From: Bacteroidota bacterium
Lineage (GTDB): Bacteria > Bacteroidota > Bacteroidia > Palsa-965
Reading direction: 5' to 3'
DNA length: 36,435 nucleotides
NCBI GenBank assembly: GCA_003153435.1
Contig: PLYR01000098.1
Coordinates: forward strand, 1-36,435
How positions within the stretch are numbered: position 1 is the first letter of the stretch; each line of letters starts with the position of its first letter. The translations under genes and the position numbers were made by a program. This document shows, one piece after another, positions 1 through 36,435 of this stretch. Below the pieces are notes generated by a model. The model was not told where the DNA came from and ran no database searches. It was given only the letters and a program-made list of their open reading frames with translations.

Positions 1-695
1 GCCCAGGAAACAAAAGAAAACTTGTATCCCTTGGCCGGGTTAAAGAAACAAACCAGTTTGTTTTTCGCAAATTCATCACCGGAATAAAAATCAAAATTCC
101 GACCAATCATCAGTTTGGAGTCGGCCGATTTGGAATTCCAAACCGAGAATGCGGTACATCCCACCGTCATATTCTTATCCTGCAAAGCATGGCCGATATC
201 ATGTGCCGCATGATAGTTTAGCATACGCTGGTATTTCGGCCCGATGTCATCGTAGAGATCGGATGCAGAGAGTGAGATTCCATAGATCTCTCTTTTGTAT
301 TCGTCTGTTACATATTCATCCAGATTCCGGTTAAAATAAGCCACAAAGTATTTCAGAAAGTTGAGGTAAGAACGGGAAGGCACGAGTTCCTGAATCTGAT
401 TAACAAAAGCAATTTCCTGCTTTTCGGCAAGCTCTTTGGTGAGCTTCCCATAGATTACTCCCCTTTCAAAATCATCGCCCTCCACATAGAGCTCCCATGT
501 TCCTGCAGCATTTTTCCGTAACCAGTTTCGGCCAATAGTATAAAAATCTTTACTCACTTCTTTGCGAACCAGCTTTTCAGAGCTCCGGTCTTCTATTTTT
601 GGAGGAAACTTAATGACTGCCCATGCAAAGTATCCAAGGAAGAGAAGGATAAGACCTAAGGAGATGAGGAAGAAACGTTTCAGGCTTTTGCGCAT
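1..695 (-). CDS. C45-type Ntn-hydrolase / acyltransferase-like protein, N-terminal part (cut by window edge)
   Basis: An open frame runs on the minus strand from an ATG at 695 to the window edge, giving the first 231 codons. Residues 5-24 form a hydrophobic membrane anchor or signal segment (FFLISLGLILLFLGYFAWA). The body contains Gly-Cys-Thr with Cys180, followed by SKLMIGRNFDF. A Cys that becomes the N-terminal nucleophile, followed by a GRNxD-type strand, is typical of the C45 / penicillin acyltransferase-like Ntn-hydrolases that cleave or transfer amide-linked acyl groups. The substrate cannot be told. The residue before Cys180 is Gly, as expected for autoproteolysis in this family. The C-terminus lies outside the window. 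A TACCTTTG element sits at 703-710, so the 5' leader must be very short. The family call is from motif recognition only. Confidence 0.72.
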   Translation of the reverse strand, partial: MRKSLKRFFLISLGLILLFLGYFAWAVIKFPPKIEDRSSEKLVRKEVSKDFYTIGRNWLRKNAAGTWELYVEGDDFERGVIYGKLTKELAEKQEIAFVNQIQELVPSRSYLNFLKYFVAYFNRNLDEYVTDEYKREIYGISLSASDLYDDIGPKYQRMLNYHAAHDIGHALQDKNMTVGCTAFSVWNSKSADSKLMIGRNFDFYSGDEFAKNKLVCFFNPAKGYKFSFVSW

Positions 696-702
696 GAGAA
701 TG

Positions 703-710
703 CAAAGGTA
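703..710 (-). promoter_or_regulatory. Bacteroidota -7 element (TACCTTTG)
   Basis: The minus strand reads TACCTTTG, a perfect match to the Bacteroidota primary-sigma -7 consensus TAnnTTTG, 7 nt before the ATG of the C45-like gene. I see no clear TTTG at -33. The expected start of transcription almost coincides with the start codon, so the message would be leaderless or nearly so. Confidence 0.5.
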
Positions 711-794
711 CAAAAAAACAGAGGGGTTCACGCCACCTCGAGCAGGTCCTTGTGAGTAAAAAGGTTGGCGCCACTCCTTTACTTGAAGGGTTGG

Positions 795-2315
795 CTATTT
801 CGTCTTGAACCGCTTCTTATCCTTTTTTGTAATCAGCTTTGCAATACTTCTTCCGGTACTGATGGCAATGGGAAGTCCTCCTCCGGGTTGGTTCCAGTGG
901 CTTGAATTATAGAAGTTGCGCAGTCCTGGAAGCTCATGCTGAACAGGTGATGGAGCCAGAAGGTTCTTTCCGGGCAGCCATCCTTGAGTACTTCCTTTCC
1001 AATTATTGGTATAGCGCTGAAAGGTAGCTGGGGTCGCTACATCTGTCATTTCAATTTTATCACGGATTCCTCCGAGACGCTTATCAAGGAGTGTAATTAT
1101 CTTTTCCTGAAACTCTGCTTTTGCCTGACGATATTTAGGTCTTTCATTCTTTCGGAGATTGATCCAGAATTCTCGGTTAGTAGTATAAAAGCTGACAGTT
1201 ACTACCGTCTTACCTTTAGGAGCTAAGGTAGGATCGTAATTATATATATGTACCTCGAGGCGTTTGTACTTTGTACCATCCGGGGAGATCAACTCCTCTT
1301 CAAGAGGGAAGCGTGAGAAATGAGGTGCATCCTGAAAATCTCCGTTAAGTCCGAATGAAAACTGCATGACCGAATAAAACACTTCCAGCTTTTTCAGGTC
1401 TCTTAGATCAAGGATTCCCTGATCGACATATTTTCCTTCCAGGGCTTCGAAAACGGTGTAGTACCAATCGGCAGCCGAAATAGTGATATCCGAATAATGT
1501 ATCTTATCATTCCTGACCAAAAGCCCTTTTGCCTCATTATTTTCAACAATAATTTTCTTGACCGGAGTCCGATAGTGTATTTTTCCTCCCAGTTCCAGGT
1601 AGCGCTGCTCCAATCTTTTTGCAAAACTCAAGGAGCCCCCTATTGGGTATCCTGCACTCTTTTTATCGAAACAGGAGAGTGGCATAGTGAGGATCATCAT
1701 ATTGACTTCCTCCCCGTCATAAAGAAGCTGGAAGCTCTCCTTCAAAAATGGGTTCTTCAGTTTTTCTGCTATTGTGAAATTGGTTTGCTTTTTCAGCTTC
1801 AGGAACCAGTAAAGAAATTCAAGATATTTCGACATTTTGATTCCCTGAATGATGGAAGGGATCAGCGGCAGATCGTCCATGACAGGAGGGAGATCAAACT
1901 TCTGCATAATACGCATGGGTTTGATAAAACTCTTTATGACTTTTGTGTCTTCAGGGGCAAGGTCTATGAGGTATTCCTGAAGGCGGGTGAGATTTGTGTA
2001 GAGATGGAAAATATTGCTCCCGTTTTTATCACGGGTCTTCTCTACTTCCAGCTCGAGTCTTTCGTCATGGTTTTTAAAAGGGATAACTTTCATATCCAGA
2101 AGTTCTGACCACATCTTGTAGAAAGAACTTCCCTCATCGGAACCCAGAATCCAATGCACACAACCATCTATCGTAAATTCACCTTTATGCCAGCTGGTAC
2201 AAAGCCCTCCGGGGATGGAGTGCTTCTCGAAAATTTCGGTTTCATACCCATTCATCTGCAGGTAGCAGCCGGCTGTAAGGCCCGAAATTCCTGCACCAAT
2301 GATATTGATTTTCAT
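795..2315 (-). CDS. FAD-dependent phytoene desaturase / retinol-saturase-like oxidoreductase
   Basis: This is a 506-residue flavoprotein of the CrtI / COG1233 family. The N-terminus carries the FAD dinucleotide-binding motif GAGISGLTAGCYL (residues 7-19), a Glu at the end of the second strand (EIFEKH) and the GGLCTSW loop. The C-terminus carries the second FAD-contacting segment (GGGLPIAISTGRSIA). Members of this family desaturate, isomerise or saturate polyenes such as carotenoids and retinol. No carotenoid genes lie nearby, so the substrate is open. It starts 55 nt downstream of paaE on the same strand and may be co-transcribed with it. An amine-oxidase-type activity is less likely. The family is secure, the substrate is not. 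Confidence 0.8.
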   Translation of the reverse strand: MKINIIGAGISGLTAGCYLQMNGYETEIFEKHSIPGGLCTSWHKGEFTIDGCVHWILGSDEGSSFYKMWSELLDMKVIPFKNHDERLELEVEKTRDKNGSNIFHLYTNLTRLQEYLIDLAPEDTKVIKSFIKPMRIMQKFDLPPVMDDLPLIPSIIQGIKMSKYLEFLYWFLKLKKQTNFTIAEKLKNPFLKESFQLLYDGEEVNMMILTMPLSCFDKKSAGYPIGGSLSFAKRLEQRYLELGGKIHYRTPVKKIIVENNEAKGLLVRNDKIHYSDITISAADWYYTVFEALEGKYVDQGILDLRDLKKLEVFYSVMQFSFGLNGDFQDAPHFSRFPLEEELISPDGTKYKRLEVHIYNYDPTLAPKGKTVVTVSFYTTNREFWINLRKNERPKYRQAKAEFQEKIITLLDKRLGGIRDKIEMTDVATPATFQRYTNNWKGSTQGWLPGKNLLAPSPVQHELPGLRNFYNSSHWNQPGGGLPIAISTGRSIAKLITKKDKKRFKTK

Positions 2316-2370
2316 TCAGGGGTATTAAGATAAACCGGCTTTCAAAAAGTAAGGGAGCGACAGTCCTGCT

Positions 2371-3438
2371 CTAGTCATAATCCACCACTACTTTTGGAGT
2401 GAGTGGGTGCGACTGGCAAGTGAGTATATATCCTTCCTTTACTTCTGAATCTGTGAGCGCATAGTTATTGTCCATTCGCACTTTCCCTTCCAGCAATTTA
2501 GCTCTGCAGGTACAACAGACAGCTCCTTTACAGGCGTAAGGAGCATCCACTCCTTCGTCAATCGCCTTATCGAGAATAACCATCCCTTCGCTGCTAAGAT
2601 CAAACTCGGTTTCTTTTCCATCCATAATCACAGTGACGTGACTCATCATACCGGAGCCATTCGAAGCTTCTGCTTTATTTACTGCATCGATAACAGCTGT
2701 AAAATATTCGATGTGGATCTTTTTATCATCCACTTTCCTTTCCTGAAGACTTTGTTTCACATTTTCCATCATTGGGCCAGGGCCGCAGATGAAGTACTCC
2801 GTATCTGCTCCAATGCCACTTTCGGCAGCCAGCAGGGCACTTGCTTTTTCTTTACTAAGTATACCTCTATTAATGGCATCAACCGATCCAGAAGGATTTT
2901 CAAGGACATGAGTAATTCTGAATCGGGCCGCATTGGAAAGAGAGAGATCATCGAGTGATTTCTTAAAAATGGCAGAAGCCTCATCTCTGTTCCCATAGTA
3001 CAAATGCATCGTGCTTTGGGGTTCATCCAGAAGAATCGTTTTGATTATGGAAAGCATCGGAGTGATCCCGCTTCCACCAGCAAAAAGTATGTAGTTTTTC
3101 TTTTTTCCTGCATCCATTGGTGTATGGAAGTTCCCCATCGGGGTCATCACCTCCATCTTGTCTCCGGCTTTTACTTCTCCATTCAGAAAGCCGGAACCTT
3201 TACCATCCTTTACCTTTTTGATAGCTATACGTAATTCCTTGTCGGCCGTGGGGCTACTACATAATGAATAAGAACGGCGGATCTCCTCTCCTTTTACCTT
3301 AAGTTTAAGAGTAAGATACTGCCCCTGAATATAATTGAACTCTTCCTTCAGGTTGTCGGGAACTTCAAATGCAATGGAAACACAATCGGCCGTCTCGCGC
3401 CTGACATCCGCTATCTTAAGGGTGTGGAATTTTGCCAT
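2371..3438 (-). CDS. paaE: 1,2-phenylacetyl-CoA epoxidase reductase subunit PaaE
   Basis: PaaE passes electrons from NADPH through FAD and a 2Fe-2S cluster to the PaaABCD di-iron epoxidase. Domains in order are an FAD-binding barrel (about 1-105, with RSYS at 55-58), a nucleotide-binding domain (about 110-235, GGSGITP at 121-127 and a CGPGPMM motif near its end) and a C-terminal plant-type ferredoxin (about 262-355). Cluster ligands are Cys303, Cys308, Cys311 and Cys341 (C-X4-C-X2-C...C). The order reductase then ferredoxin, 355 residues and the CKGAVCCTC segment fit PaaE better than a generic ferredoxin reductase. It lies about 28 kb from paaABCD, which is unusual since paaE normally follows paaD. 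A perfect -7 element is at 3456-3463. Confidence 0.88.
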   Translation of the reverse strand: MAKFHTLKIADVRRETADCVSIAFEVPDNLKEEFNYIQGQYLTLKLKVKGEEIRRSYSLCSSPTADKELRIAIKKVKDGKGSGFLNGEVKAGDKMEVMTPMGNFHTPMDAGKKKNYILFAGGSGITPMLSIIKTILLDEPQSTMHLYYGNRDEASAIFKKSLDDLSLSNAARFRITHVLENPSGSVDAINRGILSKEKASALLAAESGIGADTEYFICGPGPMMENVKQSLQERKVDDKKIHIEYFTAVIDAVNKAEASNGSGMMSHVTVIMDGKETEFDLSSEGMVILDKAIDEGVDAPYACKGAVCCTCRAKLLEGKVRMDNNYALTDSEVKEGYILTCQSHPLTPKVVVDYD

Positions 3439-3455
3439 ATCTGAATAAATATTTG

Positions 3456-3463
3456 CAAAAATA
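3456..3463 (-). promoter_or_regulatory. Bacteroidota -7 element upstream of paaE (TATTTTTG)
   Basis: The minus strand reads TATTTTTG, matching TAnnTTTG, 17 nt before the paaE start. No convincing -33 TTTG is seen. It is divergent from the plus-strand promoter at 3516-3523, so paaE and phenylalanine hydroxylase appear to be transcribed from back-to-back promoters. Confidence 0.5.
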
Positions 3464-3515
3464 TAATTTCTTCAGGATTTTCGTCGCTGCTTAGGCTTTA
3501 TTTCAAAAAATGTAA

Positions 3516-3523
3516 TACATTTG
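3516..3523 (+). promoter_or_regulatory. Bacteroidota -7 element for the Tyr leader / phhA transcript (TACATTTG)
   Basis: The plus strand reads TACATTTG, a perfect TAnnTTTG match, with a weak -33-like TTAG at 3491-3494 (21-nt spacer). It would start transcription near 3530, about 10 nt before the leader-peptide ATG at 3540, so the leader peptide and terminator lie inside this transcript. Confidence 0.55.
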
Positions 3524-3539
3524 TTTTAATACAAGACCA

Positions 3540-3620
3540 ATGAAGAAAATTCACAATAGCACTTATTATTATCCGGAGTCTACTCCCGGAACAGGTGTCT
3601 ATTGCTCTTTCTGCAGCTAA
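3540..3620 (+). CDS. 26-residue Tyr-rich leader peptide of the phenylalanine hydroxylase attenuator
   Basis: A short frame encodes MKKIHNSTYYYPES followed by 12 more residues ending CSFCS, with ATG at 3540 and TAA at 3618-3620. Three consecutive Tyr codons (TAT TAT TAT, 3564-3572) sit at residues 9-11, with another Tyr at 21 and one Phe at 24. It starts 17 nt after a promoter element and ends 20 nt before an intrinsic terminator, and the next gene makes tyrosine from phenylalanine. This is the layout of a classical ribosome-stalling attenuator: scarce Tyr-tRNA would stall the ribosome on the Tyr codons. A hairpin begins at the last Tyr codon (3572-3578 pairs with 3583-3590, one bulged C). The role is inferred from layout; I do not recognise a named leader family. 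Confidence 0.7.
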   Translation: MKKIHNSTYYYPESTPGTGVYCSFCS

Positions 3621-3640
3621 CTAACTAAAGATCATATGAC

Positions 3641-3671
3641 ATCCCGGTTCCAAAAGGACCGGGATTTTTTT
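3641..3671 (+). terminator. Intrinsic terminator (attenuator) before phenylalanine hydroxylase
   Basis: ATCCCGGT (3641-3648) pairs perfectly with ACCGGGAT (3658-3665), with CC/GG closing an AAAA loop after a bulged T, and is followed by seven T residues (3665-3671). It lies between the leader peptide and the phhA start at 3708. The gene on the other side, paaE, is transcribed away, so no upstream gene needs a plus-strand terminator here. The element TCCCGG at 3584-3589 could pair with CCGGGA at 3659-3664, and GGAAC at 3588-3592 with GTTCC at 3647-3651, either of which would disrupt the terminator. Confidence 0.82.
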
Positions 3672-3707
3672 ATTTCCCTAGTTTAACAAACATCAACACC
3701 CTAAAAA

Positions 3708-4439
3708 ATGAAACAGCACTATGACCATTACACCGCCGAAGATCGCCTGGTATGGCAGACCTTATTCGACCGGCAGATCAGGAACCTGGAAGAACATGCA
3801 TCCGAATCTTTTCTGGAGGCATTAAGGACGGTCGGGTTCAAAAGAGATGAAATTCCTGATTTTAAGAAACTTGATTCCGTTCTGGGTGGAATAACAGGTT
3901 GGAGCATGGAAGTGGTTCCAAGCATTATTCCTCAAAAGGAATTCTTTGATCTGCTTTCCGTGAAAAAATTTCCGGCAACCACCTGGTTGAGAAAGATGAG
4001 CGAACTGGATTATCTGGAAGAACCCGATATGTTCCACGATGTATTCGGGCACGTACCCTTACTGAGTAATGAGGCGTACACCAATTTCTTTCTGGGCATT
4101 GCGGCGCTGGCCAAAAAACATGCTGCAAATCCACGGGCTATCGAATTACTTGGAAGGATCTACTGGTTTACGATTGAGTTCGGCCTTATACGTGAACATG
4201 GGAAATTGAAAGTGTATGGGGCAGGGATTATTTCCTCTTTTGGAGAAACGATTTTCAGCCTGAGTGAGAAACCAGCACACCCTGATTTTGATGTGAAGGC
4301 GATCATGCGTTCCTCGTTCCGTACGGATGTCTTCCAGGAAAAATACTTTGTGATAGAATCGTTTCAGGCGCTTTATCACTCACTCGGAGAAATAGAGAAG
4401 GTGCTGGAGGAGGAGTTACAGGTCACTCCCGTTCTTTAA
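3708..4439 (+). CDS. phhA: Phenylalanine 4-hydroxylase
   Basis: This 243-residue protein is a pterin-dependent aromatic amino acid hydroxylase, converting L-phenylalanine to L-tyrosine with O2 and tetrahydropterin. The non-haem iron triad is visible: His110 and His115 in PDMFHDVFGHVP and Glu157 in FTIEFGL. The length suits the single-domain bacterial enzymes, which lack the N-terminal regulatory ACT domain of the animal protein. The start at 3708 follows an A-rich stretch without a Shine-Dalgarno, 37 nt after the attenuator T-tract. The Tyr-codon leader upstream suggests that here the enzyme serves tyrosine supply rather than only phenylalanine breakdown. Its 3' end overlaps the convergent T9SS gene by 17 bp. 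Tryptophan hydroxylase is much less likely in this size class. Confidence 0.92.
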   Translation: MKQHYDHYTAEDRLVWQTLFDRQIRNLEEHASESFLEALRTVGFKRDEIPDFKKLDSVLGGITGWSMEVVPSIIPQKEFFDLLSVKKFPATTWLRKMSELDYLEEPDMFHDVFGHVPLLSNEAYTNFFLGIAALAKKHAANPRAIELLGRIYWFTIEFGLIREHGKLKVYGAGIISSFGETIFSLSEKPAHPDFDVKAIMRSSFRTDVFQEKYFVIESFQALYHSLGEIEKVLEEELQVTPVL

Positions 4440-7400
4440 CCAATTTCACCTCATAGGCCTTGCCATTGGCATGCAGGGAGATGAAATAGATTCCGGAAGG
4501 CTGTTCACTCAGGTCAACCGGTGTTGAATTCTTTCCTTTGATGGAAGAAATTTCCCGGGTCATAATGAGCTTACCCTGATGATCATAAACATTCAGGTAA
4601 TCCACTTCCGAATCGTAGCAGTAGTAGGTAATATCCGAAAGATGAGTAGTAGGGTTCGGGTGAACACCGAAAGAGGCTTTGTCATTCGTAAGATCAAGAC
4701 TGACAATCTGGGAGCGCTTGTAATCTCCATTCAGATCGGTTTGCTTGAGACGATAATAAAAGACACCATTTTTTGCCGATGGGTCCAGCAGATGATAATT
4801 CAAAGGAACCGAGCTGTTTCCACCAGGGGCTTTCGAAGGAACGCTACCTATTGGATTGAAATTGATTCCGTCTTCAGAGCGTTCTACGGTAAAGGAGGAG
4901 CTGTTGGTTTCAGAAGCGGTAGCCCAAAGGACACGTGCTATATCTCCATCATATTTTGCGCTTAGAGAAAGCAACTCCACAGGAAGCGGGGCACAGTCAG
5001 AACTGACTGTTATGGTCGCTGTCAATGTTTGCCTTTCATTACAGCTACCGGTAACAATACAAGTATAGGTAGTGGTAGAGGCAGGCTGCACGGTAATGAC
5101 CTGGGTAGTTTCACCGGTTTGAGGCCAGTAATAAGAAGTGGCTCCAGCGGGCGCGGTCAGATTATCATTATCTCCAACACACATCGGATTGGAGTCCGGA
5201 ACAATTGCTGGGAATACCACACCCGAATTTACGGTGAGCGTATAGTTACATACATCAGCCGCAAAACCATCCACCATCAGCATATAGTCACTTCCGACAG
5301 TCAGGTTATCGATGGTCATTACAAAGGTGGTGGTACCTTCCAGAAAGGCGGATACCGGAACGAAATTGGTACATGCCGATTCGGAAAACACCTGAAATTG
5401 TGCGCCACCAGAGGGATAAGCCGCATTCTTATAACACTCTCCGACAGCCACGGTAATTACCACTTTTGTACTAGCAGCGGTAAAGCGAATCCAGGAATTA
5501 TTGTCAATGGTTACGTCGTACCGTCCGACGCCTTCCTCCAAACCTGCTTTGCTCGTATTGATATCTCCGGCTGCATCTTTTTTACCAAAGACACCCCCTG
5601 AATTTGCCCCTCCATTTGTTGCCCAACAACATACCTGGTCATTCCCTTTCATTTGAGTGGCCCCGGCACCCGGAAAGTCTGGCGTAAATGCGTTGCTTGT
5701 AGAGGCACTGTATCCGTTCAGGTCACAGACATAAAGGGCATTTGCGCAAGCGTCGTTTGTAGTGGTTTGTACACAGAGTCCGAATGGACCATCATTTGCA
5801 GTGCTAAATGCCCAGTAACGGATGTAATAAGTATTACCCGGTGTAAGTCCCGTCTGATTAATAAAGGGCAGCCATTGATTGAAAGGTACACTTCCAGGTC
5901 CATTCGGGAATCCAGCATTATCACTGGAACAATAAACCTGAGTTAATGCACCACAGGCTCCGCTATATAATGCCATGGAACCATCCTCGATCTCTCCTGC
6001 TATTTGGCCATAAGGCTCAGGGGTGATTGTTAATTGCCCGGAGGCAGGACAAACCACACTGAACCAGACGTCGTCCCCACCTCCCACAAATCCCGCACTA
6101 CCTCCAGAGCCTCCGATACATCCAGAGGGCACAGGAGGACCGACCGATTGTGTGGCGTGAAGATTCGTAAATCTCAGGTAATTACATGCAGTAGTAACTG
6201 CCGGGAGGGCAATAGCATTACAAGGTTGATCATTTGAAGGTATAACTGCTGCGGCAGGGCCATACACACAAATATTGAAGGTCTGCTGGGTTCCCAGATA
6301 ATCATAGACCCTTACATAATAAGTGTTTCCAACCGTTAAGCCTGCAAAATTATAGGTCTCTGTCCCTCCTGTTGCGAGCACATCTTCACATTGCATGGAA
6401 ACAAGCGCACCGCAAGCACCGGAGTATACCTGAAACACTGCATCCATGGTTGCCGAAGGGGTGACAGTGACGGTTGCCGAAGAATTGACGGCAACAAACT
6501 TATACCATACATCTGCAGCAGCTGTTCCGGAGCATCCGGCGGCTGAAGAGGTGGCATTTACTGTGGTACCAGCCGTATTGGCGCAGGCCACATTTACAGC
6601 TATAGCAATCGCACCGGCGCAATCATCATTTGCAGGTGGAGCCGGTGGCTGAGCGATACACATCGTAAACGCACCCGCTCCACCGGCAAAATCATAGGCC
6701 CGAACATAATAAGTGACTCCAACGGTTAATCCTGTCCAATTCATTACTTCTGCAACCCCGATCCCGTGCAAATCCTGACAGTGTAAAGACGTAAGTCCAG
6801 CACAATTGCCTGAAAACAATTCAATGACGGCATCCATTCCAGCGCTTGGAGTCATCGTAATCTGTGCTCCTGTGGATGTGGCTACAAACTTGTACCAGAC
6901 ATCAGATGTGGCTGTTCCGCTGCAACCTGTAATGTCAGGAGTAGCCCCGGTTGTATTTCCGGCAAAGGTTCCGCAGGCAGCGCCCTGGGTTTCGAGAGTT
7001 GCGTTCACACAATCGTCATTGGCTACCGCCGGAGCGGCACAAGTCAGAGCAAGGCTGAAAGCGCCTTTAGCTCCGCTGAATCCATCCACCATGATGTAGT
7101 AATTCGTTCCAACCGAAGTTGGGAAGGTAACCTGGGATTGAAAACCACAATAATCATCATTACCTGTCACACAGGCAAGGGCACCGCAGCTCCCGCTATA
7201 AACCTGAATTTCGGTATCAAAAGCAGCACCGCAAACACTCGCGGTAACATTCTGTCCGGTTCCGGCAAGCACATAAAACACACCCGGTGCTCCAGGGGTG
7301 AAACCACAATAAGTAGTAGGATCACCGGTAGTGGTAGCTAAGGTGGTATTACCCGCGTAAGGACTTCCGGCGCAAGTCACTGGGGTAGCACCGCTGCAAT

Positions 7401-7995
7401 AATCATTCGCAGGTCCTCCACTGGCGCAAGGGTAAGATGGCCAGGTCACATCATCTATAAAAATATAGGTACCATATTGGCTTACGGCATTTAAAACAAT
7501 ATACTCCGTGGCTCCTGTAATTCCGGCTGGAACAGCAAAGGTATATTGATTCCAGGTATTCGCTGCTGCTGCAGGAGCGCTTGTATTGGGCCGGTTCACG
7601 GTACCCAGTAAAGTAGCACCGGCGAGATTTGGAGTTGTATTAATATACACCTCCAAGCGATCCACTGAAGCAGTATACTGATTATCCCGGTACATCCAGA
7701 AACTCACCGAAAGGCCACCAACCTGACAGCCCAATGAAAAGGAAGGGGACACCAGGGTTGCATTTGATCCGGCAGCTGCATCATAAGAATCATAATAAGC
7801 ACCACCGGTTCCGGAATGGGTACCTGTAGTAAATTGTGCCCAGTCATATCCACCGGAGATAGCACCTCCACTCCAGGACGGGGGACGAAATAAATTGTCG
7901 AATGATTCTGAATTGGTTGTAGCCTGTCCTCTAGCTGAATAACATGCCAGCTCCAACAATAAAATAAATAAACCCGCTATTCTCTTCATGTTCAA
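4423..7995 (-). CDS. Large modular secreted protein with T9SS type A sorting domain
   Basis: A 1190-residue extracellular protein. Residues 1-24 are a signal peptide ending SARGQ. Residues 26-190 form a MAM / cleaved-adhesin-like beta-sandwich beginning SFDNLFRPPSWSGG. Five related modules follow (about 197-320, 326-447, 456-577, 587-742, 747-924). Most open with a N-D-x-C signature and contain D-V-W-Y-K-F or a relative, a YSG(A/S)CG strand and a closing G-x-(T/D)-YY-(V/I) strand. Next come an Ig/PKD-like domain (930-998), a fibronectin-III-like linker with SSFTVERSEDG (1004-1105) and a C-terminal type IX sorting domain (1108-1190, with VHPNPT and GIYFISL). The sorting domain implies export and cell-surface attachment or release. 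Low-complexity Thr, Ala and Gly and many Cys residues are typical of such adhesins. No enzymatic domain is seen. Confidence 0.85.
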   Translation of the reverse strand: MNMKRIAGLFILLLELACYSARGQATTNSESFDNLFRPPSWSGGAISGGYDWAQFTTGTHSGTGGAYYDSYDAAAGSNATLVSPSFSLGCQVGGLSVSFWMYRDNQYTASVDRLEVYINTTPNLAGATLLGTVNRPNTSAPAAAANTWNQYTFAVPAGITGATEYIVLNAVSQYGTYIFIDDVTWPSYPCASGGPANDYCSGATPVTCAGSPYAGNTTLATTTGDPTTYCGFTPGAPGVFYVLAGTGQNVTASVCGAAFDTEIQVYSGSCGALACVTGNDDYCGFQSQVTFPTSVGTNYYIMVDGFSGAKGAFSLALTCAAPAVANDDCVNATLETQGAACGTFAGNTTGATPDITGCSGTATSDVWYKFVATSTGAQITMTPSAGMDAVIELFSGNCAGLTSLHCQDLHGIGVAEVMNWTGLTVGVTYYVRAYDFAGGAGAFTMCIAQPPAPPANDDCAGAIAIAVNVACANTAGTTVNATSSAAGCSGTAAADVWYKFVAVNSSATVTVTPSATMDAVFQVYSGACGALVSMQCEDVLATGGTETYNFAGLTVGNTYYVRVYDYLGTQQTFNICVYGPAAAVIPSNDQPCNAIALPAVTTACNYLRFTNLHATQSVGPPVPSGCIGGSGGSAGFVGGGDDVWFSVVCPASGQLTITPEPYGQIAGEIEDGSMALYSGACGALTQVYCSSDNAGFPNGPGSVPFNQWLPFINQTGLTPGNTYYIRYWAFSTANDGPFGLCVQTTTNDACANALYVCDLNGYSASTSNAFTPDFPGAGATQMKGNDQVCCWATNGGANSGGVFGKKDAAGDINTSKAGLEEGVGRYDVTIDNNSWIRFTAASTKVVITVAVGECYKNAAYPSGGAQFQVFSESACTNFVPVSAFLEGTTTFVMTIDNLTVGSDYMLMVDGFAADVCNYTLTVNSGVVFPAIVPDSNPMCVGDNDNLTAPAGATSYYWPQTGETTQVITVQPASTTTYTCIVTGSCNERQTLTATITVSSDCAPLPVELLSLSAKYDGDIARVLWATASETNSSSFTVERSEDGINFNPIGSVPSKAPGGNSSVPLNYHLLDPSAKNGVFYYRLKQTDLNGDYKRSQIVSLDLTNDKASFGVHPNPTTHLSDITYYCYDSEVDYLNVYDHQGKLIMTREISSIKGKNSTPVDLSEQPSGIYFISLHANGKAYEVKLVKERE

Positions 7996-8014
7996 TTTTT
8001 CAGATCAGACACTG

Positions 8015-8383
8015 TCATTGTTGGTCGATAGGCTGAAATGATATTCCGATTACATCGTAACCAAAACCACCCAGAATTTTTTTCACTCTTACTGCATCAA
8101 AGACAGGACGGGATTCAGGATCGTCAAGCTTTTCACGTATACTCAACATGATTTCTCCTGTATTATTTTCAGGCTTAAAACGAGGTTTGAATTGTATCAC
8201 CCCAGGCAAGGCTGAAATGGAATCTCTCACCTTTTCAACATCGCTCAATGATTGAACTCCATGGAAGGAGATATAACAAATCGAACGATCGGTATGCTGA
8301 GGACTTACACTTTTTCTCTGAGCAGTAATTTGTCCCACTCCGATGATGAAAATAAATAAGAAAAGAGGAATAATTTTTTTCAT
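8015..8383 (-). CDS. Small secreted protein, possible HMA-like ferredoxin fold without metal Cys pair
   Basis: The frame could extend back to 8437, but I prefer the ATG at 8383 because it places a clean signal peptide at the N-terminus (MKKIIPLFLFIFIIGVGQITAQ), giving 122 residues. The mature part contains a strand-helix-strand pattern (ICYISFHGVQSLSDVEKVRDSI then GVIQFKPRF) and ends with a second helix and strand, as in heavy-metal-associated-type folds. The Cys-x-x-Cys metal motif is absent. It ends 19 nt before the large T9SS gene on the same strand, so the two are probably co-transcribed. The function is unknown; the fold suggestion is weak. Confidence 0.6.
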   Translation of the reverse strand: MKKIIPLFLFIFIIGVGQITAQRKSVSPQHTDRSICYISFHGVQSLSDVEKVRDSISALPGVIQFKPRFKPENNTGEIMLSIREKLDDPESRPVFDAVRVKKILGGFGYDVIGISFQPIDQQ

Positions 8384-8588
8384 CTGGACAAGGTTGTAGA
8401 CAAAATTCAAGAAGGCAAGTATGATACTTGCTTTCAAAATAATGTCACGCTAAATATAAAACGATTGAGTAGTTGGTCTTAAGTAATAAGCTAATGTACG
8501 TTATTTCTTTCTCTGTTACGAACTATTGAATCAAATGTTTCGCTTTTAGCGACTTCCAATTTTAATATATTGTTAACAAGACAAGTTA

Positions 8589-8604
8589 ATAGCCTTAGGG
8601 CTAT
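8589..8604. other. Perfect hairpin downstream of the DUF5686 gene
   Basis: ATAGCC (8589-8594) and GGCTAT (8599-8604) form a perfect 6-bp stem with a TTAG loop. It lies 34 nt past the stop of the minus-strand DUF5686 gene. No T-tract follows on the minus strand, so it is not a convincing intrinsic terminator. The rest of 8438-8637 is AT-rich and shows no gene. Confidence 0.35.
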
Positions 8605-8637
8605 GAATATCAACACATTAGAATGAACTAAATCGGA

Positions 8638-11172
8638 CTAGAGCATGAACTGGAGAGAAACTTTGATTCCCCAGTTTTTGATCCCGTAACCCGGGTTCTG
8701 GGAGGCATATTGCGTTATGTATTGGGAGTCGTTATAAGTGGCCCGGTAGATAAAATCAAAACGGAGAATGTCGAAAATATTAGTGATTCCGGCTCCAACT
8801 TCCACATAAGGTTTCTTATTCAATTCACTAAAGAGATTATTCTGATTGAAGTCACGGTTATTACTGCTTAAGGAGCCATATACAGCATTACAGGTAACCA
8901 CTTCCCTCAGATTCCACTTTTTGATGAGTGGAAGGCGGTTAAAGACCAGTCCCATGAAATAATGCTGCACATGCAGTTCCACAAACTGGTCGCTTACAAA
9001 CTCGAAATAATTCATCTGGTTAAAGGCTGTTGAGGAATAAAATGGTGTTTCATTTCCCCGATGTATTTCAAGTAATGTATAGGGCACTGCGGAAAAAACC
9101 TTTCCTGCGGAGATGGAATAGCTCGTACTGCCGAGTATTCCCCACTTTACAAGCTGACTCACGGAGAAGGTGAGTTTATGATATTCAAAATCGCTTCCAA
9201 AAAGGTTTTTGATGCCCATGGTATAATTAAAATCGAATACGGGCTTCTTGGAGGAACCGAATTTCATACGCTCATTACCGTTCTGAATAAACAGATCACC
9301 CATGGATAAACGGGTATCGAATACCAGTTCTGTAATGGAATAATTTTTCTGCTGAAAAATATTGAATGGATCATTTCCAAAAGTAAATGGGAACAGTGGA
9401 AAGGTTCTGACATTCTGGAAGGTGATTCGTTCTGTGAGTCCTTTCGTCACTTCTGTTTCATACCATGCACGGGCTTCATTTTTACGAACGAACTGCCGGA
9501 GATCTCCAAAAGCATAACTGGTGTTATAGAGTGCATTGTTTGCATTTCCAATGGTCTGTCCGGTTGAATAATCAAAGGCTGTTCCGACCCGCTCTACATC
9601 GTCTCTATATTCTATACCGGCTTTAGTCCAAGGAAACCGGGAGATGATTTTTTCGAGTTGAAGATTATATTTCCAGCCTTTATCCTGAAATCCATAAGCC
9701 CCATATCCTCTGAAGATCCAGCTTTTGCTGACCTTATTGTTTGTCCGGAATCCAAGCCTTACCCTATTCCCTTCATAGCTGTTATAAGAATAGGCATTAA
9801 TATAGTGGCCGAGATCGATCGGCCCTACGGTGACATAACCCATGAATAAAAAATACAAAGTATTCACCCCTCCTTTGATAATTGGAATCATCCGTACGGT
9901 ATCTATTACCTGAAAATTCATAGCCTCCAGCTTAGACAAAGGCTCGGGCCGGAGAGAATCCCAGTAGGTATTCCTCTTGAGCAATGCGTCTTCTGCAAAA
10001 TCGGTATTCTTTTCAAAGAACTCCCCGGTCATCGGTTGATCCACGACATATTCTGAACTATTCTGATAAATCTTCTGAACCATGCTCACGAAATTTTCAG
10101 TGAGGTCGACATAATCAATAAGGATCCTTGTTTTCGAAGGCATCCATGGACCGGCCGAAGTGGGAATCAGTTCCTGTTGAATATGGACCCTTTCAACGAG
10201 ATCGAAGTTGGCTTCTTTCGGGATTTCCAGATCCACTTGCTTGAGTACCCATGAACTGTCAGCAATCCAAATGAACCCTGTAAACGCGGCGTCATGGATG
10301 TTTCGTGGCATCACATTAATTTTATAGGTATATCGTGTCCCTGTTAATGCGCTGTCTATTAGGTAATATCTATAGAAATTCATTGCATTGTCAGCCAGAG
10401 GTGAGAGGAACGGTTTCTTAAGAATATCTACATTATCACTGTAGAAATTATAATTGTCGAAATCAGAGCCGGTGAGCTGTGAGGCAGCACTCCCATCTTT
10501 CTTTCCCACAAAGTTCATGTGAATGGCTTTCACATTCTCCCTCTTCTTACGCGGGTCTTTCTGATAATAAACATCTGAAACTACTTCTGCAAAATAGACA
10601 GGAAGGTTGGCCTTACTATCACCTGCAATGACATCCATACTGTCGTACATACTAACCAGCGGGTGAAAGATTGGCCATCTCCTGATTTTTTTAGTCATAT
10701 TATCAATATCCGCTTCTGTCTTCGTGTAACTTTTGTAGTGAATATGATTCAGGCTTTCCTTGTCGTATTTCTTTTTGTTGTCGATAGCATTTTGAACTAT
10801 TCTCAAAGCCGGGTTTATTCCCGGATGGATAACCACTCCTTCCAGCATCTTGGAATCCTTCACAAGCTGGAAGTCTACTATCTGCACCTTTTCTGTATTC
10901 CTGATTTTTTTACTTCGTGCCCGATAACCCAGGTATCTGGCAGTTAAGGAATCTGTGAGGAAGGTACTTTTAAGTACATAATATCCTTCAAAATCTGTTG
11001 TCGTTCCTGAAAGAGTTCCTTTGAAATACACATTGACATAAGGCATGCCGTCGTTCGTTCCGAACTCCGTCACCCTTCCCCGGAGGGTAATTTCCTGCTG
11101 TGCGTGCAGGTATAATCCTGAAAAACAGCACAAGAGAAGAAAACAGATATGCCGGAGTCTGGGGAGAAACAT
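8638..11172 (-). CDS. DUF5686 family outer-membrane protein with carboxypeptidase-regulatory-like domain
   Basis: An 844-residue envelope protein. Residues 1-25 are a signal peptide (ending LYLHAQ). Residues 28-110 are a carboxypeptidase-D regulatory-like beta-sandwich (ITLRGRVTEFGTNDGMPYVN, then GTTTDFEGYY). The remainder matches the DUF5686 family of the Bacteroidota: a periplasmic part with the NAIDNKKKYDKESL helix, then a long stretch of alternating amphipathic strands (about 440-844) expected to be an outer-membrane beta-barrel, ending NWGIKVSLQFML. The architecture resembles TonB-dependent transporters but there is no plug domain. The biochemical role is not known to me. It is divergent from the TPR gene at 11293. 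Confidence 0.82.
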   Translation of the reverse strand: MFLPRLRHICFLLLCCFSGLYLHAQQEITLRGRVTEFGTNDGMPYVNVYFKGTLSGTTTDFEGYYVLKSTFLTDSLTARYLGYRARSKKIRNTEKVQIVDFQLVKDSKMLEGVVIHPGINPALRIVQNAIDNKKKYDKESLNHIHYKSYTKTEADIDNMTKKIRRWPIFHPLVSMYDSMDVIAGDSKANLPVYFAEVVSDVYYQKDPRKKRENVKAIHMNFVGKKDGSAASQLTGSDFDNYNFYSDNVDILKKPFLSPLADNAMNFYRYYLIDSALTGTRYTYKINVMPRNIHDAAFTGFIWIADSSWVLKQVDLEIPKEANFDLVERVHIQQELIPTSAGPWMPSKTRILIDYVDLTENFVSMVQKIYQNSSEYVVDQPMTGEFFEKNTDFAEDALLKRNTYWDSLRPEPLSKLEAMNFQVIDTVRMIPIIKGGVNTLYFLFMGYVTVGPIDLGHYINAYSYNSYEGNRVRLGFRTNNKVSKSWIFRGYGAYGFQDKGWKYNLQLEKIISRFPWTKAGIEYRDDVERVGTAFDYSTGQTIGNANNALYNTSYAFGDLRQFVRKNEARAWYETEVTKGLTERITFQNVRTFPLFPFTFGNDPFNIFQQKNYSITELVFDTRLSMGDLFIQNGNERMKFGSSKKPVFDFNYTMGIKNLFGSDFEYHKLTFSVSQLVKWGILGSTSYSISAGKVFSAVPYTLLEIHRGNETPFYSSTAFNQMNYFEFVSDQFVELHVQHYFMGLVFNRLPLIKKWNLREVVTCNAVYGSLSSNNRDFNQNNLFSELNKKPYVEVGAGITNIFDILRFDFIYRATYNDSQYITQYASQNPGYGIKNWGIKVSLQFML

Positions 11173-11292
11173 GAGTGGTAAAGTTAAGAAAATATCTATG
11201 AGACTCAGACCGGAATAGGGGCTAACAGTATGTTGAAGAGAATAATGAAACAGAAATTGCTTAACTTAGGGATAACCATTTCCGGAAATTAA

Positions 11293-12528
11293 ATGTATTC
11301 CTTCAGGGCTTCATTATTCATCCTACTCTTCTTCTTTACAGCCTCCGCCTCTGCCCAGTTTTCCCGGAGGGACCAGAGACGCTACAGCCTGGCCGAGAAA
11401 AAATACGAACAGCTGAAATTCGATGATGCTGAAAAACTTCTTCTTCCACTCAGCAAAAGATATCCTAATTCGAGTGCGGTATGGGATTTACTTTCCCAGG
11501 TCCAGATTCGAAATTATTACGTACGCAGTCAGCAAGATATGATCTTCAGCCTTGCAAAACCTGATTCTACTTATAAGCCCAACTCAGCGGAAAGGAGCAG
11601 AAGAGACAGTCTTGACCGGATCTTTGTACGCATTATGAATGATGGAAGGCCCTCCTTACGCTACTTCAACCGGTCTGTTAATACCTGGAGAGAAGCCACG
11701 CTGCGTTGTTCAGATGCTGAACTCCCTTCGATGCTTCTGAGAACCTGTGTCCTCGATCCTCCTTCAACTGACTCTTCTGAATTGCCCAAAGCTATGCTAC
11801 AGTTTAAATTGGGGGAAGAGGCCCTCGGGAAACAAAACTATGCGGATGCGATTCAGTTTTTTAGTCAAACACTTAAATATGACAGTCTTTTTTTCAGTGC
11901 ACGAATTAATCTGGGTAATGCCTATTTCTATAACAAAGAATTCCTGCTTGCTACAGGTACCTTTCGCGAATGTATAAGGCAAAGGCCTTATCTTCAGGAA
12001 CCCCGTAAATACCTTGTAGATGCTCTCTTTCAGTTGCAGGAAATAGATCAGGCCAAGCATGAAGCCATAGAGGCTATCATTCTTTACCCCGATGTTAGCA
12101 TGTTCCTTAAACTCCAGTCCATCGCCCGAGCAAATAACCATTCATTCGACCGGCATTGGCAGGAGCGTGTTGTTTTCCCAAACACAGTTGGTGATCAGCC
12201 ACTGAATGAAAAAGGAGACCGTGACTGGATGGAATATATAAACGGATTTTCGATTATTGAGCAGTATTGCAACAAAGACGGAATCATCATTAAAAAAAAC
12301 AACCTCACTCAATCAACCTATTCAGAGATTTTCTCCTGGGAATATATGTTAAAGAAAACCTCAGTAGACAAATTTATCTCTGCCAGGAAAATGCAGGAGG
12401 CCGGTTACCTGGATTGCTATGTGATGCTCAGTGAGTATCACATCGATTTCAATGCTCAATACCAGGATTTTGCCCGCAAAAACAAAGATAAGCTACGGAG
12501 TTATATGGAATTCCTGATGTCAGAATGA
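11293..12528 (+). CDS. Secreted TPR-repeat protein
   Basis: A 411-residue protein with a signal peptide (1-22, ending SASAQ). An N-terminal helix pair (RYSLAEKKYEQLKFDDAEKL) is the first tetratricopeptide unit, and residues about 168-270 hold further units (GEEALGKQNYADAIQFFSQ, ARINLGNAYFYNKEFLLATG, LVDALFQLQEIDQAKHEA). The C-terminal 130 residues are not recognisable as repeats. TPR proteins are scaffolds for protein assemblies; here the position between envelope genes suggests a periplasmic location. No partner can be named. It converges with the LpxR-like gene, 9 nt between stops. Confidence 0.72.
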   Translation: MYSFRASLFILLFFFTASASAQFSRRDQRRYSLAEKKYEQLKFDDAEKLLLPLSKRYPNSSAVWDLLSQVQIRNYYVRSQQDMIFSLAKPDSTYKPNSAERSRRDSLDRIFVRIMNDGRPSLRYFNRSVNTWREATLRCSDAELPSMLLRTCVLDPPSTDSSELPKAMLQFKLGEEALGKQNYADAIQFFSQTLKYDSLFFSARINLGNAYFYNKEFLLATGTFRECIRQRPYLQEPRKYLVDALFQLQEIDQAKHEAIEAIILYPDVSMFLKLQSIARANNHSFDRHWQERVVFPNTVGDQPLNEKGDRDWMEYINGFSIIEQYCNKDGIIIKKNNLTQSTYSEIFSWEYMLKKTSVDKFISARKMQEAGYLDCYVMLSEYHIDFNAQYQDFARKNKDKLRSYMEFLMSE

Positions 12529-12537
12529 GCATTTATT

Positions 12538-13509
12538 TCAGAAAGCGACTGTGATATTTATTTTGCCCCATGCATGCATCATTCCGGTGCGGAACTCAGG
12601 AGTAATGTGAATTAAGGAATACTCAAGGCCTAATTTTTTGTATGAAAAAATAAGGCCGTACTGATATCCATAAACCAACCGCTCCACATCACGATTGGGT
12701 ATTGTATAAACACTACCCTGATCAAAGACTCCGCCTTGAAGAGTTGCATTGTAACCCACACCCTCCACCCAAGCACGGGCAAATCCATAAAATGAAAACT
12801 TCTTAGCCTCGGCATTTTCACCTGCCCTGATGGCAGAGAAATAGGAGTACATTTTACCCAACCGAAACAACCCCGCTGCGGTCACCTCATCATTCAGCGT
12901 ACCTGCCTCTGCCTTTCCTTCCAAAATAAAATTCACATACTTGGCATTGATAATTCCTTTATCATAGGTGAGAGAATAATTGATTACTACATCCTGGCCT
13001 ATCTGATATCCCCAACCCTGAGGAATTGGATCCACCAGAACACGGTGAATCGCCTTCTGTTCATCATCACAAAGCGCACAATGCCCTGTTACACCCAGAT
13101 CCAGTTCTGACTTAAGCCGCTGCTTATTGGCTTCATCATTTGATGTAAGGAATGCTCCTGCAAAGAGAACGGAGGCGTAGGGCCTGTCGCCATGCAAAAT
13201 GGAGTCACTCCGCAAATGGGTGGGAGTATAGCATTTCTGGTCCAGTGTAATCCCATAATGCCTCACCGAATTCTTCCGAAACCCGAGTAGGGCATGTGAA
13301 AGGGGGTTTTTCCTTAATGCCGGAAAAACCAGTTCATATCGGATCCCCTGGGTATAATAAATGTCAGTGTTCGTAAATACATCATTGTCATAGTCATGGG
13401 AAATGTATCGGAACGCGGATAGCTCATTCGGTTTACGGACAGAGTCCTGGGCATTCCCGTCTACTTCTGCAAGAAGCAAAGCAATCAATACTATCAGATA
13501 TAGTCTCAT
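12538..13509 (-). CDS. LpxR-like lipid A deacylase family protein (DUF2219)
   Basis: A 323-residue outer-membrane protein with a signal peptide (1-21, ending DGNAQ). It shows the LpxR / DUF2219 hallmarks: DNDVFTNTDIYYTQG near the mature N-terminus (Asn42, Asp43), GDRPYAS at 107-113, DEQKAIHRV with His155, and PQGWGYQI at 163-170. In Salmonella LpxR, an Asn-Asp pair near the N-terminus and a His form the active site for 3'-O-deacylation of lipid A, and the corresponding residues seem to be present. It is expected to be a 12-stranded barrel acting on the outer leaflet. Activity on this organism's lipid A is inferred, and many Bacteroidota homologues are uncharacterised. Confidence 0.75.
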   Translation of the reverse strand: MRLYLIVLIALLLAEVDGNAQDSVRKPNELSAFRYISHDYDNDVFTNTDIYYTQGIRYELVFPALRKNPLSHALLGFRKNSVRHYGITLDQKCYTPTHLRSDSILHGDRPYASVLFAGAFLTSNDEANKQRLKSELDLGVTGHCALCDDEQKAIHRVLVDPIPQGWGYQIGQDVVINYSLTYDKGIINAKYVNFILEGKAEAGTLNDEVTAAGLFRLGKMYSYFSAIRAGENAEAKKFSFYGFARAWVEGVGYNATLQGGVFDQGSVYTIPNRDVERLVYGYQYGLIFSYKKLGLEYSLIHITPEFRTGMMHAWGKINITVAF

Positions 13510-13541
13510 TTTATGGTCCCGCCAAACAGGGCTGGGTTCAC

Positions 13542-15635
13542 TTAGTATGATAGGAGCTCCCCGATCAACACAGAAACTTTAGCTGCGTTAGGAAGCATCC
13601 TGGCTTCCAGAACCGAATTGAGTGGGATCGCAGGAAGGTTTTCTGCACCCATAATTTTAACAGGAGCATCCAGACTTGCAAAGCAAGCTTCCGAAATACG
13701 CCCTGCGAGGGCCTGAGCGAAACTATTATTTGCAGATTCTTCAGTTAAGACTAGGCAACGGTTATGTTTTCTGACTGAACTGAAAATGGCAGCTTCATCC
13801 AGAGGGTTCAGTGTGCGTAGATCCAGAATTTCAACCCGACCAGGATATCCTACTGCGGCATTCTTGGCCCAATAAACTCCCATTCCATACGTAATAATGG
13901 TAAGGGAAGATTGTTCTTGACCTCCCTCCGCCTCCTGCACGATCCTTGCCTTACCAAAAGGTATGATATAATCTTCGTCAGGTTCAATCGTTTTCGCATC
14001 TTCCGTGCCTTTTATCTTGCTCCAGTATAGTCCTTTGTGCTCAAAAATGACTACTGGATTAGGGTCGTAATAAGCTGCTTTTATAAGACCTTTCAGATCG
14101 GCGCCGGTGGAGGGGTATGCAATTTTGACCCCACGGATATTGGCCACTACACTTTCAACACTTGAAGAGTGATAAGGCCCCCCGCTTCCGTAAGCGCCAA
14201 TTGGAACCCGAATAATACAACTCACCGGCCATTTACCATTACTGAGGTAACACGATCGGCTGACTTCGGTAAAAAGTTGATTCAACCCCGGCCAGATATA
14301 ATCAGCGAACTGAACCTCTACAATGGGTTTCAATCCGGCGGCACTCATTCCAACGGTAGAACCGATGATGAAAGCCTCCATAATTGGTGTATTAAAGACC
14401 CGGTTATCACCGAATTGCTGAGCCAGCGTTGCAGCTTCCCGGAATACTCCACCAAGCCTGCCACCTACATCCTGTCCATATAACAGGCATTCCGGATGCT
14501 TTGCCATCAGTTCACGTATTGCAAAGAGAGCCGAGTCTACCATCACTGTGGGCTGTTTTCCTTCAGGTGCGCGTATTCCTTTTTCCTCAGTCACCGGTGT
14601 AGGTGCATAATCGTGCAGAAATAAGTCCTCTGGTTGGGGATCATCAGCTTTCAGTGCTTCCTGATACTGGCCAGCAACATCCTGCTTAGCATGCTTTTCA
14701 ATTTCATTCAATTGCTTCACCTCGAAACCTGCAACAATCATTTGGTTGCGGAGCATCGGAAAAGGGTCACGCAGAGAGGCCTCTTCCAGGTCATCACGGT
14801 ACCATTCTTTTCTAACTCCGGAAGTATGATGATTTAACAAAGGAACTTTTGCATGAATAAGAAAGGGTCTTCGCTCCTTCCTGATAATCTCCAATACCTC
14901 TCTGATCGTCTCATATGATTTAATAAAATCGCTCCCATTGATGCTTCTCACTTCCAGTCCCTTAAATCCTCTGGCATACTCGGCTGCATCTTGTGCCCGG
15001 ATCTCTTTTGCATTGGCAGAAATATCCCATTCATTATCCTGGACGAGGTAGAGGATCGGTAGCTTTTTGAGCACTGCCATCTGAAACGCCTCAGCTACCT
15101 CTCCTTCTGTAATTGAAGCATCTCCCAATGAACAAACTACAACAGGCTTATCCAGGGCACTCGCATCATCCATCCCAGTCTTTTCTCTGTATTGCACACC
15201 CATGGCAATGCCGGTGGTAGGTATGGCTTGCATACCGGTGGCAGAACTCTGCATCGGTATTTTCGGCATTCCGTCTCTCTTCAGACTAGGGTGACAATAG
15301 TAAGTCCGCCCCCCTGAAAAAGGGTCGTCTCGCTTTCCTAATAACTGAAGCATGAGTTCGTAAGGTTTCATTCCGATACCAAGCAGGATACTATCGTCTC
15401 TGTAATATGCAGAAAGATAATCCTGAGGCTTAAGTTGTAAACCCATTGCAAGTTGAATGGCTTCATGCCCTCTGGAGGTAGCATGCACATACCTTGCAGT
15501 AACTTCCTTATTCTCCTCATAAATTTCAGACATCGCCTTGGCGGTACACATCAGCCCGAAAGCTTTCAGAAGTACCTCTTCCGGAAGAGAAGCATTTATT
15601 TTTTTCATTGGATTGCCAGCAAGAGGTATACTCAT
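13542..15635 (-). CDS. Fused E1 alpha/beta subunit of a 2-oxo-acid dehydrogenase complex
   Basis: A 697-residue thiamine-diphosphate enzyme. Residues about 20-330 are the E1 alpha part with GHEAIQLAMG and the ThDP motif GDAS (171-174) running to Asn201 in LVQDNEWDIS. Residues about 355-697 are the E1 beta part with LLYGQDVGGRLGGVFREA, the NTPIMEAFIIG loop and EVQFADYIWPG. It decarboxylates a 2-oxo acid and passes the acyl group to a lipoylated E2. The fused form is common in Bacteroidota and is closest in style to the branched-chain 2-oxoisovalerate enzyme. No E2 or E3 lies nearby, so the substrate is not settled. The translation start could also be the ATG at 15608, which begins MKKINASLPEE and may be the true one. 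Confidence 0.82.
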   Translation of the reverse strand: MSIPLAGNPMKKINASLPEEVLLKAFGLMCTAKAMSEIYEENKEVTARYVHATSRGHEAIQLAMGLQLKPQDYLSAYYRDDSILLGIGMKPYELMLQLLGKRDDPFSGGRTYYCHPSLKRDGMPKIPMQSSATGMQAIPTTGIAMGVQYREKTGMDDASALDKPVVVCSLGDASITEGEVAEAFQMAVLKKLPILYLVQDNEWDISANAKEIRAQDAAEYARGFKGLEVRSINGSDFIKSYETIREVLEIIRKERRPFLIHAKVPLLNHHTSGVRKEWYRDDLEEASLRDPFPMLRNQMIVAGFEVKQLNEIEKHAKQDVAGQYQEALKADDPQPEDLFLHDYAPTPVTEEKGIRAPEGKQPTVMVDSALFAIRELMAKHPECLLYGQDVGGRLGGVFREAATLAQQFGDNRVFNTPIMEAFIIGSTVGMSAAGLKPIVEVQFADYIWPGLNQLFTEVSRSCYLSNGKWPVSCIIRVPIGAYGSGGPYHSSSVESVVANIRGVKIAYPSTGADLKGLIKAAYYDPNPVVIFEHKGLYWSKIKGTEDAKTIEPDEDYIIPFGKARIVQEAEGGQEQSSLTIITYGMGVYWAKNAAVGYPGRVEILDLRTLNPLDEAAIFSSVRKHNRCLVLTEESANNSFAQALAGRISEACFASLDAPVKIMGAENLPAIPLNSVLEARMLPNAAKVSVLIGELLSY

Positions 15636-15978
15636 GAACCTGTTATTTACAGAATAAAATGTATGATAAACTTAGTCTTATTTATGTATTATTACTGTTG
15701 TTTTCCAAATTTCAGTACATTATATCAATATTCTTCAAATCATAGAACATCCTTCTGAACCTGTTCTCTCTTTTGAACTGCAACGAATATTCTTTGGAGC
15801 GTTCTTTTTCATGAGTAAAATAACCTGATTTTCGGTTAATCTCCAAGTCAGCCAGATGAACAGGAAGATTAGTTAGAGCAATTGATTTCATTCAAATTCC
15901 TCACGAAACTTTGAAAGCCCGCAATTCCGAAAACGGAATATATTCCTGATCTTGCGCTAAATTTTACATAAAATAATC
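15636..15978. other. Divergent intergenic region of 343 nt
   Basis: This AT-rich stretch separates the E1 gene from the dipeptidyl-peptidase III gene and must hold both promoters. On the plus strand TAAATTTT at 15958-15965 is a 7-of-8 match to TAnnTTTG, 13 nt before the ATG at 15979. A small stem-loop, TAACC (15821-15825) with GGTTA (15834-15838), is present. I see no coding frame, RNA gene or strong terminator in it. Confidence 0.5.
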
Positions 15979-18072
15979 ATGAAGACACCCTTCTTTTTTG
16001 CAGCTACAACCCTTTTCTTCCTGGCCAGTTCTTTTACACCTCCAGGCACAGATCCTAAGGGAGCGCAATCTAAGGACCCGGCTAAAACTCCGAATAAAAT
16101 GGCTCCAAATACTGATTTTCAATACCAGACTGATCAGTTTGCCGACTTGAGAATCCTGCGATATCAGGTTCCGGGATTCAGTGAACTCACACTTAAACAA
16201 AAAGAAATGGTCTATGACCTTTGTGAGGCTGCTTTATGTGGAAGGGATATACACTGGGATCAGAACTATAAGTATAATCTGACCGTTCGTAAAACATTGG
16301 AGAATATAATCGGTACTTACAAAGGTGATAAGACCACGGAGGATTATAAAAAGTTTCTCGTGTATGCTAAACGTGTGTTTTTTTCAAGCGGTATTCACCA
16401 TCACTATTCCTCAGACAAGATGTTTCCGGAGTGCAGCATAGGGTACTTTTCTGACTTGATCAAGAATTCTGACCCTAGTGGATTCCCGATACACAACGGA
16501 GAAAGCACCACCTCTTTTACTACAAGAATAAGTCCTATTATTTACGACCCGACTATTGCCCCGAAGAAAGTTAATCTGGATTCAAAATCGGACCTGGTTA
16601 AGACCTCCGCGGTTAATTTCTATGAAGGTGTAACACAAGAAGAGGTGCAAACGTTTTATGAAGGCATGACCGATAAGAATTCTAAAACACCGGTTATGAC
16701 CGGTTTGAATTCTAAAGTGATCAAAGAAAACGGGAAACTGGTGGAGAAGAAATGGATGGTCGGTGGGATGTATTCTCCGGCCATTGAAAAGATGGTCTAC
16801 TGGATGGAAAAAGCAAGTGCGCTGGCAGAAAACCCGGAGCAGAAGGATGCGCTTGAGAAGCTCATTAAGTTTTACAAAACAGGTGATCTAAAGGACTTTG
16901 ACGAATACAACATCGCTTGGGTAAAAGATATTAATTCTACGATTGACGTTGTGAATGGATTCATTGAAGTCTATAATGACCCCCTCGGATACAAAGGATC
17001 CTTTGAATCGACTGTATCGATCAAAGATATGGAAGCGAGTAAACGTATCAAAACGATTGGAGATAATGCACAATGGTTTGAAGACAACAGCCCATTGAAG
17101 CCTGAACATAAGAAAAAAAATGTGACCGGTATCACAGCAAAGGTCATTACCGTTGCAGTCGAATCAGGGGATGCCGCACCGGCAACACCAATTGGTATTA
17201 ACCTCCCGAATAATGAGTGGATCCGGGAAAAACATGGGTCTAAATCAGTAAACCTTGGAAATATTGTTGACTCTTATGACCATGCTTCGGGTGGAGGGGT
17301 AATCGATGAATTCTATTATAATGATGAAATCCGGAACCGTGTAAAAAAATGTGCCCCTTATGCAGATAAACTTCATACAGATATGCACGAGGTTATCGGT
17401 CATGCATCTGGGCAGATTAATCCCGGGGTAGGACAGCCTGCCACAACTCTAAAAAATTATGCCAGCACTCTTGAAGAAGGTCGGGCAGATCTGGTTGCTC
17501 TTTATTACCTGATGGATCAGAAAATGATTGATATCGGCGTGATGGAATCTCTTGATTACGGGAAAGCTGCTTATGACGAATATATCACCAAAGGATTGAT
17601 GGTCCAGCTTAGCAGACTCAAACCCGGAAAAAATCTGGAAGAGGCACATATGAGGAACCGACAGTTCATCGCCGCATGGGTTTATGAAAAAGGAAAGAAA
17701 GAAAATGTGATTGAAAAGAAAATAAGAGACGGGAAAACCTATTTCGTAATTAACGATTATGGAAAGTTAAGAGTGCTTTTTGGTGACCTTCTCAGGGAGA
17801 TCCAGAGAATCAAATCAGAAGGAGATTATCAAGCAGGTCATGATCTGGTAGAAAATTATGGAGTAAAAGTTGATCCTGTCCTCCACAAAGAAGTGCTCGC
17901 GCGTTACGAAAAACTTCATATCGCACCCTACATGGGATTTATCCAAGCCGAACTTACACCGGTAATGGAAGGCACTAAAATCAAAGATATCAAAGTGGAA
18001 TATCCGATGGATTTTGTGGAGCAGATGATGTATTACGGAAAGAAATATGCTCTTCTACCTGTTGAGAACTGA
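15979..18072 (+). CDS. Secreted dipeptidyl-peptidase III (peptidase family M49)
   Basis: A 697-residue zinc metallopeptidase that would remove dipeptides from the N-terminus of short peptides. The diagnostic M49 motif HExxGH is present as HEVIGH (His470, Glu471, His475), followed by the second motif EEGRAD (Glu499, Glu500), the latter Glu being the expected third zinc ligand. The N-terminus has a hydrophobic signal segment (MKTPFFFAATTLFFLASSFTP), so export is likely, whereas eukaryotic family members are cytosolic. No Cys follows the signal in a lipobox position, so it is not an obvious lipoprotein. Bacteroidota homologues are sometimes labelled dihydrofolate reductase in databases, which the sequence does not support. 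Confidence 0.88.
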   Translation: MKTPFFFAATTLFFLASSFTPPGTDPKGAQSKDPAKTPNKMAPNTDFQYQTDQFADLRILRYQVPGFSELTLKQKEMVYDLCEAALCGRDIHWDQNYKYNLTVRKTLENIIGTYKGDKTTEDYKKFLVYAKRVFFSSGIHHHYSSDKMFPECSIGYFSDLIKNSDPSGFPIHNGESTTSFTTRISPIIYDPTIAPKKVNLDSKSDLVKTSAVNFYEGVTQEEVQTFYEGMTDKNSKTPVMTGLNSKVIKENGKLVEKKWMVGGMYSPAIEKMVYWMEKASALAENPEQKDALEKLIKFYKTGDLKDFDEYNIAWVKDINSTIDVVNGFIEVYNDPLGYKGSFESTVSIKDMEASKRIKTIGDNAQWFEDNSPLKPEHKKKNVTGITAKVITVAVESGDAAPATPIGINLPNNEWIREKHGSKSVNLGNIVDSYDHASGGGVIDEFYYNDEIRNRVKKCAPYADKLHTDMHEVIGHASGQINPGVGQPATTLKNYASTLEEGRADLVALYYLMDQKMIDIGVMESLDYGKAAYDEYITKGLMVQLSRLKPGKNLEEAHMRNRQFIAAWVYEKGKKENVIEKKIRDGKTYFVINDYGKLRVLFGDLLREIQRIKSEGDYQAGHDLVENYGVKVDPVLHKEVLARYEKLHIAPYMGFIQAELTPVMEGTKIKDIKVEYPMDFVEQMMYYGKKYALLPVEN

Positions 18073-18086
18073 GCACCGTATGCAAC

Positions 18087-18851
18087 CTAATTCTTGGCTT
18101 TGAACTTATTTATTGCATTCACTGTAAACTCCGAAAGCACCAGTTTTCCACTCATCTCCGCTCGCTCAGGAAGCAGAGAATCCCAGTGTTCTGTTTCGTG
18201 CCAGCTTATTTTTTTCAACATGCGCATGGCTTCCGGATTGGATATGGAGAGCTGAACGGCGAGTTTGTCAAGTGCAGCATCCATCGTGAGGATATCCGGA
18301 AACACTTGCATATACATTCCTTTTTCTCTGGCCCATTCGGCTGAATGCCATTCCGTAGCATCTATCGTCATTTGAGTAAATGCGGAGGTTCCAACTTTTC
18401 GTTCCACTGCCGGACCCACTACAAAAGGGCCGATACCAATGGCCAGCTCGCTTAGTTTTACCGCCGCTGCTTCCGTTGCAAATGTATAATCACCCGAACA
18501 TGCTATTCCAACACCCCCACCAACAGCCTTTCCCTGAACTCTTACCAAGACAAATTTAGGAGCGAGTCGGATTGCATTAATCACGGCAGCAAACCCTGAG
18601 AAGAATTTCTTTCCGGTTTCTATATCCTTAATGGAAATCAATTCGCCGAAAGATGCACCGGCACAAAAGGCTTTTTCTCCCTGGCTCTTTAGAATGATCA
18701 CCCTTACCTCTTTATTTTGTCCAGCGATTTTGATTTCATCTGCAAGCTTGTAAAGTAACTGACCTGGAAGAGAATTGCTCTGTGGATGAAAAAAGAGGAT
18801 GGTACAGATACCTTTGTCGATTGCACTTGAAACCGTGCCTGATATTTCCAT
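18087..18851 (-). CDS. Enoyl-CoA hydratase/isomerase family protein (candidate PaaF-like step)
   Basis: A 254-residue crotonase-fold protein with the oxyanion-hole segments FCAGASFGE (62-70) and GKAVGGGVGIACSGD (107-121). In crotonase hydratases two Glu residues act on water. The first is present as Glu135 (KLSELAIGIGP), but by eye the second position, in VGTSAFTQMTID, reads Gln160 rather than Glu. It may therefore not be a simple hydratase, or my alignment may be off. It lies downstream of paaZ on the same strand, with one orphan gene between, and the phenylacetate pathway needs a 2,3-dehydroadipyl-CoA hydratase (PaaF) that is otherwise missing here. The assignment to that step is inference. 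It converges with the M49 gene. Confidence 0.72.
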   Translation of the reverse strand: MEISGTVSSAIDKGICTILFFHPQSNSLPGQLLYKLADEIKIAGQNKEVRVIILKSQGEKAFCAGASFGELISIKDIETGKKFFSGFAAVINAIRLAPKFVLVRVQGKAVGGGVGIACSGDYTFATEAAAVKLSELAIGIGPFVVGPAVERKVGTSAFTQMTIDATEWHSAEWAREKGMYMQVFPDILTMDAALDKLAVQLSISNPEAMRMLKKISWHETEHWDSLLPERAEMSGKLVLSEFTVNAINKFKAKN

Positions 18852-18932
18852 TTTATTCTAGTATTTAATGTGTACCTCAAGCTGAGGACTGCTAAATTAG
18901 AATTTTCCATTGAATGATTAGAGCAAAAAAAA

Positions 18933-18950
18933 TCCCGGAAAATTCCGGGA
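18933..18950. terminator. Bidirectional intrinsic terminator
   Basis: TCCCGGAA (18933-18940) and TTCCGGGA (18943-18950) form a perfect inverted repeat. On the minus strand it is followed by eight T residues (plus-strand A-run 18925-18932) and lies 28 nt after the stop of the orphan gene at 18978, so its main use is probably to end that transcript. On the plus strand it is followed by CTCTTTTTG, which could also terminate. Confidence 0.75.
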
Positions 18951-18977
18951 CTCTTTTTGTTAACCTATTGTTTAAAC

Positions 18978-19409
18978 TCAATTTTCTCTATATGCAGCAA
19001 ATTTACCTTGCTGAATCAACTGGAGGTATTTCACTTTATGTTCTTCGAAATTTCCGAAACAAAGGGCTGATAACATATCATTTCTGTTCATTGCCGGGTT
19101 ATTCAGAAGTTTTTTAATCTCCGCACTGCAACGATCAACATATTTTTCAAAGCGTTCAGGTGCCCATACATACTCCCTTTTCTCTCTGTCTACCGCAAAT
19201 TCAACTGGAAGTTCCCCATAAATTTTACTTTTTACGGGTAAGCCTTCGAACCTTTTGGGAATGAGGCGACTATCAAAAATCAATGGACGGCTAACATCAA
19301 TCGCATGCGATTTCCGTTTCGGATCGATCATGATCAAGCCATTAATACGGAAGCCCAATTTCTTGAGATGACCATATTTCTGTTCAAAACGTTTGAGTGA
19401 TTCGTACAT
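18978..19409 (-). CDS. Hypothetical protein of 143 residues
   Basis: I do not recognise this protein. It has no signal peptide or membrane segment and is rich in Lys, Arg, Glu and Phe, suggesting a small soluble cytoplasmic protein. Visible features are an N-terminal amphipathic helix (YESLKRFEQKYGHLKKLG), a central segment with SRPLIFDSRLIPKRFEGLPV and a C-terminal helical half (PERFEKYVDRCSAEIKKLL). The frame uses codons like its neighbours and ends close to a good intrinsic terminator on the same strand, which supports a real transcript. A 7-of-8 match to the -7 element (TAACTTTA on the minus strand, 19429-19436) sits 20 nt upstream. It separates paaZ from the enoyl-CoA hydratase gene. Confidence 0.6.
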   Translation of the reverse strand: MYESLKRFEQKYGHLKKLGFRINGLIMIDPKRKSHAIDVSRPLIFDSRLIPKRFEGLPVKSKIYGELPVEFAVDREKREYVWAPERFEKYVDRCSAEIKKLLNNPAMNRNDMLSALCFGNFEEHKVKYLQLIQQGKFAAYREN

Positions 19410-19587
19410 TGAGGTTGTTTTTGCCTAGTAAAGTTAGTCAATTATCTTATCAACATAACAGTTATTAGACAACTGAGCCTCAATTGACTACGATTGTTGA
19501 AAAATCGCAGATGAATGCTATCGGGAAGGAGGTGAAAGCGTTCTTTTTTACGGTCAAAACCTCAGAAAAAATGGATTTAGTTCGAAT

Positions 19588-21666
19588 TTATGACTGATTC
19601 TTCTTTTTTACCATGGTTAGAATGGTCGCAACAGCCACTGTTTCGCCGGTTTCATCATAAACATCAACGAGCCATTTCACGATTCCTTTAGCAATATCTT
19701 CCGGAGTCTTCTTTTCCTGGTCAATTTTTTCTTTGCAAGTAAATCGCACTCCGATTGTTGTTCCAGGGTAGACAGGCTTGGTGAAACGACACTCATCCAG
19801 ACCGTAATTTAGCAAAACAGGCCCTTTTTTGGCATCGACAAAGAGTCCTGCAGCTTTACTCAGTACAAAATACCCATGGGCAACCCGTCCGGTAAAGATC
19901 GTCCCATCCAGGGAAGTCGCGTCCATATGTGCATAAAAATTATCTCCACTGACGTTTGCAAAATTGACTATATCTGCCTCACTTACAGTATGTTTTGCCG
20001 TAATGAGGGTTTCTCCAATCTCTAATTCTTCGAAATACCGCTTGAATGGATGAATGTCTTTTTCAATGTATTTTCCCCCATACTGATATTGATTACTGAT
20101 TTTGGAGATGGAGGTTGGGGAGCCCTGGATAGCTGTTCGCTGCAAATAGTGAAAAACACCTCTTTTTCCTCCCATTTCTTCTCCTCCACCTGCCCGTCCG
20201 GGTCCTCCATGAACAAGCATTGGCATAGGGGAACCGTGGCCTGTACTTTCCTTCGCACAGTCGGCATTCAAAATCAGAATCCTTCCATGCATGGAAGCTG
20301 CACCCAACACATAAGCCTTTGCAATTTGGTCATCCGCGGTAACAATAGAACTCACCAGGGAGCCCTTCCCCATTCGGGACAATTCAATAGCTTCATCCAT
20401 ATTTTTGTATGGCATAATCGTGCTGACCGGACCAAAAGCTTCGACACTGTGAACGTCGGTATATTTAAACGGGTTTTCATTCAGGAACAGAATAGGAGAC
20501 ATAAAAGCTCCTTTGGTTTTATCAGCACCGGTGACTGAAAAATTATCAAGATCACCGTAGACAATTTTCTGCGTCTTCTGAAGAATTTCTACCTTTTCCC
20601 GAACTTCTTTGAGTTGTGCTTTTCCTGCTAAAGCTCCCATCCTTACCCCCTCTGTATTTGGATCACCTATAAGGGTGCCCGCTAACCGTTTACCAAGAGC
20701 AATCTGGACATCTTCAACCATCTTTTCAGGCACAATAATTCTTCTGATGGCCGTACATTTCTGCCCAGCCTTGGTGGTCATTTCTCTCTGCACTTCTTTG
20801 ATGAATATTTCAAATTCTGGGGAACCCGGAACTACGTCAGGTCCAAGAACACAACAATTCAAAGAATCGGCTTCCATGTTAAAGTGAACAGATTCTTCCA
20901 AAATCCGTGGATGTGATTTCAGCATTTTTCCAGTTGAAGCTGAGCCTGTAAATGTGACCACATCCTGATTATTGACATGATCCAGAATACCATTCACAGA
21001 TCCATAGATCACTTGAAGCGCTCCATCGGGCAGGATGCCGGAAGCAACAATTTCCTTCACAACGGCTTCCGTCAGAAAAGAGGTAACAGTAGCAGGCTTC
21101 ACAATTGCGGGCACTCCAGCCAGCCAGTTCACCGCCACCTTTTCCAGCATTCCCCAAACCGGGAAATTAAAAGCATTAATATGGATCGCCACACCTTGTC
21201 TGGGTACACAAATGTGCTGACCGATGAACGTACCATTTTTAGACAGTTTTATAAGGTCGCCTTCCAGACAAAACGGTTCATCCGGAAACTGCCTCCGAAG
21301 GCTGGCATAGGCAAAAAGGTTTCCAATTCCCCCTTCAATATCTACCCAACTATCATTCCGCGTGGCCCCCGTAGCCCAGCTGACTTTGTAGAACTGCTCC
21401 TTTTTCTCCATCAGATATAGAGCCAGGGCCTTCAGCATCCTGCCTCTTTCATGAAAGGTCATTTTCCGCAGTTTAGGACCTCCCACCTTCCGGGCATATT
21501 CACACATCTCACCAAAATCGAGCCCCTTAGTGGAGGCTTTGGCTATCTCTTCACCGGTAATTGCATTATAAAGGGCCTGACCTTCCCCTTCCCCAGCAAT
21601 CCATCTTCCCAAGGCATAATTGTTCAACTTCATAGAACTGGTTTTATCTTTTGTGGTGCTCGACAT
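19588..21666 (-). CDS. paaZ: PaaZ: oxepin-CoA hydrolase / 3-oxo-5,6-dehydrosuberyl-CoA semialdehyde dehydrogenase
   Basis: A 692-residue bifunctional enzyme that opens the oxepin-CoA ring and oxidises the resulting aldehyde with NADP. The N-terminal aldehyde dehydrogenase domain (about 12-525) has catalytic Cys304 in KAGQKCTA and general-base Glu265 in FNMEADSLN. The C-terminal MaoC-like hot-dog hydratase domain (about 543-690) has Asp575 and His580 in SGDNFYAHMD and the RVAHGYF segment. Both halves therefore look active. The start could instead be the ATG at 21633 (MKLNNYALGRW), where family similarity begins; a perfect -7 element at 21694-21701 precedes both. It stands apart from the main paa operon, with about 3.5 kb of plus-strand genes between them. 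Confidence 0.9.
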   Translation of the reverse strand: MSSTTKDKTSSMKLNNYALGRWIAGEGEGQALYNAITGEEIAKASTKGLDFGEMCEYARKVGGPKLRKMTFHERGRMLKALALYLMEKKEQFYKVSWATGATRNDSWVDIEGGIGNLFAYASLRRQFPDEPFCLEGDLIKLSKNGTFIGQHICVPRQGVAIHINAFNFPVWGMLEKVAVNWLAGVPAIVKPATVTSFLTEAVVKEIVASGILPDGALQVIYGSVNGILDHVNNQDVVTFTGSASTGKMLKSHPRILEESVHFNMEADSLNCCVLGPDVVPGSPEFEIFIKEVQREMTTKAGQKCTAIRRIIVPEKMVEDVQIALGKRLAGTLIGDPNTEGVRMGALAGKAQLKEVREKVEILQKTQKIVYGDLDNFSVTGADKTKGAFMSPILFLNENPFKYTDVHSVEAFGPVSTIMPYKNMDEAIELSRMGKGSLVSSIVTADDQIAKAYVLGAASMHGRILILNADCAKESTGHGSPMPMLVHGGPGRAGGGEEMGGKRGVFHYLQRTAIQGSPTSISKISNQYQYGGKYIEKDIHPFKRYFEELEIGETLITAKHTVSEADIVNFANVSGDNFYAHMDATSLDGTIFTGRVAHGYFVLSKAAGLFVDAKKGPVLLNYGLDECRFTKPVYPGTTIGVRFTCKEKIDQEKKTPEDIAKGIVKWLVDVYDETGETVAVATILTMVKKKNQS

Positions 21667-22028
21667 ATTCCTGAGATTAGAGAGTTAGGATACCAAATAT
21701 AAAGTTTTTCATTGATCGCACTCTTATTTTACCACTATGAAAGCATGTAAATAAATGTGTTCATAATCTGCCGGCTTTGACTCCTTAAATAAACCCAAAT
21801 ATTAACACCAGATTCATTAATTAAATTGATTCTTGAGATTTTTTTCTTCATATTTGTATCAATTATAGAATGATCTGCGCGGTTGATTAAAATCAGTTTT
21901 GAGTAACAGGGACTCCTTTCGGTTTCTCTTCGGATCTAATAAAATGTATTGAAGTCAACGGGTGAGAATCCCATATCTCTTTCTCCCGCTTCTCTTCTTT
22001 AAATCCCATTTTAAATTTAATTATTTAT
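21667..22028. other. Divergent intergenic region of 362 nt
   Basis: It lies between paaZ (minus) and the unknown gene at 22029 (plus). The only clear motif is the paaZ -7 element at 21694-21701. On the plus strand CATATTTG near 21850 matches 7 of 8 positions of TAnnTTTG but would leave a leader of about 170 nt. I see no hairpin with a T-tract, no RNA gene and no coding frame. Confidence 0.45.
21694..21701 (-). promoter_or_regulatory. Bacteroidota -7 element upstream of paaZ (TATATTTG)
   Basis: The minus strand reads TATATTTG, a perfect match to TAnnTTTG, 27 nt before the upstream PaaZ start codon at 21666. A separate promoter fits paaZ being its own transcription unit. No clear -33 element is seen. 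Confidence 0.55.
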
Positions 22029-22946
22029 ATGACTACTTCCCAAATCAATCAGCTTGCTATGTTCAAGGCTGTGCACCAGTATTGCCTGACAAGGTCAGAT
22101 TTAATTGAAAATATTCCTCCTTTTGTGAGTGGTATCAACACACTTGGCCAGCACATAGCCGCTATTAGCGGAATGGAAAGCCTTCTTTCACTTCGTCCGG
22201 GCGAAACTGCTCGAGACAAAAACAATATTCGTCTCGCCTTGTGCCGGATTACAAGCTCTGCAGTATCTGCATGCAGATCATTTGCAGAAAACGCTCAAGA
22301 CTCTGCCCTCGAAAATGATTTATCCTTCAGCTTGATAGATCTGAAAAAGATTTCTGCCGAAGAACTTCCGGGCATCGCCCTTAATCTTTTTCATCGTATA
22401 CACCCGTTGGCCCGACAGCTTGCAGTTTATGGTTTGACAAATGGAATTTTCAGTGCATGGAAGCATATTCTTAACACCTACTCTCCTACTCTTAAAAGCC
22501 CCAGGGCTGCCATGCTGCAGCGCAAAAACCTAAATGAATGCTTTATTCAACTCTTCAAAGACGGGAATATACTCTGCTCCGACTTTATCGACCCTCTTGC
22601 CGACTCTTTCAAGAAAAAAGACCCGGAATTTCTGAAACACTACTTGCTTTGCCGCTCCTTTACAAATATTGGCATTAAGGGGGGAATGATAAAAGGCACC
22701 ATCAGATCCAATGAGCAGGGAAATCCGATTCAAGGTGCTTCTGTCACACTAGTTGGCTTAGGGATTGTTGTCAAATCAGACGAGGGGGGGCACTTCCAGT
22801 TCAGATCTGTAAAAAAAGGTGCCCATACTATCCGTGCAGAGAAAGCAGATTATTATACAAAAACCTCTGATTCATTTGAATTGAAAGAAGGGGGAATGGC
22901 AAATATTGATTTTGAATTGAACCGGGCCGAGGTCCTTCAGTATTAA
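22029..22946 (+). CDS. Unknown helical protein with C-terminal carboxypeptidase-regulatory-like domain
   Basis: A 305-residue protein. The first about 215 residues are predicted mostly helical, lack a signal peptide and are not recognised (MTTSQINQLAMFKAVHQY at the start, then a helix-rich middle with several isolated Cys residues). Residues about 222-300 form a carboxypeptidase-D regulatory-like / CNA-B-type beta-sandwich: IKGTIRSNEQGNPIQGASVT, a GHFQF turn and KKGAHTIRAEKADYYTK. Such domains usually occur in exported Bacteroidota proteins, so their presence behind an apparently cytoplasmic helical region is unusual. It is followed by a STAS-like gene on the same strand after about 208 nt. 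Confidence 0.62.
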   Translation: MTTSQINQLAMFKAVHQYCLTRSDLIENIPPFVSGINTLGQHIAAISGMESLLSLRPGETARDKNNIRLALCRITSSAVSACRSFAENAQDSALENDLSFSLIDLKKISAEELPGIALNLFHRIHPLARQLAVYGLTNGIFSAWKHILNTYSPTLKSPRAAMLQRKNLNECFIQLFKDGNILCSDFIDPLADSFKKKDPEFLKHYLLCRSFTNIGIKGGMIKGTIRSNEQGNPIQGASVTLVGLGIVVKSDEGGHFQFRSVKKGAHTIRAEKADYYTKTSDSFELKEGGMANIDFELNRAEVLQY

Positions 22947-22987
22947 TATAGAATATACCAGCTTAAGACTCAACTCCTCTGTAAATG

Positions 22988-23035
22988 GGTTAATTCTTGT
23001 TAACCTTAACCATCTCATTCGGACTGGTTTTTCTT
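22988..23035 (+). terminator. Possible weak terminator region
   Basis: GGTTAA (22988-22993) and TTAACC (23000-23005) form a perfect 6-bp hairpin, and just after it AACCA (23008-23012) can pair with TGGTT (23025-23029) ahead of a T-rich run. Neither stem is strong, so termination between the genes at 22029 and 23155 is only a suggestion. Confidence 0.3.
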
Positions 23036-23154
23036 TTTACTTATACAAAGTTGCGGCCTTTCTTACATCGGTGGAACGAATTGTGTTTTCCCTCCCCTTG
23101 AAATCATTAATTTATTTCCTATTTTCGCCTCAATCCACTATACTAATATTCAGT

Positions 23155-23532
23155 ATGACTCAAAAGTGTACCATACGAGTAGCCGAGCTCACGTTTCAGG
23201 AAAGGATACTCTTTATTCGGTTTTTTGAAGGTGCGGAGCTGGATTTAGCTGACGTAAAAGAATTCTTTGACCTTGGATTGAAATTTTCTGGCGGAAAACC
23301 ATATTGTATACTTGGGGATAGCCGGGCAAATCCTGTGAGTACTCCAGAAGCCAGAGCCTTTGGAGCAGAACAAGAATACTCCTGGTTCCGCCTGGCTGAT
23401 GCACTTCTGGTGAATCCCACAGTAACAAGACTTACTGCAAATGGTTATATCAACTTTAATAAACCTAAGGTTCCTACCCGGATGTTCACTTCCGAAGAGA
23501 AAGCAATTGCCTGGCTGAAGACTTTTTTGTAA
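23155..23532 (+). CDS. Small STAS/SpoIIAA-like protein
   Basis: The frame is open back to 23071, but the first 28 codons there look like non-coding leader and I place the start at the ATG at 23155 (MTQKCTIRVAELTFQ), giving 125 residues. The pattern of alternating strands and helices, with KPYCILGDSRANPVSTPEARAFG in the middle and FTSEEKAIAWLKTFL at the end, resembles the small stand-alone STAS/SEC14-like proteins common in Bacteroidota. There is no phosphorylatable Ser motif I can assign. TATTTTCG at 23120-23127 is a 7-of-8 match to the -7 consensus and supports the downstream start. The function is unknown. Confidence 0.62.
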   Translation: MTQKCTIRVAELTFQERILFIRFFEGAELDLADVKEFFDLGLKFSGGKPYCILGDSRANPVSTPEARAFGAEQEYSWFRLADALLVNPTVTRLTANGYINFNKPKVPTRMFTSEEKAIAWLKTFL

Positions 23533-23580
23533 GCATCCCTTCCGCCTGAACGAGGCACTCCATTTTTCAATATCCTTCCG

Positions 23581-23588
23581 TACCTTTG
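23581..23588 (+). promoter_or_regulatory. Bacteroidota -7 element upstream of the S41 peptidase (TACCTTTG)
   Basis: The plus strand reads TACCTTTG, a perfect match to TAnnTTTG, 12 nt before the ATG at 23601. Transcription would start close to 23595, giving a leader of only a few nucleotides. This argues against any translation start upstream of 23601. Confidence 0.55.
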
Positions 23589-23600
23589 TATGAATCACCA

Positions 23601-25118
23601 ATGCCTACGATGATCAACTACGGCAAGCTCGCTTTTTGTTTTTTTTTCCTAGCTCATACACTGCAGGGTCAAACAGGCTCTTCATCACTCGGTTCCCTCG
23701 AAGGTAAGCAATACAAGCCCGAAGTGCTTCGTGAGGATTTTAGGATATTGCGTAAAGCCCTTGAAGAAGCACATCCCGGACTTTATATCTACAACAATCG
23801 GCAAAAAATGAATGCTTATTTTGATAGCATCTACTCTTCCATAAACAACCCCGAAACTGAGCTACAGTTCTATTCAACAATTTCAGCCTGTATCAGCAAG
23901 ATCGGTTGTGGGCATACACCCTGTTTTCTTCCCAAGGAATTTGTTCGGGACTTTGAAGACCTGAAGTGTCTCCTCTTCCCGTTAAAAGTTAAGATTCTTG
24001 ACAGGAGGATATTTGTCCAGGCAAATTATTCGACTGACAGCAGTATAGTTCCTGGTGCTGAGATCAAATCTATCAACGGAGAACCGGCATCCTCTATTAT
24101 TGACCGGATCATTACTCATCTTTCTTCCGATGGATATAACCTTTCCTTAAAATATCATCTTTTGGAAGAAGACTTTGCCCATTATTATGCGGAGCTAATC
24201 AATCAACCCCTCTGGTTCCGCATTCAATATTCTCTACCCGAATCCCCATTACTCACCGAGCATATATTCCCGGCTCTTTATTATCCACAGATCGAACAGA
24301 TTGCTGAAATGCGCTTTGGAAAAAATGTACTCACCCCACCAAAGGAAAAGCCTCTGGAGTTTCAACTCACCGCTGATAAAATCGGTTTACTCAGGATCAC
24401 TTCATTCGATGGAAGAGATATTTCCCATGCGGGTCAGCATTTCCACAGCTTCATAAGGAATGTATTTGATTCCCTTCGACAAAAGGGAGTAAACGACCTC
24501 GTCATTGACCTCCGGAACAATGTAGGCGGAGATGATGATTATGGTTGGTACCTGTATTCATTTCTTTCTGATACCGCATTTCGGTATTATAAAAGAGTTG
24601 AACTTTCAACTGACAAGCGCTTCTCTATCCTCCGTTATACTTCACACCCTTTATGTATCAATTTTATGCATATGTTTTCAAAGCGGGACAAGGAAGGCCA
24701 TATCCTATGGACTCACGGATCATATACGCATGTCCATCAACCCAATAAATATAATTATTGGGGAAAGGTCTGGATTCTGATCAATGGTGAAAGTTTTTCC
24801 ACCACGGCAGAATTTGCATCTATGGTTCATGCACATAACAAAGGTTTATTTGTTGGGGAAGAAACAGGAGGTGCTTCGGAAGGAGATAATAGCGGAATGG
24901 AAATACTCCTGACACTTCCGGGTACACACCTGAGAATTAGAATTCCGCTATTCAGGTATATCTCTGCGATAAATGATCCGATACTAAAAGGGCGGGGAAT
25001 CATACCTGACTACACGATTCAGCCTACGATTGAGGATGTCATTCAAAAAAAGGATCCTGAAAAAGATTTTCTGCTCACCTTGATAAGAAGCCGAAACTGT
25101 AAGGGTTGTGGCAGGTAA
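23601..25118 (+). CDS. Secreted S41 family peptidase
   Basis: I start at the ATG at 23601 (505 residues); the ATG at 23610 is equally possible. A signal peptide follows (GKLAFCFFFLAHTLQGQ). The C-terminal half is an S41 / tail-specific protease core: VNDLVIDLRNNVGGDDDYG, then WILINGESFSTTAEF with the likely nucleophile Ser400 (in S-F-S-T), then FVGEETGGASEG. The N-terminal half has the helical LREDFRILRKALEEAHPGLY segment usual for Bacteroidota S41 proteins. A short PDZ-like stretch (PGAEIKSINGEPASSI) precedes the core. S41 peptidases cleave at exposed C-termini; the substrate is unknown. It converges with paaY, 13 nt between ends. Confidence 0.82.
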   Translation: MPTMINYGKLAFCFFFLAHTLQGQTGSSSLGSLEGKQYKPEVLREDFRILRKALEEAHPGLYIYNNRQKMNAYFDSIYSSINNPETELQFYSTISACISKIGCGHTPCFLPKEFVRDFEDLKCLLFPLKVKILDRRIFVQANYSTDSSIVPGAEIKSINGEPASSIIDRIITHLSSDGYNLSLKYHLLEEDFAHYYAELINQPLWFRIQYSLPESPLLTEHIFPALYYPQIEQIAEMRFGKNVLTPPKEKPLEFQLTADKIGLLRITSFDGRDISHAGQHFHSFIRNVFDSLRQKGVNDLVIDLRNNVGGDDDYGWYLYSFLSDTAFRYYKRVELSTDKRFSILRYTSHPLCINFMHMFSKRDKEGHILWTHGSYTHVHQPNKYNYWGKVWILINGESFSTTAEFASMVHAHNKGLFVGEETGGASEGDNSGMEILLTLPGTHLRIRIPLFRYISAINDPILKGRGIIPDYTIQPTIEDVIQKKDPEKDFLLTLIRSRNCKGCGR

Positions 25119-25131
25119 TAATTTGTCGGAG

Positions 25132-25731
25132 CTATCCCTTCTCCGTTTTCCAGGTTTTATAGTTCCCGGTTTGTATTGCACGATTTGCCTCGGGTTCCCG
25201 GAGAGGTTCGCACGGCCGGAGACTTTCCTTGCAGTCTTTGGGCAGATTCCGGTAGATATCCGTCCCGGATGTTTTCCAGGCAATCATTTTATCTGACACG
25301 TCTTTGATAATCTTTGCCGGACTCCCTACCACCACTTTTCGATCCGGAATAATCATTCCCTCCGGAATGAAAGTGAGAGAGCCAATAATGCAATCATCTC
25401 CGATCACTACATTATCCATTACCACACTATTCATCCCAATCAGCACATTTTTTCCAAGGCTTGCACCATGAATAATTGCTCCGTGCCCAATATGGGATCC
25501 TTCTTTCAGAATTACGGTCGCTCCAGGGAACATATGAATGGTACAATTCTCCTGAACATTACAACCGTCTTCAATCAAAATTTGTCCCCAGTCCCCTCTC
25601 AAAGCAGCACCCGGTCCTATATAAACATCCTTTCCAATAATTACATTTCCTGTAACGGTTGCATTCGGATGGATAAATGCACTCTCATGCACCACCGGTT
25701 TGATTCCATTGAATTCAAAGATATTTGCCAT
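25132..25731 (-). CDS. paaY: PaaY, hexapeptide-repeat thioesterase of the phenylacetate pathway
   Basis: A 199-residue left-handed beta-helix protein of the gamma-carbonic-anhydrase-like family. Hexapeptide turns run through residues about 10-130 (IHPNATVTGNVIIGKDVYIGPG and following). Three His residues suitable for metal binding are visible (IHMFPG, HIGHGAIIHG). The C-terminal extension with GTDIYRNLPKDCKESLRPCEPL is typical of PaaY rather than of general carbonic anhydrases. PaaY hydrolyses CoA esters that would otherwise accumulate in phenylacetate breakdown. It is the last gene of the operon, 21 nt after paaJ. Confidence 0.85.
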   Translation of the reverse strand: MANIFEFNGIKPVVHESAFIHPNATVTGNVIIGKDVYIGPGAALRGDWGQILIEDGCNVQENCTIHMFPGATVILKEGSHIGHGAIIHGASLGKNVLIGMNSVVMDNVVIGDDCIIGSLTFIPEGMIIPDRKVVVGSPAKIIKDVSDKMIAWKTSGTDIYRNLPKDCKESLRPCEPLREPEANRAIQTGNYKTWKTEKG

Positions 25732-25752
25732 TTCGGTTCGGGTGAATAAATG

Positions 25753-26958
25753 CTAAACTCTTTCTATGATTACGGCATAACCTTGTCCTACCCCGATACA
25801 CATTGTTACCAATGCATATTTCTTGTTTTGCTTCTGCAATTCGATCGATGCCGAATTGAGAATCCTTGCGCCGCTCATCCCCAAAGGATGACCGAGCGCG
25901 ATGGCTCCTCCATTCGGGTTAATCCGTGGATCATTATCGGCAAGCCCCCAGCTTCGGATGCAGGCCAGGCTTTGCGCCGAAAAAGCCTCATTGAGTTCAA
26001 TAATATCCATATCCTTCATGGTAAGACCTGCTTTTTTAAGAGCTTTATTACTGGCTTCCACAGGACCAATGCCCATAATACGAGGTTCAACACCGACGGC
26101 TCCGGAGCTTACAATTCTGGATCGGGGCACCAATCCAAATTGTTTAATAGCTGATTCAGAAGCTAACAGGAGAGCCGCAGCCCCGTCATTTAATCCGGAA
26201 GCATTTCCAGCAGTAACGGTCCCATTTTTCCTGAAGGATGGCTTTAACTTTCCAAGAACTTCCAGAGTCGTGTCCGGTTTTATAAATTCGTCACGATCGA
26301 AAAGTTTAGGATCTCCTTTACGTTGAGGAATCTGTACCCCTATGATCTCTTCCGCAAATCGGCCCGTCTGTTGCGCCTTCATCGCTTTCATTTGGGAGTT
26401 GAATGCGAACAAATCCTGATCTTCACGCTTTATTCCATCACGATCTGCCAAATTTTCAGCAGTCTCTCCCATGGCATCCACACCATATTTCTCTTTCATG
26501 ACCGGGTTTATGAAACGCCAGCCAAAGCTCGTATCAAACATTTGAGCATCTCTTCCGAAAGCAGTGCTCGTTTTTGAAATAACCCAGGGGCCCCGGGTCA
26601 TATTTTCAACCCCTCCTGAGATCATTAACTCTGCATCACCACACTGAATATTCCTTGCAGCCGACATACTCGCCGACAATCCTGAGGCGCAAAGACGGTT
26701 TACTGTTTCGCCTGGAACGGAATATGGCAATCCGGCAAGCAGCAGGGCCATCCTTGCCACATTACGGTTGTCTTCTCCCGACTGATTCGCACAACCAAAA
26801 ATAACATCATCGATGAATGCAGGGTCAATCGAAGAATTTCTTTTCATCAACTCCCTGATCACCAGCGCTGCCAGATCATCCGTACGCACAACAGATAATG
26901 ACCCACCCAGATTCCCTATCGGGGTTCGGATTCCATCAATGATATAGGCTGTTTTCAT
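25753..26958 (-). CDS. paaJ: 3-oxoadipyl-CoA / 3-oxo-5,6-dehydrosuberyl-CoA thiolase PaaJ
   Basis: A 401-residue thiolase. The acyl-accepting Cys90 is in VNRLCASGL, the base His357 in GGAIALGHPLG and Cys387 in MCIGVGQG. It cleaves 3-oxoadipyl-CoA to acetyl-CoA and succinyl-CoA and the ring-opened C8 intermediate in the same pathway. The sequence GVENMTRGPWV and the operon position fit the 3-oxoadipyl-CoA subgroup (PaaJ/PcaF). A general acetyl-CoA acyltransferase is the alternative, but no other beta-oxidation locus is near. It follows paaI by 21 nt. Confidence 0.88.
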   Translation of the reverse strand: MKTAYIIDGIRTPIGNLGGSLSVVRTDDLAALVIRELMKRNSSIDPAFIDDVIFGCANQSGEDNRNVARMALLLAGLPYSVPGETVNRLCASGLSASMSAARNIQCGDAELMISGGVENMTRGPWVISKTSTAFGRDAQMFDTSFGWRFINPVMKEKYGVDAMGETAENLADRDGIKREDQDLFAFNSQMKAMKAQQTGRFAEEIIGVQIPQRKGDPKLFDRDEFIKPDTTLEVLGKLKPSFRKNGTVTAGNASGLNDGAAALLLASESAIKQFGLVPRSRIVSSGAVGVEPRIMGIGPVEASNKALKKAGLTMKDMDIIELNEAFSAQSLACIRSWGLADNDPRINPNGGAIALGHPLGMSGARILNSASIELQKQNKKYALVTMCIGVGQGYAVIIERV

Positions 26959-26979
26959 TTATTCTGGATATTAAATTCG

Positions 26980-27417
26980 TTATTCTTTTACATCACCCGG
27001 AAACCATTCCTTAGAGGTACGGTAAACTGTTCCCTTGAAGAGTGCAACAATCTGCTGGTCTTCTTTGCTTACAGTTACCTCGTATATTCCAATTTTATTG
27101 GACAGGCTCAGCTCTTTTGCCGAAGCAATAATAATATCTCCTTCCTTTAGCGATTCAGTATGAGAAATGCTTGTCTCGATAGACACTGCTTTACGGCCGT
27201 GGGAGTTGGAAGCAAAAGCCAAAGCACTGTCGGCGAGAGAATAGGTTATTCCTCCATGGGCTATTCCAAATCCATTGAGCATTTCTTTCCGGATGGTCAT
27301 TTTCAAGACTGAAGTCCCCTCGCCAGTTGTTATCCTCTCAATTCCCAGCCATTTGCTGAACCAATCCTTGTCGTACATTTCATTGACTACGGATTCTGCT
27401 AAACTTACTTTACCCAT
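26980..27417 (-). CDS. paaI: Hydroxyphenylacetyl-CoA thioesterase PaaI
   Basis: A hot-dog-fold thioesterase of 145 residues. The frame extends further upstream, but I choose the ATG at 27417 (MGKVSLAESVVNEMY) because it overlaps the ogt stop by 8 nt and starts where hot-dog similarity begins. The active-site segment NGFGIAHGGITYSLADSALAFASNS is the PaaI signature, containing the catalytic Asp after the HGG turn. It releases CoA from dead-end hydroxyphenylacetyl-CoA and related esters. The overlap ATG-G-GTAA suggests translational coupling to ogt. Confidence 0.85.
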   Translation of the reverse strand: MGKVSLAESVVNEMYDKDWFSKWLGIERITTGEGTSVLKMTIRKEMLNGFGIAHGGITYSLADSALAFASNSHGRKAVSIETSISHTESLKEGDIIIASAKELSLSNKIGIYEVTVSKEDQQIVALFKGTVYRTSKEWFPGDVKE

Positions 27418-27919
27418 GAGCCTCCTCGTTTTGAAATGAATTGAATAAATCTGTTTTGGAAAGATTCCTTTCAAATTCCAGTAGCCATTTTTTCTTTTCC
27501 ATACCTCCTGAATATCCAACGAGGCTTCCACCCGATCCTATAACTCTATGACACGGAACAATGATAGCAACAGGGTTTTTTCCATTGGCATTGCCAACAG
27601 CTCTGGTAGCATTCGGATCACCAAGCGCAGTCGCAATGGTAAGGTAAGAAACTGTTTCACCAAACGGAATCTTCAGGAGTTCCTTCCATACACTGAGTTG
27701 GAATGGTGTTCCTTCCAGGTCCAGTTTCAGACGAAATGGCTCTTTACTTCCTGAAAAAAATGCATCCAGCTGCTCTTTGCATTCGTTCAACACCGGAGCG
27801 GTCGATGTATTTTCAACAGGTTGATTGGTGAAAGAGAGTGCACAAAGGCCTTGCCCGGTAGCTCTCAATTCAAGCCAACCCATAGGACTCTTATACCCCA
27901 TAATCATTTGAGAATCCAT
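27410..27919 (-). CDS. ogt: Methylated-DNA--protein-cysteine S-methyltransferase (Ogt type)
   Basis: A 169-residue DNA alkyltransferase that removes alkyl groups from O6-alkylguanine and O4-alkylthymine by transferring them to its own Cys, a one-shot suicide reaction. The acceptor is Cys123 in VPCHRVIG, followed by GSLVGYSGGMEKKKWLLEFE. The helix-turn-helix segment FGETVSYLTIATALGDPNATRAVGNANGKNP contains the Arg finger and Asn used in base flipping. There is no Ada regulatory domain. It begins 1 nt after the paaH stop and overlaps paaI by 8 nt, so it is firmly embedded in the phenylacetate operon. This pathway makes reactive epoxides, which may explain the placement. Confidence 0.9.
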   Translation of the reverse strand: MDSQMIMGYKSPMGWLELRATGQGLCALSFTNQPVENTSTAPVLNECKEQLDAFFSGSKEPFRLKLDLEGTPFQLSVWKELLKIPFGETVSYLTIATALGDPNATRAVGNANGKNPVAIIVPCHRVIGSGGSLVGYSGGMEKKKWLLEFERNLSKTDLFNSFQNEEAHG

Positions 27920-27920
27920 A

Positions 27921-29093
27921 TCAGCTAATTGCCTTTTGCTTATTTGCGACCCATTGTTTCAAAAGAATGCAGGGCCTGTAACGATCTTCCTGATAATCCG
28001 AGTAAAGAGTAGAAAGTGTTTCCAATACCTCTTCAAGCCCAATCTCATCCGCCCAGGCCAGAAGTCCTTTAGGATAATTCACTCCTTTGGTCATTGCCAG
28101 CTCAATATCCTCTTTCGAACCAACACCCAGGTAAACGGAATCGATGGCTTCGTTGATCAGCATGGCCAACACCCGCTTAAAAATTATTTTCCCAAGCTTC
28201 GCATTCTTCTCAGGAAGGGGCATTGCGACACCTTCTCCATATTGATAATATCCACTTCCTGATTTACGACCGAAGAGCCTGGCTTCATATAATCTTTTCT
28301 GAGTCAGAGAGGGTTTGAACCGGGGTTCATAGAAAAACTGTTCCCAAACCGATTCAGTTACTTTATAGTTTATATCGTTTCCTATAAAATCCATTAATTC
28401 AAAAGGGCCCATTTTAAATCCGCCAAACTCTTTCATTGCCCAATCGATTGTGGCAAAACCAGCAATGCCTTCTTCATAGATCCGTATACTTTCTCCATAA
28501 AATGATCTTGCCACTCTGTTCACAATAAAACCGGGAGTGTCCTTAGCAAGCACGCAGACCTTGCCCCAGGAAGAAATTAATTCCTTGCATTGTTCCGGAA
28601 GTGTGGCTTTGGTGGTAATCCCTGGAATGACTTCGACCAATGGCATATGGGTAGCAGGATTAAAAAAATGGATTCCAATCACTCTAGTGCTATCTAAACA
28701 GGCAGAGGCGATTGATGCAATCGAAAGAGAGGAGGTATTGCTGGCCAGAACACACTCTTTGCTAACTACCCCTTCCAGCTCCGTGAACAGTTTTCGCTTT
28801 ACCTGAAGATCTTCAACGATTGCTTCGATAATCAACCCACAACGGTTCAAATGTTTTAATCCGGTTTCGTAAGCTATCTTGGAGTTGATTTCTGCAGCCA
28901 CCCCCGCGGTTATTTTTTGCTTCTCAACCAATTTTGTTAATGAGGAGGAAAGATTGCCTTTGGCTCTTTCCAGGGCCTCGGAGCTTGTATCAAACACAAT
29001 AACATGATGGCCGGCAGTGGCCGCCACCTGAGCAATTCCGGCGCCCATGGCTCCTGATCCAACAATTCCAATGACTGTATTCTTAGAGAACAT
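27921..29093 (-). CDS. paaH: 3-hydroxyadipyl-CoA dehydrogenase PaaH
   Basis: A 390-residue 3-hydroxyacyl-CoA dehydrogenase. The NAD-binding motif GIVGSGAMGAGIAQ lies at residues 9-22, catalytic-region Ser and His residues are visible in ASNTSSLSI and GIHFFNPATHMPLVEVI, and a C-terminal dimerisation domain follows (GPFELMDFIGND, then a second helical copy from about 290). It oxidises 3-hydroxyadipyl-CoA to 3-oxoadipyl-CoA with NAD. The two-domain length, longer than short 285-residue dehydrogenases, fits PaaH. Located between paaG (27 nt upstream) and ogt (1 nt downstream). A butyryl-type substrate is possible but not favoured by context. Confidence 0.86.
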   Translation of the reverse strand: MFSKNTVIGIVGSGAMGAGIAQVAATAGHHVIVFDTSSEALERAKGNLSSSLTKLVEKQKITAGVAAEINSKIAYETGLKHLNRCGLIIEAIVEDLQVKRKLFTELEGVVSKECVLASNTSSLSIASIASACLDSTRVIGIHFFNPATHMPLVEVIPGITTKATLPEQCKELISSWGKVCVLAKDTPGFIVNRVARSFYGESIRIYEEGIAGFATIDWAMKEFGGFKMGPFELMDFIGNDINYKVTESVWEQFFYEPRFKPSLTQKRLYEARLFGRKSGSGYYQYGEGVAMPLPEKNAKLGKIIFKRVLAMLINEAIDSVYLGVGSKEDIELAMTKGVNYPKGLLAWADEIGLEEVLETLSTLYSDYQEDRYRPCILLKQWVANKQKAIS

Positions 29094-29120
29094 ACCTGCT
29101 TAGATTGATTCGTAATGAAA

Positions 29121-29897
29121 TTACTCTCCTTTAAATATTGGTTTTCTTTTCTCTAAAAAAGCCTTCACTCCTTCTTTATAATCATAAGAGTCGGCTGCCG
29201 CTACTTGTCCGTCGCGCTCCGCCTCCAATTGATTTGCCAGTGTTGAAAAAAGGCTGTGATTCAATAATCTTTTAGTAAGGCCTATCCCTTTAGTTGGCAT
29301 TTCGGAAAGTGTCCGGGCCAGAGCCAAAGCTTCATTCTGAAGTGTGAGATCATCGGATACTTTATAAATCATTCCCATCTGAAGTGCATCCGTTGCAGAA
29401 ACCTTATCACCCAGCATCATGAGAGCAGAAGCTTTCCCAAACCCGATGAGACGGGGAAGAAAGAAGGTTCCTCCACTGTCTGGTATAAGTCCGATTTTAC
29501 TGAATGCCTGAATGAAAGAAGCGGAATGAGCTCCAACGACCACATCACAGGCTAATGCAATATTTGCGCCGGCGCCGGCGGCAACGCCATTGACGGCACA
29601 CACAACGGGCTTTTCAACTTCACGGATTTTCCTGATTATGGGATTATAATGTTCTCTAACAATTCTTTCAATCCCGGGTCCCTCCGAATCGAGAGCTTCC
29701 GTAAGATCCTGTCCGGCACAGAAAGCTTTCCCCTCCCCGGTGAGCAATATGGCACGGATATTTTTATCCTGTCCCGCTTTATCAAGAGCCGCCTGAAGCT
29801 CCAAGGCCATCTCCCGGTTAAAACTGTTGAATTTATCCGGGCGGTTAAGGGTTAGTTTAACAACTTGTTCGAAGATTTCTGTTTTAATGAAAGCCAT
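29121..29897 (-). CDS. paaG: 1,2-epoxyphenylacetyl-CoA isomerase PaaG
   Basis: A crotonase-fold isomerase that turns the ring epoxide into 2-oxepin-2(3H)-ylidene-CoA. I prefer the ATG at 29897 (MAFIKTEIFEQVVKL, 258 residues); an ATG at 29918 would overlap paaD by 10 nt. The oxyanion-hole segments are FCAGQDL and GVAAGAGANIALACD. The catalytic Asp lies in KIGLIPDSGGTF (Asp140 from the chosen start), the single acid expected of PaaG isomerases. It is followed by paaH and preceded by paaD in the operon. Confidence 0.87.
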   Translation of the reverse strand: MAFIKTEIFEQVVKLTLNRPDKFNSFNREMALELQAALDKAGQDKNIRAILLTGEGKAFCAGQDLTEALDSEGPGIERIVREHYNPIIRKIREVEKPVVCAVNGVAAGAGANIALACDVVVGAHSASFIQAFSKIGLIPDSGGTFFLPRLIGFGKASALMMLGDKVSATDALQMGMIYKVSDDLTLQNEALALARTLSEMPTKGIGLTKRLLNHSLFSTLANQLEAERDGQVAAADSYDYKEGVKAFLEKRKPIFKGE

Positions 29898-29908
29898 TGC
29901 GCTTGTTT

Positions 29909-30394
29909 TCAGATGCATTTAAAATAATCAAAAGGCTCTTTGCAGTCAAGACACTTGTAAAGTGCTTTACAGGCTGTAGATCCGAACTGTGAAACCATTT
30001 CCACATGTTTGGAGCCACATCGTGGGCAAGATAGATTTTTTGGTTTTCCAGTGAGTGTGCCTTTATCAACGGTGGATTTCTCGGGCGGGGCTATGCCATA
30101 CTTCCTTAATTTTTCTTTCGCTCCTTCTGTAATCCAATCCGTCGTCCATGCAGGTGAGTAGATCAGATTTACTTTCACCTTATCCATTCCTTTCTCGTGA
30201 AGCAGGGAAACGATGTCTTGCTCAATCACTTTCATCGCAGGGCATCCGGAATAGGTGGGAGTGATATCAATTGTAATTTGTTCACCTTCTACCCGAACAT
30301 CCCGCAGGATACCTAGCTCTTCAATTGAAATTACAGGAATTTCGGGATCAGGAATAACCGAAAGGATACGCTTTATTTCAAGAGGATCTACCAC
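29909..30394 (-). CDS. paaD: 1,2-phenylacetyl-CoA epoxidase subunit PaaD
   Basis: A 161-residue protein of the MIP18/SufT-like fold plus a C-terminal zinc ribbon (CPRCGSKHVE and CLDCKEP). The segment PTYSGCPAMKVIEQDI is the conserved PaaD core with an invariant Cys. It is required for maturation or function of the epoxidase, though its exact role is less well understood than that of the other subunits. The start codon is GTG at 30394, overlapping the paaC stop by 7 nt, which indicates coupled translation. Confidence 0.9.
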   Translation of the reverse strand: MVDPLEIKRILSVIPDPEIPVISIEELGILRDVRVEGEQITIDITPTYSGCPAMKVIEQDIVSLLHEKGMDKVKVNLIYSPAWTTDWITEGAKEKLRKYGIAPPEKSTVDKGTLTGKPKNLSCPRCGSKHVEMVSQFGSTACKALYKCLDCKEPFDYFKCI

Positions 30395-31146
30395 TTTGCC
30401 TCCGGATAGGTTCGATGTAAATGCTGCATTTCAGCGAGCAGGAATCCGAGGAGTTCTGAGTGCTTTGCTTCTCGGCTGCCACTCTGTTGCCAGGCATTAG
30501 CAGGGATAGTCAGATTTGCTTTTACAAATATCTGTTCCACATTTTTCAACCATGTGGGTTGCATTTTCTCAAGGTCCGTGGCAATTCCTGCTTTCACGAG
30601 ATCTTTATCATCCGGGTTCATGGCAAACATATCTGCAGTGAAACGCCAGAGCTGATTGAGAGCGTTTTGTGTACGGTTATGGCTTTCTTCCGTCCCGTCG
30701 CCAAGGCGCTCCACCCAGGCTCTCGAGTGCCGGAGATGATAAGTGGCTTCTTTTAATCCTTTAGCTGCAAGTGCAGCAAGAGTCTCATCAGTTGATTTTG
30801 AAAGAGATTCATAAAGCAGAACATCGAAGTTATCGGAAAGAAATTGCCTGACGATGGTTTGAGCAAAATCTCCATTGGGTTGCTCTGAAAGAAGTGAATT
30901 GTAGTATTCACGTTCATTACGCATATAGGCCAGATCATCTTCCGTTCTGCCCTTTCCTTCCACCTTTGCGGCGTATATCAACAATGAATTCGCTTGTCCG
31001 ATCAGATCCAGTGCGATATTCGTAAGGGCAATATCTTCTTCCAGATAAGGAGCATGGCCCGACCACTCGGAGAGCCGATGTCCAAGAACCAGGTTTGTAT
31101 CTGCAAGCCGGAGGATATAATTGAAAAGTGCTGCTTTGTTAGCCAT
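30388..31146 (-). CDS. paaC: 1,2-phenylacetyl-CoA epoxidase structural subunit PaaC
   Basis: A 252-residue all-helical, ferritin-like protein that forms the heterodimer with the catalytic PaaA but does not hold the working di-iron site. The N-terminal NYILRLADTNLVLGHRLSEW segment and LRHSRAWVERLGDGTEES are family signatures. It starts 2 nt after the paaB stop and ends inside paaD. Confidence 0.9.
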   Translation of the reverse strand: MANKAALFNYILRLADTNLVLGHRLSEWSGHAPYLEEDIALTNIALDLIGQANSLLIYAAKVEGKGRTEDDLAYMRNEREYYNSLLSEQPNGDFAQTIVRQFLSDNFDVLLYESLSKSTDETLAALAAKGLKEATYHLRHSRAWVERLGDGTEESHNRTQNALNQLWRFTADMFAMNPDDKDLVKAGIATDLEKMQPTWLKNVEQIFVKANLTIPANAWQQSGSREAKHSELLGFLLAEMQHLHRTYPEAKW

Positions 31147-31148
31147 GA

Positions 31149-31439
31149 TTACATGTGTGTGATGCCTTCCGGAATAATATAAAATGTTGGATGACGGTAG
31201 ATCTTATCGTTAGCTGGTTCGAAGAACGGTCCGATATCTTCCGGAGAAGAGGACACGATATAATTCGAAGGAACAACCCAGAGATTGGTTCCCTCATTAC
31301 GACGGGTATAAACATCTCTTGCATTCTGTAAGGCCAGTTCTCTGTCATGAGCGTGTACACTGCCACAATGACGATGTGGCTGACCTGGTTTTGATTGAAC
31401 GAATACTTCCCAGAGTATTCCTTGTGTATCTTTTGACAT
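31149..31439 (-). CDS. paaB: 1,2-phenylacetyl-CoA epoxidase subunit PaaB
   Basis: A 96-residue subunit that bridges two PaaAC units and is needed for assembly. ILWEVFVQSKPGQPHRHCGS near the N-terminus and NARDVYTRRNEGTNLWVV are diagnostic. The normal length for the family is about 95 residues. Spaced 24 nt after paaA and 2 nt before paaC. Confidence 0.93.
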   Translation of the reverse strand: MSKDTQGILWEVFVQSKPGQPHRHCGSVHAHDRELALQNARDVYTRRNEGTNLWVVPSNYIVSSSPEDIGPFFEPANDKIYRHPTFYIIPEGITHM

Positions 31440-31463
31440 ATACTTTATTTTGCTTGTTCTTAT

Positions 31464-32405
31464 TTATTCAGCCATTAATACTTCCCGGTGTTTTTCAGCA
31501 TAGGCATTCGCAGCTTCACGCACCCAGGCTCCTGCTTTATGGGCATCGGTCCTTGCCTGCAAACGTTCTTTGTTACAGGGACCGTTACCTGCGATTACCT
31601 GATAAAATTCATCCCAGTTGGGAGTACCAAAATCATATCCTTTCTTGGATTCATTCCATTTCAGGTCTGCATCCGGCACTGTCAATCCGATAAGCTCAGC
31701 CTGAGGAAGAGTCTGATTCACAAATTTCTGACGGAGTTCATCATTCGATTCCCGTTTGATCTTCCACTTGATTGCATTGGCCGTGTTGGGCGATTTGTCA
31801 TCTGTCGGACCAAACATCATGAGTGAAGGCCACCACCAACGGTTCATAGCATCCTGGGCCATTGCTTTCTGGGCAGGAGTTCCTTTGGCCAACACACACA
31901 TAATCTCATATCCCTGACGCTGATGAAAACTTTCTTCTTTACAAATACGGACCATTGCACGGGCATAGGGACCATAAGAGGTACGTTGAAGCATAACCTG
32001 GTTCATAATCGCTGCTCCATCTACAAGCCATCCGATGGCTCCGATGTCGGCCCAGGTTAAGGTAGGATAATTGAAAATACTGGAGTACTTAGCCTTTCCA
32101 GTCAGGAGTTGATCAATCAGTTCTTCTCTGGAGATGCCGAGTGTTTCGGCAGAGCTGTATAGGTATAGTCCATGACCGCCTTCATCCTGTACTTTCGCGA
32201 GCAGCACCATTTTGCGTCTCAGGCTAGGGGCACGGGTAATCCAGTTGCCCTCAGGGAGCATACCCACGATTTCGGAATGAGCATGTTGAGATATCTGCCT
32301 GATTAGATGCTTGCGATAGTTATCAGGCATCCAATCTTTGGGCTCTATACTTTCATTCCGTGCAAGCTTTGCATCGAAGTTTTTTTCAAGTTCAGCGCTA
32401 TCCAT
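31464..32405 (-). CDS. paaA: 1,2-phenylacetyl-CoA epoxidase catalytic subunit PaaA
   Basis: A 313-residue ferritin-like di-iron monooxygenase subunit that inserts one oxygen atom across the ring of phenylacetyl-CoA. Likely iron ligands are visible in [10 protein letters not shown] (Glu45), [12 protein letters not shown] (Glu75, His78) and [11 protein letters not shown] (Glu158, His161), the paired Glu-x-x-His pattern of bacterial multicomponent monooxygenases. It is the first gene of the operon. The upstream gap of 223 nt separates it from the end of the histidine operon on the same strand. Confidence 0.94.
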
Positions 32406-32628
32406 AGTGGTGATTAGTTTGGAGCTATAAAGGTCGGGTATTATCTGCTAAAATGCCAGTTTCACCTTATAGTCTTGAAAATGACCTGAATATCAGATTT
32501 AAATTTTGCTTTGTAAATATATTCAACATTTAATTTCAAGATAATTAAAAATATAGATACTTCTGTGTGATCTTATGAGTCTTCTGCCAAATAAAGAACA
32601 AGTGTTTTGGAAAGGAAAGGTCAAGTGG
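32406..32628. other. Intergenic region between hisIE and paaA, presumed to hold the paa promoter
   Basis: AT-rich, 223 nt. On the minus strand TATATTTA (32514-32521) and TTTATTTG (32588-32595) match the -7 consensus at 7 of 8 positions; neither is decisive. I see no intrinsic terminator for the histidine operon, so read-through from hisIE into paaA cannot be excluded. Confidence 0.35.
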
Positions 32629-33225
32629 TTATCGTGCATTTCTTTGCTTCAAAACATCCAGAACATCTCCTAAAGAACTCCCTTTGGCGTTTAGCAAAAT
32701 GAGATAATGAAATAATAAATCAGCCGCTTCATTTTTAAAGAGATCCTGATTATTGTCTTTCGCTTCGATCACCAGTTCAACAGCCTCCTCTCCCACCTTC
32801 TGTGCAATCTTATTGATTCCTTTTGCAAAGAGAGAACTGGTATAAGATTTCTCCGTGGGATTATTCTTTCTCTCCGCAATAATCGACTCCAGGTTGTTCA
32901 GGAAACCACCTTCTGTATTTTTCTCATTAAAACAGGTATCACTTCCGGTATGGCAGACCGGTCCCAGTGGTAAGGCTTTAATTAACAACGTATCATGATC
33001 GCAATCCAGTAAAATTTCCTGAACATCCAGGTAGTTACCACTTTCCTCCCCTTTGGTCCAGAGGCGATTTTTGCTGCGGCTGAAAAAGGTAACCCGGTTT
33101 TCTTTTTGAGTTTTTTCAAATGCTTCGGAATTCATATAACCTAACATGAGTACCCTGGAGGTATTATGGTCCTGCACAATAACAGGAATGAGTTTGTCGG
33201 GTGATTTATTAAAGTCTGGCTTCAT
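32629..33225 (-). CDS. hisI: Bifunctional phosphoribosyl-AMP cyclohydrolase / phosphoribosyl-ATP diphosphatase HisIE
   Basis: A 198-residue fusion that carries out the second and third steps of histidine biosynthesis. Residues about 1-105 are the cyclohydrolase with TFFSRSKNRLWTKGEESG and the zinc-binding LDCDHDTLL plus GPVCHTG. Residues about 108-198 are the all-helical diphosphatase with KVGEEAVELVIEAK and NEAADLLFHYLILL. It is the last gene of the his cluster here, 10 nt after hisF. Confidence 0.94.
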   Translation of the reverse strand: MKPDFNKSPDKLIPVIVQDHNTSRVLMLGYMNSEAFEKTQKENRVTFFSRSKNRLWTKGEESGNYLDVQEILLDCDHDTLLIKALPLGPVCHTGSDTCFNEKNTEGGFLNNLESIIAERKNNPTEKSYTSSLFAKGINKIAQKVGEEAVELVIEAKDNNQDLFKNEAADLLFHYLILLNAKGSSLGDVLDVLKQRNAR

Positions 33226-33235
33226 AATCTTTGAA

Positions 33236-33991
33236 TTATAATCTGATTTCTATTCCATTGGATTTTAAATAGCTCTTTAGATTTCGAATTTCGATTTCTT
33301 TATAATGAAAAACACTGGCTGCTAAAGCTGCATCTGCCTTCCCATCCAGAAACACCTCCGCAAAATGCTGTAATGTACCTGCTCCTCCGCTTGCAATGAC
33401 AGGAACATTTACGGCTTCTGAAATTTCTCTTGTAATATCACAGGCGAAACCATTTTTTGTTCCATCGTTATTCATGGAGGTAAGAAGAATTTCCCCGGCA
33501 CCCGATTCAACTCCTCTCCTTGCCCACTCCAGTGCTTTGATATCTGTAGCCTGTCTTCCTCCATTCAGGTATACGTACCATCCGTCTTCCTGATGCTTCG
33601 TGTCAATGGCTAATACAATACACTGCGTGCCGAACCGGGCAGACAATTCTCTGAGCAGGATCGGGTTTCTGAAAGCTGCGGTATTTACGGACACTTTATC
33701 TGCCCCCGAATCCAAAAGGTGCGAAACATCATCCACAGAAGAGATTCCTCCTCCCACTGTGAAGGGGATGCTAATTTCCTTGGCAATCCTGTTCACCAAC
33801 GCGGCTAGTGTTTTTCTTTTTTCATTCGTGGCAGTAATATCCAGAAATACCAACTCATCCGCTCCTTCTTCTGTATACCTGACAGCTAGTTCCACCGGAT
33901 CTCCAGCATCCCTGATATTTTCGAAATTTACACCTTTTACCGTTCGTCCGTCCCTGATATCCAGGCAGGGTATGATTCTTTTAGCCAGCAT
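33236..33991 (-). CDS. hisF: Imidazole glycerol phosphate synthase cyclase subunit HisF
   Basis: A 251-residue (beta-alpha)8 barrel that uses ammonia from HisH to form imidazole glycerol phosphate and AICAR. The two catalytic acids are present: Asp11 ([13 protein letters not shown]) and Asp130 (VLAIDTK). Phosphate-binding FTVGGGISS and VIASGGAGT are visible. The start codon overlaps the hisA stop by one base (TGATG). Confidence 0.96.
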
Positions 33992-34710
33992 CAGCGGAGC
34001 ATTGCTTTTAAATCACTCATCAAAATCCTTCCTTCATATAACGCCTTGCCGATAATCACGCCATAGCAACCAATCGCCTCCAGTTTATCAAGGTCACTCC
34101 TTTCAGAAACTCCTCCGCTGGCAATAAACTGAATTTTGGGGTTGTTCCCAATGATCTTTTTGTAAAGCTCAATGGATGGCCCTTCAAGCGCACCATCTTT
34201 ACTGATATCTGTACAAAATATCCGACGAACACCTGCTTCTGCATATTGTTTGATGAAATCAAAAACGGAAAGCTCTGTTTTTTCCAGCCATCCATCAATG
34301 GCAATTTTTTCATCCTTCACATCCGCCCCTAATAATATCTTCTCAGGTCCGAATTTAGCGAGCCATCTTAAAAAGAGTTCCTTGTCTTTCACCGCAATAC
34401 TTCCAACAGTGGCAATGGAGGCTCCTGCATTGAAAACGGATTGGATATCGCTATCCGTTTTTATTCCTCCTCCGAAATCAATTTGCAGATCCGTTGCGGA
34501 TGCAATCCGCTCCAGTACCTTCTGATTGATCACTTTCCCTGCTTTGGCCCCGTCCAGATCAACCAGATGGAGGCGCTTTACTCCCGCATCCGCAAATTGA
34601 AGTGCCACTTCAACCGGGTTCTCATTATAAATTGTTTTTTTAGAATAATCGCCCTGTGTAAGCCTTACACACTTTCCATCAATGAGATCTATTGCGGGTA
34701 TTATTTCCAT
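33991..34710 (-). CDS. hisA: Phosphoribosylformimino-5-aminoimidazole carboxamide ribotide isomerase HisA
   Basis: A 239-residue barrel enzyme for the fourth step of the pathway. The catalytic pair is Asp8 ([14 protein letters not shown]) and Asp130 (LLGADVKD). Phosphate-binding DFGGGIK and IASGGVS are present. It sits 5 nt after hisH and shares one base with hisF. Confidence 0.95.
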
Positions 34711-34715
34711 ACCAT

Positions 34716-35297
34716 TCAGAGATTAATAAAGTTAGCGATCACTTGCTGTCCGGCAAGGCCTGATTTCTCCGGATGAAACTGAACTCCGTAAAAATTATCC
34801 TTTTGCAATGCCGAACTGTAACGAACCCCATATTCCGTTGTACCTATCGTATCGTCCCCACCGGATGCATAATAACCATGTACAAAATACATGTATTCAC
34901 CTTCCCGTAACCCTTTAAACAAAGGAGATTTCAGATTGCAAACGGTGTTCCACCCGATCTGTGGCACCTTTAACAAGGCATCGAACTTCTTCACCTTTTC
35001 CCCGAATATTCCTAAACAAACAGTATCACCCTCTTCCGAATGATTACATAAGAGCTGCATCCCGAGGCAAATACCCAGGACGGGCTGTTTCAGAGAGACG
35101 ATGAGTTTATCCAGTTTATGTTCTTTCAAATACTTCATCGTACTTCCAGCTTCACCCACACCGGGAAATATAACTTTGTCTGAAGCTATTATTTCTTCCG
35201 GATCATTGGTGATGATGGGAACAATTCCCAGTCGCTCTAAAGCAAAGCTGACAGAACAGGTATTCCCGGAATTGTATTTGATGATCGCAACCTTCAT
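34716..35297 (-). CDS. hisH: Imidazole glycerol phosphate synthase glutamine amidotransferase subunit HisH
   Basis: A 193-residue class I glutaminase that supplies ammonia to HisF. Catalytic Cys77 is in LGICLGMQLL, His175 and Glu177 in VQFHPEKSG, and the oxyanion strand is in VIFPGVGEAG. Positioned 17 nt after hisB and 5 nt before hisA. Confidence 0.95.
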   Translation of the reverse strand: MKVAIIKYNSGNTCSVSFALERLGIVPIITNDPEEIIASDKVIFPGVGEAGSTMKYLKEHKLDKLIVSLKQPVLGICLGMQLLCNHSEEGDTVCLGIFGEKVKKFDALLKVPQIGWNTVCNLKSPLFKGLREGEYMYFVHGYYASGGDDTIGTTEYGVRYSSALQKDNFYGVQFHPEKSGLAGQQVIANFINL

Positions 35298-35314
35298 TTT
35301 CTTTATGGGTCTTG

Positions 35315-36421
35315 TTACAGAATACCTTTTGTAGACGGAAGTCTGCTATTACCAGGTTCTATCTTTACCGCCATTTTGACAGCTTTCGCAAAGGCTTTAA
35401 AGATCGCTTCTATTTTGTGATGTTCATTTTGGCCCTCTGCTTTAATATTCAGATTGCATTTTGCTGAATCGCTGAAGGACTTGAAGAAATGGAAAAACAT
35501 TTCCGTAGGCATTTCCCCGATCTTTTCACGCCGGAAGTCTGCATCCCATACAATCCAACTTCTTCCGCCGAAATCAAGTGCTACTTGTGCCAGGCAATCA
35601 TCCATGGGCAGACAGAAACCATATCTTTCCATTCCTCTTTTGTCGCCCAGGGCTTTCAGAAAAGCTTCACCCAATGTAATTCCGACATCCTCAATTGTAT
35701 GATGTTCATCGATGTGCAAATCCCCTTTCGCCATAACTTCCAGATCCAAATTTCCATGTCTGGCTATCTGGTCGAGCATATGATCGAAAAAAGCAAGACC
35801 AGTAGAATTTTTTGCCTGCCCGGTGCCATCCAGATTTAATGAAACGGTGATATCCGTTTCTTTGGTCTTCCTGATTTGCACCACCTTTCTTTGGACTTTG
35901 AGATAATGGTAGATTTCATCCCAACTGTTAGCAATTAAATCAATCTTGTTTTCTAAACCCTCTGGCTTATCAGTATTACGAATGAAGATAGACTTTGCCC
36001 CAAGGTTCTGCGCAAGTGTTACATCCGTCAGACGGTCTCCTATGACATAGGAGTTTTTAAGGTCATAGTGCCCGTTCAGGTATTTACCCATCATGCCCGT
36101 CCCGGGCTTTCGCGTAGATTTTCCTTCATGCGGAAAGGAGTTATCAATGAGAATATCGGAGAATATAATACCTTCCTGTTCAAACGCTTTGAGCATTTTT
36201 TGCTGAACGTGGTCGAAACTCGACTGAGGATATTGTTTAGTCCCCAACCCATCCTGATTGCTAACGATCACAAGCTCATAATTCATCTCTTTACTGATCT
36301 TATAGAGATTACGGAATACGCCTGGGAGGAATTCCAGCAGTTCGAGGCTATCAATCTGACAGGTTCCAGGCGGTTCCCATATGAGAGTTCCGTCCCGATC
36401 AATAAACAGGGCTTTTTTCAT
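35315..36421 (-). CDS. hisB: Bifunctional histidinol-phosphatase / imidazoleglycerol-phosphate dehydratase HisB
   Basis: A 368-residue fusion. Residues about 1-170 are a HAD-type histidinol-phosphate phosphatase with the nucleophile Asp8 and acid Asp10 in FIDRDGTL, plus [10 protein letters not shown]. Residues about 175-368 are the dehydratase with metal-binding [28 protein letters not shown] and [17 protein letters not shown]. It opens the visible part of the operon; hisG, hisD and hisC would be expected beyond the window end, where only 14 nt remain. Confidence 0.96.
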
Positions 36422-36435
36422 GATTTGAAATTTTT

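Follow-up and report, generated by a model that had tools for sequence, protein, structure and literature searches.

The window analysed here is a stretch of 36,435 nucleotides from a Bacteroidota bacterium (contig PLYR01000098.1), in which phhA, the gene for phenylalanine hydroxylase, is preceded on the plus strand by a short reading frame and an intrinsic terminator. The original prediction for this locus, made from the sequence, had described a −7 box, a 26-codon frame with TAT TAT TAT, a hairpin at the last Tyr codon and a terminator with seven T residues leading into phhA, with paaE divergent from it. All of these parts were found again in the sequence, the hairpin lying directly after the last Tyr codon. 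The features of the locus are:

2371..3438, minus strand: paaE-like ferredoxin reductase gene (open reading frame; PF00175/PF00111/PF00970; TIGR02160 at 395 bits, slightly under the cut-off of 420.8)
3516..3523, plus strand: −7 promoter box TACATTTG, a perfect match (6/6) to TAnnTTTG
3540..3620, plus strand: leader peptide frame MKKIHNSTYYYPESTPGTGVYCSFCS, 26 codons and TAA, seen in the sequence; a frame of this kind is conserved in 60/65 terminator-bearing phhA loci
3564..3572, plus strand: putative regulatory codons TAT TAT TAT (Tyr 9–11), seen in the sequence; a Tyr run also stands before phhA across families
3573..3589, plus strand: 1:2 hairpin predicted by RNA folding to sequester the antiterminator arm, beginning directly after the last Tyr codon
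3588..3599, plus strand: predicted antiterminator 5′ arm GGAACAGGTGTC, pairing with 3638–3651 (−14.7 kcal/mol) and covarying in the swap test
3638..3651, plus strand: predicted antiterminator 3′ arm, common to the terminator 5′ arm (folding and swap test)
3641..3671, plus strand: intrinsic terminator, a stem of 10 pairs (3641–3665) followed by seven T (3665–3671)
3708..4439, plus strand: phhA, phenylalanine 4-monooxygenase (PF00351, 161 bits; NF008877, 264.6 bits, above the cut-off of 247)

Thus the order on the plus strand, 5′ to 3′, is −7 box, 26-codon frame, 1:2 hairpin, terminator and phhA. Because the paaE-like gene is divergent, it cannot use a terminator on the plus strand. Profile scores place the gene at 3708–4439 in the PhhA family, and its product resembles solved bacterial enzymes, e.g. 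1ltu. The 3′ ends of phhA and of a long minus-strand gene (4423–7995) overlap tail to tail by 17 bases (4423–4439). With its 10 pairs, the terminator in front of phhA is the strongest among the terminator-like sites in positions 1–9000, and the leader RNA folds better than its shuffles (z −2.98). No Rfam family, amino acid leaders and T-box included, matches the window at curated thresholds; at loose thresholds the best sub-threshold matches are unrelated. In Flavobacterium the −7 box sits at −12 to −5 (PMC9723704), and transcription of the window leader is therefore predicted to start at 3528, which gives a 5′ UTR of 12 nt before the leader frame.

The antiterminator of the window consists of 11 bp (GGAAC:GUUCC, GG:CC and UGUC:GACA) between 3588–3599 and 3638–3651, and it engages the 5′ arm of the terminator only. 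Duplex energies are −17.8 kcal/mol for the terminator, −14.7 for the antiterminator and −7.5 for the 1:2 hairpin. The original prediction had counted competing pairings of just 5–6 bp and had called the antiterminator the weakest part of the proposal; both statements have to be revised, since the pairing is longer than had been thought and, on the swap test described below, belongs among the stronger parts. When the RNA is folded with a ribosome at the first, second or third Tyr codon, the antiterminator forms (−17.2 kcal/mol) until the 3′ arm of the terminator has been made. A ribosome placed at the leader stop codon leaves the terminator only, and the full-length RNA folded without a ribosome forms the 1:2 hairpin together with the terminator. 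As the complete terminator outweighs the antiterminator in stability, the outcome must be decided by kinetics, which is also the case for known attenuators.

We compared the regions upstream of phhA in loci that came from named genomes as well as from whole genomes (relatives and other members of the class); a locus entered the counts if 450 bases or more lay upstream. A terminator precedes phhA in 65 of 114 loci. Among these 65, 60 show a short Tyr-rich or Tyr/His-rich frame ahead of the terminator (5% in dinucleotide shuffles), 36 have three or more Tyr within five codons (1.6% in shuffles) and 29 a Tyr-Tyr-Tyr frame (0.3% in shuffles). Leaders such as NTYYYYYLSAP (L007), SKYYYYYYYRI (L056, Fulvivirga), QYYYYYQES (L089) and NNYYNYYPVP (L091) illustrate the pattern, and TSYYYYGPASG precedes a phhA whose product is just 30% identical (L155). 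The comparison with relatives, which the original prediction had proposed as a check, favours the attenuator. The same prediction had held that relatives keeping phhA without the Tyr run or the terminator would speak against it. Such relatives do exist, as about 45% of the phhA loci are without the element, including genes some 64–65% identical that have neither leader nor terminator (L003, L106), but the parts are rarely missing singly: of 49 loci without a terminator only 3 have a Tyr-dense frame and 46 lack both. Co-occurrence of terminator and Tyr frame gives a Fisher p of ~2e-22, which is no strict probability as the loci are related. Absence of mostly both parts together looks like loss or gain as one unit. 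On the PhhA tree the state of the element changes about 20 times, and at least 8–11 of these changes are forced by well supported branches. Judged by these loci, the phhA leader element is widespread and has often been lost or gained.

Pairing between leader and terminator was examined in 43 non-redundant leaders by a swap test: the sequence downstream of the last Tyr/His codon was paired with the 5′ arm of the terminator, and the energy of the duplex was evaluated. The mean is −12.5 kcal/mol for native pairs, −9.05 when arms are exchanged among species and −7.2 for shuffled stretches. The native mean was reached by 0 of 20,000 permutations (z −10); z is −8.4 when Cyclobacteriaceae are left out and −2.85 inside the His/Tyr leaders of that family. 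By this measure, the antiterminator covaries with the 5′ arm of its own terminator across the leaders. No signal was obtained with the terminator 3′ arm (−7.55 native vs −7.20 swapped, 43 leaders). The segment freed by stalling had been expected to pair with either arm of the terminator; of this expectation the 5′ arm holds and the 3′ arm does not. In the 43 leaders the antiterminator arm begins a median of 12 nt past the last Tyr/His codon, which is where a ribosome stalled on these codons would end.

The position of the −7 box hints at the way in which many of these leaders may be translated. In 19 of the 43 leaders a box with at least 5/6 matches ends exactly 4 nt before a start codon of the leader frame (L005, L007, L018, L025, L031, L090, L108, L120 and L146 among them), and any other spacing occurs in 0–6 leaders. 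If the box occupies −12 to −5, a spacing of 4 nt means that transcription would begin on the start codon itself, and leaderless mRNAs are predicted for these loci. The pheA leader of the window's genome has the same 4-nt spacing; the spacing of the window's phhA leader is 16 nt, not 4. Leaderless mRNAs make up 5.5% in F. psychrophilum (PMC9723704).

The genome of the window carries further leaders whose codons correspond to the gene downstream, each followed by a terminator. These are MNKNLTLNHHHHLLKTVG with the run NHHHH at hisG (L166, on the same contig just past the window end), MKKLNNLNNNRWWLFSVS with the motif RWW at trpE (L175) and MKNKGLTLSSYYFFFFGTIHGG with the motif SYYFFFF at pheA (L161); relatives likewise have cognate leaders at hisG, trpE and pheA. 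Judging from these motifs, the Tyr leader of phhA is in keeping with the His, Trp and Tyr-Phe leaders as one cognate series of this genome. The codons match the product: Phe is present in the pheA leader, and the clusters of the 43 phhA leaders contain 165 Tyr, 40 His and 0 Phe. A Tyr-run frame directly upstream of tyrA was found in 0 of 30 Bacteroidota loci. Since the codons follow the product and the tyrA loci have no such frame, the element is tied to phhA and would respond to tyrosine, the product, rather than to the substrate. A search of the window's own genome for a Tyr run combined with a T run gave 10 matches against 8 with a reversed control, and by eye no other leader with a terminator was among them.

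In Cyclobacteriaceae (Algoriphagus, Echinicola, Litoribacter) His is mixed with Tyr in the cluster, e.g. MNPTPRTFVHHSYYHLQ, and the antiterminator logic is the same. The motif HHS is kept across the phhA leaders of Algoriphagus (loci include L021, L022, L036, L049 and L061), some of which begin with GTG. Mixed His and Tyr leaders are also present at L015, L017 and L035. TyrA is present in all four genomes of family f15 that were scored with a His/Tyr leader in the class sample (G104, G135, G271, G312).

Taken together, a frame lies between promoter and gene, it holds a run of cognate codons, a terminator follows, the antiterminator covaries and its arm begins where a ribosome stalled on those codons would end. 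We consider it very probable (about 0.93) that the element is a ribosome-mediated transcription attenuator of the classical type, which would sense charged tRNA-Tyr and control phhA as a gene of tyrosine biosynthesis. The tyrosine-sensing logic of the original prediction is thereby upheld, supported by the Tyr-run frame, the terminator and the covarying antiterminator across Bacteroidota families. From the frame, Tyr run, covarying pairings, terminator, cognate gene and parallel leaders, all present in the sequence, we infer the dynamics as follows. Transcription would begin near 3528. With ample tyrosine, the ribosome would move on past the Tyr run in the direction of the stop codon and cover 3588–3599, the terminator would form and RNA polymerase would halt before phhA. 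If Tyr-tRNA runs short, the ribosome would stall at 3564–3572 and mask the 5′ arm of the 1:2 hairpin; the freed 3588–3599 could then pair with 3638–3651, so that no terminator forms and phhA is transcribed. An untranslated leader would form the 1:2 hairpin as well as the terminator, and transcription would stop.

Other explanations of the same features have to be weighed. The short frame might encode a functional Tyr-rich small protein whose mRNA is ended by the terminator, without relation to the control of phhA. In favour of this, the frame does exist, frames of its kind are conserved, and some close relatives share a similar peptide ending, GTGVYCSFC. Outside close relatives, however, the Tyr run alone is kept and most leaders vary in length from 13 to 27 residues, while the RNA segment past the run covaries with the terminator and the frame is tied to phhA and missing from all 30 tyrA loci, which makes a small protein very unlikely. 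A chance arrangement of terminator and Tyr run, with phhA driven by another promoter or by read-through, would agree with the 45% of loci that do without the element; it is hardly credible given the co-occurrence of the two parts (counted over loci that are related to each other) and the swap test, in which no permutation reached the native mean.

It is also conceivable that the leader responds to more than tyrosine, such as a slow-down of translation at NAY codons, which are read by queuosine-dependent tRNAs (those for Tyr, His and Asn). The abundance of His in the clusters (40 against 165 Tyr) and the HHS kept across Algoriphagus would be in line with such a signal. A codon preference is not seen, however: the ratio TAT:TAC is 116:49 in the leaders and 66:31 in the window genes. 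In addition, Tyr dominates the Tyr-type leaders of many families, that of the window included, and we regard the wider signal as highly improbable. The classical tyrosine attenuator remains our preferred reading. A wider reading, in which cognate leader-peptide attenuators for His, Trp, Phe/Tyr and Tyr occur throughout the phylum, many of them on leaderless mRNAs, and phhA of Cyclobacteriaceae is under a dual His-plus-Tyr sensor, is a tentative proposal that we would place below even odds.

Bacterial PhhA is usually regarded as catabolic. A leader that reads Tyr would be regulatory evidence for PhhA as a tyrosine-making enzyme in these Bacteroidota. The window's genome has pheA (prephenate dehydratase), and no match to TyrA (PF02153) above threshold was obtained in this 98% complete genome; TyrA was also undetected in ~81% of the class sample. 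We considered whether absence of TyrA would prove PhhA to be the sole route to tyrosine and rejected this as a general claim: phhA and TyrA show no anti-correlation across the 345 class genomes, TyrA being found in 13/54 genomes with phhA and 53/291 without it (p 0.35). Most of the ~81% of class genomes without a strong-scoring PF02153 are also without a short phhA. Three near-complete genomes of the window's family (G005, G006, G009), the three that are without phhA, have no detectable phhA, pheA or TyrA and are probable Phe and Tyr auxotrophs, as judged by gene content. The window's genome also has 4-hydroxyphenylpyruvate dioxygenase, and a catabolic share for its PhhA is therefore possible. 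On certain defined media that lack tyrosine, PAH is important for the fitness of Echinicola vietnamensis (PMC7311316); the His/Tyr leader is found in other species of this genus (L015, L028, L035). The leader is a sequence mark that may tell tyrosine-making phhA genes from catabolic ones.

Leader-peptide attenuation is textbook knowledge for trp, his, pheA and other operons, and translation initiation in Bacteroidota does not rely on Shine-Dalgarno sequences. Our results indicate that attenuators of the classical type operate in Bacteroidota in the absence of such reliance, often from predicted leaderless starts, which bears on ribosome-polymerase coupling in this phylum. A survey from 2010 stated that amino acid leaders had earlier been known from Proteobacteria and Actinobacteria only, and added Firmicutes (PMC2965389). 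A search of open-access articles brought up neither a leader specific for tyrosine nor one at phhA.

Several described systems come close. The aroR leader of Corynebacterium glutamicum (Phe-Tyr-Phe) resembles the phhA leader as an aromatic leader peptide with a regulatory Tyr codon, but it lies upstream of aroF (DAHP synthase) and responds to Phe only, not to Tyr (PMC11802643). For Flavobacterium psychrophilum, of the same phylum, 'strong clues' for leader peptides at amino acid operons have been reported and the same general mechanism proposed; the available text of that paper names neither a tyrosine leader nor phhA as a target (PMC9723704). Attenuators before some tyrA operons are predicted in the Merino database, as quoted in PMC1173090. 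They share with the phhA leader tyrosine synthesis genes as targets and differ in the enzyme, TyrA, whose Bacteroidota genes are those without a Tyr-run frame. Closest in design are the classical trp, his and pheA attenuators of Proteobacteria (trp also of Actinobacteria), which like the phhA leader combine a run of product codons, a 1:2 hairpin, a shared 5′ arm, a terminator and a cognate gene. From these the phhA leader differs in its tyrosine signal, its target phhA and its Bacteroidota host; the phhA leaders of relatives are often predicted to be leaderless, and the window matches no Rfam family at threshold. As far as found, neither a tyrosine-reading attenuator nor one on phenylalanine hydroxylase has been described before, and the element would be new in amino acid, gene and phylum and classical in mechanism.
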